A stretch of 64,000 nucleotides of DNA, from assembly GCF_029203285.1 (NCBI RefSeq), contig NZ_CP115669.1:124001-188000 (forward strand), read 5' to 3'. Source of the DNA: Pseudomonas sp. PSE14 (GTDB lineage Bacteria; Pseudomonadota; Gammaproteobacteria; Pseudomonadales; Pseudomonadaceae). The notes under the pieces were generated by a model. The model was not told the origin of the DNA. It made no database searches and was given only the letters and a program-made list of their open reading frames with translations. A program made the translations under genes and the position numbers. Below, in pieces: positions 1 to 64,000 of the stretch (its first letter is position 1; each line of letters opens with the position of its first letter).

Positions 1-602
1 GACAGCCCCAGGTGCCCGGCCATCGCGCCATGGGCCAGGCCGATGCCGACGATGGAGCCGATCAGCGTGTGCGACGAGGACACCGGCAGCCCCAGCCACC
101 AGGTGCCGAGGTTCCACAGGATCGAGGCGATCAGCAGGGCGAAGATCATCGCCAGCCCCGCGTTGCTGTCTACCTTGAGCAGCAGGTCCAGCGGCAGCAA
201 TGAGACGATGGCGAAGGCCACCGCGCCGCTGGAGAACAGCACGCCGAGGAAATTCCACAGCCCCGACCAGGCCACCGCGAAGCGTGGTGGCAGGGCGTTG
301 GTGTAGATCACCGTGGCCACGGCGTTGGCCGTGTCGTGGAAGCCGTTGATGAATTCGAAGCCCAGCGCCACCAGCAGGGCGATGACCAGGACCAGCATCG
401 GCCAGCCCGGTTGCAGCGATGTGCCGCTGGCGCGAATGTCCTGGCCGAGGCTGGTGAAGGTGAACACCAGGGCCCCGGCCAGCAGCAGAAAGAACGTCAG
501 GCGCCCCTTGAGGCCATGGGTTTCGCGCAGTACGGGGCTGATCGGGAACTGGGTCAGGCGCGAGGCGCGCATCACTTCCAGCAGGCCATAGCGGTCAAGC
601 AC
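1..602 (-). CDS. PiT-family inorganic phosphate transporter (C-terminus outside window)
   Basis: Integral inner-membrane phosphate permease, partial because the 3' end lies left of base 1. The translated N-terminus begins VLDRYGLLEVMRASRLTQFP and is followed by hydrophobic segments. The PiT signature GFHDTANAVATVIYT is present near residue 75, and a second conserved patch, PVSSSHTLIGS, lies near residue 178. The GTG at 602-600 is chosen because a GGAGGG lies 12 bases upstream, an in-frame stop lies 45 bases upstream, and no ATG occurs between them. It is divergent from the lipoprotein gene. PiT proteins symport phosphate or metal-phosphate with protons. I see no Pho box in the divergent region. 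The family call is firm; the ion preference is not determinable. Confidence 0.9.
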   Translation of the reverse strand, partial: MLDRYGLLEVMRASRLTQFPISPVLRETHGLKGRLTFFLLLAGALVFTFTSLGQDIRASGTSLQPGWPMLVLVIALLVALGFEFINGFHDTANAVATVIYTNALPPRFAVAWSGLWNFLGVLFSSGAVAFAIVSLLPLDLLLKVDSNAGLAMIFALLIASILWNLGTWWLGLPVSSSHTLIGSIVGIGLAHGAMAGHLGL

Positions 603-887
603 GGTAGTGGCGCTCCCTCCGGGGAGTGAATGGGATGTCGGTCACGGCGGATTCCTTGCGGTGATGCGCTACAGACTAGCCGCCCTGCGGGCGACCGGCC
701 TCAACGCAGGTCAATCGACAGCATTTTCCGGTTGCCAGCGGGCCGTTCGCCGGGAACCGCCGGACGGCCCGCTGGCGCCGATGCACGGCCCTATACTGAA
801 GCCTGGACGACCGGACGCGCTATGTGCCCGGCCAGGGTCAGGAGCGGGCGGCAGGTCCTTCGGACGCCGTCGAGCCGGCGAGCGGCC

Positions 888-2027
888 ATGAACAGTCTGT
901 GTTTCTGCAGTGCCATCGGGGCGCCCTGGCGACGGTGCGGTGTCCTCATGTTGCTTCTGCTGGCGCTGGCCGGTTGTTCCCATCGCCCCCCCGAGCCTGT
1001 CGGTCCGGTCAGCGAGGCCACCTGGCGGCAGGTGGACGCCGACATCGGCGCCGCCTCCCTCAATGCCACGTCCCAGGCCCGCGCCTACGCTGAAGGCGCC
1101 ATGGAGCACTGGATGGACCTGGTCTACCAGCGCACCGACAGCAAGTTCATCCCCTGGTTTTCCAGCTACTGGACGCAGCAATGGCTGAGCATGAAGGTCG
1201 CCTGGTACAAGATGGGCTCCCAGGGCGATCTCGATCCCACGGTGGATCGGCTGGCGGCCTACCTGCAGGAGGAGTACCACGAGCAGGTGCTGGTGCCGGT
1301 GGCCAGAGAGCTCGACCCCGACTCCATCATGGAAACCGCTGCCCGGCGTTACATCGGCGCGCTGGTGGAGGCCCTCGGCGCCATTCCCCAGCGCCGCGGC
1401 GTGCCGCAGAAGGCGTTCGACGAGCACCTGAAGGGCATTCCGGCGATTTCCCTCGGTCCGCCGTCGAGCCGCGACGCTTCGCTGTATGACGTGGTGCGCG
1501 CCAAGGACGTCGGCGAACTGCCGGCCTTCGCCGCGCTGATGCAGGAGATTCGCAAGGCGGCGGGCAAGGCGGGCGCCGGCACCAAGGTCAGCGGGGTTTC
1601 GCCGGTGGCCCAGCGAACCAGTGCCAAGCTGGTCAACGAGCTGCGCAATCGCAGCATCGCCGGGGTAGTCGCCAGCGCGGCCGGCAAGGTCGCGGGCTCG
1701 ATCATCTCGGTGGCTTTCACCCTGTTCAGCCTGAGCAGCAACGACCATGACCGGCCCGAGGTGGAAAGCCAGTTGCGCAAGGAGATCAACGAAGCCTTCG
1801 ACGAGCAGTGGCTGCTGCTGATGCACGACTCGCAGGGCGGGGTGATGGCGGGTGTCGACTATCTCGGCGGGCGGGTCCTGCAAAGCCTGACGGGGCAGCT
1901 GGCGCAACCGGTGGAGGATGAGCAGGGGACTGACGACGTTCAGTCCTTCGGCGCTACGCCGCCTCCGCCCATCGACGCCAGCGGCGGAATTCGTGTGCTG
2001 CGACAGGGGCAGGGGGCCGCCCCCTGA
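888..2027 (+). CDS. putative lipoprotein of unknown function
   Basis: A 379-residue protein with no family I recognise. The N-terminus has an arginine pair, a hydrophobic core and the lipobox LALAGC, so lipidation at Cys30 is expected (Cys10 of the alternative start at 948). The residues after the Cys are SHRPPEP, so outer-membrane sorting is possible. The mature part is mostly helical and charged. It has an Ala/Gly-rich hydrophobic stretch (around IAGVVASAAGKVAGSIISVA) in the last third and ends in a proline-rich tail (TPPPPIDASGG). No strong ribosome site precedes 888; the Met at 948 would give a more typical short signal peptide and is a real alternative start. It stands alone between the divergent phosphate transporter and the HAD gene. 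Confidence 0.7.
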   Translation: MNSLCFCSAIGAPWRRCGVLMLLLLALAGCSHRPPEPVGPVSEATWRQVDADIGAASLNATSQARAYAEGAMEHWMDLVYQRTDSKFIPWFSSYWTQQWLSMKVAWYKMGSQGDLDPTVDRLAAYLQEEYHEQVLVPVARELDPDSIMETAARRYIGALVEALGAIPQRRGVPQKAFDEHLKGIPAISLGPPSSRDASLYDVVRAKDVGELPAFAALMQEIRKAAGKAGAGTKVSGVSPVAQRTSAKLVNELRNRSIAGVVASAAGKVAGSIISVAFTLFSLSSNDHDRPEVESQLRKEINEAFDEQWLLLMHDSQGGVMAGVDYLGGRVLQSLTGQLAQPVEDEQGTDDVQSFGATPPPPIDASGGIRVLRQGQGAAP

Positions 2028-2113
2028 GCGCGACGTTCGGCGCCTGACGCTTCGCGCAGGCGGCCATGCGCAGTATCCTTGCCGCCCGACTTTCGCGGCC
2101 GGACGCTGATCCC

Positions 2114-2758
2114 ATGCATTACCAGAACATCCTCTTCGACCTCGACGGCACCCTCACCGACCCGCGTGAAGGCATCACCCGTTCGATCCAGTACGCCCTC
2201 GCCCAGCTCGGCATCGACGAGCCCGACCTGCGCCAGCTCGAACACTTCATCGGCCCGCCGCTGCTGCAGTGCTTCATGAGCACCTACGACTTCGACGAGG
2301 CGCGCGCCTGGGAGGCGGTGAACCACTACCGCGTGCGCTTCAAGGAAACCGGGTTGTACGAAAACAAGGTGTTCGATGGCGTGGGCGAGTTGCTCGAAAT
2401 GCTCGGCGGCCAGGGCCGCACGCTGTACATCTGCACCAGCAAGCCGACGGTGTTCGCCGCCGAGATCGCCCGGCACTTCGACTTCGCCCGAAACTTCAAG
2501 GTGATCTACGGCAGCGAGCTGGACGGCACGCGCACCAATAAGGTCGAGCTGATCGAGCACCTGCTGGGCATCGAGAAACTGGACCCTGCGCAGACGCTGA
2601 TGATCGGCGACCGCAAGCACGACCTGATCGGCGCCCATCGCAACGGCCTGTCTGCTGCCGGAGTGGGTTACGGATTCGGTAGCCGCGAAGAGCTGCTGGC
2701 GGAAAGCCCGGCGCATTACTTCGCGAGCATGGACGAGTTGCGCGCGGCGTTTGCCTGA
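2114..2758 (+). CDS. HAD-superfamily phosphatase (phosphoglycolate phosphatase-like)
   Basis: A 214-residue cytosolic Mg-dependent phosphohydrolase. Motif I is FDLDGTLTD at residues 9-17 (nucleophile Asp10, acid Asp12), motif II is the Thr/Ser of ICTSKP, motif III is the Lys of TRTNKVELI, and motif IV is GDRKHD. The insertion after motif I is a small helical cap (subfamily IA, the Gph/YfnB type), and the length fits. The start at 2114 gives the expected short N-terminus; an upstream in-frame Met would add 16 implausible residues. The substrate cannot be told from sequence: nucleotide monophosphates or phosphoglycolate are both possible. Confidence 0.85.
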   Translation: MHYQNILFDLDGTLTDPREGITRSIQYALAQLGIDEPDLRQLEHFIGPPLLQCFMSTYDFDEARAWEAVNHYRVRFKETGLYENKVFDGVGELLEMLGGQGRTLYICTSKPTVFAAEIARHFDFARNFKVIYGSELDGTRTNKVELIEHLLGIEKLDPAQTLMIGDRKHDLIGAHRNGLSAAGVGYGFGSREELLAESPAHYFASMDELRAAFA

Positions 2759-2867
2759 CGGCGTTGCGCCTCACCTGTAGGAGCAGATCTTATCCGCGAT
2801 GGCTGTGGCACGGCGTCGGGATTTCGCGGGCAAGGTCCGCTTGTACGAGATGCATCTACGCTCGGTT

Positions 2868-2990
2868 TGGCCCTCACCCTAACCCTCTCCCAGGGGGAGA
2901 GGGGACCGTTCGGTGCAGGATGAAACCTTCGCGTCAGCCGGCTCGGACTGCCACCTCTCCCTGAGGGAGTGGGCTGGGGTGAGGGGTAGG
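2868..2990. repeat. inverted pair of CCCTCTCCC hairpin elements in a 305-base gap
   Basis: The gap 2759-3063 has no gene. It starts with a GTAGGAGCAGATC...TCCGCGATGG element at about 2778. That is followed by CCCTCACCCTAACCCTCTCC with its own hairpin partner GGGGGAGAGGGGAC, then by an inverted copy (CCACCTCTCCCTGAGGGAG, GGCTGGGGTGAGGGG) ending near 2990. The same paired arrangement recurs at 30475-30603, 40061-40221 and 53742-53893. A second GTAGG-type half site and a GCTCCTACGCGATG stretch close the gap. It may act as a bidirectional transcription barrier between the convergent HAD and M20 genes. Confidence 0.75.
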
Positions 2991-3063
2991 CATCGGCTCG
3001 GACTACCCGGAAGAAGACAGTTGCTCCTACGCGATGCACACCTCGCGCGCGGCTTTGCTCACA

Positions 3064-4215
3064 TCAGCCGCGCAGCCACTCCGCCAGGCGCGCCATCATC
3101 GCGTCGCACTTGGCCAACTGTTCCAGGCTGACGAACTCGTCCGGCTTGTGCCCCTGGTCCATGCTGCCGGGGCCGCAGACCACGGTGGGAATGCCGACCT
3201 GATCGAACAGCCCGCCCTCGGTGCCATAGGCCACGGTGGAGAACTCGCGGGAGCCGCTGAGCAGGGCGATCAGGTCGGCCGCCTCGGTCTGCGGGTCGGT
3301 AGCCAGTGCCGGGTAGGCGGACAGCGGGGTGAAGCGGATGTCCGCCTCGGCCTTCACTGCGCGCATCTTCGGCAGCAACTCGGCTTCGGCGTAGTCGCGC
3401 AGGTCATCGGCGACCTGTTGCGGGTCGTCACTGGGCAGCGCGCGCACTTCGAAATCGAACTGGCATTCGGCGGGCACGATGTTCAGTGCGCGGCCGCCAT
3501 TGATAACGCCGGTCTGCACGGTGGAGTAGGGCGGGTCGAAGCGCGGGTCGTGGCGCGCAGGCTCCGCCAGGCGGGTGCCGATCTCACCGAGGCGGCCGAT
3601 CAGCTTCGCCGCGTACTCGATGGCGTTCACGCCCTGCGGTGCATAGGCCGAGTGGCAGGCCGCGCCATGGACGCTGCAGCGCATCGCCAGCTTGCCCTTG
3701 TGCCCCAGCACCGGCTTGAGTTCGGTGGGTTCGCCAATGATGCAGACCATCGGCTTGTGTTCGCGCTGCTCCAGCGCGGTGATCAGCGAGCGCACGCCCA
3801 GGCAGCCGACTTCCTCGTCATAGGAGAAGGCCAGGTGCACCGGCAGGCGCAACGGCTGGGCGAGGAAGGCCGGAACCGCCGCCAGCACGCAGGCGATGTA
3901 GCCCTTCATGTCCGCGGTGCCGCGACCATAGAGGCGGCCGTCGCGCTCGGTCAGCTCGAACGGCGGGACCGTCCAGTTCTGCCCGTCCACCGGCACCACG
4001 TCGGTATGCCCGGACAGGCAAACGCCGCCGCGATCCCGCGGGCCGAGGGTGGCGTAGAGGTTGGCCTTGCCGCCTTCGGCGTCGTAGAACAGCTCGCTCT
4101 CGACGCCTAGACCTGCGAGGTAGTCGCGGATGTATTCGATCAGCGCCAGGTTGGGATTGCGGCTGACGGTGTCGAAGGCGATCAGCTTGGCGAGGATTTC
4201 ACGGCTGGTAGACAT
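3064..4215 (-). CDS. M20 family deacylase, ArgE-like (acetylornithine deacetylase type)
   Basis: A 383-residue cytosolic dizinc amidohydrolase, the usual length of ArgE. Metal and catalytic motifs are SGHTDVVP (His, Asp), GRGTADMKG (Asp), the YDEEVG Glu pair and the C-terminal PGSMDQGHKPDEF histidine. ArgE hydrolyses N-acetylornithine, but pseudomonads make ornithine through the ArgJ cycle. Its position as the last gene behind FMO, RidA-like and DUF1028 genes suggests a catabolic N-acyl amino acid substrate instead (inference). About 120 bases and a GTAGGAGCGAG repeat separate it from the DUF1028 gene, so it may be only partly co-transcribed. Confidence 0.8.
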   Translation of the reverse strand: MSTSREILAKLIAFDTVSRNPNLALIEYIRDYLAGLGVESELFYDAEGGKANLYATLGPRDRGGVCLSGHTDVVPVDGQNWTVPPFELTERDGRLYGRGTADMKGYIACVLAAVPAFLAQPLRLPVHLAFSYDEEVGCLGVRSLITALEQREHKPMVCIIGEPTELKPVLGHKGKLAMRCSVHGAACHSAYAPQGVNAIEYAAKLIGRLGEIGTRLAEPARHDPRFDPPYSTVQTGVINGGRALNIVPAECQFDFEVRALPSDDPQQVADDLRDYAEAELLPKMRAVKAEADIRFTPLSAYPALATDPQTEAADLIALLSGSREFSTVAYGTEGGLFDQVGIPTVVCGPGSMDQGHKPDEFVSLEQLAKCDAMMARLAEWLRG

Positions 4216-4241
4216 GGTCGGGTCCTGCTTCTTTGCTTTTT

Positions 4242-4323
4242 GTAGGAGCGAGCTAGCTCGCGAACAAACCCTGCAGCGAGGCAGGGGTCGCGAGCAAGGA
4301 CTAGGCGTCCCCCTCGCTCCTAC
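4242..4323. repeat. GTAGGAGCGAG element with 11-base inverted ends
   Basis: GTAGGAGCGAG at 4242-4252 and CTCGCTCCTAC at 4313-4323 are perfect inverted ends of an 82-base element. Inside lie further GAGCTAGCTCGCG and CTGCAGCGAGGCAG dyads. The same ends occur as a minimal hairpin at 43460-43485 and as an inverted pair at 60493-60564, so this is a dispersed family. It sits inside the operon, between the DUF1028 and M20 genes. Confidence 0.8.
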
Positions 4324-4335
4324 ATGTTCAAGGCA

Positions 4336-5010
4336 TCACTCGTCGCCCGGCACGCCGTAGCTCGGCGCCTTGGTCGGGTCGAGGGCGCGGGTGAGGTAGT
4401 CCTGCAGCTGCGGCTTGTAGGCGACCCAGAGCTTTTCCAGCTCATCGATCGGCGCCTCGTCGGCCCAGTCTACGCGCAGGTCGACGATCGGCCAGACCAG
4501 ATCGCCCACCACCTTCATGGCCGCCGAATGCACCGGACCGGCTTCGCCACCGGCGGCCATCGCCGCCTGCATGGCCGCCAGCAGACGCTCGGCCAGGCAG
4601 CCGTCGGCCTGCTCGAAGGCGCGGGTCATGGCTTCCATCACCGCCGTGGAGGACAGCAGGTTGCCCGCCGCCACGCAGTTCTCGCCGGCTACCGCGTGGT
4701 TCACACCCAGCGCTTCGCTGCCGGTGAACAGCGCGACCTTGCCGTGCTGGTCGATCACGGTCACCTGGCGGTACTGGCTGTAGCCGTTGCTCGACAGCGC
4801 CTTGTCCAGTGCCGCGCCAGGCTCCAGGCCGGTTTCCAGCAGGTCGAGGATCTGCGGGCCGAGGGCCGGCAGGGTGACGTTCTGTGTGGCCACCGCGCCA
4901 ACGCCGGCGCGTACCCAGGGGCAACGGGCGCCCACGGCAATGCTCGAGGAGCTGATGGCGATACCCAGCTGGCCGGTCTCGGCGCAGCGTCCAACGATGG
5001 AAAAGGTCAT
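4336..5010 (-). CDS. DUF1028 family protein (Ntn-hydrolase-like fold)
   Basis: A 224-residue cytosolic protein matching the DUF1028 family by its N-terminal MTFSIVGRCAETGQLGIAIS and the GARCPWVRAGVGAVATQNVT block. The family is thought to have an Ntn-hydrolase-like fold, and members often neighbour peptidase or RidA genes. No signal peptide. An AAGGAG lies 5 bases before the ATG, giving a good start. It is the third gene of the operon and starts 87 bases after the RidA-like gene. The reaction is not established; a hydrolytic step on an amide released by the upstream monooxygenase/RidA pair is an inference. Confidence 0.85.
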   Translation of the reverse strand: MTFSIVGRCAETGQLGIAISSSSIAVGARCPWVRAGVGAVATQNVTLPALGPQILDLLETGLEPGAALDKALSSNGYSQYRQVTVIDQHGKVALFTGSEALGVNHAVAGENCVAAGNLLSSTAVMEAMTRAFEQADGCLAERLLAAMQAAMAAGGEAGPVHSAAMKVVGDLVWPIVDLRVDWADEAPIDELEKLWVAYKPQLQDYLTRALDPTKAPSYGVPGDE

Positions 5011-5097
5011 GGGAGCTCCTTAATCAATCCTGTGTCGTAAACGACAAAACGGCGAGGCAGGGAAATCCCCGCGTCGCCGCTTCGCCTCAGCCATTCA

Positions 5098-5508
5098 TCA
5101 GTCCGGAATGACCGCGATGACGTCGATTTCCATCAGCCACTGCGGCTGGCCCAGGGCCGATACCACGAGGCCGGTGGAGATCGGGAACACGCCCTTCAGC
5201 CACTTGCCGACTTCCTGGTACACCGGCTCGCGGTAGCGCGGGTCGATGATGTAGGTGGTGGTCTTGACGATGTGCGACAGGTCGCTGCCGGCTTCTTCGA
5301 GCAGCTGCTTGACGTTCTTCATCGCCTGCTCGGCCTGGGCGCGCGGGTCACCCAGCCCTACCAGGTTGCCCTCGAAGTCGGTGCCGACCTGGCCGCGTAC
5401 GTACACGGTGTTGCCGGCGCGTACGGCCTGGCAGAGGTCGTTGTCCAGGGTCTGGTTCGGGTAGGTGTCCTTGGTGTTGAACATGCGGATGCGAGTATGG
5501 GTAGGCAT
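5098..5508 (-). CDS. RidA/YjgF-family protein, non-canonical (Rid4-7 type)
   Basis: A 136-residue Rid-fold protein. The fold is recognisable from QAVRAGNTVYVRGQVGTD, the QAEQAMKNVKQLLEEAGSDL helix, and the C-terminal ISTGLVVSALGQPQWLMEID. Archetypal RidA enamine/imine deaminases carry a catalytic Arg in the last motif; here that position is part of TGLVVSALG and no Arg is present, as in the Rid4-7 subfamilies. The ATG ends only 3 bases before the stop of the monooxygenase gene, so the two are translationally linked. This favours a role in hydrolysing or isomerising the imine the monooxygenase makes (inference). Confidence 0.85.
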   Translation of the reverse strand: MPTHTRIRMFNTKDTYPNQTLDNDLCQAVRAGNTVYVRGQVGTDFEGNLVGLGDPRAQAEQAMKNVKQLLEEAGSDLSHIVKTTTYIIDPRYREPVYQEVGKWLKGVFPISTGLVVSALGQPQWLMEIDVIAVIPD

Positions 5509-5511
5509 CTC

Positions 5512-6840
5512 TTACTCCCAGGAAGCGGCTTTTTGAACGGAGGCTTCGCGCTGCGAAGCGTCCTGGTATTCGACATATTTACGCTGGGTGGCGATGTGGC
5601 CGGCCACGTGCTTGGCGTCGTGCCAGACACCCCAGATGAACGAGGAGCCCCGGCGCGACAGCCACGGCAGGCCGACGAAGTACACGCCCGGCTCGCGGGA
5701 TACGCCACGCTGGTGCTTGGGCTTGCCCTTCTCGTCGAAGGCATCGACCTGCAGCCAGTTGAAGTCCACGGCATAGCCGGTGGCCCAGATGATCGAGGTG
5801 ATGCCGGCGGCGGCCAGGTCCAGTTCGAGGATCGGGTTGCGTACGCATTCGGCGTCCGGGTAGACCTTGCGGGCCTCCGGCTCTTCCGGCAGGTCCAGGC
5901 CGTTGCGCTCGATGTAGGCATCGGCGGCGTCCAGCAGGCCCAGGTAGTTCTCGTCGCCCGCCTTGAGGTTCTTCAGCAGGTCGTCCTGGAAGGTCACCTT
6001 GCCACCTTCGAAGGCCTTGGTCAGGCCGACCAGGGTGATGCCCTCGTTGGCCAGGCGGCGGAAGTCGATGGTCTCGCCACCACGGGCACCGCTCACGGCG
6101 ATGGTCACGTGCTCGCGACCCGGCTGCACTTCCTCGGCGTCCCACAGGCCGAGCACACCCAGCCACCAGACGAAGTCACGGTTGCGGTAGGAGCGCGGCG
6201 GACGGTCATGGGCGCCCACGGAGAGGAAGACCTTCTTGCCGGCGCGGTTCAGTTCGTCGGCGATCTGCACGCCGGAGGAGCCGGCGCCCACCACCAGCAC
6301 GGCGCCTTCGGGCAGCTGCTGCGGGTTGTAGTACTGGGCCGAGTGGATCTGCTGCAGGCTCTCGGTCTTCGGCGCGATGGCGGGGATCACCGGACGCTGG
6401 AACGGGCCGGTGGCGGAAACGATGCGCAGGGCCTGGAGGGTACCTTCGGAGGTTTCCACAGTGAAGCCGGGACGGCCGTTGTTGCGGGTCACCTTCTTCA
6501 CTTCCACGCCGGTGTGGATCGGCGCGTTGAATTGCTTGGCGTAGGCGACGAAGTAGTCCGCTACCTGCTCCTTGGCCGGGAACTCATCCGGGCCGACGGA
6601 GAATTCCATGCCCGGGAAACGGTCGTGCCAGGCCGGGCCGTTGGCGACCAGGGAGTCCCAGCGACCGGTGCGCCAGGCTTCGGCGATGCGGCTCTTCTCC
6701 AGCACGATGTGCGGTACGCCCAGGCTGGTCAGATGCTCGCTCATGGCCACGCCGGCCTGACCGGCGCCAACGACCAGCGTATCGATTTCCAGGTTTTCGA
6801 GCGACTTCTTGGCGAAGGCGTTCGGATTCAGCTCGGTCAT
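5512..6840 (-). CDS. flavin-containing monooxygenase (CzcO / class B type)
   Basis: A 442-residue FAD and NAD(P)H-dependent oxygenase, first gene of the operon. The FAD Rossmann motif is VGAGQAG at about residues 24-30, and the NADPH Rossmann motif is VGAGSSG near residue 186. An ATGY motif (IIWATGYAVDF) near residue 360 is typical of N-hydroxylases and FMOs. A GAGGAAG precedes the ATG by 6 bases. Class B oxygenases of this kind oxidise amine nitrogen, sulfur or carbonyl carbon; pairing with a Rid protein points to an amine whose product is an imine or unstable hydroxylamine. The substrate is unknown. Confidence 0.85.
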   Translation of the reverse strand: MTELNPNAFAKKSLENLEIDTLVVGAGQAGVAMSEHLTSLGVPHIVLEKSRIAEAWRTGRWDSLVANGPAWHDRFPGMEFSVGPDEFPAKEQVADYFVAYAKQFNAPIHTGVEVKKVTRNNGRPGFTVETSEGTLQALRIVSATGPFQRPVIPAIAPKTESLQQIHSAQYYNPQQLPEGAVLVVGAGSSGVQIADELNRAGKKVFLSVGAHDRPPRSYRNRDFVWWLGVLGLWDAEEVQPGREHVTIAVSGARGGETIDFRRLANEGITLVGLTKAFEGGKVTFQDDLLKNLKAGDENYLGLLDAADAYIERNGLDLPEEPEARKVYPDAECVRNPILELDLAAAGITSIIWATGYAVDFNWLQVDAFDEKGKPKHQRGVSREPGVYFVGLPWLSRRGSSFIWGVWHDAKHVAGHIATQRKYVEYQDASQREASVQKAASWE

Positions 6841-7107
6841 GGCTTGCTTCCTCTGACTCTGATCTCGTTGTTCTGCTTGTTGCGGCTAGTAGCGAGGTGC
6901 TTGGGCGCATTCTGTTCAGAGGCTGGCAATAGCGAAATTATGTTTTTTGTAGTCGCTGGCTAGGGAAAAGCTGTCGGGCCGCAAGCCACGCGGCATGCGG
7001 GCCGAAAGGGCGGGGGTATAGGATTTTTGGTGGCTGGGGTGACAAATTGGATAGGCAGCGTGTGGGCAGGGCGCCGTAGGCGGTTTTTCCAGGCTTTGGG
7101 TCAGCCG

Positions 7108-7218
7108 CGTAGGGCGTACAACCGTTCGCGGTTGTACGCCGATATACCTTGCCCTATCGCAGCTCCGTGGCTGATCTCGGCATGCCTTGAAGTCACGCGG
7201 AGCGTTATACGCCCTACG
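7108..7218. repeat. CGTAGGGCGTA terminal-inverted-repeat element, in a 386-base gap
   Basis: In the gap 6841-7226, CGTAGGGCGTA (7108-7118) and TACGCCCTACG (7208-7218) are perfect 11-base inverted ends of a 111-base element. Just inside the left end is a perfect hairpin, GGCGTACAACCG-TTCG-CGGTTGTACGCC. Close relatives are at 57761-57889 and 21800-21937. The remainder, 6841-7107, is the leader of the monooxygenase operon and is locally AT-rich (around 6920-6960), presumably holding the promoter. I see no open reading frame there. Confidence 0.85.
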
Positions 7219-7226
7219 GGTACGGA

Positions 7227-8147
7227 TTATCGGCTCTCCGCCACCGCCTCCAGGAACCGCTCCAGCACCAGGTTCGGCCGGCGGCCCTTGCGGGTGACCA
7301 CGGTCAGCGGGATGTCGTAGTGGAAGCGCTCCGGCCGCAGCGCCCGCATGCGGCCCTGGGCGACCCAGTCGGCGGCGTAGTGGTCGGGCAGGTAGCCGAT
7401 GTAGCTGCCGGTGAGGATCAGGAAGGCCATGCCCTCGCGGTCGGAGGCATTGGCGCCGCCGCGCAGTTCCTGATGCCGCTCCTGCGCCTCGGCGGGGATG
7501 CGATAGCTCGGCGCCACGGCATCGCAGGTGTGCACCTCCTCCACCGTGATGCTCGCGTCGTCGCGCTCGAACAGCGGGTGTTCGCGGCTGCAGTACAGCA
7601 ACGAGCGTTCTTCATAGAGAGAGGAGTACTCCAGCCCCGACAGCGGACTGATCAGCGGCACCACGCCCACGTGCAGGCGTCCGTCGAGCACGCCCAGCTC
7701 GATCTCGTTGGGCGTGGTCATGCCGATATTGATCCGTACCCCCGGCCCGCTGGCCTTCAGCGCGCGCAGGGCATGGGTGATGCGCATCTGCGGCAGAGTC
7801 ACCAGGTTATTGATGATGCCGATGTTCAGCGCGCCGCGCAGGTGTTGGTGCAGCTCGTTCACCTCCGCGCGAAAACCCTCCAGCGCCGCCAGCAGCGACT
7901 GGGTGGCGCGGTACACCTCGCGGCCCTCGTCGGTCATGGCGAAGCCGGCGCGGCCGCGCTGGCACAGGCGCATGCCCAGACGTTTCTCCAGGTCGCCCAT
8001 GTGCAGGCTGATGGCCGAGCGGCTGATGCCCAGCGTGCTTTCCGCGGCCGAGAAGCTGCCGCACTCGACTATGGTTTTGAAGATGCGCAGCAGGCGGATC
8101 TCGAAGTCGCTGACCTGGCCCAGGGAGGGCGCGCGGGATTTTGCCAT
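7227..8147 (-). CDS. bauR: LysR-type regulator of beta-alanine catabolism
   Basis: A 306-residue LysR regulator. The N-terminal winged HTH is clear (RIFKTIVECGSFSAAES, then LGISRSAISLHMGDLEKRLG), followed by the effector-binding domain. It is divergent from bauA with 137 bases between starts, the arrangement of P. aeruginosa bauR/bauA, where BauR activates the beta-alanine genes. Two dyads between the genes (8151-8200) are candidate binding sites. The name rests on synteny with bauABC and on the family. Confidence 0.8.
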   Translation of the reverse strand: MAKSRAPSLGQVSDFEIRLLRIFKTIVECGSFSAAESTLGISRSAISLHMGDLEKRLGMRLCQRGRAGFAMTDEGREVYRATQSLLAALEGFRAEVNELHQHLRGALNIGIINNLVTLPQMRITHALRALKASGPGVRINIGMTTPNEIELGVLDGRLHVGVVPLISPLSGLEYSSLYEERSLLYCSREHPLFERDDASITVEEVHTCDAVAPSYRIPAEAQERHQELRGGANASDREGMAFLILTGSYIGYLPDHYAADWVAQGRMRALRPERFHYDIPLTVVTRKGRRPNLVLERFLEAVAESR

Positions 8148-8150
8148 TTT

Positions 8151-8200
8151 AGTTTTACCAATTCGAAACTGAGCGTGAGAAGAATAGGCTTTAACTCACG
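8151..8200. promoter_or_regulatory. bauR-bauA divergent control region with two dyads
   Basis: Two perfect dyads lie between the divergent starts. AGTTT-N10-AAACT at 8151-8170 abuts the bauR start codon and fits a LysR autoregulation site. CGTGAG-N15-CTCACG at 8174-8200 is closer to the middle and has the long spacing of a LysR activation site. Binding by BauR is inferred from position only. Confidence 0.45.
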
Positions 8201-8284
8201 TTTAGTCAGGCTCAATCTTGGGCTATCGCAGCAGGCACGACGCGGCCTGCGCGCCCAACAAGACTGTCGTCGAGGACAAGCTCC

Positions 8285-9631
8285 ATGAACCAGCACGTGA
8301 ACGTCACCCCGTCGGTGGCCAGCGAACTGAACCTGAAGGCCCACTGGATGCCCTTCAGCGCCAACCGCAACTTCCACAAGGATCCGCGCATCATCGTCGG
8401 CGCCGAAGGCAGCTACCTGGTCGACGACAAGGGCCGCAAGATCTACGACAGCCTCTCCGGCCTGTGGACCTGCGGCGCCGGCCACTCGCGCAAGGAAATC
8501 GCCGACGCGGTGTCCAAGCAGCTGACCACCCTCGACTACTCCCCGGGCTTCCAGTACGGCCACCCGCTGTCCTTCAAGCTGGCCGAGAAGATCGCCCAGA
8601 TGACCCCCGGCAACCTGAACCATGTGTTCTTCACCGGCTCGGGTTCCGAGTGCGCCGACACCTCCATCAAGATGGCCCGTGCCTACTGGCGCATCAAAGG
8701 CCAGTCGCAGAAGACCAAGCTGATCGGCCGCGCCCGTGGCTACCACGGCGTGAACGTCGCCGGCACCTCCCTGGGCGGCATCGGCGGCAACCGCAAGATG
8801 TTCGGCCAACTGATGGATGTCGACCACCTGCCGCACACCCTGCAGCCGGGCATGGCCTTCACTCCGGGCATGGCCGAGACCGGCGGCGTCGAACTGGCCA
8901 ACGAGCTGCTCAAGCTGATCGAACTGCATGACGCGTCCAACATCGCCGCCGTCATCGTCGAGCCGATGTCCGGCTCCGCCGGCGTACTGGTACCGCCGAA
9001 GGGCTACCTGCAGCGCCTGCGCGAAATCTGCGACCAGCACAACATCCTGCTGATCTTCGACGAAGTGATCACCGCCTTCGGCCGCATGGGCAAGGCCACC
9101 GGCGCCGAATACTTCGGCGTGACCCCGGACATCATGAACGTCGCCAAGCAGGTCACCAACGGCGCCATCCCCATGGGCGCGGTGATCGCCAGCAGCGAAA
9201 TCTACGACACCTTCATGGGCCAGAACCTGCCGGAATACGCGGTGGAATTCGGCCATGGCTACACCTACTCCGCGCACCCGGTCGCCTGCGCCGCCGGCAT
9301 CGCCGCGCTGGACCTGCTGGAGAAGGAAAACCTCATCCAACAGTCCCTGGAGCTGGCGCCGTACTTCGAGAAGGCCATCCACGGCCTGAAGGGCGCGAAG
9401 AACGTCATCGACATCCGCAACTGCGGCCTGGCCGGCGCGATCCAGATCGCCGGCCGCGACGGCGACGCCATCGTGCGTCCGTTCGAAGCCAGCATGAAGC
9501 TGTGGAAAGAAGGCTTCTACGTGCGCTTCGGCGGCGACACCCTGCAGTTCGGCCCGACCTTCAACGCCAAGCCTGAAGACCTGGACCGCCTGTTCAGCGC
9601 CGTCGGCGACGCCCTCAACGGGGTGGCTTAA
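8285..9631 (+). CDS. bauA: beta-alanine (omega-amino acid):pyruvate aminotransferase
   Basis: A 448-residue class III PLP aminotransferase. It transfers the amino group of beta-alanine to pyruvate, giving malonate semialdehyde and L-alanine. The PLP lysine is Lys288 in NVAKQVTNGAIP, the same number as in the characterised Pseudomonas enzyme. FDEVITAFGRMG holds the PLP-ring Asp259, and GSGSECADTSIKMAR forms the phosphate cup. It is first in the bauA-bauB-bauC operon; its TAA directly abuts the GTG of bauB. Confidence 0.95.
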   Translation: MNQHVNVTPSVASELNLKAHWMPFSANRNFHKDPRIIVGAEGSYLVDDKGRKIYDSLSGLWTCGAGHSRKEIADAVSKQLTTLDYSPGFQYGHPLSFKLAEKIAQMTPGNLNHVFFTGSGSECADTSIKMARAYWRIKGQSQKTKLIGRARGYHGVNVAGTSLGGIGGNRKMFGQLMDVDHLPHTLQPGMAFTPGMAETGGVELANELLKLIELHDASNIAAVIVEPMSGSAGVLVPPKGYLQRLREICDQHNILLIFDEVITAFGRMGKATGAEYFGVTPDIMNVAKQVTNGAIPMGAVIASSEIYDTFMGQNLPEYAVEFGHGYTYSAHPVACAAGIAALDLLEKENLIQQSLELAPYFEKAIHGLKGAKNVIDIRNCGLAGAIQIAGRDGDAIVRPFEASMKLWKEGFYVRFGGDTLQFGPTFNAKPEDLDRLFSAVGDALNGVA

Positions 9632-9940
9632 GTGAGCGAACGTCCGAAGGCCGTCCCCACGGTACAGATCGACAACGACAAGGTCCTGGTCACCGAGTGG
9701 CGTTTCGCCCCCGGTGCCGAGACCGGCTGGCACCGCCACGGCATGGAATATGTCGTGGTGCCGGTGACCAACGGCGAGCTGCTGCTGGAAACCCCCGAGG
9801 GCGAGCGGCGCGCGCCGCTGGTCCTGGGCCAGAGCTACACCCGCCAGATCGGTACCGAACACAACGTGATCAACCCCTGCGATCACGAAGTGGCCTTCAT
9901 CGAGATCGAGCTCAAGGACGGCCAGCCGCACGACCACTGA
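9632..9940 (+). CDS. bauB: cupin-domain protein of the bau operon
   Basis: A 102-residue single-domain cupin with the two cupin motifs: the G(X)5HXH-type block AETGWHRHGMEYVVVPVTNG, and IGTEHNVINPCDHEVAFIEIEL. The start is a GTG at 9632 immediately after the bauA stop, so it is probably translated by coupling. P. aeruginosa has the same small cupin gene between the aminotransferase and dehydrogenase genes. Its biochemical role in beta-alanine breakdown is not established; metal binding by the histidines is likely. Confidence 0.85.
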   Translation: MSERPKAVPTVQIDNDKVLVTEWRFAPGAETGWHRHGMEYVVVPVTNGELLLETPEGERRAPLVLGQSYTRQIGTEHNVINPCDHEVAFIEIELKDGQPHDH

Positions 9941-10029
9941 GCGCGCGGGCACGCAAGCAGGCATGCCGGGACAAGTCACCCTAGAGTGGCTGCCGGCGTG
10001 CCTTGCAGCCCACGCTTCACACCGAACAA

Positions 10030-10068
10030 TCCCCTCTCCCTTCAGGGAGAGGGCTAGGGAGAGGGGCT
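10030..10068. repeat. CCCTCTCCC hairpin between bauB and bauC
   Basis: CCCCTCTCCCTTCAGGGAGA followed by GGGCTAGGGAGAGGGG is a single copy of the CCCTCTCCC family with a hairpin around TTCA. It lies within the bau operon, between bauB (stop 9940) and bauC (start 10114), and could reduce read-through into bauC. Confidence 0.75.
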
Positions 10069-10113
10069 CTTGAAAGAACCCCGCCCCACACTTTCAGCGA
10101 GAAGAGACAACCC

Positions 10114-11610
10114 ATGAGCACCGTCAAGCACCTGATCGGCGGCGAACTGATCGCCGACACCGGCCGCAGCGCCGACGTCTTCAACCCGTCCACCGGCGAA
10201 GCCGTACGCAAGGTCCCCCTGGCCAGCCGCGCCACCGTGCAGAAGGCCATCGACGCCGCCAAGGCCGCCTTCCCGGCCTGGCGCAACACCCCGCCGGCCA
10301 AGCGTGCCCAGGTCCTGTTCCGCTTCAAGCAACTGCTCGAAGCCAACGAGCAGCGCATCGTCCAGCTGATCAGCGAAGAACACGGCAAGACCCTCGAAGA
10401 CGCCGCCGGTGAACTCAAGCGCGGTATCGAGAACGTCGAATACGCCTGCGCCGCCCCGGAAATCCTCAAGGGCGAATACACCCGCAACGTCGGCCCGAAC
10501 ATCGACGCCTGGAGCGACTTCCAGCCCATCGGCGTGGTCGCCGGCATCACCCCGTTCAACTTCCCGGCCATGGTTCCGCTGTGGATGTACCCGCTGGCCA
10601 TCGCCTGCGGCAACACCTTCGTGCTGAAGCCGTCCGAGCGTGACCCGAGCTCCACCCTGCTGATCGCCGAGCTGTTCGAAGAAGCCGGCCTGCCCAAGGG
10701 CGTGCTGAACGTCGTGCACGGCGACAAGGAAGCCGTGGACGCGCTGATCGAGGCTCCGGAAGTCAAAGCCCTGAGCTTCGTCGGCTCGACCCCGATCGCC
10801 GAGTACATCTATTCCGAAGGCACCAAGCGCGGCAAGCGCGTGCAGGCCCTGGGCGGCGCCAAGAACCACGCCGTACTGATGCCCGACTGTGACCTGGACA
10901 ACGCCGTCAGCGCACTGATGGGCGCGGCCTACGGCTCCTGCGGCGAGCGCTGCATGGCCATCTCCGTGGCCGTCTGCGTGGGCGACCAGATCGCCGACGC
11001 GCTGGTCGACAAGATCGTCCCGCAGATCAAGGGCCTGAAGATCGGCGCCGGCACCTCCTGCGGCCTCGACATGGGCCCGCTGGTCACTGGCGCGGCGCAG
11101 GCCAAGGTCACCGGCTACATCGACAGCGGCGTCGAGCAGGGCGCCAAGCTGCTGGTGGACGGCCGTGGCTACAAGGTTGCCGGTCACGAGAACGGCTTCT
11201 TCGTCGGCGGCACCCTGTTCGACCAGGTGACCCCCGAGATGACCATCTACAAGGAAGAAATCTTCGGCCCGGTCCTGTGCATCGTCCGCGTGAACAGCCT
11301 CGAAGACGCCATGAAGCTGATCAACGACCACGAATACGGCAACGGTACCTGCCTGTTCACCCGTGACGGTGAAGCGGCCCGCCTGTTCTGCGACGAGATC
11401 GAAGTCGGTATGGTCGGCATCAACGTTCCGCTGCCGGTACCGGTGGCCTACCACAGCTTCGGCGGCTGGAAGCGTTCGCTGTTCGGCGACCTCCACGCCT
11501 ACGGCCCGGACGGCGTGCGCTTCTACACCAAGCGCAAGGCCATCACCCAGCGCTGGCCGCAGCGCAAGTCGCACGAAGCTGCGCAGTTCGCCTTCCCCAG
11601 CAATGGTTGA
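10114..11610 (+). CDS. bauC: CoA-acylating (methyl)malonate-semialdehyde dehydrogenase
   Basis: A 498-residue aldehyde dehydrogenase of the MMSDH family, converting malonate semialdehyde to acetyl-CoA with NAD and CoA and release of CO2, the second step after BauA. Catalytic Cys280 lies in [17 protein letters not shown] and LKPSERDPS are the NAD-site motifs, and [11 protein letters not shown] is near the C-terminus. The start at 10114 matches the family N-terminus; the longer upstream reading would translate the repeat. A strong terminator follows. The permease gene bauD of the P. aeruginosa cluster is not found here. Confidence 0.92.
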
Positions 11611-11631
11611 TGGTGGATAGGTAAGCGAGAA

Positions 11632-11658
11632 GGGCCGGTCGGAAGACCGGCCCTTTTT
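11632..11658. terminator. rho-independent terminator after bauC
   Basis: Perfect 9-base stem GGGCCGGTC (11632-11640), GGAA loop, GACCGGCCC (11645-11653), then five T. It ends bauABC and may also serve the antirepressor-like gene converging from the right. Confidence 0.92.
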
Positions 11659-11666
11659 CATTTGGG

Positions 11667-12118
11667 CTAGTCGGACCAGATGAGTCTCGGCACGTCCTCC
11701 CAGCGCATCCAGATTCCGCCCTGCCAGTTCAGCAGCAGCCATCGCTTCGTATTCCACGCGAGCATCACGCGTCGGGGTGCTTCGGTTTCCGGTGCGCGTT
11801 CGTCGCGCAGGGTTGGGATGACGTCCTGGGTCAGCCAGCGGTCGAGGGCTTCGAGTTCGGGTGGCCGAAGCGGAGCAGGGCCTTGTATACGGCGGCTTCG
11901 CTGAGCATCACGGTTTGCTCTTCCGTGCCGGTGCTGTACGCGAGTTGGACGGTGCGGACTTCGTGATCGTAGAAGCGGTGGCGGATGCTGTGAGGGAAGC
12001 GGTAGGCGAGCAGGCGGGCGATGTCCGAGGCGACGAACCAGGCCTGGTTGTCGATCATGACGCCGCGCAGGAAGCGTTTGTGGCGGGTGAAGAAGGTTGG
12101 GGTGTATGCGTCGTGCAT
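11667..12118 (-). pseudogene. frameshifted BRO-N domain (phage antirepressor-like) protein
   Basis: The reading frame from ATG 12118 encodes MHDAYTPTFFTRHKRFLRGV, then a BRO-N core (VASDIARLLAYRFPHSIRHR, LLSEAAVYKALLRFGHP). It then runs out of frame to a stop near 11831. The neighbouring frame supplies the missing end, ELEALDRWLTQDVIPTLRDE and a Trp-rich tail to a TAG at 11667. Joining them needs one extra base near 11858-11861, at a GGG run on the plus strand. A good AGGAG lies 8 bases before the ATG. BRO-N proteins occur as phage antirepressors and as solitary genes in pseudomonads. Either a true pseudogene or a sequencing error in a G run. Confidence 0.8.
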
Positions 12119-12254
12119 GGATGGAGCTCCTATCAATTGAATGAGCTGCCACCTGCGTCGCCAAACGAAGGGAGGCAGACCGCGCGGGGTTGGCGAACCG
12201 GTTGATAGGACCCGGCAGACACGAGGGTCTCCCCGCGCGATCTGCCATTAGCGT

Positions 12255-12309
12255 TGCAGAAAATTCTGCAGTTGTGCGAATGCCTGCAAAAACTTACGCC
12301 GTTTTCGCA
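12255..12309. promoter_or_regulatory. dyad pair upstream of the antirepressor-like gene
   Basis: TGCAGAA-AA-TTCTGCA (12255-12270) is a perfect 7-base dyad. Immediately after it, TGCGAA (12275-12280) and TTCGCA (12304-12309) form a second, wider dyad. They lie about 140-190 bases upstream of the antirepressor-like start and look like repressor operators (inference). The rest of 12119-12433 shows no gene. Confidence 0.4.
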
Positions 12310-12433
12310 CGCACCCTGTGGCGCAATCGCGCCTATCAACAACCAGGTCGCCAAACCCGGGTCACGGAATGTAACGGCGGGAGGATAGAAATGGAGCGGA
12401 TTTCCCAGCAAGCCGGCCGATTCCGGGAGGACT

Positions 12434-13299
12434 GTAGGAGCGGACGTTGTCCGCGATGCTTTTCGTCTCTGGTTTGGGTGTTTCTGCGCCGCTTCTGTGT
12501 GCGCGGGGACTTTTTGTTTCGCCCCCTCGGGCGACCCACTTTGGCAAACGACCCAAAGTGGGCAAAGGTCTTGCCCCATCATCCGGCCCCGGCTTCGCCG
12601 GGGTCCCCTCGCTCCATCGAAGTTTCAGGGGCCCGCCGCGAAGGGCCATCCCTGGCCCATCGCGGCTCTCGCGGCATCCATGCCGCTCAACCCCTGAAAC
12701 TCCGATTCCACTCGGCCTCCTGAAGGGGCGCTCCGGTGCGTGCGGAGATTTCCCTGGAAGTCTTTAAAGCCAGAGCCAGAGCTATGCGGTGCGTATGCCC
12801 TCGTAGGAGCGGACCTTGTCCGCGAAGGCTCATCCCTGCACCCACGTTGCGGGATGAATACCCGTAGGGCGAATAACGCGCAGCGTTATCCGCCGTGATG
12901 GGTTTCGCTTCGCTCTACGCCATCCTACGAAGATCAGTCCTGCATGAAGCAGCCAGAGTCATAGGCGCGCGCAGAGTCCCGTCAGGAGGCCGAGTGGAGG
13001 TATTGCGCAGAGGGGCGAGCGGCATGGATGCCGCGAGAGGCGTAGAGGGCCAGGGATGGCCCTTCTACGCCGACCCTCGGAGCGATACCGGAAGGAGGGG
13101 AGTCCGGCGAAGCCGGACCCGGATGTCGGGACGGGCCTTTTTGGTTCCTTTTGGGGCCCCAAAAGGGACTCGCCCGAGGGGGCGAAACAAAATCTCTCAG
13201 CACACGCCGAAGCGGCGCAGAAACACCGACCAGGACGGCGGATAACGCTTTAGGCGTTATGCGCCCTACAAGTGCATCGCGGACGGAGTCCGCTCCTAC
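12434..13299. repeat. composite palindromic repeat, copy 1 (about 0.87 kb)
   Basis: No real gene lies in the 1.2-kb gap 12119-13340. The element begins GTAGGAGCGGACGTTGTCCG and ends with the inverse (GCGGACGGAGTCCGCTCCTAC). Inward, left-arm modules recur inverted on the right: TTTCGCCCCCTCGGGCGA against TCGCCCGAGGGGGCGAAA, CTCTCGCGGCATCCATGCCG against CGGCATGGATGCCGCGAGAG, and CACTCGGCCTCCTGA against TCAGGAGGCCGAGTG. Local hairpins include CCCACTTTGG/CCAAAGTGGG (12535-12562) and the 20-base palindrome CCTTTTGGGGCCCCAAAAGG (13147-13166). The centre carries GTAGGAGCGGACC and GTAGGGCGAATAACG modules. A second copy is at 34386-35365. Confidence 0.9.
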
Positions 13300-13340
13300 G
13301 GGAGTTCATCGCGCCGCGTAGAAGCGAGCCCCATCGGCGA

Positions 13341-13766
13341 TCAGCCGAAATGCTTCTTCAGGTAAATCCGCTGATGCCCCGGCGGGCAATCTTCCAGCAC
13401 GCCCATGCGCTCGAAGCCCTGCTTCTCATAGAAGCCCGGCGCCTGGAAGCTGTAGGTGTAGAGGAACACCCCTACGCAGCCACGGCGGCGGGCTTCCGCT
13501 TCGGCGTGGGCGATGAGCTGGGCGCCGAGGCCGTTGCCGCGCTGGTCGCCCGGCAGCCAGAGGTAGTCGATGTAGAGCCAGCCCATGCCCGATTGGCCGA
13601 ACATGCCGCCGACCACGTCGCCCTGCTCGTCGCGGGCGTAGAGCTCGAAGTCGTCGTAGGTGTTGCTGCGGCCCATCTGCTCGAAGTTGTAGGCGAGCAG
13701 GCCCTGGACGACTACCTCGCGCGCGCGAGGGTCGACGCCGAGGGTGAAGTTGAAGGTGGTTTGCAT
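13341..13766 (-). CDS. GNAT-family N-acetyltransferase
   Basis: A 141-residue acetyl-CoA-dependent acetyltransferase. The pyrophosphate-binding motif A is LPGDQRGNGLGAQLIAHAE, followed by a late motif FLYTYSFQAPGFYEKQGFE typical of the family, with the conserved Tyr in PGFYEKQGF. A GGAGGG 4 bases before the ATG at 13766 fixes the start. The acceptor substrate is unknown. It lies between the composite repeat and the DUF2845 gene. Confidence 0.85.
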   Translation of the reverse strand: MQTTFNFTLGVDPRAREVVVQGLLAYNFEQMGRSNTYDDFELYARDEQGDVVGGMFGQSGMGWLYIDYLWLPGDQRGNGLGAQLIAHAEAEARRRGCVGVFLYTYSFQAPGFYEKQGFERMGVLEDCPPGHQRIYLKKHFG

Positions 13767-13916
13767 GGTGCCCTCCGGATTGGCGAAGGCGACCAGTCTA
13801 GGGAGATGCCGCCCCGATGGGTAGATGCCTTTGGTAGCGGAGGGTGCGGCGCACAAAGACTAGGCCCCGGGAGAGGCGGCACCTGCGCCATTCGTGTCGG
13901 GGCAGCCGCCACCCGG

Positions 13917-13939
13917 GCCCTCTCTTGGAGGGAGAGGGC
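13917..13939. repeat. degenerate CCCTCTCCC-family hairpin
   Basis: GCCCTCTC-TTGGAGG-GAGAGGGC is a perfect 8-base stem in the gap 13767-14003, followed by the CGTGCCGGCTGAGGGAG filler seen in other copies. The other half of the pair is eroded. It could terminate transcription after the DUF2845 gene. Confidence 0.6.
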
Positions 13940-14003
13940 GCGTTCCGTGCCGGCTGAGGGAGCTACCCAGCACATACCGCCCTCGTTCGGGGGAGGAGGC
14001 CTC

Positions 14004-14318
14004 TCAAATTTCCTCCTTGCGTGAAGTCCGTATCAGCTCGAGCGTGGTGTCACGGAAGCGCAGGTAGCGATAGGCACCGTTGGCGGGGCCGTACATCCAG
14101 GTTTCCAGTTGCGGGCTGCCGGGGATGATCTCGCCGTCCTGCCCGCGTCGGGGCGGAGTCGGCGGGACGATGGCGCGCTTGTCCGGCTGCCCGCACTTGG
14201 CGAGCACCTCGTCCATCGGGTCGCCTTCGTTGATCAGGCTGGTACCGCAACGCAGGGTACCGGCGTGGGCAATGCTGGTGGCGAGTAGCATGAGCATTGA
14301 AATCAAGAGGGGGCGCAT
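14004..14318 (-). CDS. DUF2845 family exported protein
   Basis: A 104-residue protein with a signal peptide (MRPLLISMLMLLATSIAHA, cleavage after AHA), so the mature protein begins GTLRCGTSLINEGD. The DUF2845 core is seen in RCGTSLI, VLAKCGQPDKR and the Trp/Tyr block LETWMYGPANGAYRYLRF, with two cysteines in the mature part that could pair. It is a small periplasmic protein of unknown role. AGGGAAG before the ATG at 14318 supports the start; Met at 14339 is a weaker choice. Confidence 0.8.
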   Translation of the reverse strand: MRPLLISMLMLLATSIAHAGTLRCGTSLINEGDPMDEVLAKCGQPDKRAIVPPTPPRRGQDGEIIPGSPQLETWMYGPANGAYRYLRFRDTTLELIRTSRKEEI

Positions 14319-14412
14319 GTGGGCTTCCCTGGCCGTCATCTGGAGGTACTCTAGCCGCTCACTACGCACCGGGTGTTGAGCTGTGGCAGATGCCCGGATT
14401 CGTCGCGCCGCC

Positions 14413-15219
14413 TCAGTGCGCGGTGCTGACGTTGCGCACGTAGAAGTCTTTGCTTCCACCGTTGGCACCGCCCCTGGCCTGAAGCTCGAAGCGCTTCGGG
14501 TGTCCCTTGATCAGGTCGCTGAGCTTCTTGAAGCCGTACAGGCGTGAGTCGAATGCAGGGCGCAGTTTGCTGATGTTCTGACCAAGCGCGCCCAAATGTA
14601 CCCAGTCGTCATCGTCGTCGGCGATGTCATCAAGCACCTTGGCGATGAATTCGAGCGGAACCTTCTGAGGTTTCGGTTTGGCGGCTGGCTTGGGCGCATC
14701 TTCGACATTAGGGGCGGCCGATCTATCGCTGGCCGCGGGCGGCTCGGCCAGCGTCTCCGGCGTGGCGCGCAGGATCTCCGTATAGACGAACTTGTCGCAG
14801 GCAGAGACGAAGGGCTTTGGTGTCTTTTCCTCGCCGAAGCCGTAGACGGTCAGCCCTTCCTCGCGCAGCCGCGCGGCCAGGCGGGTGAAGTCGCTGTCGC
14901 TGGAGACCAGGCAGAAGCCATCGAAACGACGGGTGTACAGCAGGTCCATGGCGTCGATGATCAGCGCGCTGTCGGTGGCGTTCTTGCCACTGGTATAGGC
15001 GAACTGCTGCATCGGCTGGATGGAGTGGTCCAGCAGCACCTGCTTCCACTTGCCCAGTTGTGGCTTGGTCCAGTCACCGTAGATGCGCTTTACGCTGGCG
15101 ACGCCGTACTTGGCGATCTCTTCGAACAGCCCTTCGACGATGGCGGCGGGGGCGTTGTCGGCGTCAATCAGGACGGCGAGGTGCTTCTGCTGGCAGGGAA
15201 CGGGGGTCTTGATAGCCAT
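14413..15219 (-). CDS. NYN-domain (LabA/PIN-like) protein with C-terminal OST-HTH/LOTUS domain
   Basis: A 268-residue protein. The NYN domain spans about residues 12-150, with acidic residues expected for a metal-dependent nuclease in AVLIDADNAPA, TDSALIIDAMDLLY and LVSSDSDFTRLAARLREEGL. After an Ala/Pro-rich linker (about 152-180), an OST-HTH/LOTUS domain follows (KVPLEFIAKVLDDIADDDDD, then LGQNISKLRPAFDSRLYGFK), an RNA-binding fold often fused to NYN. RNA processing or turnover is the likely role. It is 89 bases downstream of siaD on the same strand and might be read from that operon. Confidence 0.88.
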   Translation of the reverse strand: MAIKTPVPCQQKHLAVLIDADNAPAAIVEGLFEEIAKYGVASVKRIYGDWTKPQLGKWKQVLLDHSIQPMQQFAYTSGKNATDSALIIDAMDLLYTRRFDGFCLVSSDSDFTRLAARLREEGLTVYGFGEEKTPKPFVSACDKFVYTEILRATPETLAEPPAASDRSAAPNVEDAPKPAAKPKPQKVPLEFIAKVLDDIADDDDDWVHLGALGQNISKLRPAFDSRLYGFKKLSDLIKGHPKRFELQARGGANGGSKDFYVRNVSTAH

Positions 15220-15308
15220 GTTGCATCCTTTCCTGGCGGTCCATGGACCTTAATCGGAGCTGGCAACAGATGCCAGAAGAGTGAAGCACACCGGTGCGTT
15301 GCTTCAGC

Positions 15309-16097
15309 TCACCCCTGCGCGAACTCGCACTTGTCCCGTCCGCTGCGCTTGGCGTCGAGCAGCGCCGCGTCGGCGCGGCTGACGGTCTGCGAGTAGCTTT
15401 CACCGGGCTGGTGTTCGGCCACGCCGAAGCTGGCAGTGACGGAGAGGGCTTCGGTGCCGACGCGTACGACGAGGCAGCGGATGTCGCTGCGCACGCGCTC
15501 GATGATGGCGGCGGCGTCGGTCAGGCGGGTTTCCGGGAGGAGGATGAGGAATTCCTCGCCGCCCCAGCGCCCGCAAAGGTCGTACTGGCGCAGCGCGGCC
15601 TGCATGGCGCGGCCGATTTCCACCAGCACGCGGTCGCCGATATCGTGGCCCCAGGTGTCGTTGACCTGCTTGAAACGGTCCACGTCGAGCATGGCCAGGA
15701 CGTAGGTTTCTCGGTTGCGCTGGGCGCGCTCGCTTTCTTCGCGCAGGCGCTCCATCAGCAGGCGGCGGTTGGCGATGCCGGTGAGCGGGTCGTGGGTGGA
15801 GGCTTCGCGCAGGGCGATGTTCAGGTCGCGCATCATGTTCTGGTAGCGGTCGGAGATGCGCGCGACCTTTTCCAGCTGGCGCAGCTGCTTGTGGTAGCGC
15901 TCGGACAAGGTGCTGTTCTGCGCCCGGGCCATGGACTGGAAGCCGTCGGAAATCTTCGCGATGCGCTCCAGGCGCGCGAGCTGGTCGAGCGATTGCTGGT
16001 GTTTCAGGTACAGGGCCTCGCGCAGGGGGTGCCCTTCGTACTGAGGATCGGCCAGCAATTCGTCGATCAGCAGGTCCAGCTCGCGCTCGCTTGTCAT
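15309..16097 (-). CDS. siaD: diguanylate cyclase SiaD
   Basis: A 262-residue cytosolic GGDEF protein making c-di-GMP. The active-site motif is GGEEF at 179-183. An RxxD inhibitory I-site (Arg170-Asp173) sits exactly five residues before it, so product feedback is expected. Residues 1-100 form a helical, coiled-coil-like region; in P. aeruginosa this part binds SiaC, which activates the cyclase. It starts 5 bases after siaC, last of the siaABCD run. Output is biofilm and aggregate formation. Confidence 0.93.
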   Translation of the reverse strand: MTSERELDLLIDELLADPQYEGHPLREALYLKHQQSLDQLARLERIAKISDGFQSMARAQNSTLSERYHKQLRQLEKVARISDRYQNMMRDLNIALREASTHDPLTGIANRRLLMERLREESERAQRNRETYVLAMLDVDRFKQVNDTWGHDIGDRVLVEIGRAMQAALRQYDLCGRWGGEEFLILLPETRLTDAAAIIERVRSDIRCLVVRVGTEALSVTASFGVAEHQPGESYSQTVSRADAALLDAKRSGRDKCEFAQG

Positions 16098-16102
16098 GGC
16101 TC

Positions 16103-16483
16103 TTACTCGTCGTAGGCTTGGATGACGAACGGGAAGGTACAGTCCTCGCGGAATTCCTCGGCCAGCTCGGCGACGCGCTCGTTGCGGCGGTCGTAGTGCC
16201 AGGTGACGGTGGCTACGCGGCCGTCGCGGTGGGCTTCTTCGAGCAGGTCGAAGATGTCCATCATGGCCTTGATGGAGCTGGTGTTGAGGTACAGCAGGCG
16301 CAGGTCGAGGGCGAGCGGGCGCTGGGCCTGGGCGAGGAAGCGCTCGACCCATTCGATCACCTGGCCGAACAGTTCATAGGAGTTTTCCGGGTAGGAGTCG
16401 CCCTGCATCGTGAGGGTGCCGGCCTGCCAGTCGCCGTGGATCGAGGGGGTGGACTGGGTTCCTGAAATGTTGAGCTCGGTCAT
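16103..16483 (-). CDS. siaC: SiaC, phospho-switch activator of SiaD (DUF1987)
   Basis: A 126-residue DUF1987 protein. Thr68 in LLYLNTSSIKAMMD is at the same residue number as the Thr phosphorylated by SiaB in P. aeruginosa SiaC. Unphosphorylated SiaC binds and activates SiaD, and SiaA dephosphorylates it. The STAS-like character (a Thr/Ser before a helix in a small protein) fits a partner-switching module. It lies between siaB and siaD with short gaps. Confidence 0.93.
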   Translation of the reverse strand: MTELNISGTQSTPSIHGDWQAGTLTMQGDSYPENSYELFGQVIEWVERFLAQAQRPLALDLRLLYLNTSSIKAMMDIFDLLEEAHRDGRVATVTWHYDRRNERVAELAEEFREDCTFPFVIQAYDE

Positions 16484-16509
16484 GGCTGGGTGTTCCTGAA
16501 TTCGCAGGT

Positions 16510-17052
16510 TCAGATCACGGCGCGCAGGCTGAAGAAGGCGCGGCCATCGGGTTGTTCGGTGAGGGAAGTCTTGAGCGGCGCGCTGGATTTGCGGGCGATG
16601 TCCAAGAGGCCCAGGCCTGCGCCGGAGGTGGCTTCGGCATCGCGCGGGCGGCGCAGTTGTTCCTTGTAGGCGGCCTTGAGCTGGACCTTGTCGAGCCCGG
16701 CGATGGCCTCGATGCTGCGCACCAGGCTGCGGCCGTCCTCGATCTCCACCAGGTTGCCGGCGGAGACCACGTAGTGGCCTTCGTCATTACGGGCGATGGC
16801 GACGGTGGCCGAGGCTTCCTGCTCGCCGTAGCCGCGCACGGCGGCGTAATGACGGATGTTCTGGGTCATCTCGATGTACACCGCGAACACGTCCATGGCT
16901 TCGCTGGGATGCGCCTGTTCGGCTTGCAGGTAGTTGCGCAGGGCGTGACCGATTTCCTCGATCAGGCTGCGCGAGATGGGGCCGTTGAAGCAGAGCAGGA
17001 TGCGTTGCCGGGTGAAGCTCTCGCGCATGGCCAACAGATCTAGCGATTCCAT
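16510..17052 (-). CDS. siaB: SiaB, SiaC kinase
   Basis: A 180-residue protein kinase of the SiaB/DUF6272 type with an HATPase-like fold. The N-box-like helix EMTQNIRHYAAVRGYGEQEA and the C-terminal glycine loop SGAGLGLLDIARKS match an anti-sigma-factor-like ATP-binding site. It phosphorylates SiaC and so turns SiaD off. It starts 9 bases after siaA ends. Confidence 0.9.
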   Translation of the reverse strand: MESLDLLAMRESFTRQRILLCFNGPISRSLIEEIGHALRNYLQAEQAHPSEAMDVFAVYIEMTQNIRHYAAVRGYGEQEASATVAIARNDEGHYVVSAGNLVEIEDGRSLVRSIEAIAGLDKVQLKAAYKEQLRRPRDAEATSGAGLGLLDIARKSSAPLKTSLTEQPDGRAFFSLRAVI

Positions 17053-17061
17053 GGAATACCC

Positions 17062-19050
17062 CTAGTCGAATCGGAAGGAGAGGATGGTGATGTCGTCGCG
17101 CTGCGGCCGCTCGCCCTGGTACTGGGCCAGGGTCGCGGCGAATACGTCCGCCTGCTCGGCCAGCGGCCTGCGTGCGTGGCTGCGCAGCATGTCGGCGAAG
17201 CGGCTGTTGCCGAAGCCGAAGCCGTGTTCGCCGCCGGCCTGGTCGAGGAAGCCGTCGGTGCACAGGTAGTAGGTCCAGCCCGCTTCCATGGGGATCTCGA
17301 CGTCCTGGTAGTCGCCCTGGCGCTTGTCGCCGATGGCGCGGCGCGCGCCCTTGTATTCGCGCACGTCGGTGCCGTCGCTGGCGAACAGGGAGATCTTCGC
17401 GCCGGCGAAATGCAGCAGGCGGCGGCCGTGGTCGACGCGCACGAGCCCGGCGTCCATGTTGGTGGCCAGGGAGCGGGTGACCTGTTCCTCGCTGAGCATG
17501 CCGCGCATGACGTGGTCGGTCTCGCGCAGGATGGCGGCCGGGTCGTGGCTCTTCACGCTGTCCACCGCGTGGTCGATGGCGGCCAGGGCGAGCATGGTCA
17601 TCAGCGCGCCGGGCACGCCGTGGCCGGCGCAGTCGACCACGCCGATCAGGCTGTCGCGGGGCCCTTCGCGGTAGATGTAGAAGTCGCCGCCGACCACGTC
17701 GCGCGGTTTCCACAGGACGAAGTGGTGCTCGCCCAGGGATTTCTGCAGCTGGCGGTCGGGGAGGATGGCGCGCTGGATCAGGCTGGCGTAGTCGATGGAG
17801 TCGCCGATCTTCTTCTGCGCGGCGGCCATCTCGCGGTTGGCGGCTTCCAGCGCCTGGGTGCGCTGCTGCACCTTGTCTTCCAGTTCCTCGGTATGCCGGC
17901 GCACCTGGTCGGCCATGCTGGCGAAGGCGGAGGACAGTTCGCCGATCTCGTCCGGGCGGGTGCGCGGCAGCGGGCTGTCGTACTGGCCGGCGGCAATTGC
18001 CTTGGCCGATTGCTTGAGGCCGCGCAGCGGGCGCAGCACCAGCAGGTCGACGGTGTAGGCGAAGCCGATCAGCAGGATCGCCAGCAGCCCGGCGAGGGTA
18101 CCCACCAGCGGCCACATCCAGCGGCTGTCGAGCACCTGCGCGGCGTGCAGGTCGATGACGCTGAGCACGTGCCAGCGCAGTTGAGGGATGTAGGCCATGG
18201 CCAGCAGCTGGTTCTTGCCATCCACCGTCGCCCACATCATCTCGACTTCGCCGGGGTTGGCCTCGGCCTGGCGCAGAGTCTGGCGCAGGGCGTCGCGTTC
18301 GCGGTCGTTGCCCAGCAGGTCGAACACGCGGTGCTGCGCCTTGGCGCCGGCGCCGGAGGAGTAGGCGATCATGTTCGTGTCCGGGTGTGCCTGGATGGCG
18401 CCGTCGGGGGCGACGATCATCGGCGTCACCCCGGCTTCGCGGCGCGAGATGAACTGGTCGAGGAACTCGGTGAGGTCCAGGCCGCCGCCGGCCAGGCCGA
18501 CCTTCTCGTTGCCGGAGCGGACCACCATGTTGAACCAGACCTTGGTGACCTTGAGCTTCTCGTTGTAGTCGACGTTGATGTTGTACGGCTCGTCGCGCGC
18601 CAGGGTCTCGAAGTACCAGGCGTCCTTCGGGTCGTCCTGGCTCAGGGTGTAGCGCGGCGAGTTGGACAGCGGCGAATTGGAGTCGTTGAAGTAGTAGTGG
18701 TGCGAGGCGTTCACCACCACGAAGTAGGAGTAGTTGTGCTGGTCGGCGCGGAAGCCCTCGGCTTCGCGGAAGAACAGCGAGCGGCGCGCCGGATTGTTCT
18801 CGGCGAGCATCCAGTCCTGGGTCACCACGGACTCGGCCAGCCGCCGCGACAGCGCAAGCTCGCGAATCACCGGAGCGATGATCTTCTGTTGGTTGAGCAG
18901 GGTGAAGTTTCTCGCAAAGGCGAGGCCGAAATGCGTGCGGATGTCCTCCATGGCCTTCCAGCCCAGCAACACCGCCGGTACCAACGCCAGAAGACAGGCG
19001 ATGAGCAATGCCACCACCGATTTACCGCGCAACCCCCATCTTGCCGCCAT
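17062..19050 (-). CDS. siaA: SiaA, membrane PP2C phosphatase with periplasmic sensor
   Basis: A 662-residue inner-membrane protein, essentially the length of P. aeruginosa SiaA. TM1 is at about 11-33 (SVVALLIACLLALVPAVLLG), followed by a periplasmic dCache-like sensor to about 300. TM2 is around WPLVGTLAGLLAILLIGFAY, then HAMP, a coiled coil, and a SpoIIE/PP2C phosphatase with RDVVGGDFY, VVDCAGHGVPGALMTM and CTDGFLDQAGG metal-site motifs. It dephosphorylates SiaC. The ATG at 19050 is preferred over an upstream Met because it gives the known N-terminus MAARWGLRGKS. Confidence 0.93.
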   Translation of the reverse strand: MAARWGLRGKSVVALLIACLLALVPAVLLGWKAMEDIRTHFGLAFARNFTLLNQQKIIAPVIRELALSRRLAESVVTQDWMLAENNPARRSLFFREAEGFRADQHNYSYFVVVNASHHYYFNDSNSPLSNSPRYTLSQDDPKDAWYFETLARDEPYNINVDYNEKLKVTKVWFNMVVRSGNEKVGLAGGGLDLTEFLDQFISRREAGVTPMIVAPDGAIQAHPDTNMIAYSSGAGAKAQHRVFDLLGNDRERDALRQTLRQAEANPGEVEMMWATVDGKNQLLAMAYIPQLRWHVLSVIDLHAAQVLDSRWMWPLVGTLAGLLAILLIGFAYTVDLLVLRPLRGLKQSAKAIAAGQYDSPLPRTRPDEIGELSSAFASMADQVRRHTEELEDKVQQRTQALEAANREMAAAQKKIGDSIDYASLIQRAILPDRQLQKSLGEHHFVLWKPRDVVGGDFYIYREGPRDSLIGVVDCAGHGVPGALMTMLALAAIDHAVDSVKSHDPAAILRETDHVMRGMLSEEQVTRSLATNMDAGLVRVDHGRRLLHFAGAKISLFASDGTDVREYKGARRAIGDKRQGDYQDVEIPMEAGWTYYLCTDGFLDQAGGEHGFGFGNSRFADMLRSHARRPLAEQADVFAATLAQYQGERPQRDDITILSFRFD

Positions 19051-19109
19051 GGCTCTCTCAGTTCCCCTCGTCGCCCGCCGTCTGCCGGTCTTTTGGCGAA
19101 AGCTCAATT

Positions 19110-19160
19110 GTGCAGTTTGTATACCGGCACAATCAAACCAAATTAATGGCGCAACGCCAT
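19110..19160 (-). promoter_or_regulatory. putative siaA promoter with ATGGCG dyad
   Basis: On the minus strand a TATACA -10 (19116-19121) follows a weak TTAATT -35 with 17-base spacing. Upstream is a perfect ATGGCG-CAA-CGCCAT dyad (19146-19160) that could be an operator. The area is AT-rich compared with its surroundings. Assignment is by inspection only. Confidence 0.4.
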
Positions 19161-19242
19161 AATTTTGGCGTCACGCTATCGACTGGAGAGTCTAGTCACT
19201 GTCTGAAAGATCGCTCAGGTGGCGTTCTGATTTCGTGCGCTA

Positions 19243-20292
19243 CTAGACGCGATTTCCGCCGCCGCTCTGTCGAGCCTGGTGTAGGAGGGCCGCAGCGATG
19301 CGTTCCAGCGGCAGGACTTCCTTCGCCGCGCCCAGCTCCACCGCCTCGCGGGGCATGCCGTAGACCACACAGCTGGCTTCGTCCTGGGCGACGGTGTGGC
19401 CGCCGGCCTGGCGGATCGCCAGCAGGCCCCGTGCGCCGTCCTTGCCCATGCCGGTGAGCAGCGCCGCCAGCAGGTTGCGTCCGGCGCAGCGGGCGAGGGA
19501 GTCGAACATCACGTCCACCGCCGGCCGGTGGCCGTTGACCGCCGCCTCGTGCTGCAGGTGCACCACGTAGTTGGCGCCGCTGCGGCGCACTTCCATGTGG
19601 AAGTCGCCGGGGGCGATGAGTACGTGGCCGGGGAGGACGCGGTCGCCGTCGCGGGCCTCGCGCACGGACAGGCGGGTCTGGCGGTCCAGGCGCTCGGCAT
19701 AGGACCTGGTGAAGCCCGGCGGCATGTGCAGGGTGACCACGGTGCCGGGACAGTCCGGCGGCAGTCCCAGCAACACTTCCTTGATCGCCTCGGTGCCGCC
19801 GGTGGAGGCGCCGATGGCGATGATCTTCTCGGTGCTCAGCAGCGGCCCGCCAGCCGCGACGCTCGCCATGGCCGAGGCGCTGGGCCTGCGCATCCGCGCA
19901 CGGGCGGCGGTCTTGAGCTTGGCGCGGATTTCCTCGGTGTAGGCCTGCATGCCTTCGGCAATGCCCAGGCGCGGCTTGGCGATGAAGTCGATGGCGCCCA
20001 GCTCCAGGGCGCGCAGGGTGGCTTCGGAGCCTTTCTCGGTGAGCGAGGAAATCATCAGCACAGGAGTGGGTCGGCCCTTCATCAGCTTGTCGAGGAAGGT
20101 CAGGCCGTCCATGCGCGGCATTTCCACGTCGAGGGTGATCACGTCCGGCGAGTGCTGCTTGATCAGGTCGCGGGCGGCGAAGGCATCTGGCGCCAGGCCC
20201 ACCAGTTGCAGCTCCGGGTCGCCCTGGATGATGTCCTTGAGCAGGCTGCGGACCAGCGCCGAATCGTCCACCACCAGAACCCTGACCGCCAT
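19243..20292 (-). CDS. cheB: CheB methylesterase/deamidase response regulator
   Basis: A 349-residue two-domain protein. The N-terminal receiver has VVDDSALVRS and the phospho-acceptor Asp in VITLDVEMPRMDG. The C-terminal methylesterase has the Ser of GASTGGTEAI, the His of LHMPPGFTRSYAERL and the Asp of GMGKDGARG as catalytic triad. It demethylates receptor glutamates and counteracts CheR. It starts 11 bases after cheD in the che2-like cluster. It ends about 190 bases before siaA, with which it shares strand. Confidence 0.95.
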   Translation of the reverse strand: MAVRVLVVDDSALVRSLLKDIIQGDPELQLVGLAPDAFAARDLIKQHSPDVITLDVEMPRMDGLTFLDKLMKGRPTPVLMISSLTEKGSEATLRALELGAIDFIAKPRLGIAEGMQAYTEEIRAKLKTAARARMRRPSASAMASVAAGGPLLSTEKIIAIGASTGGTEAIKEVLLGLPPDCPGTVVTLHMPPGFTRSYAERLDRQTRLSVREARDGDRVLPGHVLIAPGDFHMEVRRSGANYVVHLQHEAAVNGHRPAVDVMFDSLARCAGRNLLAALLTGMGKDGARGLLAIRQAGGHTVAQDEASCVVYGMPREAVELGAAKEVLPLERIAAALLHQARQSGGGNRV

Positions 20293-20303
20293 GACGTCCT
20301 CCT

Positions 20304-20885
20304 TCAGAACAGATCGATGGTGCCGCCGCGTGTCTGCCGCGACAGCTGCTGGCGGTACTGTCGCTCGCGCTGCAACAGCGTGTCGTTGGCCAGCGCGCGC
20401 AGTTTGCGCACCAGTACCCGGCCGCTGCCGGGGAAGTAGTAGACCTTGCGCGGGTGCACGTCGAGCAGGTCCTGGGCGAGCACCGGAATGCCCTCGGCGC
20501 TCAGGTAGTCGAGGACGAACTCGACGTTGCGCTGGCCCACTTCGGCGCTGAGGTTCTGCAGCACAGAGCCGCCGCCGAACACCTTGGCCTCGAAGTTGCG
20601 GCGCTGCGCGCCACGGCGCATCAGGCCGTTGATCAGCAGGTCCATGGCGTGCACGCCGTAGCGCCCGGAGCTGGTCAGCAGGCTGTTGGCGCCGGTGTCG
20701 CCGGGCAGCATGAAATGGTTCATCCCGCCCAGTCCCAGGCTGCGGTCGCGCAGGCAGACCGAGACGCAGGAGCCGAGCACGGTGACGATCATCAGCTCCT
20801 CGTCGGTGACGAAGCATTCGCCGGGCAGCAGCTTCACTGCGTCCAGGCCGAAGCGCGGATCGTAATAGCGGTTGAGCTGGCTCAT
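20304..20885 (-). CDS. cheD: CheD chemoreceptor glutamine deamidase
   Basis: A 193-residue CheD. The catalytic Cys is in VTVLGSCVSVCL with the following histidine of GGMNHFMLP, as in the CheD family. It deamidates receptor Gln. The protein ends GGTIDLF; the last residues resemble the VELF end of the chemoreceptor at the other end of the cluster. The cheR stop and cheD start are one base apart, so translation is probably coupled. Confidence 0.93.
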   Translation of the reverse strand: MSQLNRYYDPRFGLDAVKLLPGECFVTDEELMIVTVLGSCVSVCLRDRSLGLGGMNHFMLPGDTGANSLLTSSGRYGVHAMDLLINGLMRRGAQRRNFEAKVFGGGSVLQNLSAEVGQRNVEFVLDYLSAEGIPVLAQDLLDVHPRKVYYFPGSGRVLVRKLRALANDTLLQRERQYRQQLSRQTRGGTIDLF

Positions 20886-20886
20886 C

Positions 20887-21729
20887 TCAGACGGTTCTCG
20901 CCGCCTGGTAGGTGGTGCGGCCCACCGAGCGCACTAGGTGGGCGGCGTGGACGAAGTTCTCCGAGTGCCCGGCGAACAGTACCCCGCCGGGCCGCAGCAG
21001 GCCGACCATGCGTTCGAGCAGGCGGGTCTGGGTCGGCTTGTCGAAGTAGATCATCACGTTGCGGCAGAAGATCGCGTCGAGCCCGCCGGCTATGCCCCAG
21101 TTGGCGTCGAGCAGGTTGATCTGGCGGAACTCCACCAGTTGCCGCAGCTCGCCGACCACCCGCGCCTTGCCGGCGTTGGCGCCGGTGCCGCGCAGGAAGA
21201 AGCGCCGCTTCTGCGAGGTGCTCAGTGCTTCCAGGCGCTCCAGCGGGTAGATGCCCTGGCGGGCGCTGTGCAGCACTCCGGTGTCGATGTCCGAGGCGAT
21301 GATCTGCACCGGCGGCGTGAAGCTGCCCAGGGCGTCCACCAGCGTCATGGCGATGGAGTAGGGCTCTTCGCCGGTGCTCGACGCGGCCGACCAGACGCGC
21401 AGCGGGCGGTGGTCGAGCAGCTGCTCGTCGGCGAAGCGCGCCAGGTGTTCGAAGTGGTGGCGCTCGCGGAAGAAGGCGGTGAGGTTGGTGGTCAGCGCGT
21501 TGACGAACAGTTGCCACTCTTCCTCGTGGTTCTCCAGGTAGGCGAAGTACTCGGCGAAGCTGTTCAGCCGCAGGCTGCGCAGACGCCGGGAAAGGCGGCT
21601 GTAGACCAGTTGTTCCTTGTTCTCCGAGAGGCTGATGCCGGCGTGCCGGTACAGCCGTTCGCGCACCTGCTGGAAGTCGCGGCGGGTGTAGTGGAATTCG
21701 TGGTCGGGGGCGGGCAGGTTGATCGACAT
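20887..21729 (-). CDS. cheR: CheR chemoreceptor methyltransferase
   Basis: A 280-residue SAM-dependent methyltransferase. The N-terminal helical domain (residues 10-75) is followed by a SAM domain with the motif VWSAASSTGEEPYSIAM, the acidic residue of IIASDIDTGVL and the C-terminal IFCRNVMIYFDK. The Aer2 receptor next door ends in the aromatic pentapeptide DWEEF, the kind of tether CheR2 binds in P. aeruginosa, so this CheR probably docks there. Confidence 0.95.
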   Translation of the reverse strand: MSINLPAPDHEFHYTRRDFQQVRERLYRHAGISLSENKEQLVYSRLSRRLRSLRLNSFAEYFAYLENHEEEWQLFVNALTTNLTAFFRERHHFEHLARFADEQLLDHRPLRVWSAASSTGEEPYSIAMTLVDALGSFTPPVQIIASDIDTGVLHSARQGIYPLERLEALSTSQKRRFFLRGTGANAGKARVVGELRQLVEFRQINLLDANWGIAGGLDAIFCRNVMIYFDKPTQTRLLERMVGLLRPGGVLFAGHSENFVHAAHLVRSVGRTTYQAARTV

Positions 21730-21755
21730 CGTCAGTCTCGATGGTGAGCAGCTTG

Positions 21756-21937
21756 CGTAGGGCGGATAACGCCTGTGGCGTCATGTGCCCTACTGGAGTT
21801 GTAGGGCGTACTCATCGTCGGCGTTATGGCTGAGCCCTGAGCCCTGAGCGCCGCGAAGCCGCGACTTCGCGACCGAGCCCGGAGTGCCTGGGATCAAGAT
21901 CAAACGGCGTATAACGTCGAACGTTATACGCCCTACG
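21756..21937. repeat. GTAGGGCG repeat pair, relative of the 7108 and 57761 elements
   Basis: In the 295-base gap 21730-22024, a short copy (CGTAGGGCGGATAACG to TGCCCTAC, 21756-21793) is followed by a longer one. The longer copy starts GTAGGGCGTACTC (21801) and ends ACGTTATACGCCCTACG (21937), with an internal CGTATAACGTCGAACGTTATACG hairpin split across 21909-21930. The stretch around GGAGTGCCTGGGATCAAG matches the interior of the element at 57761. No gene is seen here. Confidence 0.75.
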
Positions 21938-22024
21938 CTTACGACTCATCTCCGACCCTCCCTGGTCAGCACGCGGCAACCGGCCCTCCCATTGCTCCGG
22001 TCGCCGCCATCCCTGCCCCGCCCA

Positions 22025-24439
22025 CTAGAACTCTTCCCAATCCTCCTCCTTGCCCTTGGCCCGCACCGCCTTGGCCACGCCGCGCGAGGCGCGGGTGCTG
22101 TGGGCCGGCGCCTCGGTCCGCGCCGGGCGGGCGGCGGCCAGGGGCACCACGGTGGCCGAGGTGTCGAGCTTGAACACCGAGACCGACTGGTTGAGCAGCC
22201 CGGCCTGTTCCTGCAGGGCTTCGGCGGAGGCCGCGGCCTCTTCGACCAGGGCGGCGTTCTGCTGGGTCATCTCGTCCATCTGCGACACCGCGCCGTTCAC
22301 TTCCTCGATGCCGCTGCTCTGCTCGGCACTGGCCGCGGCGATCTCGGCCATGATGTCGGTGACGCGCTTGATCGCCACCACGATGTCGCTCATGGTCTGG
22401 CCGGCCTGGGCCACCAGGGTGTTGCCGTTCTCTACCTTGTCCACCGAGTCGTTGATCAGCGTCTTGATCTCCTTGGCGGCGGCGGCCGAACGCTGCGCCA
22501 GAGTGCGCACTTCACCGGCCACCACCGCGAAGCCACGGCCCTGCTCGCCGGCACGGGCGGCTTCCACCGCGGCGTTCAGCGCGAGGATGTTGGTCTGGAA
22601 GGCGATGCCGTCGATCACCCCGATGATGTCGGCGATCTTGCGTGCCGAGTCGTTGATGGCGGACATGGTGCCCACCACCTTCTGCACCACGTTGCCGCCC
22701 TCGGTGGCGACTTCCGAGGCATTCACCGCCAGCGAGTTGGCCTGGCGGGCGTTCTCGGCGTTGAGCTTCACGGTGCTGGTCAGCTCTTCCATGCTGGACG
22801 CGGTTTCTTCCAGGCTGGAGGCCTGCTGCTCGGTGCGGGTGGACAGCTCGGCGTTGCCGCTGGCGATCTCGCTGGCGGCGGTATGGATGGTGTCGGCGGC
22901 CTCGCGGATCTGCCCGAGCATGCGCGACAGGCTCTGCGCGGTCTCGTTGGAGTAGTCCTTGAGCTCGCCGAAGGTGCCCTGGTAGTCGGCGTCGATGCGC
23001 TGGGTGAGGTCGCCCTGGGACAGCGCGGCGAGCATCCGGGTGACGTCGCGCAGGCCCTTGTCGGCGGTGTCCACCAGTTGGTTGAGGCCGCTGGTGAGGT
23101 TGAGGAGGAAGCCGGATTTGCCCTCCTCGGAGATACGCCTGGAGAAGTCGCCCGCGGCGGCGGCATTGACCAGTCCGGCCACCTCGCGCTCGACGTTCAC
23201 TTCCAGCGTGCGGTCGTTCCATTCCACCACCGAGCCGAGGCGCTCGCCGGAGTCGCTCATGACCGGGTTGGCCACCAGGCCGAAGGTGCGTCCGCCGACT
23301 TCGATCTGGGTACGGAAGGTGCTGGTGAAGGTGGCGAGCAGGCGCTGCTGGTGCTCGGGATGCTTGTGGAACTGGTCGATCGAGCCACCCATCAGCTTGC
23401 TCACCGAGAAGCTCGGCAGTGCCTTGCGCAGATCGGCCTCGGCATTCTGCAGCATGGCGGTGACGGTCTTGTTCATGTAGATGATGTTGCGCTCGCCGTC
23501 GGCGATCATCACGTTGGTGCTGCAGTTGTCCAGGGCGCTCTTGATCCGTGCGTTCTCCCCGGCGATGCGTTGCTCGCGCTCGCGGGCGGCCAGTTGCTCG
23601 GTGATGTCCTGCCACTCCACCACGGCGCCGAGGCGTTCGCCGGCTTCGTTGATCACCGGGTTGGCCACCACGGTGAGCGTGCGTCCGCCCAGCTTGATCT
23701 TCGCCTCGTAGGTGCCCGCCAGACGGTCCAGCAGGCCGCGCTGGTGCCCCGGGTGCTTGTGGAAGCGGTCGATGCTGCCGCCGAGGATGTTGCTGGCGCG
23801 GAAGTCCGGCAGCTCCTGGCGGATATCGGATTCGGCAGCGAGGAACATCTGCCCCACCGCCTGGTTCATGTAGACGATGTTGAAGTCGCGGTCGGCGATC
23901 ATCACGTTGGCGGTGACGTTGTCCAGGGCGCTCTTGATCCGCGTGTTGACCTCGGCGGCTTCGGCGGTGGCCTTGAGGCTGGCGCGCACGCCGTCGATGG
24001 CCTCGGTGATCACCGCCTTCTTGCCCGGCAGGCGGTCCATCTCCACGCTGAGGTCGCCACGGCCGTAGGCGCTGACGGTATCCACCACTTTCATCTTCAC
24101 CGCGATGTGCGCGGCGACCAGGTCGTTGATGCCCTTGGCGATGCGCGCCTGGCGGCCGCTGAGCTTGTCGGCGGGGATCACCTCGTCGATCCAGCCCAGG
24201 TCGTGCTGGCGGGTCATTTCCACGAGGCCGGCTTCCAGGGCCTCGTTCTGCGCCAGCTCCGCGCGCTGCTCGCGCAGGGTGCGCTGCACGTTGCGCAGGC
24301 CGTCGTAGAGGCGCTCGTAGCCGGGCGCAGGGGCCTCGCCGATGGCGACATCGAGGTTGCCGTCGACCAGGCTGTGGAGAATGGCGGTGATGCGGTCGGC
24401 GCGCTGCTGCGCCACGGCGTGTGCGTTGAACAGACCCAT
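22025..24439 (-). CDS. aer2: Aer2-type soluble chemoreceptor with two PAS-haem domains
   Basis: An 804-residue cytosolic chemoreceptor without TM segments. Order: N-terminal poly-HAMP (1-160), PAS1 (about 165-282), PAS2 (about 297-412), further HAMP, then the signalling domain with the tip [21 protein letters not shown]. aeruginosa Aer2 binds haem through His234 with Trp283 stabilising O2; the equivalents are present in both PAS domains (His227/Trp276 and His358/Trp407), with the shared motif FHKHPxHQ. The C-terminus is DWEEF, close to the GWEEF CheR2 tether. The P. aeruginosa protein has one PAS; the extra domain explains the greater length. Oxygen sensing is the likely role. Confidence 0.9.
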
Positions 24440-24480
24440 TGTCGTTATCCTCGGCTCATTCTTTTTTTGTCGTGTGGCAG

Positions 24481-24966
24481 TCAGGCGGCGGCTTCATCGA
24501 CCAGCGCCATTTCCCGGCTGGTCATGAGTTTTTCGATGTCCACCAGGATCAGCATCCGCTCGCCCGCGGTGGCCAGGCCGAGCAGGTATTCGGTATCGAA
24601 GCTGGCGGCGAACTCCGGCGGCGGCTTGATCTCCTCGCCGGACAGGGCGATCACGTCGGACACCGAGTCCACCACCGCGCCGACGATGCGCCGGCCGACG
24701 TTGAGGATGATCACCACGGTGAACTGGTCGTAGCTGATGTCGTCCAGGTTGAATTTGATGCGCAGGTCGACGATGGGCACGATGGCGCCGCGCAGGTTGA
24801 TCACGCCCTTGATGAAGGCGGGGGCGTTGGCGATCGCGGTGACCTGGTCGTAACCACGGATCTCCTGCACCCGCAGGATGTCGATGGCGTACTCCTCGCG
24901 GCCCAGGGTGAAGGTCAGGTATTCCTGCGCGGGGCTGATCGCTGCGCTGGCTTCAGAGGCGCTCAT
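24481..24966 (-). CDS. cheW: CheW adaptor
   Basis: A 161-residue CheW that links receptors to CheA. Typical blocks are [39 protein letters not shown] and [10 protein letters not shown]. Its ATG lies inside the end of cheA (14-base overlap), giving tight coupling. It is 41 bases upstream of aer2 on the same strand. Confidence 0.95.
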
Positions 24967-26815
24967 GAAGGCTTTCTCCTTGTGCCGCCAGGCGCGGCAG
25001 GGCGTCGACATCGAGGATCAGGGCGACGCTGCCGTCGCCCATGATGGTGGCGCCGGCGATCCCGTCGATCCGGCGGAAGTTCTGTTCCAGGCTCTTGATC
25101 ACCACCTGCTGCTGGCCGACCAGCTCGTCCACCTGCAGGGCGAAGCTCTTGCCCTCGGATTCGAGGATCACCACGATGGCCTGCTCCGGCGGCAAGGGCG
25201 TGGCGTCGATGTGCAGCAGTTCGTGCAGGGAGAACAGCGGCAGGTACTCGCCGCGCACGCGGATCACCGCCGCCTCGTCGCCGGCCATGCCGCGTACGTC
25301 GTCGGCGCGGGCCTGCAGCGACTCGACGATGTAGGTCAGCGGGATCACGTAGTTGACCTTCTCCACCGCGACGATCAGGCCGTCGAGGATGGCCAGGGTC
25401 AGCGGCAGGCGGATGCACAAGCGGGTACCCATACCCGGCGCCGAGTCGATCTCGATGCGTCCGCCCATGGCCTGGATGTTGCGCCGCACCACGTCCATGC
25501 CGACGCCGCGCCCGGAGAGCTCGGTGACGGTCTCGGCGGTGGAGAAGCCGGGCATGAAGATCAGCTGCCAGACCTCGGCGTCGGTCATCGAATCCTGCAC
25601 TGCCATGCCCTTCTCGCGAGCCTTGGCGAGGATGCGCTCGCGAGACAGGCCGCGGCCGTCATCGGAGATTTCCACCACCACGCTGCCGCCCTGGTGGCTG
25701 GCGGCGAGCTTCACCGAGCCCTGGGCCGGCTTGCCGGCGGCCAGGCGCTCGGCGGGCGTTTCGATGCCATGGTCGATGCTGTTGCGCACGATGTGGGTGA
25801 GCGGGTCGCTGAGCTTTTCGATCACGCTCTTGTCCAGCTCGGTGTGCTCGCCCTGGAGGATCAGTTCCACCTGCTTGCCGAGGCGCGCCGAGGTGTCGTG
25901 CACCAGGCGCGGGAAGCGGCTGAAGATGAAGCTGATCGGCAGCATGCGGATCGACATCACCGATTCCTGCAGGTCGCGGGTGTTGTGTTCCAGCTGCGCC
26001 AGGGCCTGTTGCAGGCGCTCGTAGTGGCTGGGGTCGAGGTCTTCGCTGAGCTGGCTGAGCATGGCCTGGGTGATGACCAGCTCGCCCACCAGGTTGATCA
26101 GGCTGTCGATCTTCTCGACGCTGACCCGGATCGAGCTGGACTCGCCCTCGCTGCGGCTGTCCGCGCGCGTCGCCGCCACGGGCTTGGCCGGGGCTGGCGC
26201 GGGCACGGGAGTGGGCGCGGGTGCGGCGGGTGCCTCGTTGGCGGCGCTGGGTGAACCCGGCGCATCGTCGAAGAAGCCGAAGTCTTCGCTGGGTGCCGGA
26301 GTGGTCGACGGCGTACCCGGCGCGTCATCGAAGAATCCAAAGGCGTCGTCGCCGATGGCGCTCGCCTCGGGGGTGCCTGGTGCGTCGTCGAAGAGGCCGA
26401 AGCCGCCGTCGGTCGGCGCGCTCGAAGGCTCCGCCAGCCAGGCGCGCAGGCGTTCCACCGTAGCCTGCACCGGCACGCTCGGGTCCGGGCACTGGTCGCG
26501 GTGGGCGTCGAGCAGGCGCTGCAGTACGTCGCGGGCTTCGAGGAACACCCCGATCATCTCCGCACGCAGGGCGGTCTGCCCGCAGCGGATGCGGTCGAGC
26601 AGGGTTTCCAGCTCGTGGGTGACGGCGGTCAGGTCGTCGAAGCCGAACATGCCGCTGGAGCCCTTGATCGAGTGGGCCGCGCGGAAAATGCCATTGAGTG
26701 CCTCGGCGTCCGGCTGATCGAGGTCGAGCCCGATCAGCAGGAGTTCGAGGGTGGCCAGGTGTTCGTCGGTTTCCTCGAAGAACACCTGGAGGAATTGCTC
26801 CATACCGGTAGCCAT
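24953..26815 (-). CDS. cheA: CheA histidine kinase with repeat-containing linker
   Basis: A 620-residue chemotaxis kinase. The Hpt domain has phospho-acceptor His48 in [16 protein letters not shown] linker at about 130-228 replaces a normal P2 domain and holds three copies of FGxFDDAPGxP starting at residues 139, 159 and 179 (period exactly 20), then a Pro/Ala stretch. Dimerisation begins near 230, the ATPase shows N- and G-boxes ([37 protein letters not shown]), and a CheW-like P5 closes the protein. The ATG at 26815 is the conventional choice; Met5 is possible. Confidence 0.95.
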
Positions 26816-26826
26816 TGAGGGTTCCC

Positions 26827-27192
26827 CTACGGCAGGACCTTGCGGGTCACTTCCAGGAGCTTGGGCGGGTCGAACGGCTTGACCAGCCAACCGGTGGCGC
26901 CGGCGCTCTTGCCCTGCTGCTTCATGGCGTCGCTGGATTCGGTGGTCAGCATGAGGATCGGCACGCTGCGGTAGCCGGCCATGTCGCGCAGGCTGCGGAT
27001 CAGCGAGAGGCCGTCCATGTTCGGCATGTTCTGGTCGGTGAACACCAGGTTGTAGGTCTTGCGCTGGGCCTTGCCCAGACCGTCCTTGCCGTCCACGGCC
27101 TCGTCCACGTCATAACCGGCGGACTTGAGCGTGAAGCTCAGCATCTGCCGGATCGAGGCCGAGTCGTCGACGATCAGAATCTGCTTTCCCAT
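26827..27192 (-). CDS. cheY: CheY-type single-domain response regulator
   Basis: A 121-residue receiver. Acidic pocket is VDDSAS, the phospho-acceptor Asp is in LVFTDQNMPNMDG, Thr in MLTTES, Lys in LVKPFDPP. It is phosphorylated by the CheA encoded 11 bases downstream. In P. aeruginosa the che2 CheY has no clear flagellar role, so the output here is uncertain. Confidence 0.95.
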   Translation of the reverse strand: MGKQILIVDDSASIRQMLSFTLKSAGYDVDEAVDGKDGLGKAQRKTYNLVFTDQNMPNMDGLSLIRSLRDMAGYRSVPILMLTTESSDAMKQQGKSAGATGWLVKPFDPPKLLEVTRKVLP

Positions 27193-27244
27193 TGCGTGAC
27201 TTCTCCTTGCTCCAGGGGACTGCATTCGGGGGTGTCGGTGGGCG

Positions 27245-27295
27245 TCAGCCCACCAGGGCGATGTTCGCCAGGTACTCGATGATCGACTGCAACAT
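27245..27295 (-). CDS. possible 16-residue small ORF between mcp and cheY
   Basis: A strong GGAGG lies 5-9 bases before an ATG at 27295, followed by the 16-codon frame MLQSIIEYLANIALVG and TGA at 27247-27245. The peptide is amphipathic with a hydrophobic end. It sits in the 138-base gap between the chemoreceptor gene (stop 27331) and cheY (start 27192). It might be a real microprotein, a translation-coupling leader, or the remains of a small protein such as a STAS domain. No homology is claimed. Confidence 0.35.
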   Translation of the reverse strand: MLQSIIEYLANIALVG

Positions 27296-27330
27296 GTCCT
27301 GCCTCCTTCGCACCCGTTGGCCGGGTGCAC

Positions 27331-28518
27331 TCAGAACAGCTCGACTTCCCCAGCGCTGAGGCTGGTCTGCGCCACCGGGTTGCTCAGCGGACGGCCGAGT
27401 TCGGCGACTTCCGTGTGCAGCCGCTCGCCCCATTCGCGGGGCTCGCGGCCATCCAGCGTGCCGAGGCCAACGGCCAGCGCGCCGAGCCGCGCGCTGTGCT
27501 TGCCGATCTGCCCCAGCAACTGGCTGCTCATGTCCTGGAATTGCAGGGCGGTGACCGCCGCGTTGACGCCGTCGCCCACTTCCAGGGAAATCCGGTCCAG
27601 CTCCTGTACCACCTTGACGGTGTGCTGGTTCATCGCGTCGAGGTCGTCGAGCATGCTCTGGATCTTCTGGCGCGAGTCCAGGGCGAAGGACATGTCCTTG
27701 TCGGCCAACTGGGCGATGGCGCCTTCGGCATCCTTGATCTCGTGGTAGACCACGTCGACGTGTTCGCGGATGGCTTGCGAGAAGTGCGTGGAGCGGGTGG
27801 ACAGCGCGCGCACCTCATCGGCCACCACGGCGAAGCCGCGGCCGCTTTCACCGGCGCGGGCGGCCTCGATGGCGGCGTTCAGGGCCAGCAGGTTGGTCTG
27901 CTTGGCGATGGCGTCCATGTCCTGGGTGGATTGCAGGATTTCCGCGATCTTGTGGGTGACGCGGTCCATGCGCTCCACCAGCTGCTGCGAGGTGCGGCTG
28001 GTTTCCAGGGTCGCCTCGACGAACAGCCCGAGGGTTTCCTGGGTGGCGTGGATGAAGCGCTGGAAGTCGATGTCGTCGTCCAGGTGGCCGCGTCCGTCGT
28101 AGCGCTCGATCAGCGAATGGGACAGGCCGCGCTGGGTGTCGATGCGTTCGGCCAGGCCGTGGAAGCTGTCGGTGAGCTGGCCGATGGCGTGGTGCAGGAT
28201 GCTGTCGATCTGGTGGGTGTGGCCGTTGAGGCTGGAGAGGTGGTTTTCCATGGCGTCCTGCAGTGGGCGCCACTGCGGCAGCTGCTCGCTGTCCAGGCTC
28301 ACCTGCTGCGCGCTGGCTGGTGTCTGGGCGGGGCCGGTCAGCAGGGTGCCCAGGGCCAGGCTGGAGAGCCAGCCCACTGGCAGCAGTATCCAGATCGGCA
28401 CGCCTACCCAGCAGAGCCCGGCCACCAGGGCCCAGGGCAGCGACTGGAGGATCAGGCGTTTCGGCCACAGCGGGCCGCCGGCCTGATCGACAGGCGAATC
28501 GAATCGGGTATCGCGCAT
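27331..28518 (-). CDS. short membrane chemoreceptor-like protein (first gene of che cluster)
   Basis: A 395-residue MCP-type protein with two adjacent N-terminal hydrophobic segments ([34 protein letters not shown]), no periplasmic ligand domain and no evident HAMP. The signalling tip is present ([32 protein letters not shown]), but the C-terminal adaptation helix is short. The last residues are GEVELF. It may be an accessory or phosphatase-like component rather than a ligand receptor. GGAG 6 bases before the Met at 28518 favours that start over 28530. It heads the transcription unit mcp-cheY-cheA-cheW-aer2-cheR-cheD-cheB. Confidence 0.8.
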
Positions 28519-28603
28519 GCTGCACTCCATTGCCGAGCGCCAGGAAGGTAGGCCACGCGGCTGCTGAGATAGGTCCTGAGCAGTACGTCGGCCTGGCTTC
28601 TTA

Positions 28604-28631
28604 AAGCTAGAGTGTCGTTGGATGATGTCAA
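28604..28631 (-). promoter_or_regulatory. putative promoter of the che cluster
   Basis: On the minus strand TTGACA (28631-28626) is followed after 16 bases by TAGCTT (28609-28604), within CTAGCTTTAA. The extended -10 resembles the RpoS form CTATACTTAA, and the P. aeruginosa che2 cluster is known as RpoS-dependent. The start codon is about 90 bases downstream. Confidence 0.5.
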
Positions 28632-28787
28632 ATTGACGCTAGTTTGTCGGCGGCCGGCAAGGGGCCTTGATTTAGATGGATTTTTGCGTGGAGGGCCGTT
28701 GGTCGCGCTTCGCATCCGGCGACGGACGGTAGTCTGAAAGCCCCGTATCCCGGGGGCTCCAGGTGTTTTTGGGGTGGCAAAACGGGT

Positions 28788-28813
28788 CGGGACTGGCATT
28801 GCGTGCCAGCCCG
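28788..28813. terminator. terminator hairpin after atsA
   Basis: CGGGACTGGCA (28788-28798), loop TTGCG, TGCCAGCCCG (28804-28813), one bulged A. On the minus strand, the reading direction of atsA, a CCCGTTTTG follows; on the plus strand ATTTTC follows. The 312-base gap 28519-28830 holds this hairpin and the che promoter; nothing else is visible. Confidence 0.55.
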
Positions 28814-28830
28814 ATTTTCCCGTCGAGGGT

Positions 28831-30603
<1,773 letters not shown>

Positions 30604-30609
30604 TTGCCG

Positions 30610-31437
30610 TCAGCAGGCAATGAACTCGAACGGCAGGTCCTCGACCCGCCTGGGCTGCGGCGCGACGTAATCGCCATCGCCGGTCAACTCGTGCAGCAGC
30701 GCCTCGCGCAGGCGCAGGAAGTCGAAGCCGCCGCGCTCGCGCGGATGCGCCAGTGGCACCTCGACGATCCGCTTGATCCGCCCCGGCCGCGGCGCCATCA
30801 CCACCACGCGGTCGGCGAGGAACAGCGCCTCCTCCACGTCGTGGGTGACCAGCACGGTGGTGATCCGCTCGCGCTGGCGGATGCGCAGCAGCTCTTCCTG
30901 TAACTGCTGGCGGGTCAGCGCGTCGAGGGCGCCGAAGGGTTCGTCCAGCAGCAGGATGCGCGGGCTGGCCACCAGCCCCCGGGCGATGGCCACGCGCTGC
31001 GCCATGCCGCCGGAAAGCTGGTGCGGGTAGGCTCGCTCGAAGCCCTTCAGGCCCACCAGCTGCAGGTAGTCGGCGACCTTGCCGGCCTTGCCGGTGGCGC
31101 TCAGCGGTTCGTTGACCAGGCCGAGTTCGATGTTCTGCTCCACCGTCAGCCAGGGGAACAGGCGGTGTTCCTGGAAGACGATGCCGCGCTCGCCGCCGAT
31201 GCCGTCGATGGGTTTGCCGGCGATGCGGATTTCGCCCTGGAACTCGCGGTCCAGGCCGACCAGCAGGCGCAGCAGGGTCGACTTGCCGCAGCCGCTGGCG
31301 CCGACGATGGCGATGAACTCGCCCTCGGCGATCTCCAGGTCGAAGCGTTCGATGGCCTGCAGCTCGCGGCCGTCCACGGGAAAGCGTTTGGCGACCTGGC
31401 GAAAGCTCACCAGCGCCTGGGAAGTGAAGGCGTTCAT
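30610..31437 (-). CDS. atsC: sulfate-ester ABC transporter ATP-binding protein
   Basis: A 275-residue ABC ATPase of the SsuB/TauB type. Walker [10 protein letters not shown] (46-54), Q-loop FQEHRLFPW, signature [14 protein letters not shown], Walker [13 protein letters not shown], and the H-loop VTHDVEEA. Its ATG overlaps the atsB stop (ATGA at 31437-31434). It powers uptake of sulfate esters together with AtsB and the binding protein AtsR. Confidence 0.93.
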
Positions 31438-33041
31438 GCGTGTCTCCAGCGCGTCGCGCGCGCTTCGATGCGGTGTCCGAGGGCGGCGAGCAGGGCGCCG
31501 GTGAGGCCGACCAACAACATGCCGGCGCCGACCAGGTCCATGCGGAACAGCTGCTGGGCGCCGATCATCAGGCTGCCGATGCCGCCGTTGGACGGCATGA
31601 AGTATTCGGCGCCGATGGTGCCCAGCCAGGCGTAGATCAGCGCCAGGCGGATGCCGGCGAACACCGAGGGCGCGGCTCCCGGCAGCACCAGCCGGCGTAG
31701 CCGCTGCCACGGCGACAGGCGCAGGGCGAGGGCTGCTTCGCTCAGTTGCGGCGGCAGGCTGGCGACGCCGCGCTGAGTGGCCAGCAGCAGCGGGAAGAAG
31801 GCGGCCAGGCCGACGAACACCACCTTGGCCGTCTCGCCCAGGCCGAACCAGGCGGTGAGCAGTGGCACCCAGGCGAAAATCGCCACCTGCCGCAGCGCGG
31901 CGAAGCTCGGGCCCAACAGGCGCTCGGCGGGACGCAGCAGACCGAGCGTGAGACCCAGGGCGAAGCCCAGCGCACCGCCCAGCAGCAGGCCGCCGAGGGT
32001 GCGTTTCAGGCTGGCCAGCAGCGCACCGGGCAGGCTGCCGTCGAGCAGCCCTTGCCACAGGGCGACGGCCACCGAGGCAGGGCTGGCGAGGATGGCCGGA
32101 TCGACCCAGTCGAAGGCGCTGGCAGCCTGCCACAGGGCGAGCAGCGCCAGCGGCAGCAGCCAGGGTTGCAGCCGTTGCCAGCCGTGCCCGTGCGCACTGC
32201 GGCGCAGCTCGCCGGTGGCCTGCTGCGGCCAGTGCAGCAGGCGCTTGTCCAGGGCCTGGAGGCCACGGTCCATGGCCGCGCCCACCAGGCCGATGACCAG
32301 GATGCAGACGAACACCGTGTCGAGCATGAACAGCTGGCGCGCCTGCACCATCAGGTAGCCGATGCCTTCGCTGGAGGCCAGCAGCTCCACGGCCAGCAGC
32401 GAGGTCCAGCCCTGTGCCAGGGCCAGGCGGACGCCGGTGAGGAAGGCTGGCAACGCCGCCGGCAGGATCAGCCGCCACACCAGCAGGTGACGGGGCAGGC
32501 GCAGCACGGCGGCGGCTTCGCGCAGGCGCGGCTGGGCGTCGCGCACGCCGACCAGAGTGTGCAGGGTGACCGGAACGATCACCGCCTTGATCAGCACCAC
32601 CAGCTTGAGCAACTCGCCAATGCCGAAGAACAGCATGAACAGCGGAATCCAGGCCAGGGTCGGGACCTGCGCCAGGGCGCTGAAGGTCGGCAGGATCAAC
32701 CGTTCGGCGCGTCGGCTGAAGCCCAGCCAGGCGCCCAGGGCGGCCCCGCTGGCGATGCCGGCGAGCAGGCCCCAGGCCAGGCGCTTCAGGCTGATGCCCA
32801 GTTGCAGCCAGAGCTCGCCGCCCAGCAGCTCGCGGGCGGCCTGCAGCACCAGCTCCGGGGTCGGCAGGATCTGCGCCGACATCCAGTGTCGGTGGCTGGC
32901 GACCCACCACAGCAACGCCAGGGCGGACGGCACCAGCCAGGGTAGCGCGCGGGAGGCCGAAACCCACGGCAGGCGCGGTGAAGCGAGCGCCGGACGGGGA
33001 GCGGGGAGGGCAAGGCCGGAGGGCTTTGTAATATTCTTCAT
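31434..33041 (-). CDS. atsB: double-domain ABC permease for sulfate esters
   Basis: A 535-residue inner-membrane permease made of two fused BPD_transp domains. Each half has an EAA loop ([40 protein letters not shown]) and about six TM segments. The fused form is that of AtsB rather than SsuC or TauC. The start ATG at 33041 has no clear Shine-Dalgarno sequence and lies within an ATTGGA/TCCAAT dyad. It is divergent from atsR. Confidence 0.9.
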
Positions 33042-33061
33042 TGGAATATGAAAAATCCAAT
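33031..33061. promoter_or_regulatory. dyads at the atsB start in the atsB-atsR divergent region
   Basis: ATTGGA-N10-TCCAAT (33040-33061) is a perfect dyad covering the atsB start codon. ATATTC-N7-GAATAT (33031-33049) overlaps it. The gap 33042-33289 is unusually AT-rich for this genome and contains AATAAG-TTTTTATTATTTTC near 33205. A LysR-type sulfur regulator (CysB or the local LysR) is a plausible binder; this is inference. Confidence 0.45.
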
Positions 33062-33289
33062 CAATGCATTTATGAGCTAAGAAAGGTCATTTAAGGGAAG
33101 CCCTTCTGCCTCGGCCAATGCATTCGAGGAATATTTTTTATGCCGTCCGGGCATTCCCGCGCGGAGCCCGAGTGCGCCTGATTTAGGTCTTTCAGTTACT
33201 AAAAAATAAGTTTTTATTATTTTCTTTGCAGGCCAAGAGCTGCCTTTAGTGCCTCCCACGCATTCAACCCATTGCAGGAGGCAGGCGCC

Positions 33290-34348
33290 ATGAAGGCCCT
33301 CACCCAACAGTTGCTGTCCCTCTTCGCCGCACCGGTGCTGGCCGGCCTGCTCGGCGCTTATCCGACCTTCACCCAGGCCGCGCCAGTGAAGGAAATCCGT
33401 ATCGCCGTCCCCGACGTCAGCGCCGGCCCGAAGCCGTCCGGCGGCGGCATCGTCGACGTGCTCACCACCCGCCAGTTGCTGGAAAAGGAATTCGCCGCCG
33501 ACGGCATCGCCATCAAGTGGACCTTCTTCAAGGGCGCCGGCCCGGTGATCAACGAAGCCCTGGCCAACGACCAGGTGGACTTCGCCTACCTCGGCGATCT
33601 CGCGGCGATCATCGGCAAATCCAGCGGCCTGGACACTCGCCTGCTGGCCGCCACCGCGCGCGACGTCAATCACTACCTCGGCGTGCAGCCGGGCTCGGAC
33701 ATCAAGTCCCTGGCCGACCTCAAGGACAAGCGCGTGGGGATCTTCCGCGGCACCGCGAGCCAGTTGTCCTTCGACAACGCCCTGGCCAGCGCCGGGCTCT
33801 CCGAGAAGGACCTGAAGGTGATCAACCTCGACTTCAGCGCCGCGCTGGCGGCTCTGGCGGCGAAGCAGATCGACGCTACCTGGGGCCTGGCCGGCCTGTT
33901 CGCCCTGCGCGAGAAGGGGCTGGCGGACATCGTCCTGAGCACCCACGACCTCGGCGGCGCCGGCACCCTGCAGGCGGGGCTGGTGGGTAACGGCGCGTTC
34001 GTCGACGCCCATCCCGACCTCACCGAGCGGCTGCTGAAGGTGCAGTTGCAGGCGGTGCAGTGGGCCAGCGCCGAGGCCAACCGCGATGCCTACATTGACC
34101 TGGTGTCGAAGCAGGCCAACTACCCGGCGGTGATCTTCCGTAGCGAGTATCAGGATCGTGCTCTGGCGGAGGTGTTGTCGCCGAAGCTGGATGCGGGGTT
34201 CCTGGCGAAGCTGGATGCGTCCATTCAGGCCGCGAAGCGCTACGGGTTGATCCGGCGGGAGTTCAAGGCGGCGGATTGGGCGAAGCCGGAGTTGCAGGAG
34301 GCGGCGGGCAAGCAGATCGCGGGGCAGCCGGTGGCGGCGATCCAGTGA
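33290..34348 (+). CDS. atsR: periplasmic sulfate-ester binding protein
   Basis: A 352-residue SsuA/TauA-like solute-binding protein. Signal peptide is MKALTQQLLSLFAAPVLAGL with cleavage after QAA. The mature protein has EIRIAVPDVSAG, then the ligand-site blocks NDQVDFAYLGDLAAI and DLKDKRVGIFRGTASQ. An AGGAGG 8 bases before 33290 selects this ATG. Its partners AtsB and AtsC are on the opposite strand, so the transporter is expressed from a divergent promoter pair. The composite repeat begins 37 bases after its stop. Confidence 0.9.
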   Translation: MKALTQQLLSLFAAPVLAGLLGAYPTFTQAAPVKEIRIAVPDVSAGPKPSGGGIVDVLTTRQLLEKEFAADGIAIKWTFFKGAGPVINEALANDQVDFAYLGDLAAIIGKSSGLDTRLLAATARDVNHYLGVQPGSDIKSLADLKDKRVGIFRGTASQLSFDNALASAGLSEKDLKVINLDFSAALAALAAKQIDATWGLAGLFALREKGLADIVLSTHDLGGAGTLQAGLVGNGAFVDAHPDLTERLLKVQLQAVQWASAEANRDAYIDLVSKQANYPAVIFRSEYQDRALAEVLSPKLDAGFLAKLDASIQAAKRYGLIRREFKAADWAKPELQEAAGKQIAGQPVAAIQ

Positions 34349-34385
34349 CGCAGGGCGCCTGTCGCGGACAGGGAGTACCGTTCTC

Positions 34386-35365
34386 GTAGGAGCGGACCTT
34401 GTCCGCGATGCTCTTGTAGGGCGCATAACGCTCCAAGCGTAATCCGCCGTTTTGGAGTTCGGCGTTTCTGCGCCGCTTCGGCGTGTGCTGAGAGATTTTG
34501 TTTCGCCCCCTCGGGCGACCCACTTTGGCAAACGACCCAAAGTAGGCAAAGGTCTGTGCCCCATCATCCGGGTCCCGCTTCGCGGGACTCCCCTCGCTCC
34601 ATCGAAGTTTCAGGGGCACGCGTCGACGGGCCATCCATGGCCCAACGACGCTCTCGCGGCATCCATGCCGCTCAACCCCTGAAACTCCGATTCCACTCGG
34701 CCTCCTGAAGGGGCGCTCGGAGTGCGCGGAGGTTTCTCTGGAAGTCCTCAAGAGCAAAAGCAAAGCAGAGCGCCTTGCTCCGCGCTGCTTCTGCTCCTGT
34801 AGGAGCGGACCTTCTCCGCGAAGGCTCACCACAGCACCCACGCTGCAGGATGAACACCCGTAGGGCGAATAACGCGCAGCGTTATCCGCCGTGATGGGTA
34901 TCGCTTCGCTCCACGCCATCCTACGAAGAACAAGCAAGCATGAAGCAGCCAAAGTCCCAGGCGCGCGCAGAGTCCCGTCAGGAGGCCGAGTGGAGGTATT
35001 GCGCAGAGGGGCGAGCGGCATGGATGCCGCGAGAGGCGTAAAGGGCCAGGGACGGCCCTTGTACGCCGACCCTCGGAGCAATACCGGAAGGAGGGAAACG
35101 GAGCGAAGCGAAGTAACAGCCGAAGGCTGACCCGAAGGGTGAGCGAAGCGAATCACCCCCGGCGAAGCCGGGGCCGGATGTCGGGACGGGCCTTTTTGGT
35201 TCCTTTTGGGGCCCCAAAAGGGACTCGCCCGAGGGGGCGAAACAAGATATTTCAGCACACGCCGAAGCGGCGCTGGAACACCCATACCCCACAACGGCGG
35301 ATAACGCCTTCGGCGTTATCCGCCCTACGAAAAGCAAGAGCATCGCGGACGGAGTCCGCTCCTAC
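34386..35365. repeat. composite palindromic repeat, copy 2 (about 0.98 kb)
   Basis: Fills the gap 34349-35442, which has no real gene. The architecture is that of copy 1 at 12434, with the same ends (GTAGGAGCGGACCTTGTCCG and the inverse), the same inverted modules and the 20-base palindrome CCTTTTGGGGCCCCAAAAGG (35202-35221). It differs by a GTAGGGCGCATAACG insertion near the left end and a block at about 35094-35160. That block includes hairpins with GAA loops: CAGCC-GAA-GGCTG, ACCC-GAA-GGGT and CCCCGGC-GAA-GCCGGGG. It separates atsR from the LysR gene inside the sulfur cluster. Confidence 0.9.
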
Positions 35366-35442
35366 AGGTCTCGCGGTATCGACTGGTTTTTCCTGCATTG
35401 GGACGACATGCCCCGCTTGGTCACCGACGGCCTCCAGCGGCG

Positions 35443-36351
35443 TCACGCCGCCTCCCCATCCAACTCCACCAGCAACTCGATCATCGCCCGCGCCGCCGCC
35501 GAGAGGCGGTCGCCGGTGCGGGTGACGATGCCGCAGCGGGCCTGGAGGATGTCGACGTTGGCCGGCAGGTTGCGGAAGTACAGGCGCACCAGCTCGCCAC
35601 GGGCCATGGGCTCGCTCACCACTTCCTCGACGGCGATGCCGATGGCCTCGGTCTGGCTGACGATGCGCACCAGCGAGGCCATGTCCTCGCACTGGATGTT
35701 GGCGGTGACGTCGATCTTGCCGCTGAGGTTGGCCAGCATCTTGCGCGCGCTGGGCGGGATCAGGGTGGCGGCCAGCGGGTAGGCGAACATGTCGTTGGTG
35801 GACAGGCTCTCCTTGGCCAGCAGCGGGTGCCCCTGGCGGCAGAAGAACAGGCCGTTGCGCGGCCTGAGCGGGCGGGTCTGGAAGTTGGGGTCGGCTTCGA
35901 AGTGGCGGATGTCGGCGACGAAGAATTCGATCTCCTCGCGGCTCAGGTTGCGCGCCAGGCGCTCCCAGTTGTCCACCCCGAACTGGATGTGCAGGCGCGG
36001 GTAGCGCCGGACGAACTGCGCCACGGCATCGGACACCAGTTTCTGCGCCGGCGCCGGGCCGCAGCCGAAGCGCAACTCGCCCGAATCCAGCTTGTTCAGC
36101 TGGGCGATGGCATGGCTCAGGTTGCTCGCGCCCTGCACCAGGCTCAACGCGTGCTGCAGCACCACCTGGCCCTCGGGGGTGGGGCGCAGGTCCTTGCTGG
36201 CGCGGTCCACCAGGCGGCAGCCCAGTTCCTGTTCCAGGCCCTGGATGCTGCGGCTGAAGGCCGGCTGGGTGATGCCCATGGCGTCAGCGGCACGGACGAA
36301 ACTCCGATGTTCGTTGAGGGCGATGAAGTACCGCAGTTGGCGCAGATCCAT
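35443..36351 (-). CDS. LysR-type regulator of the sulfur-scavenging cluster
   Basis: A 302-residue LysR regulator with the N-terminal HTH (LRYFIALNEHRSFVRAADAM, then GITQPAFSRSIQGLEQELGC) and a C-terminal effector domain. It is divergent from the TonB-dependent receptor over a 334-base AT-rich gap with two dyads. Position suggests control of the receptor and the dioxygenase genes, with an effector linked to sulfur status or a sulfate ester (inference). Confidence 0.85.
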   Translation of the reverse strand: MDLRQLRYFIALNEHRSFVRAADAMGITQPAFSRSIQGLEQELGCRLVDRASKDLRPTPEGQVVLQHALSLVQGASNLSHAIAQLNKLDSGELRFGCGPAPAQKLVSDAVAQFVRRYPRLHIQFGVDNWERLARNLSREEIEFFVADIRHFEADPNFQTRPLRPRNGLFFCRQGHPLLAKESLSTNDMFAYPLAATLIPPSARKMLANLSGKIDVTANIQCEDMASLVRIVSQTEAIGIAVEEVVSEPMARGELVRLYFRNLPANVDILQARCGIVTRTGDRLSAAARAMIELLVELDGEAA

Positions 36352-36426
36352 GATGCATTTCCGGCATTGAAAATAGTGGGCAAAGGCATTTGCCGCAGGG
36401 GATGCGCTGGTTTTAAATGCAAGCTC

Positions 36427-36480
36427 TTATTCCGTCAATGAAGAATAAAACTTAAATCTATTCTTTTAAGAAATAAGAAT
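36427..36480. promoter_or_regulatory. dyads in the LysR/TonB-receptor divergent region
   Basis: The gap 36352-36685 contains TTATTC-N10-GAATAA (36427-36448) and ATTCTT-N9-AAGAAT (36460-36480), both perfect, in a stretch much richer in A and T than its surroundings. They resemble the dyads at the atsB start and may be shared LysR sites. From 36490 to 36685 the DNA is GC-rich with AAGGA 7 bases before the receptor ATG. Confidence 0.45.
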
Positions 36481-36685
36481 ATGCATGAGACCAGGAGCCG
36501 CCCGATGTATGCCTTGAGCCGCCCGCCTTGCCGAATGTGCCGTTGCTGCGGCCGTCCGCGCTGCCGCTGACCGCCCCGCCGCCCTGACGCGGCGTCATCC
36601 CGAATCACTGAGCTGCCGTTCGCCGCGCTGACGCGGTGCGGCCCCCTTTTGCCCGCGCATTTCGCGGTCGCCCAAGGAATCACCC

Positions 36686-39082
36686 ATGAGTTCGAGACAG
36701 CATTTCCCCTCCATCGCCCCGCGCCGGCTGCGTGCGCCGGACTACGCCATCATCCTGCTGCTGGCCCTCGGCGGCGCGCTGCCGGTCCTTGCCGAGGAGC
36801 AGGACGAGGACACGACCACCGCCACCACCACCGCGACGCCTGCCGCCACCGCCACCAAGGCCGAGCCCGCCAAGGCCGATGCCACCCTGGGCAAGGTCAC
36901 CGTCACCGCCCGCCGCCGCGAGGAGGACTCGCAGAAGGTGCCGACGCCGATCACCGTGCTCGGCGGCGAGACCCTGGAAAGCCAGCGCATCTACAAGGTG
37001 CAGGACCTGCAGCAGGTGCTGCCGAGCGTCAACGTCGCCTTCATCCATGCGCGCCAGTCGAGCATCGCGGTGCGCGGCATCGGCAACAACCCGGCCAGCG
37101 ATGGCCTGGAAGGCAGCGCCGGGGTCTATCTGGACAACGTCTACCTGGGCCGCCCCGGCATGGCGGTATTCGACCTGCTGGACATCGAGCAGCTGGAACT
37201 GCTGCGCGGCCCGCAGGGCACGCTGTTCGGCAAGAACACCACCGCCGGCGTGCTGAACATCAGCACCCGCGCGCCGACCTTCACCCCCGAGCGCAGCGTC
37301 GAGGTGTCCGGCGGCCAGGACGGCTACTTCCAGGGCAAGGGCACGGTATCCGGTGCGCTGACCGAGACCCTGGCCGGGCGCGTGTCGGCCTACCGCACCC
37401 GCGACGACGGCTACATCAAGAACGTCTACGACGACAACGACCTCAACGGCGGCGCGCGCCAGGGCATCCGTGGGCAGCTGCTGTTCAAGCCCAACGACGA
37501 TTTCGACCTGCGCTGGATCAACGACTACAACGAGGAGGATTCCAGCAACGGCAGCATGGTGGTGTACGGCGCCGCCGACCGCTTCTGGCAGCGCGCCGCC
37601 GCCGTGGGCGCCTCGCCGATCCGCGACCCGGACCGGCACAAGGTCAACATCAACGGCCGGCAGAACGTCAGCGTGCATCAGGGCGGCAGCTCGGTGGAGG
37701 CCAACTGGAACCTCGATGGCGGCTTCAAGCTGACCTCCATCAGCGCCTACCGCTACTGGCACTTCACCCCGGCCAACGACGAGCAGCTCAACGTCTCGGC
37801 GATCAACAACACCGGTGTGGAAGTCCACGACCGCCAGTTCTCCCAGGAAATCCGCCTGGCTTCGCCCACCGGGGGCGCCTTCGACTACGTGCTCGGCGCC
37901 TACGCGTTCAACCAGAACCTGGGCAACAAGACCTTCACCGATTACGGCCCCCTGGCCGACCAGTACCTGCTGGGCACCAACCTCAACGCGCTGAACAACA
38001 CCTACACCAAGGCCAACGGCAAGATCGAGACCGACAGCTTCGCGCTGTTCTCCCAGGGCACCTGGCACCTCACCGACAAGCTGGATTTCACCGCCGGCCT
38101 GCGCGGCACCTATGAGGAAAAGGCCGCCAAGGTCGAACGTTTCGCCCCGGTAGGTGGCGCGCCGGTGACGGGCGCGGGCGCGGTGGTGCGGCGCAACCAG
38201 CTGGGCGCCTACGATTCGGGCGACCTCAGCCTGTACAGCTTCGCCCCCTCGGCGCTGCTGAGCCTGAGCTACCAGTTCAGCGATGACCTGCTGGGCTACG
38301 CCTCGCTGTCCCATGGCGAGAAGTCCGGCGGTGTGAACCTGGCCGTGGCCAGTGCGCCGACCGCCGGGGCGGACTCCCTGCTGGTCGGCCCGGAGCGCGC
38401 CAACGATGCCGAACTGGGGATCAAGTCGACCCTGTTCGACAACCGCCTGCAGCTCAACACCAACATCTTCTGGACCGGCATCCACGGCTACCAGGCGACC
38501 ACCCTGTACCAGCCGCCGGGCTCGACCCAGCTGGTCTCGGTGCTCTCCAACGCCGGCAGCGTGCGCTCGCGCGGCCTGGAGTTCGAAGCTACGGCATTGC
38601 CCGTGCGCGGCCTGACGCTGAACTTCAACGGCTCCTACAACGACGTCACCTACCTGTCGTTCAAGGACGCCCCGTGCCCGGCGGAGGTGTCCACCAAACC
38701 CGGCGCGCCGGCCACCTGCGACCTCACCGGCGAGGACGTGGTGGGCGCCTCGAAGTGGATCGCCAACCTCAACGGCGAATACACCTGGAACCTCGACGAC
38801 GGCGTCCGCCCCTACGTGACCGGCAGCTACGCCTACCGCTCCGAGGCTGAGGGCACGCTGGACAACTCCGACCTCTCGAAGATCGACGGCTACGGGCTGG
38901 TGAACCTTTCCGCCGGCCTGCGCAAGGACATCGGTGACGGCCAGCTGGACGCCTCGATCTGGCTGAAGAACGCCTTCGACAAGGACTACTACCTGGCCGC
39001 CTTCGCCAGCATCAACGGCTCCTACACCGCCTCGGTGGGGCAGCCGCGCACGCTGGGCGCCTCGGTCCGTTACGACTTCTGA
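36686..39082 (+). CDS. TonB-dependent outer-membrane receptor
   Basis: A 798-residue receptor. A signal peptide (hydrophobic core YAIILLLALGGALPVLA) is followed by a Thr/Ala-rich linker, the TonB box region LGKVTVTARRR near residue 70, and the plug (QDLQQVLPSVNVAF, ELLRGPQGTLFGKNTTAGVL). The 22-strand barrel ends ASVRYDF with a terminal Phe. It belongs to the type common in sulfate-ester and xenobiotic clusters rather than siderophore loci, and it is upstream of atsK. Uptake of a large or hydrophobic sulfate ester is the likely role. Confidence 0.9.
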   Translation: MSSRQHFPSIAPRRLRAPDYAIILLLALGGALPVLAEEQDEDTTTATTTATPAATATKAEPAKADATLGKVTVTARRREEDSQKVPTPITVLGGETLESQRIYKVQDLQQVLPSVNVAFIHARQSSIAVRGIGNNPASDGLEGSAGVYLDNVYLGRPGMAVFDLLDIEQLELLRGPQGTLFGKNTTAGVLNISTRAPTFTPERSVEVSGGQDGYFQGKGTVSGALTETLAGRVSAYRTRDDGYIKNVYDDNDLNGGARQGIRGQLLFKPNDDFDLRWINDYNEEDSSNGSMVVYGAADRFWQRAAAVGASPIRDPDRHKVNINGRQNVSVHQGGSSVEANWNLDGGFKLTSISAYRYWHFTPANDEQLNVSAINNTGVEVHDRQFSQEIRLASPTGGAFDYVLGAYAFNQNLGNKTFTDYGPLADQYLLGTNLNALNNTYTKANGKIETDSFALFSQGTWHLTDKLDFTAGLRGTYEEKAAKVERFAPVGGAPVTGAGAVVRRNQLGAYDSGDLSLYSFAPSALLSLSYQFSDDLLGYASLSHGEKSGGVNLAVASAPTAGADSLLVGPERANDAELGIKSTLFDNRLQLNTNIFWTGIHGYQATTLYQPPGSTQLVSVLSNAGSVRSRGLEFEATALPVRGLTLNFNGSYNDVTYLSFKDAPCPAEVSTKPGAPATCDLTGEDVVGASKWIANLNGEYTWNLDDGVRPYVTGSYAYRSEAEGTLDNSDLSKIDGYGLVNLSAGLRKDIGDGQLDASIWLKNAFDKDYYLAAFASINGSYTASVGQPRTLGASVRYDF

Positions 39083-39090
39083 TCCCATTC

Positions 39091-39110
39091 CCGCGCCGGC
39101 AGCGGCGCGG
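39091..39110 (+). promoter_or_regulatory. hairpin between receptor gene and atsK
   Basis: CCGCGCCG-GCAG-CGGCGCGG is a perfect 8-base stem with no U run, 8 bases after the receptor stop. It could act as a partial attenuator or protect the upstream mRNA end within the operon. Confidence 0.5.
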
Positions 39111-39138
39111 TCCATTGCCACAGTAAGAGGACTTCGAC

Positions 39139-40044
39139 ATGAGCAACGCAGCACAAGTCATTCCGCAACCGGGCATCGAACTCGACATCCATCCGGTGGC
39201 CGGCCGCATCGGCGCCGAAATCCGTGGCGTGACCCTTTCCGGCACGCTCGACGCCGCCACCGTCGAGGCGATCCAGGCCGCCCTGGTGAAGCACAAGGTG
39301 ATCTTCTTCCGAGGCCAGGGCCAGCTCGACGACGCGGGCCAGGAAGCCTTCGCCCAACTGCTCGGCGAGCCGGTGGCGCACCCCACGGTGCCGGTGGAGG
39401 AGGGCACCCGTTACCTGCTGGAGCTGGACGGCGCCCAGGGCCGCCGTGCCAACTCCTGGCACACCGACGTGACCTTCGTCGAGGCCTATCCCAAGGCTTC
39501 GATCCTGCGAAACGTGGAGGCGCCCGCGGCCGGCGGCGACACCGTGTGGGCCAACACGGCGACCGCCTACGACGACCTGACGCCGGAACTGAAGGCGCTG
39601 GCCGATTCGCTCTGGGCGGTGCACAGCAACGAGTACGACTATGCCGGCATCCGCCCGAACGCCGATCCGGCGCGCCTGGAGGAATACCGCAAGGTGTTCA
39701 CCTCGACCCTCTACGAAACCGAGCACCCGGTGGTGCGCGTGCACCCGGTCAGCGGCGAGCGGACGCTGCTGCTGGGGCACTTCGTCAAACGCCTCAAGGG
39801 ACTCTCGCAGCACGACTCGGCGCACCTCTTCGCGGTGCTGCAGAGCCACGTCACCCGCCTGGAGAACACCGTGCGCTGGCGCTGGCAGCCGGGCGACGTG
39901 GCGATCTGGGACAACCGCGCGACCCAGCACTATGCCGTGGACGATTACGGCACCCAACCGCGCATCGTGCGCCGCGTGACCCTGGCCGGCGAAGTGCCGG
40001 TGGGCGTCGACGGGCAGCGCAGCCGGACGGTCAGGAAGGTCTGA
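39139..40044 (+). CDS. atsK: alkylsulfatase AtsK, Fe(II)/2-oxoglutarate dioxygenase
   Basis: A 301-residue TauD/TfdA-family enzyme. It cleaves alkyl sulfate esters oxidatively to aldehyde, sulfate, succinate and CO2. The iron facial triad is His108, Asp110 (SWHTDVTF) and His264 ([13 protein letters not shown]), and the 2-oxoglutarate Arg275 lies in TQPRIVRR. These numbers and the length equal those of P. putida AtsK. It is cytosolic and 56 bases after the receptor gene. Confidence 0.9.
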
Positions 40045-40060
40045 AGTCCTCTGCTATCGC

Positions 40061-40221
40061 GCCCTCTCCCCAGCCCTCTCCCTGAAGGGAGAGGGAGTGT
40101 CCGATTGAAGCGCACTTCCCGTGCAGACCTGCCACCTCGGTTGCAGCGTTGCACCTTGGTTTCGCCTGGCACCGATCCAGTCCCCTCTCCCTTCAGGGAG
40201 AGGGTTAGGGAGAGGGCCAAC
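40061..40221. repeat. inverted pair of CCCTCTCCC hairpins between the two dioxygenase genes
   Basis: CGCCCTCTCCCCAGCCCTCT (40061-40080) with its GGGAGAGGGAG partner is followed about 90 bases later by CCCCTCTCCCTTCAGGGAGA and GGGTTAGGGAGAGGGCC (to 40221). It fills most of the 201-base gap between atsK and the second TauD-family gene. Confidence 0.85.
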
Positions 40222-40245
40222 CATGCTTGAACGGAGCACCGACGC

Positions 40246-41133
40246 ATGACCCAACCCGCCCTCAAACAATCCACCCCCGAACCCTTCGCCATCGTCCCCC
40301 TCGACGCGCCGCTGGGCGCCGAGGTACGTGGCCTGGACGCCCGCGAGCCGCTGACCCCGGAGCAGATCCTGGCGATCAAGCAGGCCCACCGCGACTACCA
40401 CATTCTGATTTTCAAGAACCAGCAACTCGACGACGAGCAGTACCTGCGCTTCGCCACCCTGTTCGGCGCGGTGTTCCAGCCGCCGACGGACGTGCCGGTG
40501 CTCTCCTCCGGCGCCGACGGCAAGGCGCCGGATATCGTCAAGGTGGCCAATACCGGCGACGGCGAGCTGGGCAATTTCGCCCTGCCGGCCCACGTCGATC
40601 ACCAGTGGACGCCGGTGCCGTCTTCCGGCTCTTTCCTCTACGCGCTGGAGGTGCCGAAGACCGGCGGCGAAACCCTGTTCACCAACCTGGAGCGCGCCTA
40701 TCAAACGCTGGACGAGGCGACCCGCGCCGAGATCGATCCGCTCAAGCTGATCAACTACAACCCCTTCATCCGTCTCAAGAGCGGCGGTTACAACGGCGGC
40801 TTCGTGCGCTACCGCACGCCGGACATCGAGCCGATCCAGGGCACCGAGCACCCGCTGGTGCGCACCCATCCGGAGAGCGGTAAGCGTGTGCTGTTCCTCT
40901 CGGTGCACACCGAGGTGGAAATCCCCGGCCATGATCCGCAGCAGGGCGCGGCGCTGATCGAGCGGCTGCGCGAACACCTGCAGCGGCCGGAGCTGAGCTA
41001 CACGCACCGGTGGGAAGTGGGCGATATCGTCTGGTGGGACAACCAGGCCACGCTGCATGCGCGCAACGCGTTCCCGGCCAGCGAGCGGCGGCGCCTCAAA
41101 CGCATCAGCCTGAGTGGTAGCCGTCCGTTTTGA
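40246..41133 (+). CDS. second TauD/TfdA-family 2-oxoglutarate dioxygenase
   Basis: A 295-residue Fe(II)/2-oxoglutarate dioxygenase. The facial triad is His116, Asp118 (AHVDHQWTP) and His271 (NQATLHARNAF), with an Arg-rich 2-oxoglutarate site (RRRLKRISL). It is divergent in sequence from the AtsK upstream and so probably acts on a different sulfonate, sulfate ester or related acid. No tauABC-type transporter is nearby; it may share the TonB receptor and AtsRBC. Confidence 0.88.
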   Translation: MTQPALKQSTPEPFAIVPLDAPLGAEVRGLDAREPLTPEQILAIKQAHRDYHILIFKNQQLDDEQYLRFATLFGAVFQPPTDVPVLSSGADGKAPDIVKVANTGDGELGNFALPAHVDHQWTPVPSSGSFLYALEVPKTGGETLFTNLERAYQTLDEATRAEIDPLKLINYNPFIRLKSGGYNGGFVRYRTPDIEPIQGTEHPLVRTHPESGKRVLFLSVHTEVEIPGHDPQQGAALIERLREHLQRPELSYTHRWEVGDIVWWDNQATLHARNAFPASERRRLKRISLSGSRPF

Positions 41134-41141
41134 GTGAGCAA

Positions 41142-41196
41142 TGAGGCGCGGGGGAATGGCCGGCGACCTATCCGCCAGCCGTTCCGCCGCGCCTCA
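41142..41196. terminator. long imperfect hairpin between convergent genes
   Basis: TGAGGCGCG (41142-41150) pairs with CGCGCCTCA (41188-41196), and GGAATGGC pairs imperfectly with GCCGTTCC inside. It lies between the convergent second dioxygenase gene and the 8-oxoguanine deaminase gene. No clear T run, so efficiency is uncertain. Confidence 0.55.
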
Positions 41197-41207
41197 CCAA
41201 TTACGGC

Positions 41208-42566
41208 TTACAGGGTGCCGAGCAGCTTGCGCGCGGCCTGTGTGTGGTCGGCGATCAGGCGCTTGAGGTCGAGGCCTTCGACTTCGCCGTCGATGACCCG
41301 CCAGGTGCCGCCGATCATGATCCGGTCGGCCTTGTCGGCGCCGCACAGCAGCAGCGCGGAGAGCGGGTCGTGGCTGCCGGAGAAGCGCAGCTCGTCGAGC
41401 TTGAACAGCGCCAGGTCCGCCTGCTTGCCCACGGCCAGTTCGCCGATGTCGCTGCGGCCGATGAGCTTGGCCGAACCCTTGGTGGCCCAGCCCAGCGCGC
41501 GTTCCGGGGTGATCTTCTCGGCGCCGTAGCGCAGGCGCTGGATGTACAGGGCCTGGCGGGCTTCGAGGATCATGTTGGAGGCGTCGTTGGAGGCCGAGCC
41601 GTCCACGCCGATACCCACCGGCGCGCCGGCTTCTTCCAGGGCCACGGTCGGGCAGATGCCCGAGGCCAGGCGCATGTTCGAGCTGGGGCAATGGCAGACG
41701 CCGGTGCCGGCTTCGCCCAGGCGGCGGATTTCCTCGTCATTGAAGTGGATACCGTGGGCCAGCCAGGTGCGCGGGCCGAGCCAGCCGACACTGTCCAGGT
41801 AGTCCACGGTGCGCTGGCCGAAGCGCTGCAGGCAGAAGTCTTCCTCGTCGAGGGTTTCGGCGAGGTGGGTGTGCAGGCGCACGTCTTCGCGCTCAGCCAG
41901 TTCGGCACTGGCGCGCATGATTTCCGGGGTCACCGAGAAGGGCGAGCAGGGCGCCAGGGCGATCTGCACCTGGGCGCCGTCGCCGCGCTGGTGGTACTCG
42001 CGGATCAGGCGCTGGCTGTCGTCGAGGATGGCTTCGGCGCTCTGCACGGTCTGCTGCGGCGGCAGGCCGCCGTCGGCTTCGCCCAGGCTCATGGAGCCAC
42101 GGGTGAGCATGGCGCGCATGCCCAGTTCCTGAACCACGCCGGCCTGCACGTCGATGGCTTGCTCCAGGCCATCGGGGAACAGGTAGTGGTGGTCGGCGGC
42201 GGTGGTGCAGCCCGAGAGCAGCAGCTCGGCCAGGGCCACCTTGGTGGCCACGCCCAACTGGTCAGGGGTCAGGCGCGCCCATACCGGGTAGAGGGTCTTC
42301 AGCCAGGGGAACAGCGGCTGGTTCACCACCGGCGCCCAGGCGCGGGTGAGGGTCTGGTAGAAGTGGTGGTGGGTGTTGATCAGGCCGGGCGTCAGCACGT
42401 GCTGGCTGGCGTCGAAGGTCTGCTCGCAGGGAGCCTTGGGCTGCTGGCCGGCGGCGACCAGTTCGACGATGCGGCCGTCCTGCACGACGATGCCGCCGCG
42501 GGCGTCCTGATCGTTGGCAGTGAAGACGGCGAGCGGATTGCGCAGCCAGAGACGGGTAGAAGGCAT
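41208..42566 (-). CDS. 8-oxoguanine deaminase
   Basis: A 452-residue amidohydrolase of the AtzA/TrzN-like group, closest in gene content to P. aeruginosa PA0142, which deaminates 8-oxoguanine to urate. The metal site is seen in LINTHHHFYQ, the HTHLAETLDEE block, LAHGIHFND and the Asp of IGVDGSASND. Cytosolic. Urate produced could join the purine pathway that the xdhABC genes in this window also feed. Confidence 0.85.
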   Translation of the reverse strand: MPSTRLWLRNPLAVFTANDQDARGGIVVQDGRIVELVAAGQQPKAPCEQTFDASQHVLTPGLINTHHHFYQTLTRAWAPVVNQPLFPWLKTLYPVWARLTPDQLGVATKVALAELLLSGCTTAADHHYLFPDGLEQAIDVQAGVVQELGMRAMLTRGSMSLGEADGGLPPQQTVQSAEAILDDSQRLIREYHQRGDGAQVQIALAPCSPFSVTPEIMRASAELAEREDVRLHTHLAETLDEEDFCLQRFGQRTVDYLDSVGWLGPRTWLAHGIHFNDEEIRRLGEAGTGVCHCPSSNMRLASGICPTVALEEAGAPVGIGVDGSASNDASNMILEARQALYIQRLRYGAEKITPERALGWATKGSAKLIGRSDIGELAVGKQADLALFKLDELRFSGSHDPLSALLLCGADKADRIMIGGTWRVIDGEVEGLDLKRLIADHTQAARKLLGTL

Positions 42567-42716
42567 GAGTGATTCCTCGTTGGGCGGAGCCGCCGTGTGA
42601 GGCGAGCCGGCTCCATTGATGAGAGAGCCAGCTCAGTGTTCACCCTGTCTGCTGATCCAGGTTCGTTGACCCGGAGGTCAGACGTGGGCGCATGGTAACG
42701 CCGCCGGGACGCTTCG

Positions 42717-43400
42717 TCACCAGTCGATCGTCGTTCCCTGGTAGTCCAGGTATAACTGGCCGCCACGGCCGGCGTGGGTTTCGACCTGATCGGCGAGGCC
42801 TTTCACGCTGGTCGGAACATCCAGCGGCGCGGCTTCGCCGCCCATGTCGGTGCGCACCCAGCCGGGGTGCAGGTTGAGCACTGTGATGCCGGTTTCCCCC
42901 AGTTCGGCGACGAAGCTGCGGGTCAGCGAGTTGAGCGCCGCCTTGCTCGCCCGGTACAGCGCCATGCCGCCGGATTCGTTACCGGCGACGCTGCCCAGCT
43001 CCGAGGTCATGAAGGCCAGCACGCCGCGTTCGCTGTTCAGGCGCGGCAGCAGGCGCTCGGCCAGGCGCAGCGGCGCCACGGCGTTGACCATGAACAGCTG
43101 GCCGACGTCGGCAGGGCTGGCGTCGATGGCCGACTGGTGCGCCGGGCCGTAGATGCCGGCGTTGATGAAGACGAGGTCGAAGTGCGCGCCGGCCAGGACT
43201 TCAGCGAGGCGGTCCTGGGAGTGCACGTCGTCCAGCAGCAGGGCTTCGACGCGCACCGGCAGATTGGCCAGCTCGCCGGGGTGGACGACGTCGCGCACGG
43301 TGGCGGTGACGTCCCAGCCACGGTCCAGCAGTTCACGCACCAGGCCCAGGCCGAGGCCACGCGAGGCGCCGATGATCAGGGCGGATTTCGGGAGGGTCAT
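42717..43400 (-). CDS. short-chain dehydrogenase/reductase
   Basis: A 227-residue classical SDR. NAD(P) site is GASRGLGLGLV (TGxxxGxG type), with NAG in FINAGIYGP. The Tyr-Lys pair is YRASKAALN with the Ser in MTSELGSVAG. The Arg after the glycine motif and in TVRD favours NADPH. A GGAGGGTCAT on the plus strand marks the start at 43400. The substrate is unknown. Confidence 0.88.
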   Translation of the reverse strand: MTLPKSALIIGASRGLGLGLVRELLDRGWDVTATVRDVVHPGELANLPVRVEALLLDDVHSQDRLAEVLAGAHFDLVFINAGIYGPAHQSAIDASPADVGQLFMVNAVAPLRLAERLLPRLNSERGVLAFMTSELGSVAGNESGGMALYRASKAALNSLTRSFVAELGETGITVLNLHPGWVRTDMGGEAAPLDVPTSVKGLADQVETHAGRGGQLYLDYQGTTIDW

Positions 43401-43459
43401 GGCGGGGCTCCGGTGGGGAAGGGATAGGGAAGGATAACCCACCGGCGGGTCCTGCTCTT

Positions 43460-43485
43460 GTAGGAGCGAGCAAGCTCGCTCCTAC
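43460..43485. repeat. minimal GTAGGAGCGAG hairpin
   Basis: GTAGGAGCGAGC-AA-GCTCGCTCCTAC is a perfect 12-base inverted repeat, the shortest complete copy of the GTAGGAGCG family in the window. It lies between the transporter terminator and the SDR start. Confidence 0.85.
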
Positions 43486-43507
43486 GAAGATCGAAAAGCA
43501 GAAATGA

Positions 43508-43533
43508 CAAGGCCCGGCATGAGCCGGGCCTTG
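43508..43533 (-). terminator. terminator after the dicarboxylate transporter gene
   Basis: AAGGCCCGGC-TCAT-GCCGGGCCTT on the minus strand, followed by GTCATTTC, 50 bases after the transporter stop. The stem is perfect and includes flanking A and T pairs, which favours activity in both directions. Confidence 0.75.
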
Positions 43534-43584
43534 TGGATAAAAAGCCCCGGAGAGTGTGCGCCGGGGCCAGGGCAAGTCGCCCAA

Positions 43585-44892
43585 TCAGTCGGTGGTGATC
43601 TTCGAGTGCTTCTGGGTGTCCTTCATGGTCGCGTAGACCAGCAGCGAGCAGGCGATGCACGCGGTGACGTACCAGTAGAAGCCGCTCTCCATGCCGATGC
43701 TCTTGAACCACAGCGCCACGTACTCGGCGGTGCCGCCGAAGATCGACACGGTCAGCGCGTAGGGCAGGCCCACGCCCAGGGCGCGGATCTCGGTGGGGAA
43801 CAGCTCGGCTTTGACCACGGCGTTGATCGAGGTGTAGCCGCTGACGATGACCAGCGCGGCCATGATCAGGAAGAACGCGCCCCACCAGGTGGTGACGGTG
43901 TGCAGGGTGCTGAGGATCGGGTAGGTGAACACGGTGCCCAGCACGCCGAAGGCGATCAGGATCGGGCGGCGGCCGATCTTGTCCGACAGCGCGCCGACGA
44001 TGGGCTGCAGCAGCATGAACAGGAACAGGGTGGCCGCCGAGATCATGGTCGAGTCGGTCTTGCTCATGCCCACGGTGTTCACCAGGTACTTCTGCATGTA
44101 GGTGGTGTAGGTGTAGAAGGCCAGGGTGCCGCCCATGGTCAGGCCGACCACGGTGAGCACTTCCTTGGGATGGCGCAGCAGGGCGCGGATCAGGCTTTCC
44201 TTGGGCTCTTCCTTCTTCTTGGTGAAGGACTCGGTCTCTTCCATGCCGCGACGCAGGAACATGGCCACGACCGCGCACAGCGCGCCGATGAAGAACGGCA
44301 CACGCCAGCCCCAGCTTTCCAGCTGCTCGGTGGTCAGGGTCTGCTGCAGCACGATCAGCACTGCCAGGGCGATGAGCTGGCCGGAGATCAGCGTCACGTA
44401 CTGGAAGCTGGAGAAGAACCCGCGCTGTTCCTTGTTGGCCATCTCGCTCAGGTAGGTTGCGGACGTGCCGTACTCGCCGCCGACCGACAGGCCCTGCAGC
44501 AGGCGCGCGAGCACCAGCAGGATCGGGGCGCCGACGCCGATGGTTTCATAGCTGGGGGTCAGGGCGATGATCAGCGAGCCGAAGCACATCAGCAGGACCG
44601 AGGCCAGCAAAGCGGCCTTGCGGCCCTTGCGGTCGGCGTAGATGCCCATCAGCCAGCCGCCGATCGGGCGCATCAGGAAGCCCACGGCGAAGATCGCGGC
44701 AGTGTTCAGCAGTTGGGCGGTCATGTCGCCCTGGGGGAAGAATGCCTTGGCGAAGTACAGCGAGAAGGCGGCGTAGACATACCAGTCGTACCACTCGACC
44801 AGGTTGCCCACCGAGCCACTGAAGATCGACTTGATGCGCTGGGAAGTCGTACGAGGTGCGGCAGAAGCGGAGACGGCGCTTGCGCTATCCAT
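43585..44892 (-). CDS. MFS metabolite:H+ symporter, alpha-ketoglutarate/dicarboxylate type
   Basis: A 435-residue, 12-TM transporter of the MHS family. Signatures are GNLVEWYDWYVYAAFSLYFA at the N-terminus, the MFS loop 2-3 motif GIYADRKGRKAAL, and LLQGLSVGGEYGTSATYLSE in TM4-5. KgtP and PcaT are relatives. A sigma-54 type promoter lies upstream (44985-45001), as for the P. aeruginosa 2-oxoglutarate transporter that needs RpoN, which favours a C5-dicarboxylate substrate. An adjacent terminator shows it is a single-gene unit. Confidence 0.88.
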   Translation of the reverse strand: MDSASAVSASAAPRTTSQRIKSIFSGSVGNLVEWYDWYVYAAFSLYFAKAFFPQGDMTAQLLNTAAIFAVGFLMRPIGGWLMGIYADRKGRKAALLASVLLMCFGSLIIALTPSYETIGVGAPILLVLARLLQGLSVGGEYGTSATYLSEMANKEQRGFFSSFQYVTLISGQLIALAVLIVLQQTLTTEQLESWGWRVPFFIGALCAVVAMFLRRGMEETESFTKKKEEPKESLIRALLRHPKEVLTVVGLTMGGTLAFYTYTTYMQKYLVNTVGMSKTDSTMISAATLFLFMLLQPIVGALSDKIGRRPILIAFGVLGTVFTYPILSTLHTVTTWWGAFFLIMAALVIVSGYTSINAVVKAELFPTEIRALGVGLPYALTVSIFGGTAEYVALWFKSIGMESGFYWYVTACIACSLLVYATMKDTQKHSKITTD

Positions 44893-44984
44893 GGGTATTC
44901 CTCTTGTCGTTGTTGTCGTCAGGCGTGCGGACTACGGAACGGCACGCCGGCGCGCCGCGAGGGCGGCGCAGTGAGCAGGGCGAT

Positions 44985-45001
44985 AGCAGGCAGCGTGCCA
45001 A
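44985..45001 (-). promoter_or_regulatory. sigma-54 (RpoN) promoter of the dicarboxylate transporter
   Basis: On the minus strand TTGGCACGCTGCCTGCT matches the RpoN -24/-12 consensus (TTGGCACGNNNNTTGCW) with one mismatch and has the GG-N10-GC core. The start site would be near 44973, giving a leader of about 80 bases. An enhancer-binding activator is expected but is not encoded nearby. Confidence 0.75.
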
Positions 45002-45110
45002 GGCGCGAAAGCCGCGTGGCAGAAGGGTTCCGGCGTTTCGAGAGGGTGTTCGGGCAGGCGAAGGAATGCCGATGGGTGAGGGTGGTGAGCGGAAATCCGC
45101 CGATGCGAGG

Positions 45111-45154
45111 AGCCGTACGATGGTGTGGAGCGAAGCGATACCCATCCTACGAAA
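45111..45154. repeat. dispersed TGGAGCGAAGCGATACCCAT repeat
   Basis: CGTACGATGGTGTGGAGCGA, then AGCGATACCCATCCTACG. The inverse of this (ATGGGTATCGCTTCGCTCCA) is a central module of the composite repeat at about 34894 and, with changes, at 12899, so the module also occurs on its own. Confidence 0.65.
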
Positions 45155-45169
45155 ACGCTGCTGGATACC

Positions 45170-45961
45170 CTACCGCTGCCGGAACAGATCCCCCGGCGTA
45201 AACCCGAACAACCCCTTGAACGAGGCGATGTACGCCGAGGTGGAGTCATACCCGCAATCCAGCGCCGCGGCGGTGACGCTGTCGCCGGCCTCCAGCGAAC
45301 CGAGCGAGGCGAGCAGGCGCTGGCGCTGGCGCCAGAGGCGGAAGGTCATCCCGGTCTCGCGCTGGAACAGCCGCGACAGGGTCTTCTCCGAGGTGCCGAT
45401 GCGCTGCGCCCAGTCGCCCAGGGTCTGGTTGTCGGTCGGATGGTCGATCAGCGCCTGGCACAGCTGCAGCAGGCGGGCTTCCTGCGGCATCGGCAGGGAG
45501 AAGGCGACTTCCGGCAGGGTGCGCAGCTGGTCCAGCAGCACCTCCACCAGCCGCGATTCGGGGCTGTCGCCCTGGGGATAATCCACCGGCAGCTCGCAGA
45601 AGCTCTTGATCAGCTCGCGGGCCAGCGGTGTCACCTCCAGCACCCGGCAGCGGTCCGGCGCCCATTCGCAGGCATCGTCGCGGATGTACAGGCTGCGCAT
45701 CTCGGCCTGGGTCGAGGTCACCACCTCATGGTCGAGATAGGCCGGAATCCAGATCGCCCGCTGCGGCGGCGCGAAGAAGCTGCCCTCGGCGGTATGCACG
45801 CCGAGCACTCCGCTGATGGCGTAGGACAGCTGCACCCAGGCGTGATGGTGCTTGCTGGTCCAGGAACCGGCGCGCAGGCGCTCGGCGCGGGCGTAGACCG
45901 GCCGGGGCAGGCGTTCGAGCACCGGGATCAGGCGTTGCAGTTCGGGAGCTTGTCCTTTCAT
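45170..45961 (-). CDS. AraC-family transcriptional regulator
   Basis: A 263-residue regulator with an N-terminal cupin-like effector domain (HHHAWVQLSYAISGVLGVHT, FFAPPQRAIWIP) and a C-terminal pair of HTH motifs (TLGDWAQRIGTSEKTLSRLF, AALDCGYDSTSAYIASFKGL). Its start is 83 bases from the gamma-glutamyltransferase gene on the other strand, so it probably controls that gene. The P. aeruginosa locus has the same neighbour pair. Confidence 0.87.
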   Translation of the reverse strand: MKGQAPELQRLIPVLERLPRPVYARAERLRAGSWTSKHHHAWVQLSYAISGVLGVHTAEGSFFAPPQRAIWIPAYLDHEVVTSTQAEMRSLYIRDDACEWAPDRCRVLEVTPLARELIKSFCELPVDYPQGDSPESRLVEVLLDQLRTLPEVAFSLPMPQEARLLQLCQALIDHPTDNQTLGDWAQRIGTSEKTLSRLFQRETGMTFRLWRQRQRLLASLGSLEAGDSVTAAALDCGYDSTSAYIASFKGLFGFTPGDLFRQR

Positions 45962-46000
45962 CGGTATATCTTGGGTGTATGTCGCTAGCTGACGAAGTCT

Positions 46001-46017
46001 GGCAGGGCTACCCTGCC
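46001..46017. promoter_or_regulatory. hairpin/operator in the ggt leader
   Basis: GGCAGGG-CTA-CCCTGCC, a perfect 7-base dyad 27 bases before the ggt ATG, in the AraC/ggt divergent gap. It could be an operator or an mRNA hairpin that hides nothing of the GGAGG at 46034-46038. Confidence 0.5.
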
Positions 46018-46044
46018 GTCTCAAGCCGTATCCGGAGGTCGTCG

Positions 46045-47661
46045 ATGCTCAGCTTTTCCGCCCAGGAGTACCCCTATCCCTCGCAGCGCTCGCTGGTCTT
46101 CGGCCGTCGCGGGATGGTCGCCACCTCGCAGCCGCTGGCGGCGCAGGTCGGGCTGGACATGCTCAGGCGCGGCGGCAACGCCATCGACGCGGCCATCGCC
46201 ACGGCGGCGGCGCTGACGGTGGTCGAGCCCACCGGCTGCGGCCTCGGCGGCGACGCCTTTGCCCTGGTCTGGGTGAAGGACCGCCTCTACGGCCTGGATG
46301 CCAGCGGCCACGCGCCGCAGAAGCTGAGCATCGAGGCGGTGCAGGCCGCCGGCCATTCGAAGATGCCGCTGTACGGCTGGACCCCGGTGACCGTGCCGGG
46401 CTGCCCGGCGGCCTGGGCCGAGCTGTCGCGGCGTTTTGGCCGCCTGCCGTTCGCCGAGCTGCTGGCGCCGGCCATCGAACTGGCGCGCGACGGTTTCCCG
46501 GTTTCGCCGGTGATCGCCGGCCTCTGGCAGAGTGGCCTGGACAAGTTCCGCACGGCGCGACCGCAACATCCCGAGTTGCAGACCTGGTTCGACGAATTCC
46601 TCCTCGACGGCCGTGCCCCCTTCGCCGGCGAACTCTTCGCCAATCCGGCCCAGGCCGACACCTTGCAGGCCCTTGCCGAAAGCCAGTGCGAAAGCTTCTA
46701 CCGTGGCGAGCTGGCGCGCAGCATCGCCGCTCACGCCGAGCGCAGCGGCGGCTACCTGCGCGCCGATGACCTGGCCGGCTACCGGCCGCAGTGGGTCGAA
46801 CCGATCTCGCTGAACTACCGCGGCTACGACGTCTGGGAAATCCCGCCCGCCGGCCAGGGCCTGGTGGCGCTGATGGCGCTGAACATCCTCAAGGGCTTCG
46901 ACTTCGGCGACCGCGACAGCCCGGAAACCTGGCACCGCCAGGTGGAGGCGATGAAGCTCGCCTACGCCGATGGCCGCGCCTACATCGGCCAGCCGGACTG
47001 CATGCGCGTCAGCGTGGCCGATCTGCTCAGCGACGACTACGCCGCCAGCCGCCGTGAACTGATTGGCGCGCGGGCGCTGGAGCCGCATCCGGGCAAGCCG
47101 AAATCCGGCGGCACCGTGTACCTGGCCTGCGCCGACGGCGAGGGCAACATGGTCTCCTTCATCCAGAGCAACTACCACGGCTTCGGCTCCGGCGTGGTGG
47201 TACCCGGCACCGGCATTGCCCTGCAGAACCGGGGCGCCGAGTTCAGCCTCGATGCGCAGCACGTCAACGCCCTGCGCCCCGGCAAGAAGACCTTCCACAC
47301 CATCATTCCCGGCTTCCTCAGCAAGGACGGCGTACCGCTCGGCCCGTTCGGCGTGATGGGCGCCTACATGCAGCCGCAAGGGCACGTGCAGATAGTGATG
47401 AACCTGGTGGACTTCGGCCTCAACCCCCAGGCCGCACTCGACGCGCCGCGCTGGCAGTGGCTGGGGGACAAGCGCGTGGGCATCGAATACCACGCGCCGC
47501 GCAGCCTGGCGGCGGTGCTGACGCGGCGTGGCCACCATGTGGAAGTGGCCCATGACCTGACCACCTATGGGCGCGGCCAGATCGTCCTGCGCGACCCGGT
47601 GAGCGGGGTTCTTTGTGGCGGAACCGAGCCGCGCACCGACGCCCATATCGCCGTCTGGTAA
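46045..47661 (+). CDS. gamma-glutamyltransferase-family Ntn hydrolase
   Basis: A 538-residue GGT-family protein. Self-cleavage is expected before Thr357 in KSGGTVYLACAD, which becomes the N-terminal nucleophile of the small subunit; GGNAIDAAIATAAALTVVEP and GPFGVMGAYMQPQGHVQI are family blocks. No signal peptide, unlike classical periplasmic GGT, so it is cytosolic and may be an acylase or hydrolase for N-acyl or glutamyl compounds. GGAGG 6 bases before the ATG at 46045 fixes the start. Confidence 0.87.
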   Translation: MLSFSAQEYPYPSQRSLVFGRRGMVATSQPLAAQVGLDMLRRGGNAIDAAIATAAALTVVEPTGCGLGGDAFALVWVKDRLYGLDASGHAPQKLSIEAVQAAGHSKMPLYGWTPVTVPGCPAAWAELSRRFGRLPFAELLAPAIELARDGFPVSPVIAGLWQSGLDKFRTARPQHPELQTWFDEFLLDGRAPFAGELFANPAQADTLQALAESQCESFYRGELARSIAAHAERSGGYLRADDLAGYRPQWVEPISLNYRGYDVWEIPPAGQGLVALMALNILKGFDFGDRDSPETWHRQVEAMKLAYADGRAYIGQPDCMRVSVADLLSDDYAASRRELIGARALEPHPGKPKSGGTVYLACADGEGNMVSFIQSNYHGFGSGVVVPGTGIALQNRGAEFSLDAQHVNALRPGKKTFHTIIPGFLSKDGVPLGPFGVMGAYMQPQGHVQIVMNLVDFGLNPQAALDAPRWQWLGDKRVGIEYHAPRSLAAVLTRRGHHVEVAHDLTTYGRGQIVLRDPVSGVLCGGTEPRTDAHIAVW

Positions 47662-47764
47662 CACAACCGCCCGGCAGTCCGGCGCAATCTCCAGGTGTGG
47701 CGCGTGTCCGCCTCTGGCATCATTCGCGCCCGAAAAAATGCGTGATGTTTCCCTCGGGGCACTG

Positions 47765-47817
47765 TGTAGATTTCCTACAGAAGAGTTGTATACACAATTT
47801 GAATTGATTCGATTCAA
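47765..47817. promoter_or_regulatory. operator-like dyads in the ggt-ompK gap
   Basis: The 471-base gap 47662-48132 has no gene. Its AT-rich centre holds three dyads: TGTAG-N5-CTACA (47765-47779), the palindrome TGTATACA (47787-47794) and TTGAAT-N7-ATTCAA (47799-47817). The last is a good candidate operator. The TetR encoded downstream is one possible binder. The remainder to 48132 is unremarkable, ending in AGGAGC 6 bases before the ATG. Confidence 0.45.
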
Positions 47818-48132
47818 CACAAATCTGTCATGTATCCAATTTTCTTCCTGGTGATCGCCAAAGTCTGAACCTGAATGGCGCGAGGCTGCCCTGGAATCCG
47901 GCAAAGTTGTCTCGTGGGTCAGGAAATTGCCGACCCAGAGCCGGCTGAGAGTGTCCGCCGTCCCTGTGGGGACCACGCAAAAAGCACGGATCGATCATGG
48001 ATCCGGCATAAAAACGGAACGCTCGGTCAGGTTTGGCGCCAATCTTGCTTTCCCAGGCCAGACCTGACCGACAGGACAGGTTCCGCTGACAACTAAAAAC
48101 GTAATTCGACTGCACTGATTTAGGAGCAACGC

Positions 48133-48969
48133 ATGACTCGCACTCTCGCATCCCTGCTGTTTGCCAGCGGGCTGCTGGCGGCCGGCCAAGCCATGGCCGG
48201 CGGTGAAGACCTGACTCCGGCTCCGGCCTCCAACGACGGCCCGCTGATCTGGCACAACGAAAGCCTGAGCTACCTGTGGGGCAAGAACTACAAGGTCGAT
48301 CCGCCGATCCAGCAGACCTTCACCCTCGAGAGTGCGAGCGCCTGGACCTGGGGCGATATCTGGTTCTTCGTCGACCAGATCAACTACAACGGCAAGGAAA
48401 GCTCGGTAAACGGCAAGAACAGCTACTACGGCGAGTTCAGCCCGCGCCTGTCGTTCGGCAAGCTCACCGGCACCGACCTGTCCTTCGGCCCGGTCAAGGA
48501 CGTGCTGCTGGCCAGCACCTACGAGTTCGGTGAAGGCGACGTCGAGTCCTACCTGCTCGGCCCGGGCTTCGACCTGGCCCTGCCCGGCTTCGACTACTTC
48601 CAGCTGAACTTCTACTACCGCAAGCCCGACGGCAACCGCGTACCGTCCGGCGCCTGGCAGATCACCCCGGCGTGGGCCATCACCATCCCGGTGGGCAACT
48701 CCGACATCCTGTTCGACGGCTTCATGGACTGGGTCGTCAACAACAAGGACGCCAGCTCCAGCGAGCGCGGCCAGAGCGACTACCACGCCAACCTGCACTT
48801 CAACCCGCAGATCAAGTACGACCTGGGCAAGGCCATGGGCTACGAGGCCAAGCACCTGTACGTGGGTATCGAGTACGACTACTGGTCCGACAAGTACGGC
48901 ATCAAGGATTCCCAGTACTTCACCACCGACCAGAACACCATGAGCGCACTGGTCAAGTACCACTTCTGA
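48133..48969 (+). CDS. OmpK/Tsx-like nucleoside-specific outer-membrane channel
   Basis: A 278-residue outer-membrane barrel. Signal peptide is MTRTLASLLFASGLLAAGQA with cleavage after AMA. The mature part has the family features LSYLWGKNYKVDP, FVDQINYNGKES and YYGEFSPRLSFGK, with alternating barrel strands, ending SALVKYHF with a terminal Phe. Tsx-type channels pass nucleosides. The neighbouring RutR-like TetR and the purine genes of the window fit nucleoside or base uptake, though this is inference. Confidence 0.85.
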   Translation: MTRTLASLLFASGLLAAGQAMAGGEDLTPAPASNDGPLIWHNESLSYLWGKNYKVDPPIQQTFTLESASAWTWGDIWFFVDQINYNGKESSVNGKNSYYGEFSPRLSFGKLTGTDLSFGPVKDVLLASTYEFGEGDVESYLLGPGFDLALPGFDYFQLNFYYRKPDGNRVPSGAWQITPAWAITIPVGNSDILFDGFMDWVVNNKDASSSERGQSDYHANLHFNPQIKYDLGKAMGYEAKHLYVGIEYDYWSDKYGIKDSQYFTTDQNTMSALVKYHF

Positions 48970-48981
48970 CGGCTCGCCGGG

Positions 48982-48999
48982 CCCCGCCACGCGGCGGGG
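48982..48999 (+). terminator. hairpin after ompK
   Basis: CCCCGCC-ACGC-GGCGGGG, 13 bases after the stop, extended by GG/CC. No T run follows, so it may be a stability hairpin rather than a terminator. Confidence 0.5.
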
Positions 49000-49109
49000 T
49001 CCGTGGTCCCGCATGGCGCATTGCCACTCATTTTCTCCGGCGAGCGCTTGAATCGCCCGCCCCGCCTGGGTTATCCATGCTGCGCCCCCCGTAGACGTGG
49101 ATTCGCCCC

Positions 49110-49778
49110 ATGACCCTCCAAGTGCCCGCCCATACCGTGCAGAACGGCGACAAGCCCGCCGGCCGCATTCGCCAGAAGAATGAAGAAGCCATCCTCACGG
49201 CTGCCGAGGAGGAGTTCGCCCGTCACGGCTTCAAGGGCACCAGCATGAACACCATCGCCCAGCGCGTCGGCCTGCCCAAGGCCAACCTGCACTACTACTT
49301 CAGCAACAAGCTGGGGCTGTACGTGGCGGTGCTGAGCAACATCCTCGATCTGTGGGACAGCACCTTCAACCACCTCACCGTGGACGACGACCCGGCCACC
49401 GCGCTGGCTGCCTACATCCGCGCCAAGATGGAGTTCTCCCGCCGCTACCCGCAGGCCTCGCGGGTGTTCGCCATGGAAATCATCAGCGGCGGCGAGTGCC
49501 TGACCGAGCATTTCAGCCAGGACTACCGCACCTGGTTCGCCGGCCGCGCCGCTGTGTTCCAGGCCTGGATCGCCGCCGGCAAGATGGACCCGGTCGACCC
49601 GGTGAATCTGATCTTCCTGATCTGGAGCAGCACCCAGCACTACGCCGATTTCGCCACCCAGATCGCCTTCGTCACCGGCCGCAAGCGCATGTCCAAGCAG
49701 GACTTCGGCGAGGCCAGCGACAACCTCATCCGCATCATCCTCAAGGGCTGCGGCCTGACACCGCCGGCGACGGCATGA
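49110..49778 (+). CDS. TetR-family regulator, RutR-like
   Basis: A 222-residue regulator. The N-terminal HTH lies at about residues 20-70 (ILTAAEEEFARHGFKGTSMN, RVGLPKANLHYYFSNKLGLY), followed by a helical ligand domain of the RutR type (FAMEIISGGECLTEHFSQDY, YADFATQIAFVTGR). RutR senses pyrimidines. Its stop overlaps the YigZ start (ATGA), so the two are coupled. Likely controls itself and possibly ompK. Confidence 0.82.
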   Translation: MTLQVPAHTVQNGDKPAGRIRQKNEEAILTAAEEEFARHGFKGTSMNTIAQRVGLPKANLHYYFSNKLGLYVAVLSNILDLWDSTFNHLTVDDDPATALAAYIRAKMEFSRRYPQASRVFAMEIISGGECLTEHFSQDYRTWFAGRAAVFQAWIAAGKMDPVDPVNLIFLIWSSTQHYADFATQIAFVTGRKRMSKQDFGEASDNLIRIILKGCGLTPPATA

Positions 49779-50365
49779 GTTTCACCCTCGCCGCGCCCGT
49801 CCTCTACCAGGAAGAGATTCGCAAGAGCCGCTTCCACTGCGTTGCCGCGCCGATCGCCAGCGAGGCCGAGGCGCTGGCCTTCCTCGCCGCGCACCGCGAC
49901 GCCAGCGCCGGGCACAACTGCTGGGCCTGGAAGCTGGGCAACCAGTACCGCTTCAGCGATGACGGCGAACCCGGCGGTACGGCCGGACGCCCGATGCTGG
50001 TGGCCATCGAGGGGCAGGACATGGACCGTGTGGTGGTCATGGTCAGCCGCTGGTTCGGCGGCATCAAGCTCGGCACCGGCGGCCTGGCCCGCGCCTACGG
50101 CGGCTGCGCGGCGAAATGCCTGCAGGACGCGCCGCGTGTGGAGCTGGTGCCCAGCAGCCGGCTGGCCTTCGAGTGCAGCTTCGCCGAGCACGCGCTGTTC
50201 AAGGCGCGGTTGCTGGCCCTGGGCGCCGCCATCGAAGACGAGGCCTTTGGCGCCAATGGCGTACAGCTGACGCTGAACCTGCCCACCGTCCAGGTGGACG
50301 CCCTGCAGCGACTGCTCAGCGACCTCAGCCGGGGCCGTATCCAGGCGCAATCGCTGGACACCTGA
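49775..50365 (+). CDS. yigZ: YigZ/IMPACT family protein
   Basis: A 196-residue YigZ. The UPF0029 N-terminal domain has EEIRKSRFHCVAAPI, HNCWAWKLGNQYRFSDDGEP and GGTAGRPML, and VSRWFGGIKLGTGGLARAYG is the family hallmark; a DUF1949 domain follows from about 130. The family is linked to translation control (IMPACT), but the bacterial role is not settled. It begins within the TetR stop. Confidence 0.9.
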   Translation: MSFTLAAPVLYQEEIRKSRFHCVAAPIASEAEALAFLAAHRDASAGHNCWAWKLGNQYRFSDDGEPGGTAGRPMLVAIEGQDMDRVVVMVSRWFGGIKLGTGGLARAYGGCAAKCLQDAPRVELVPSSRLAFECSFAEHALFKARLLALGAAIEDEAFGANGVQLTLNLPTVQVDALQRLLSDLSRGRIQAQSLDT

Positions 50366-50394
50366 AGCTTCTCCCCAATCGCCGTGGAACCGCC

Positions 50395-50784
50395 TGTGGA
50401 TAACCTGTGGTTCGACGCCGCCTGCCCGGATGAATCGTGGTCTTGGGCGAGCTGGTCGATTTTTGATCAAAAGCACAGCCCGGCGTTGGGCATTATTTGA
50501 ACAAGCTGTGGAAAAGCTGTTGGCAGATTTGCCCGGATTTTCCTGATCCGGCGGCCATCGAATCATTCAGTGAACTTATACAGCTCCCGCAGTGCCTGGG
50601 CTCGGGCCTTTCGAGCGAATGTTCAGTGGCGGTGGAGAACCCGGTGTAAAAGCTCTGAACAATTTGTGGGTAATCTGTGCGCTATTCGGGCCCGATCATT
50701 GCTCGTCCGGGGCGATGATCGATCAGCAAGGCTCACTGACAAGCAGGTTGCGCGGAACCAGGGGCCCCGCCAGCCTGTGGGTAA
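50395..50784. other. 460-base gap with four same-orientation DnaA-box-like motifs
   Basis: The gap 50366-50825 has no gene. The reverse strand holds TTATCCACA (50395-50403, perfect DnaA box), TTTTCCACA (50507-50515, fits TTWTNCACA) and two TTACCCACA (50665-50673, 50776-50784, one mismatch each), all in one orientation and spaced 112, 158 and 111 bases. TTTTGATCAAAA at 50461-50472 is a perfect palindrome. AT content is somewhat raised. This could be a DnaA titration or regulatory site. Confidence 0.5.
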
Positions 50785-50792
50785 CTTTGGGG

Positions 50793-50818
50793 AAAAGACG
50801 CCGGCGCGGAGGCCGGCG
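50793..50818 (-). terminator. terminator after the dCache chemoreceptor gene
   Basis: On the minus strand CGCCGGC-CTCCGC-GCCGGCG followed by TCTTTTCCCC, 8 bases after the stop of the chemoreceptor gene. Confidence 0.75.
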
Positions 50819-50825
50819 CCGGGGC

Positions 50826-52754
50826 TTACAAGCGGAATTGCGCCATCTGCCGCGCCAGGTCGTCGGCCAGGGCGCGCAGCTCGCGGCACTGCTCGCTGCC
50901 GTGCTGCACTTCGTGGGTGGTGGCATGGGCCAGGTCGGCGATGCCCTGCACGTTGCGGTTGATCTCCTCGGTCACCGCCGACTGCTCCTCGGTGGCGGTG
51001 GCCACCTGGTGGTTGATGTCGCTGATGCGTTCCACCTGGTCGGCGATGGCGCCCAGCGAGACTCCGGCCTGTTCGCTGGCGGTCAGGCTCTGGCCGGTGG
51101 CCTGCTGGCCGGAGTGCATCGAGCGCACGGCAACCTCGGCGCCGTTCTTCAGGCGCTGGATGATGGCGAGGATTTCGTCGGTGGAACCCTGGGTGCGGCT
51201 GGCCAGGGTGCGCACCTCGTCCGCCACCACGGCAAAACCGCGGCCCAGCTCGCCGGCCCGCGCCGCCTCGATGGCGGCGTTGAGGGCGAGCAGGTTGGTC
51301 TGCTCGGACACGCCACGGATCACCGCCAGCACCTGGTCGATGCTCGCCACCTGGTCGGCCAGCTGGCCCACCGCGCTGGCGGCCTCGCCGATTTCCCCGG
51401 ACATGCGTTGGCCGAGCTGCAGCGAGCCGTCGACCACCCGCCGCGCCTCGCCGGCCTCGTCCCGCGCCTGCTGCGAGGCACTGGCCGCCTGTTCGGCGTT
51501 GCGCGCGATCTCCTGCACGGTGCTGCCCATTTCGTTCACCGCCGTGGCGACCATGTCGGTCATCTCCTGCTGGCGGCCGGCGCGTTCGGCGGTGTTGTCC
51601 ACCACCCGCGCCACTTCGCCGACCGTCTGCAGCAGCCGCTGGCTGGTGGCGAGCACGGCGCCGATCAGCGCACGCTGGCCTTCGAGGAAGCGGTTGAAGC
51701 CGCGCGCCAGGTCGCCCAGCTCGTCGGCGCGACTGTCGTCCAGGCGGCGGGTCAGGTCGCCACCGCCTGCGCCGATGTCCAGCAGCGCGCCGGTGACCTG
51801 GCGAATCGGTTTCACCAGGCTGCGCGCCATCAGCACCACCAGCGCCAGGCAGACCAGCGCCACCAGCGCGCCGGCCAGGCCCGATAAGGCCAGTGCTTCG
51901 CGGGCGTCGGCGTAGATTTCCGCCTCCGGCACTTCGCTCACCAGGGTCCAGCCGAGGTCGTGCAAGGGCAGGCTGGCGGCCAGGAAGTCGTCGCCGTCGC
52001 GCTCGAAACGGGCGCTCTGGAAGCCCTGTTTGCCGAGCAGCGCGGCCGCCGCCCGGGCGCCGAGCAGGTCGTCCAGGGTGCGGCCCTTGGGCAACGACGG
52101 GTCGGGGTGGATCTGCACCTGGCCGTCGTTCTTCACCAGGTACACGCGCCCGGACGCTCCGAAGCGGAAGTCGCGGATCAGCGCTGACAGCTCGCGCATC
52201 TCCAGGCCCAGCCCGGCGATGCCCAGGAGCTTGCCGCCCTGCTCCACGCGCTGGTCGATGAACAGCGCCAGTTCGCCGGTGCCGCCGTCGACGTCGATGT
52301 TCCACATGCGTGGCTTGCCGCTGTCGATGAACTGGAAGTACCAGCTGTCCTTCGGCTCGCTGCGGCTCAAGGTGCGCTCCTTGCCCTTGTCGCTGTAGTA
52401 GGCGCCGCTGGCGTTGGAAGTGATCAACGCGGAGAAGGCTTTCTGCGAGGCGCGGATGCCGCCCAGGTAACGGGTGAATTCGGCGAGCCGTTCCGGGCTT
52501 TCGCCGGCGGCCAGCCAGTCCTGCACCAGGGTGTTCTCGGCGATGCCGGAGGCGGCGGTGATCGGTCCGGTGAGGCGTCGTTCGAAATCGTTGGCGATCG
52601 CCTGGATGCTCGCCGGCAGGGCCTGTTCGAGCAGGTAGCGCTCGCTCAGGCGATTGACCAGCACGGCATACAGGCCGAGGACGATGAGCAGGCTGATCAG
52701 CAGGGCAGCGCCCATGCTGAGGATGAGTTGGGTCTGGATACTTCGCAGGCGCAT
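50826..52754 (-). CDS. methyl-accepting chemotaxis protein with dCache sensor
   Basis: A 642-residue transmembrane receptor. TM1 ([20 protein letters not shown]), a periplasmic dCache_1 domain at about 35-275 with [14 protein letters not shown] and [17 protein letters not shown]2 ([20 protein letters not shown]), HAMP, and a signalling domain with tip [20 protein letters not shown]. No CheR tether at the C-terminus (ends MAQFRL). GGAGGAG 9 bases before the ATG at 52754 fixes the start. The dCache ligand is unknown; amines or amino acids are common. It is an unlinked receptor next to xdhC. Confidence 0.9.
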
Positions 52755-52863
52755 ATTCTTGTTCTCCTCCGAACGCACGGCGAATCGCCCGCGGCTGGAT
52801 GCGGGCGAAGAGACGGGGTCAGGAGGTTATCGGCCGGGGGGCGGAAAACTGTTGTCCAGCTGG

Positions 52864-53700
52864 TCAGCTTTTCGTCGGATCGCTGCACAGCGCCGCCCAG
52901 GCCACGCCTTCACGGGTCTGGCGCGGCGGTGCGTCCTGGTGATAGCGGGCGATGACCTGGGCGGCAATGGAGATGGCGACCTCCAGCGGCCGTTTGCCGG
53001 GCACCTCGGCCAGCCCGATGGGGCAGTGCAGCTGGGCGATGACCTCCGGCGGATAGCCGCGCTGTTCCAGGCGCATCTGGAAGCGCTGGGCCTTGGTGCG
53101 CGAACCGATCATGCCGAGGAAACGGGCGTCACCGCGCTTGAGCACGGCTTCGGCGAGGGCGTAGTCCAGCGGGTGGTTGTGGGTCATGACCAGGAAGTAG
53201 CTGCCCGGCGGCGCTTCGCTCACCGCGTCTTCCGGCTCGTCGAGCAGGCGCATGCGTACGCCCTCGGGGACCGTCTGTGGAAACTGGGCCGCGCGGCTGT
53301 CGACCCACTCCAGGCGCAGCGGCAGGCCCGCCAGCAGCGGCGCCAGGGCGCGGCCCACGTGGCCGGCGCCGAACAGCAGCACCTGCGGCCCGCGCGCGGC
53401 GAAGCACTCGAACAGCAGGCTGGCGCGCCCGCCGCAGCATTGGCCCAGGCGCGGGCCGAGGGGGAAGTGTTCCAGCGCCTGCGCATCCTGGCCGGCCAGC
53501 AGGAGCTTGCGCGCGTGCTCGATGGCGGCGAACTCCAGGTGACCGCCGCCGATGGTGTCCACCGTGGTTTCGGCGGTGACCAGCATCTTGCTGCCGGACT
53601 CGCGCGGGGTGGAGCCCTGCACGCCGATCACGGTGACCAGCACGTAGGGCTCGGCGCTGTCGCGCAGGCGGGCGATGGCGTCCATCCAGGTGGTTGTCAT
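52864..53700 (-). CDS. xdhC: XdhC, molybdenum cofactor sulfuration/insertion factor
   Basis: A 278-residue XdhC/CoxI-family protein. Both parts are present: the N-terminal GSTPRESGSKMLV, DTIGGGHLEF and the cysteine pair GQCCGGRA, and the Rossmann part VLLFGAGHVGRALAPLL. It binds Moco and delivers the sulfurated form to XdhB. Its ATG overlaps the xdhB stop by 4 bases, so translation is coupled. Confidence 0.93.
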   Translation of the reverse strand: MTTTWMDAIARLRDSAEPYVLVTVIGVQGSTPRESGSKMLVTAETTVDTIGGGHLEFAAIEHARKLLLAGQDAQALEHFPLGPRLGQCCGGRASLLFECFAARGPQVLLFGAGHVGRALAPLLAGLPLRLEWVDSRAAQFPQTVPEGVRMRLLDEPEDAVSEAPPGSYFLVMTHNHPLDYALAEAVLKRGDARFLGMIGSRTKAQRFQMRLEQRGYPPEVIAQLHCPIGLAEVPGKRPLEVAISIAAQVIARYHQDAPPRQTREGVAWAALCSDPTKS

Positions 53701-56243
53701 GGCGCGGGTCCTTCGTTCGAGTTCGGTGTGGGTGGGTTTCCCCTCACCCCAACCCTCTCCCGGGGGGAGAGGGGGCTGTCTGCAGCGGGATTCGAGTCTT
53801 CCGCTTCGCAGGTGGTTTCCGGCTGCAGCTGTGGCTGCGCCTCACGCCGATCGGTCCCCTCTCCCTCTGGGAGAGGGCTAGGGTGAGGGCGTTCCTGCTC
53901 CAAACGGCGCACAGCCTCGCACGCCCACAACACCCGCTCCGGCGTTGCCGGCGTATCCAGCTCCGGGCTCACCCGGTAGTCCGCCAGGCTGGCGACGGCA
54001 TCGCGCAGCGCCGACCACACGGAGATCGCCAGCATGAACGGCGGCTCGCCCACGGCCTTGGACAGGTACACGCTGTCCTCCTCGTTGGGCCGGTCGAACA
54101 GCGCCACACGGAAGTCCTCGGGCATGTCGCTCACCGCCGGAATCTTGTAGGTTGCGGGCCCCACCGTGAGCAGCCGGCCCGCATCGTCCCAGCGCAGCTC
54201 CTCGGTGGTCAGCCAGCCCATGCCCTGGACGAAGCCGCCCTCGATCTGGCCGATGTCGATGGCCGGGTTCACGCTGCGGCCGACGTCATGCAGGATGTCC
54301 ACCCGCCGCACGCGGTATTCGCCGGTGAGCGTGTCCACTTCCACCTCGGACACAGCCGCGCCGTAGGCGAAGTAGAAGAACGGATGGCCCTGCCCCTTCT
54401 CGCGGTCGTAGAAGATTTTTGGCGTGCGATAGAAACCGGTGGCGGAGAGCTGGATGCGGGCGAAATAGGCCGCCTGGATGGCCTCGGCGAAGCCCAGGCG
54501 TTGCGTGCCGACGGTCACGCCGCCGTGTTCGAAGCGCACCTCCTGCGGCTTCACCCCGTCGCGCTCGGCGAGGAACTCCGCCAGGCGCTTCTTCAGCGTG
54601 CGCGCCGCGTCGCGGGCGGCCATGCCGTTCAGGTCGGTACCGCTGGAGGCGGCGGTGGGCGAGGTGTTGGGCACCTTGTCGGTGCGCGTCGCGGTGATCG
54701 CCACGCACTCCAGCGGCACCTGGAATTCCTCGGCGACGATCTGCGCGACCTTGGTGTTCAACCCCTGGCCCATCTCGGTACCGCCGTGGTTCAGCTGGAT
54801 GCTGCCGTCGGTGTACAGGTGGATCAGCGCGCCGGCCTGGTTCAGGTGCTGGGCGGTGAAGGAGATGCCGAATTTCACCGGGGTCAGCGCCAGGCCCTTT
54901 TTCAGCACAGGGCTGCTGGCGTTGAAGGCGTGGATCGCCTCGCGCCGTGCGTGGTAATCGCTGCTCTGTTCCAGCCGCGCGATCAGCTCGCCCAGCAGGT
55001 TGTGCTCGACCTTCTGGTGGTAGGGCGTCAGCTCCCGCCCTTTCTCACCTGAAAGTAAGCCGCCGTAGAGGTTCAGCTTGCGCACGTCGAGTGGGTCCTT
55101 GCCCACGGCGCGGGCGATGTCGTCCATGGCGCGCTCGATGATCATCATTCCCTGCGGCCCGCCGAAGCCACGGAAGGCAGTGTGCGAGACGATGTTGGTG
55201 AAGCTGCGGTAGCCGGAGATGGCCACGTCGGGGATGAAGTAGGCGTTGTCGGCGTGGAACATCGCGCGGTCGACGATGGCGTCGGACAGATCCGGCGAGT
55301 GGCCGCAGTCGCCCACTACCTCCAGCTGCGCGGCGAGCAGCCGGCCTTCGTCGTCGAAGCCGATGCGGTAGCGGTTGTGGAAGGGGTGGCGTTTGCCGGT
55401 CAGGCGCATGTCGTCGGCACGCGGCAGGCGCAGCTTCACCGCGCGGCCGGTCTTGCGCGCCAGTAGCGCGGCGAGGCAGGCGAAGGGCGCGGCCTGGGTC
55501 TCCTTGCCGCCGAAGCCGCCGCCCATGCGCCGCACTTCCACCGTGACCTTGGCCAGCGGAATCGCCAGCACCTCGGCCACCAGTTTCTGCACTTCGCTGG
55601 GGTGCTGGCTGGAGGTGTGTACCAGCATGCCGCCGTCGTCGGTGGGCAGCGCCATCGAGGCCTGGCCTTCGAGGTAGAAATGCTCCTGCCCGCCGACGAA
55701 CTGGCGGGCTTCCAGCACATGCGGCGCAGCGGCCAGCGCGGCCTCGGTATCGCCCCGGCGCATGTGGTGCGGCGGGCGCACGAAGCGTTCCTCCGCCTTG
55801 GCCTGGAGCGGGTCGAGCAGGGCACTTTCTTCGGAATATTCGACCGTCGCCAGACGCACGGCACGGCGGGCCTGGATCAGGCTTTCGGCGGCCACCGCGA
55901 ACAGCGCCTGGCCGTGGTATTTCACGCGGTCCCCGGCCAGCAGCGGGTCGCCGGGGAATACCGGGCCGATGTCGGTATGGCCGGGTACGTCGTCCAGGGT
56001 CAGCACCGCCACCACGCCGGGGGCGGCGCGCACGGCGTCGAGGTCGAGGGAGCGCACGGCGCCACAGGCGATGCCGGTCAGGCCGACGGCGGCGTGGAGC
56101 AGCTCGCGGGGTTCCTTCAGGTCGTCCACGTAGCGCGCCGCGCCGCTGACGTGCAGCGCCGCGCTGTCGTGTTCGCGGGGCTGTCCCGCGCTGTGTATGG
56201 CGCCCGTTACGCCGTTGCTGGCCAGCGGCGGCAGACTACGCAT
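53697..56243 (-). CDS. xdhB: xanthine dehydrogenase molybdopterin subunit, with repeat-derived tail
   Basis: An 848-residue molybdenum subunit that hydroxylates hypoxanthine and xanthine. Blocks include RRMGGGFGGKETQA, RGFGGPQGMM, the substrate-side motif HGGTEMGQGLNTK, and the catalytic Glu in LSKAVGEPPF. The core ends near residue 783. The last 65 residues (HPSPLPEGEGTDRR, SPLSPRERVGVRG) are the translation of a CCCTCTCCC repeat pair, so the protein is about 50-65 residues longer than usual. The stop still overlaps the xdhC start, and the xdhA stop overlaps its own start by 8 bases. Confidence 0.93.
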   Translation of the reverse strand: MRSLPPLASNGVTGAIHSAGQPREHDSAALHVSGAARYVDDLKEPRELLHAAVGLTGIACGAVRSLDLDAVRAAPGVVAVLTLDDVPGHTDIGPVFPGDPLLAGDRVKYHGQALFAVAAESLIQARRAVRLATVEYSEESALLDPLQAKAEERFVRPPHHMRRGDTEAALAAAPHVLEARQFVGGQEHFYLEGQASMALPTDDGGMLVHTSSQHPSEVQKLVAEVLAIPLAKVTVEVRRMGGGFGGKETQAAPFACLAALLARKTGRAVKLRLPRADDMRLTGKRHPFHNRYRIGFDDEGRLLAAQLEVVGDCGHSPDLSDAIVDRAMFHADNAYFIPDVAISGYRSFTNIVSHTAFRGFGGPQGMMIIERAMDDIARAVGKDPLDVRKLNLYGGLLSGEKGRELTPYHQKVEHNLLGELIARLEQSSDYHARREAIHAFNASSPVLKKGLALTPVKFGISFTAQHLNQAGALIHLYTDGSIQLNHGGTEMGQGLNTKVAQIVAEEFQVPLECVAITATRTDKVPNTSPTAASSGTDLNGMAARDAARTLKKRLAEFLAERDGVKPQEVRFEHGGVTVGTQRLGFAEAIQAAYFARIQLSATGFYRTPKIFYDREKGQGHPFFYFAYGAAVSEVEVDTLTGEYRVRRVDILHDVGRSVNPAIDIGQIEGGFVQGMGWLTTEELRWDDAGRLLTVGPATYKIPAVSDMPEDFRVALFDRPNEEDSVYLSKAVGEPPFMLAISVWSALRDAVASLADYRVSPELDTPATPERVLWACEAVRRLEQERPHPSPLPEGEGTDRREAQPQLQPETTCEAEDSNPAADSPLSPRERVGVRGNPPTPNSNEGPAP
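53742..53893. repeat. CCCTCTCCC inverted pair inside the 3' end of xdhB
   Basis: CCCTCACCCCAACCCTCTCC at the left and GGAGAGGGCTAGGGTGAGGG at the right are inverted. They flank a filler that ends GCCGATCGGTCCCC, as in the copy at 30475-30603. It lies inside the xdhB frame and keeps that frame open on the minus strand. Confidence 0.9.
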
Positions 56244-57660
56244 GGCGCACCTCCGCAGGGCTCTGAGTCCATTCCAGTAGTGCGCGCTGCAGGAGGTTCT
56301 GCGCCACCTTCAGGCGATAGGCGGCGCTGGCGCGCAGGTCGTCGATGGGCTGGAAGTCCTGTGGGATCGCCGCTTGCGCAGCGGATACGGCAGCGGCGTC
56401 GAAGGGTCTGCCGCGCAGCGCCGCTTCGCTCCGTGCACCGCGTAACGGCGTGGCCGCCATGCCGCCGCAGGCCAGGCGCACATCGGTAACGATGCCGGCG
56501 TCATCGAAGTCCAGGCGCAGGGCCATGCAGACGGCGGAAATGTCGTCGTCGCGGCGCTTGGAAATCTTGTCGATGCGGAATTTCTGGTGGGCTTTCAGGC
56601 GCGGAATCAGCACCGACTCGATGTACTCGCCGGGTTGCAGGATCGTCTTGCGGTAGCCGGTGAAGAAGCCATCGATGGGCACCACGCGCACCGTACCCGC
56701 GCGGCGCAGCCGAAGCTTCGCATCCAGCGCCAGCAGCACCGGCGGCATGTCGCCGATGGGAGAGGCGTTGGCGATGTTGCCGCCGAGGGTGCCGCGCTGG
56801 CGGATCTGCAGCGAACCCAGGCGCTCCATCAGGGCGGCGATGCCGGGGAACTCGGCGAGGGCTTCGAGGCAATCGGTGTAGGGGCGGGCGGCGCCGATCA
56901 GCAGGTGGTCGGCGTGGGTTTCCAGGTGCTGCAGTTCGCCCAGGTTATCGAGGTGGATCAGCGCCGGGAAGGCCTTCAGGTTCTGCGTGGCTTCCAGCGC
57001 CAGGTCGGTGCCGCCGGCGATCAGCCGTGCCTGCGGATGGCGTTGCAGCAGGTCGTCCAGCTCATCCTGCGAGGTGGGTAACCAGGCGTTTTGTTCGCTG
57101 TCGTGCAGCGTGCCCGTGGCGGGCAGTTCGCGCAGGCGGGCGAGGGTAAGCGCGGCGTCCCGGGCGAAGCGATCGGTGCACGGCTGCCCGGCGATCTGCG
57201 TGGCAGCGTCGAGGATCGGCCGGTAGCCGGTGCAGCGGCACAGGTTGCCGGACAGGGCGGTCAGCGCCGTCTCGCGGTCGTGGGGCGGCGGCGAGTGGTG
57301 CCAGGCGAACAGCGACATGACGATCCCCGGCGTACAGAAACCGCATTGCGAGCCGTGGCAGTTCACCATCGCCTGCTGCACCGGATGCAGCGCGCCTGGC
57401 TGGCCGAGGTGCTCGACGGTCAGTACCTGGCGCCCATGCACCGCCCCGAGCAGGGTGATGCAGGCGTTCACCGCGCGGTAGCGCAGCTTCTCGCCGTCGG
57501 GCTCGACGAGCACCACCGTGCAGGCACCGCAATCGCCGGAGGCGCAACCTTCCTTGGTGCCAGTGCGGGCCAGGTGGCTGCGCAGGTAGTCGAGCAGGCT
57601 GGTTTCCGGCGGCAGTCCGTCGGCCCGGATCAGCTCGTCGCCCAGCAGGAACTGGATCAT
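56236..57660 (-). CDS. xdhA: xanthine dehydrogenase Fe-S/FAD subunit
   Basis: A 474-residue subunit. The first [2Fe-2S] ligands are Cys39, Cys44, Cys47 and Cys67; the second are Cys106, Cys109, Cys141 and Cys143 (CGFCTPG, CRCTGYRP). The FAD domain starts near 190, with LIAGGTDLALEATQN and LGGNIANASPIGDMPP. Electrons pass from XdhB Moco through the clusters to FAD and NAD. It is the first gene of xdhABC; a TGGTCA / 16 bases / TATGCT promoter-like pair lies upstream on the minus strand near 57705-57735. Confidence 0.94.
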   Translation of the reverse strand: MIQFLLGDELIRADGLPPETSLLDYLRSHLARTGTKEGCASGDCGACTVVLVEPDGEKLRYRAVNACITLLGAVHGRQVLTVEHLGQPGALHPVQQAMVNCHGSQCGFCTPGIVMSLFAWHHSPPPHDRETALTALSGNLCRCTGYRPILDAATQIAGQPCTDRFARDAALTLARLRELPATGTLHDSEQNAWLPTSQDELDDLLQRHPQARLIAGGTDLALEATQNLKAFPALIHLDNLGELQHLETHADHLLIGAARPYTDCLEALAEFPGIAALMERLGSLQIRQRGTLGGNIANASPIGDMPPVLLALDAKLRLRRAGTVRVVPIDGFFTGYRKTILQPGEYIESVLIPRLKAHQKFRIDKISKRRDDDISAVCMALRLDFDDAGIVTDVRLACGGMAATPLRGARSEAALRGRPFDAAAVSAAQAAIPQDFQPIDDLRASAAYRLKVAQNLLQRALLEWTQSPAEVRHA

Positions 57661-57760
57661 GGGGATACCTCGTCGTCAGGCGCCGGTGCCCTCAAGGCAA
57701 GCATAGGCTCGTGGGGCTTTTTGACCAGACAGCCAGGAATGCCGACGGGGTTTGCGGATG

Positions 57761-57889
57761 CGTGGGGCGTACAACCGTTCGCAGTTGTACGCCGATACAC
57801 CGCGTTGCGTCGTCGGCTCCGGCGCGGGCTCGGAGTGCCTTGGGGGCAAGGTCAATCAGCGTATAACGCGGAGCGTTATACGCCCTACG
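57761..57889. repeat. CGTRGGGCGTA terminal-inverted-repeat element
   Basis: In the gap 57661-58093, CGTGGGGCGTA (57761) and TACGCCCTACG (57879-57889) are the inverted ends of a 129-base relative of the 7108 element (one mismatch at the left). The left hairpin GGCGTACAACCG-TTCG-CAGTTGTACGCC and a right hairpin GCGTATAACGC-GGA-GCGTTATACGC are both present. Confidence 0.85.
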
Positions 57890-57959
57890 CGGATGCCTTC
57901 AGGCGTAGGACGAGGAAGCTGGTTTCGATAGGAAACCTCTTCCTTTTATATATCCATTG

Positions 57960-57996
57960 ATAGAGATGCTCAATTAAATTGATGCCCTAAATCAAT
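57960..57996 (+). promoter_or_regulatory. OxyR-like site upstream of ahpC
   Basis: ATAG-N7-CAAT-N7-ATGC-N7-CAAT (57960-57996) has the spacing of the OxyR consensus ATAG-N7-CTAT-N7-ATAG-N7-CTAT, with 12 of 16 conserved positions kept. The right half is also a perfect ATTGAT-N7-ATCAAT dyad (57978-57996). It is about 100 bases before the ahpC start, in an AT-rich stretch. OxyR control of ahpC is established in Pseudomonas. Confidence 0.55.
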
Positions 57997-58093
57997 GGGC
58001 CTTTCTTGTCATCAGGCGATAATCTTCCCCCTGTCGAATTTCAACCGATCGACCCACTCGATTAAACGACAACTCTCTACGAGGAATTGCCTA

Positions 58094-58657
58094 ATGAACC
58101 TGATCAACACCCAAGTTCAACCGTTCAAGGTCAACGCTTTCCATAACGGCAAGTTCATCGAAGTCACCGAAGAGTCCCTCAAGGGCCACTGGTCGGTTCT
58201 GATCTTCATGCCGGCAGCCTTCACCTTCAACTGCCCGACCGAGATCGAAGACGCGGCCAACAACTACTCCGCTTTCCGTGACGCTGGCACCGAGGTTTAC
58301 ATCGTTACCACCGACACCCACTTCTCCCACAAGGTGTGGCACGAAACCTCCCCGGCCGTGGGCAAGGCTCAGTTCCCGCTGATCGGCGACCCGACCCACC
58401 AACTGACCAACGCTTTCGGCGTGCACATCCCGGAAGAAGGCCTGGCCCTGCGCGGCACCTTCGTGATCAACCCGGAAGGCGTGATCAAGACCGTCGAAAT
58501 CCACTCCAACGAGATCGCTCGTGACGTCGGCGAAACCCTGCGCAAGCTGAAAGCTGCCCAGTACACCGCCGCTCACCCGGGCGAAGTCTGCCCGGCCAAG
58601 TGGAAAGAAGGCGAGAAGACCCTGGCTCCTTCCCTGGACCTGGTCGGCAAGATCTAA
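58094..58657 (+). CDS. ahpC: alkyl hydroperoxide reductase subunit C
   Basis: A 187-residue typical 2-Cys peroxiredoxin. Peroxidatic Cys47 in FTFNCPTEIED and resolving Cys166 in GEVCPAKW. It reduces H2O2, peroxynitrite and organic peroxides and is recycled by AhpF. The high number of plain, frequent codons and an AGGAA site fit strong expression. The region carries an OxyR-like site. Followed by two hairpins before ahpF. Confidence 0.97.
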   Translation: MNLINTQVQPFKVNAFHNGKFIEVTEESLKGHWSVLIFMPAAFTFNCPTEIEDAANNYSAFRDAGTEVYIVTTDTHFSHKVWHETSPAVGKAQFPLIGDPTHQLTNAFGVHIPEEGLALRGTFVINPEGVIKTVEIHSNEIARDVGETLRKLKAAQYTAAHPGEVCPAKWKEGEKTLAPSLDLVGKI

Positions 58658-58673
58658 AAACGGTCGGGAAGCG

Positions 58674-58700
58674 GTTGCGCGGCGGCTCCTGCCGCGCAAC
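58674..58700 (+). promoter_or_regulatory. attenuator-like hairpin between ahpC and ahpF
   Basis: GTTGCGCGGC-GGCTCCT-GCCGCGCAAC, a perfect 10-base stem 16 bases after the ahpC stop, without a full T run. A second hairpin, GAGGATGCC-TACC-GGCATCCTC (58750-58771), follows. They could lower read-through so that AhpC is made in excess over AhpF. Confidence 0.6.
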
Positions 58701-58857
58701 TTCCGGGCGTCTGCTCACGACGCTTCCCAATCCGTTTTCGCAGTACCCCGAGGATGCCTACCGGCATCCTCCCTACCTAAGCCAAAAGCGTGCGTAGGGC
58801 GGTCCCGAGGGACGCGCCGGGGAACCCTTTTGCCCAAATTTCAAAGGAAGTCGAATC

Positions 58858-60423
58858 ATGTTGGACGCCACTCTTAAAACTCAGTTGAAGGCCTACCTGG
58901 AAAGGGTCACGCAGCCGTTCGAGATCGTTGCGTCCCTGGATGACGGCGAAAAATCCCGCGAACTGAGCGAACTGCTGCACGAAATCGTCGGCCTGACCGA
59001 CAAGATCACCCTGCGTGAAGATGGCAGCGACGAGCGCAAGCCGTCCTTCGCGCTGAACCGCCCGGGGGCGAACATCGGCCTGGCTTTCGCCGGCATCCCC
59101 ATGGGCCACGAATTCACCTCCCTGGTGCTGGCGCTGCTGCAGGTCGGCGGCCACCCGTCCAAGCTCGAAGCCGACGTGATCGAGCAGATCAAGGGCATCC
59201 AGGGTTCGTTCGAGTTCGAAACCTATTTCTCGCTGTCCTGCCAGAACTGCCCGGACGTGGTGCAGGCGCTGAACCTGATGGCCGTGCTCAACCCGAACAT
59301 CCGCCACGTCGCCATCGACGGTGCGCTGTTCCAGGAAGAGGTCGAGCGTCGCCAGGTGATGGCTGTGCCGAGCATCTACCTCAACGGCGAAGTGTTCGGC
59401 CAGGGCCGCATGGGCGTTGAAGAAATCCTCGCCAAGATCGACACCGGCGCCGCCGCTCGCGAAGCCGAGAAGCTGTCGGCCAAGGAAGAGTTCGACGTGC
59501 TGGTCGTCGGCGGTGGCCCGGCTGGCGCCGCTGCTGCCATCTACGCCGCCCGTAAGGGCATCCGCACCGGCGTTGCCGCCGAGCGTTTCGGCGGTCAGGT
59601 GCTGGACACCATGGCCATCGAGAACTTCATCTCGGTGACCGAGACCGAAGGCCCGAAACTGGCTCGCCAGCTGGAAGAACACGTCAAGCACTACGACGTG
59701 GACATCATGAACCTGCAGCGCGCCAGCGCGCTGATCCCGGCCAAGACCGCCGGTGAGCTGCACGAAGTGCAGTTCGAGGGCGGCGGCAGCCTCAAGGCCA
59801 AGTCCGTGATCCTGGCCACCGGCGCCCGCTGGCGCGAAATGGGCGTGCCGGGCGAGAAGGAATACAAGGCCAAGGGCGTGTGCTTCTGCCCGCACTGCGA
59901 CGGCCCGCTGTTCAAGGGCAAGCGCGTGGCGGTGATCGGCGGCGGCAACTCCGGCGTCGAGGCGGCTATCGACCTGGCCGGTATCGTCAGCCACGTGACC
60001 CTGCTGGAGTTCGACAGCAAGCTGCGCGCCGACGCCGTGCTGCAACGCAAGCTGTTCAGCCTGCCGAACGTGGAAGTGATCACCAGCGCGCTGACCAGCG
60101 AAGTGAAAGGCGACGGCCAGAAGGTCACCGGCCTGGTCTACAAGGACCGCAACTCGGAAGAGTTCAAGTCCATCGACCTGGAAGGCATCTTCGTGCAGAT
60201 CGGCCTGCTGCCCAACAGCGAATGGCTCAAGGGCACCCTGGAGCTGACCCCGCGTGGCGAGATCATCGTCGACGCTCGCGGCGAAACCTCGCTGCCGGGC
60301 ATCTTCGCCGCCGGTGACGTGACCACCGTGCCGTACAAGCAGATCGTGATCGCGGTCGGCGAAGGCGCCAAGGCGTCGCTCTCTGCCTTCGACCACCTGA
60401 TCCGCACCTCCGCGCCGGCCTGA
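58858..60423 (+). CDS. ahpF: alkyl hydroperoxide reductase subunit F
   Basis: A 521-residue flavin disulfide reductase. The N-terminal thioredoxin-like domain has the Cys128-Cys131 pair (LSCQNCPD), and the thioredoxin-reductase part has FAD motif [17 protein letters not shown], Cys344-Cys347 (CFCPHCDG) and NAD(P)H motif [17 protein letters not shown]. It uses NADH to reduce AhpC. It ends at a strong terminator. Confidence 0.97.
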
Positions 60424-60441
60424 TGGTCCAGTGCTAGAAAG

Positions 60442-60479
60442 ACGCCCGGTTCACGAGAGTGAGCCGGGCGTTTTCTTTT
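60442..60479 (+). terminator. rho-independent terminator after ahpF
   Basis: ACGCCCGG(T)TCAC (60442-60454), loop GAGA, GTGA(G)CCGGGCGT (60459-60471), then TTTCTTTT. One mismatch in the stem. Confidence 0.9.
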
Positions 60480-60492
60480 GTGCGGGGAAAGC

Positions 60493-60564
60493 GTTCGCGA
60501 GCAACCTCGCTCCTACAGGGGGAGGCGCGGTCTGCTCTTCGTAGGAGCGAGCTTGCTCGCGAAC
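60493..60564. repeat. inverted pair of GTAGGAGCGAG units
   Basis: Two 24-base arms, 60493-60516 (GTTCGCGAGCAACCTCGC...) and 60541-60564 (GTAGGAGCGAGCTTGCTCGC...), are inverted with one mismatch around a 24-base loop. It separates the convergent ahpF and cls genes. Confidence 0.85.
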
Positions 60565-60582
60565 ATCGCCTCACCCAAAGCT

Positions 60583-62016
60583 TCAGAGAATCGGCGACAC
60601 CAACCGCGCCACTCGCATCCCCAACTGCTGCAACCGGTGCAGGCGCTTGCGGTCGTCCAGGTTCATCTCCACCGATTGTTCGAAGTCCGCCTCCAGCATG
60701 CGCTCCACCTCCTGGGCGAATCCTTCGTCGACCGTCACCACCATGATCTCGAAGTTCAGGCGGAACGAACGGTTGTCCAGGTTGGCGCTGCCCACCGCTG
60801 CCGTGTCGTGGTCGATCAGCAGCACCTTCTGGTGCAGGAACCCGGGCTGGTAGCGGAAGATGCGCAAACCGGCGCGCACGGCGTCCAGCGCGTACAGGCT
60901 GGAGGCGGCGTACACCGTCTTGTGGTCGGGCCGTGACGGCAGCAGGATGCGCACGTCCACCCCGCGCAGCACTGCCAGGCGCAGCGCGGCGGCCACCGCC
61001 TCGTCGGGCACGAAGTACGGCGTGGTGATCCAGATGCGTTCCACCGCCGCGTTGATCGCCTCGACGAAGAACAGCGAGCAGGTCTCCTGCGGGTCGGCCG
61101 GGCCGCTGGGCACCACCTGGCAGAGCATCCCCGAGTCTTCATAGGCCTTGGGCAGGATCAGCGTCGGCAACGTGTGGCTGGCCCAGTACCAGTCCTCGGC
61201 GAAGCACTCCTGCAGGCAGGCTACCGCCGGGCCGCGCAGTTCGATGTGGGTGTCGCGCCAGGGCGACAACGGCGGCTTCTCGCCGAGGTATTCGACGCCG
61301 ACGTTGTGCCCGCCGACGAAACCGCGCACGCCGTCGACCACCACGATCTTGCGGTGGTTGCGGAAGTTCACCTGGAAGCGGTTGATCATCCCGCTGCCGG
61401 TGCTGAACGCATGCACCTGCACCCCGCCATTGCGCAGCTTGTCGATGTAGCGGCCGGGCAGGGCGTGACTGCCGATGCCGTCGTAGAGCAGGAACACATC
61501 CACACCGTTGGCCGCGCGCTCCAGCAGCAGTTGCGCCAGGCGCTGGCCGAGAGCGTCGTCGCGGATGATGAAGAACTGCACCAGCACCACCTGCTTCGCC
61601 GCGGAGATGGCTTCGAAGATGGCCTCGAACGACGCCTTGCCGTTCACCAGCAGGCGCACATGGTTGTTCGCCAGGGTCGGCATGCGCGCCAGCCCGACCA
61701 TCGCCTTGAGCCCCTTGTAGCCGTCGTATTGGCGCGCCGCCAGGGCTTCCTCGACCCAGGGCCGCCAGTCCAGCTCGGCGGCGGCCACGTGCATCTCCTC
61801 GTTGGCCTGACGGCGCGCGCCGATGTAGGCATCGAAGCGGCTGCGGCCGAACACCAGGTAGGGCACCAGGGTCAGCAGTGGCATGAACACCAGCGAGGTG
61901 GCCCAGGCGATGGCGCCCTGGGCCGTGCGCACGGTGAGTACGGCGTGCACCGCGGCGATGACACCCAGTATCTGGATCAGTACCAGCAGGTGGGTGATGT
62001 AGGAGGAATACTGCAT
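60583..62016 (-). CDS. cls: cardiolipin synthase
   Basis: A 477-residue PLD-family membrane enzyme. Two N-terminal TM segments ([40 protein letters not shown]) precede the two HKD active sites ([26 protein letters not shown]). It condenses two phosphatidylglycerols into cardiolipin and glycerol. Stands alone between ahpF and the amidase. Confidence 0.93.
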
Positions 62017-62058
62017 GGGCGCGCGATCGAATCCTTGTGGTCGGCGTGTGTCCTGAGC

Positions 62059-63456
62059 TTAGTTGGTGCCCGGCGGCTGCGGCCAATGCGGCACCGGGCC
62101 GCGCCAGCGCTCCCAGGCCTTGCCCAGGCGCAGTACCTCGATATCGGCGAAGCGCGGGCCGACGATCTGCAAGCCTATGGGCATCCCCTCGGCGGTGAAA
62201 TCGCAGTTGATCGAGAGTGCCGGCTGCTCGGACATGTTCCACGGCACGGTGAAGCCGATGTGCTCGAAGGGTCGCGCCGGGTCGTTGCTGGGCGAGGCGA
62301 ACTCGGCCGGGAAGGCCGCCACCTGGTTGGTCGGCGAAAGCAGGAAGTCGACGGTGTGGAACTGCTCGGCGGCGCGCCTGCGCATCTCGAAGGTACAGTT
62401 GAAGCCGCGCACCGCTTCGGCGCCGGAGACCGCCGCGCCGCCTTCGGCCCATTGGAAGATGTACGGCAGCACCTTGGCCTGGCGCTCGGCCGGGAGGTTT
62501 TCCAGGTCGGCCCACAGGCGGGCGCGCCAGAACCGGTCCAGCCCTTCCAGCACCGCGCCATCGAGGATCGGCCGTACCTCGATGATCTCCGCACCGGCCT
62601 CGGCGAAGCGTCGTGCGGCGGCTTCCACGGCGGCGCGCACCTCGGGCTCGGGTTGCAGGCCGCAGCCGGGGTCGAGCTGCAGGCCGATGCGCAGGCCGCG
62701 CACGTCGGCGGACTGGACGTGCCAGTCGAGGTCGGCCGGCGGCAGGGCGGTGGCGTCGCGCCAGTCGGGACGGGACAGGTGCTGCATCATCAGCGCCGCA
62801 TCGTCCAGGGTACGGGTCATCGGCCCGGCGCAGCGTCCGGTGTAGTAAGGATCGATGGGAATGCGCCCTAGGCTCGGCTTGAAGCCGACCAGGCCGCACC
62901 AGCCGGCGGGCAGGCGCACCGATCCGCCGATGTCGGTGCCGATGTGCAACGGCCCGTAGCCCGCCGCAGCGGCGGAGGCCGCGCCGGCGCTGGAGCCGCC
63001 CGGGTTCATGCGCAGGTCCCAGGGGTTGCGCGCCAGCTTGTGGAAGCTGGAAAGCCCGGAGGAGAGCATGCCGTAGTCCGGCACCGTGGTCTTGCCCAGC
63101 AGGATGGCGCCGGCTTCGAACATCCGCGCGGCGGGCGGTGCGTCGGCGTTGGCCGGTTGCAGCAGGGTGGCGGCGCTGCCCAGGGGGATCGGGTCGCCGC
63201 GGGTGGCGATCAGTTCCTTGATGGTCACTGGCACGCCGTCCAGTTCGCCGCAGGGGGCGCAGCGTATCCAACGCGCCTCGGAGCGCCGCGCCTGTTCCAG
63301 CGCGCGCTGCGGGTCGAAGGCGTAGAGCGCGCAGAGCTGTGGCTCCCAGCGCTCGATATGGGCGATCAGGTGGTTGAGGTACTCCACCGGCGAAAGCTGG
63401 TGCGAGCGATACAGGGCGAGCAGTTCGACGGCGGACAGGTCGTGCAACGGTGGCAT
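62059..63456 (-). CDS. amidase signature family protein
   Basis: A 465-residue amidase. The Gly/Ser core is NPGGSSAGAASAAAAGYGPL with the Ser-cisSer pair and the nucleophile Ser in GTDIGGSVRLPAG; the Lys is in TIKELIATRGDPI. It hydrolyses amides, but the substrate is not predictable. GGAG 6 bases before the ATG at 63456 supports the start. It is 42 bases upstream of cls on the same strand. Confidence 0.88.
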   Translation of the reverse strand: MPPLHDLSAVELLALYRSHQLSPVEYLNHLIAHIERWEPQLCALYAFDPQRALEQARRSEARWIRCAPCGELDGVPVTIKELIATRGDPIPLGSAATLLQPANADAPPAARMFEAGAILLGKTTVPDYGMLSSGLSSFHKLARNPWDLRMNPGGSSAGAASAAAAGYGPLHIGTDIGGSVRLPAGWCGLVGFKPSLGRIPIDPYYTGRCAGPMTRTLDDAALMMQHLSRPDWRDATALPPADLDWHVQSADVRGLRIGLQLDPGCGLQPEPEVRAAVEAAARRFAEAGAEIIEVRPILDGAVLEGLDRFWRARLWADLENLPAERQAKVLPYIFQWAEGGAAVSGAEAVRGFNCTFEMRRRAAEQFHTVDFLLSPTNQVAAFPAEFASPSNDPARPFEHIGFTVPWNMSEQPALSINCDFTAEGMPIGLQIVGPRFADIEVLRLGKAWERWRGPVPHWPQPPGTN

Positions 63457-63557
63457 GGCGGTCTCCGGCGGGGGCGTCGTCTCACCCTAGCCGAATCCGC
63501 GCCAAGAGGGGATAGGCGCGGTGCAGACAACGCGCTCGCCCTGTCCTGAGTCAGGGT

Positions 63558-64000
63558 TCAGGCGCGCTGGCGCGACTGCTGGTCGATCAGGTACTGCAGG
63601 CGGTACAGGTGGCGGTAGCCGGCTTCCCAGGCGCCATGCCCGGATTTCACGTTGATGTGGCCGGCGGACGGCAGGATCACCGTCTCGGCGCCCCAGGTGC
63701 GGCCGAGGATCAGGGCCCGCTGCGGGCTGCAGGCTGAGTCGTTGTCCGAACCCACCAGCACGGCCGGGAAAGGCAGCGCCTCGCGGGCGATCGGCGCGAA
63801 GTTGCGCAGGGCTTCGTGGCAGGTTTCCCGCTCCACGTCCGCCGGGGCGACCAGCAGGGCACCGGAGACCTGCGCCAGGACGCGGCGATCGGCGCGGGCG
63901 GCCCAGGCGGCGACGGTGACGCAGCCCAGGCTGTGGGCGATCAGCACCACGCGACCCGGCTCGCGGCGAATCTCGCGGTCCAGTTCGGCGACCCAGTCGG
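63558..64000 (-). CDS. RBBP9/YdeN-type alpha/beta hydrolase (N-terminus outside window)
   Basis: Partial gene continuing past base 64000. The visible part starts DWVAELDREIRREPGRVVLI and includes the nucleophile elbow AHSLGCVTVA, the Asp of VGSDNDSACS and the His of SAGHINVKSGHGAW, which is the RBBP9 (serine hydrolase) signature. It is probably a small cytosolic serine hydrolase of unknown substrate. Oriented towards the amidase gene. Confidence 0.85.
   Translation of the reverse strand, partial: DWVAELDREIRREPGRVVLIAHSLGCVTVAAWAARADRRVLAQVSGALLVAPADVERETCHEALRNFAPIAREALPFPAVLVGSDNDSACSPQRALILGRTWGAETVILPSAGHINVKSGHGAWEAGYRHLYRLQYLIDQQSRQRA

Follow-up and report, generated by a model that had tools for sequence, protein, structure and literature searches.

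Gene content and order

The window (64,000 nucleotides of Pseudomonas sp. PSE14) carries on its minus strand, between positions 3064 and 6840, four genes whose order, as read from open reading frames and protein families, is monooxygenase, Rid protein, DUF1028 protein and M20 deacylase. The first, hinF (5512..6840; 442 aa), encodes an FAD/NAD(P)H monooxygenase that is proposed to hydroxylate imidazole-4-acetate, and is followed after a spacer of 3 bases (5509-5511) by hinL (5098..5508; 136 aa), whose Rid-family product lacks the catalytic Arg and has Ser111 at that position. Next come hinH (4336..5010; 224 aa), for the DUF1028 protein, and hinG (3064..4215; 383 aa), for the M20 deacylase. All four were identified by Pfam searches and by homology to the P. 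aeruginosa PA7 locus, with NCBIfam models in addition for hinF and hinG, alignments for hinL, and the solved relative 2imh for hinH. The coordinates agree with an earlier note on this DNA, which had described the strand, the tight order and the 3-base spacing.

The order is that of hinFLHG, the operon that converts imidazole-4-acetate to aspartate and corresponds to PA5393-PA5390 in P. aeruginosa PAO1 (PMC8231116, accessible part). The same portion of that source reports induction by histamine, with log2 values of 11.1 for PA5393 (hinF), 10.7 for PA5392 (hinL), 10.9 for PA5391 (hinH) and 7.9 for PA5390 (hinG). Identities were computed against the PA7 locus, whose genes were tied to the PAO1 numbers by order, gene families and neighbours; they are 76% for hinF (433 aa), 97% for hinL, 82% for hinH and 82% for hinG (371 aa). 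Compared with hinFLHG of Pseudomonas putida U and PAO1, the four families and their order are alike, and the partner genes hinK, hinD and hinC are likewise present in the PSE14 genome. The differences are that the PSE14 operon adjoins bau genes, has a REP-type repeat in its hinH-hinG gap, and lies in a genome that lacks hinA.

The four-gene set is almost certainly hinFLHG, the lower half of histamine catabolism. The histamine pathway itself is already described in the literature, and homology and synteny suggest that PSE14 runs it as well. The earlier note had known of no assigned pathway for this set, a view that the match in content and order overturns; its broader theme of amine breakdown fits a histamine operon. 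Vitamin B6-type ring cleavage, polyamine breakdown, uptake of other N-heterocycles and cyanide assimilation (Nit1C) had been considered and were dropped once the gene set matched hin. The locus PP_2588/PP_2589 was followed as a lead, with no outcome.

Conservation of the operon

Relatives were retrieved through the DUF1028 gene, and the best 80 of 164 were compared. In 76 of these 80 the four genes follow one another in this order on a single strand, which bears out the suggestion that they form one catabolic operon and co-occur in other genomes. Among the exceptions, two loci (L088, L103) have the Rid and monooxygenase genes as a separate divergent pair, and two (L043, L105) have no monooxygenase within the stretch examined. 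Within flanks of at most 8 kb, the same best 80 include a hinK-type LysR gene in 31 cases, hinD in 30, hinC in 26 and a PA0222-like binding protein in 32; neighbourhood clustering found a hinA-type permease in 17. The gene calls behind that clustering, like those for the PSE14 upper locus described below, followed a simple GC3 rule, which overextended some ORFs and missed others (for example hinC in L135). The hinK count excludes unrelated overlapping ORFs, which a first LysR cluster of 50 loci had taken in.

Noncoding elements

An AT-rich conserved box, ACAAAAAACATAATTT, lies about 100 bases 5' of the hinF ATG (6935..6950, minus strand) and is a candidate HinK operator or promoter element. 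The pattern ACANANNNNATAATTT, drawn up by eye from the regions upstream of hinF and hinD, has exactly two perfect matches in the PSE14 genome, one before each of these genes. Among relatives, it occurs exactly in 59 of 79 regions upstream of hinF and in only 3 of 31 upstream of hinD, figures to be read in the light of the pattern having been drawn from such promoters. Ten of those 31 hinD upstream regions lie at most 120 bases behind hinG.

The gap between hinH and hinG (4216..4335, minus strand) contains an inverted repeat of what we take to be the REP type. Its unit (4242-4263) occurs 279 times in forward and 275 times in reverse orientation across the genome with at most one mismatch, compared with 0 for the reversed control, and the gap has a folding energy of -54.2 kcal/mol (z -4.56).

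The upper locus, its regulator and transport

In P. aeruginosa, the upper part of the pathway comprises the LysR gene hinK (PA0218), the aldehyde dehydrogenase gene hinD (PA0219), the permease gene hinA (PA0220), the aminotransferase gene hinC (PA0221) and a gene for a solute-binding protein (PA0222), and the promoters of hinD and hinF both bind HinK (PMC8231116, in the part available). HinK also acts on the phnAB and pqs promoters of that species, according to an excerpt of PMC10912698.

A second PSE14 locus, at 5.826-5.831 Mb, holds hinK, hinD and hinC within about 5.2 kb (hinC and hinD at 5.826-5.829 Mb), some 0.28 Mb from hinFLHG if the single contig is circular. The products are 90% (hinC), 78% (hinD) and 84% (hinK) identical to proteins of relatives, and PSE14 HinK matches the solved structures 3fzv and 6m5f at 1e-177. 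A search of the PSE14 genome for an orthologue of hinA, the gene of the APC-type histamine permease, gave a best match of only 25%; among 25 genomes of the genus, hinA was matched in 6 (E up to 1e-60) and unmatched in 19. The PSE14 upper locus, devoid of hinA, has instead a gene for a permease of the NCS1 (cytosine/purine) type, at 5823119-5824522. Burkholderia, Paraburkholderia and Acetobacter plasmids likewise have such a permease close to the operon, as do 13 of 80 Pseudomonas loci (the best 80 of 164); 12 of these 13 permeases are only 45-46% identical to that of PSE14 and one is 74% identical.

The four proteins

HinF matches Pyr_redox_3 (1.9e-30 in a Pfam search). Its nearest named model is the MSMEG_0569 family flavoprotein (TIGR04046), which is presumably linked to the Nit1C cluster; the match is nearly full length and scores 363 bits, below the cut-off of 498. 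Class B flavin monooxygenases, including Baeyer-Villiger enzymes, carry the fingerprint FxGxxxHxxx(F/Y/W). In the HinF translation, read by eye at ESLQQIHSAQYY, the His and the aromatic residue of this motif are present, and the Phe and Gly are absent. The accessible part of PMC6467879 describes HinF as an FAD-monooxygenase, EC 1.14.13.5.

HinL belongs to Ribonuc_L-PSP (4.4e-23 in a Pfam search), the family of the RidA imine deaminases, from which it differs in lacking the catalytic Arg. In three alignments with solved relatives, the column of Ser111 holds Arg in 2csl and 1oni and Ala in the best match, 5v4f, in keeping with the earlier description of an Arg-less Rid protein. An alignment of 11 Rid sequences, PSE14 included, has Ser in this column in 10 rows and Phe in one (Acetobacter), and the Glu127 column is invariant. 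Ser is reportedly found in about 10% of RidA proteins (PMC4433059, partial text). HinL also has a PADLOC match (3.2e-7).

HinH matches DUF1028 (6.5e-71 in a Pfam search) and the solved relative 2imh (5.1e-24). The Thr2 column is invariant in an alignment of relatives, and Thr2 is a candidate N-terminal nucleophile; the annotated hinH start lies further upstream in two loci (L115, L120), so that this Thr is not residue 2 there. Structure prediction for DUF1028, with 43 close relatives as input, was poor (mean pLDDT 59.4), and a literature search on DUF1028 found no papers.

HinG matches Peptidase_M20 (1.6e-38 in a Pfam search) and exceeds the cut-offs of two models for the acetylornithine deacetylase ArgE, with 418 bits for TIGR01892 (cut-off 297.7) and 596 bits for NF005710. 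TIGR01892 may fail to tell HinG and ArgE apart, and a score above its cut-off therefore does not settle the substrate. Formylaspartate deformylase is, we take it, the activity numbered EC 3.5.1.8. This is the number given to HinG in the part of PMC6467879 available, and together with the catabolic context it distinguishes HinG from ArgE. The earlier assignment of an ArgE-type deacylase accordingly agrees with the sequence models and departs from the published activity.

Proposed pathway and division of steps

Histamine would be converted to imidazole-4-acetate by the aminotransferase HinC and the aldehyde dehydrogenase HinD. Using O2 and NAD(P)H, HinF would then hydroxylate the imidazole ring. 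HinH and HinL together would open the resulting imidazolone and hydrolyse the formimino C=N bond to give N-formylaspartate, from which HinG would remove the formyl group to yield aspartate. HinK, with imidazole-4-acetate as its ligand, would activate both loci. The literature reports which genes make up the set, that histamine induces them, that HinK controls them and what the endpoints are; the intermediates and the split of steps between HinL and HinH are inferred. An oxidation, the resolution of a C=N bond and two hydrolyses had been predicted for these genes, and this fits the route as far as the published excerpts describe it, with sequential action plausible.

For the middle steps we lean towards HinH as the ring opener and HinL as the formimino deiminase. 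HinH bears the label of amidase and HinL that of enamine deaminase (PMC6467879, accessible text). Ring opening is an amide-type hydrolysis, and Rid proteins are reported to target C=N bonds (PMC4433059, in part); both points are weak either way. The converse, in which HinL opens the imidazolone ring and HinH takes off the formimino nitrogen, is a serious contender even if we would not bet on it: the gene order F-L-H-G would then mirror the order of the reactions, a matter that sequence does not decide.

The substrate is a separate question. All 25 genus genomes have both hinC and hinH. Across 298 genomes of the family, hinH occurs in 124 and hinC in 93, always together with hinH and never alone. 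The remaining 31 of the 124 hinH genomes have no hinC at the cut-off used, and the operon may therefore often serve imidazole acetate instead of histamine. The PSE14 operon could likewise act mainly on imported imidazole-4-acetate or other imidazoles, with hinC and hinD serving another amine, as the absence of hinA from PSE14, its rarity in the genus and the placement of the NCS1 permeases might suggest. This seems improbable for PSE14, which retains well-conserved hinC and hinD beside hinK and has the same ACANANNNNATAATTT pattern before hinD and hinF.

Next to the operon stand genes for an omega-aminotransferase, a cupin and a methylmalonate-semialdehyde dehydrogenase, together with a LysR gene; their bau names follow the earlier note and are presumed. 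That note had taken them as a sign of a region devoted to amine and amino acid breakdown. An unassigned amine or N-acyl amino acid pathway tied to these genes can be set aside as very improbable: they adjoin the operon in only 11 of the best 80 of 164 relatives, the intervening LysR protein shares 29% identity with HinK across 150 aa, the hinK, hinD and hinC genes lie elsewhere, and the operon matches the described hinFLHG pathway.

A HinF-type gene was found by tblastn in 12 of 15 plasmid stretches (10 of 14 by annotation alone, from incomplete gene tables). Enterobacterial plasmids carry the operon without HinF, followed by ABC transporter, quinone oxidoreductase, GST and dehydroquinase-like genes. 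Tentatively, and with the odds somewhat against it, HinL-HinH-HinG may be a portable unit that undoes formimino or imidazolone nitrogen and is paired with different front ends, in which case the HinF-less plasmid form would serve a non-histamine substrate.

Implications

A named pathway now replaces an unassigned operon. The automatic labels RidA, DUF1028 and acetylornithine deacetylase mask a histamine operon in many genomes, and to our knowledge DUF1028 is a family of unknown function in Pfam. The main remaining interest is how the middle steps, ring opening and nitrogen removal, are divided between the Arg-less Rid protein and the DUF1028 protein. If the three genes are indeed a portable unit, DUF1028 and the Ser-type Arg-less Rid proteins would be tied to imidazolone opening and formimino deimination. 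Histamine is also discussed as a signal between host and bacteria (PMC8231116, accessible part), and it is therefore useful to know which strains consume it and by what carrier.

The hinFLHG operon and histamine catabolism

Four minus-strand genes lie in tight order in the window: a monooxygenase gene (hinF, 5512-6840), a Rid gene (hinL, 5098-5508), a DUF1028 gene (hinH, 4336-5010) and an M20 deacylase gene (hinG, 3064-4215), with intergenic gaps of 3, 87 and 120 bases. Coordinates and family searches bear out the families named in the earlier note, and its observation of a four-gene operon is confirmed. A scan of a genome collection with the DUF1028 protein found 164 relatives, and all four genes keep the same order and strand in 76 of the best 80 of these. 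Rid and monooxygenase genes form a separate divergent pair in two stretches from other genomes (L088 and L103), and no monooxygenase match was found within the stretch examined in L043 and L105. The nearest named relatives of the DUF1028 gene among the best 80 include Pseudomonas sp. 30_B, P. nitroreducens and P. citronellolis. Across these 80 the Rid protein is the most conserved (91-100% identity to that of the window), whereas the monooxygenase ranges from about 68 to 99%. A REP-type repeat unit, GTAGGAGCGAGCTNGCTCGCGA, lies between hinH and hinG at 4242-4263; with at most one mismatch, the PSE14 genome, a single contig of 5.98 Mb, contains it at 279 places in forward and 275 in reverse orientation.

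The assignment of the operon comes from its neighbours in relatives, many of which carry it near genes for an aldehyde dehydrogenase, an APC permease, a class III aminotransferase, a polyamine-type binding protein and a LysR protein. When neighbours were recounted in the best 80 of the 164 relatives, with PSE14 proteins as queries and flanks of up to 8 kb, hinK was near the operon in 31, hinD in 30, hinC in 26, a binding protein gene in 32 and an NCS1 permease gene in 13; an APC permease cluster was near it in 17 of the 80. The P. aeruginosa histamine set is reported in a review to comprise hinK, hinD, hinA, hinC, PA0222 and hinF/hinL/hinH/hinG (PA5393-PA5390), with strong induction of all by histamine (PMC8231116). 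The four-gene unit and its neighbours are this known gene set. The P. aeruginosa PA7 locus holds the four genes at identities of 76% for hinF, 97% for hinL, 82% for hinH and 82% for hinG. The operon, for which the earlier note had no assigned pathway, is the already known hinFLHG. Upstream of the PA7 operon lie a phospholipase D-type gene and an M19 peptidase gene.

The upper locus and a candidate promoter box

The partner genes are found at 5.826-5.831 Mb of the PSE14 genome (hinC 90%, hinD 78% and hinK 84% identity to the relatives' query proteins). The top solved relatives of HinK are 3fzv and 6m5f (1e-177), the latter presumably the HinK structure itself. In the 18 kb stretch that holds hinK and the upper genes, the strand opposite hinK carries, going outward, genes for a carbon-nitrogen hydrolase, HinD, HinC, a solute-binding protein, an NCS1 permease, a histone-deacetylase-like amidohydrolase and an AMP-binding ligase. 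The top solved matches of the amidohydrolase are 5li3 and 5g0x. The genome has no hinA orthologue (best match 25%); within the genus, 6 of 25 genomes have a hinA match (E <= 1e-60). With an NCS1 permease, amidohydrolase, hydrolase and ligase and no hinA, the upper locus (C1:5819988-5830998) may involve acylated histamines or an alternative carrier.

The LysR gene at 7227-8147 is more likely the bau regulator than HinK, since its product has only 29% identity to HinK (over 150 aa) and it adjoins bauA. The bau genes and this LysR gene (7227-11610) adjoin hinFLHG, and bauA adjoins the operon in 11 of the best 80 of the 164 relatives. Carcinine (beta-alanyl-histamine) would be a purely hypothetical link between the bau and hin pathways.

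Some 100 bases upstream of hinF, the window contains a conserved AT-rich stretch. Of 79 hinF upstream regions, 64 carry the word pair ACAA-N10-TTCG, as do 8 of 31 hinD upstream regions. Two points tell against the pattern ACANANNNNATAATTT: it was composed from those regions themselves, and it matches only 3 of the 31 exactly, vs 59 of the 79. Ten of the 31 hinD genes sit at most 120 bases behind hinG and are probably transcribed by read-through from it. The pattern has one match in the window (zero in 100 shuffles) and two in the whole genome, upstream of hinF and of hinD (reversed control, 0). The position of this candidate box before both genes agrees with the report of a HinK operator common to the hinD and hinF promoters (PMC8231116). 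Further HinK targets in P. aeruginosa are also reported (PMC10912698).

Distribution in the family and on plasmids

Within the genus, all 25 genomes carry hinH and all 25 carry hinC (E <= 1e-250). In the family, hinH is found in 124 of 298 genomes (E <= 1e-60) and hinC in 93 (E <= 1e-240); all 93 fall within the 124, leaving 31 with hinH and no hinC. The co-occurrence has a Fisher P of 1.5e-50, or 2.3e-40 outside the genus, both values inflated by shared ancestry.

Related clusters also reside on plasmids of other hosts. Fifteen plasmid stretches were collected, 5 among 30 listed DUF1028 matches and 10 among 40 listed Rid matches; by tblastn, DUF1028 and Rid match all 15 (as expected from a choice made through one of the two), HinF matches 12 and HinG 11. 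The HinF protein has no tblastn match in L110 and L111 (Pantoea and Klebsiella pneumoniae) or L120 (Bacillus badius). An annotated M20 gene lies directly behind DUF1028 in L113 and L114, with no HinG match at 1e-5, and tblastn likewise found no HinG match in L116 and L120.

L110 and L111 have the order Rid-DUF1028-M20, followed by genes for an ABC transporter ATPase, a quinone oxidoreductase, a GST, a type II dehydroquinase and a glyoxylate reductase. A DUF1028 relative is present in 110 plasmid records of Klebsiella, and a Rid relative in 105. In L120, a flavin reductase gene, a 4-hydroxyphenylacetate 3-hydroxylase family gene and an FAD synthetase gene precede Rid-DUF1028, with an amino acid permease, class II histone deacetylase, cytosine permease, aminotransferase and aldehyde dehydrogenase further on; an Acetobacter stretch (L115) has a GMC oxidoreductase and a cytosine permease in addition. 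In a hin-like cluster from Klebsiella aerogenes, the DUF1028 gene (L122:9433-10107) bears the annotation 'major pilin protein fimA', yet it aligns as DUF1028 with 62% identity.

Enzymes and proposed route

The top named model for HinF is TIGR04046 (MSMEG_0569 family), at 363 bits below the model cut-off of 498; this model describes the flavoprotein that belongs to the Nit1C cyanide cluster. Just half of the class B fingerprint was found in HinF. In HinL, Ser111 occupies the position of the catalytic Arg. Among three alignments with solved relatives, that position is Arg in 2csl and 1oni and Ala in the best match, 5v4f. When HinL was aligned with ten other Rid proteins, 10 of the 11 had Ser at this place and the one from Acetobacter had Phe. 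The paper defining the Rid subfamilies reports that the Arg is required for imine hydrolysis and that Ser takes its place in about 10% of RidA proteins (PMC4433059). HinH matches the solved protein 2imh (5.1e-24), and its Thr2 column shows no variation, either among 11 diverse sequences or among 43 close ones; the annotated DUF1028 starts of L115 and L120 lie further upstream of that position. HinG passes two acetylornithine deacetylase models. Labels published in the histamine review and in a second paper are FAD-monooxygenase (EC 1.14.13.5) for HinF, enamine deaminase for HinL, amidase for HinH and EC 3.5.1.8 for HinG (PMC6467879).

HinF would hydroxylate the ring to give imidazolone, the ring would be opened to formimino-aspartate, the formimino group would become formyl with loss of ammonia, and HinG would release formate and aspartate. 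Ring opening and the formimino step would be divided between HinL and HinH, either allocation being compatible with the sequence. In the older biochemistry, the intermediates run from imidazolone to formimino-aspartate, then to the formyl form plus ammonia, and finally to formate and aspartate. The published endpoints, imidazole-4-acetate and aspartate (PMC8231116), and the enzyme classes fit this route. The scheme of the earlier note, an oxidation, resolution of a C=N bond and two hydrolyses, came close to it. The remaining interest lies in the role of the DUF1028 and Arg-less Rid proteins, the absence of hinA and the monooxygenase-less plasmid unit.
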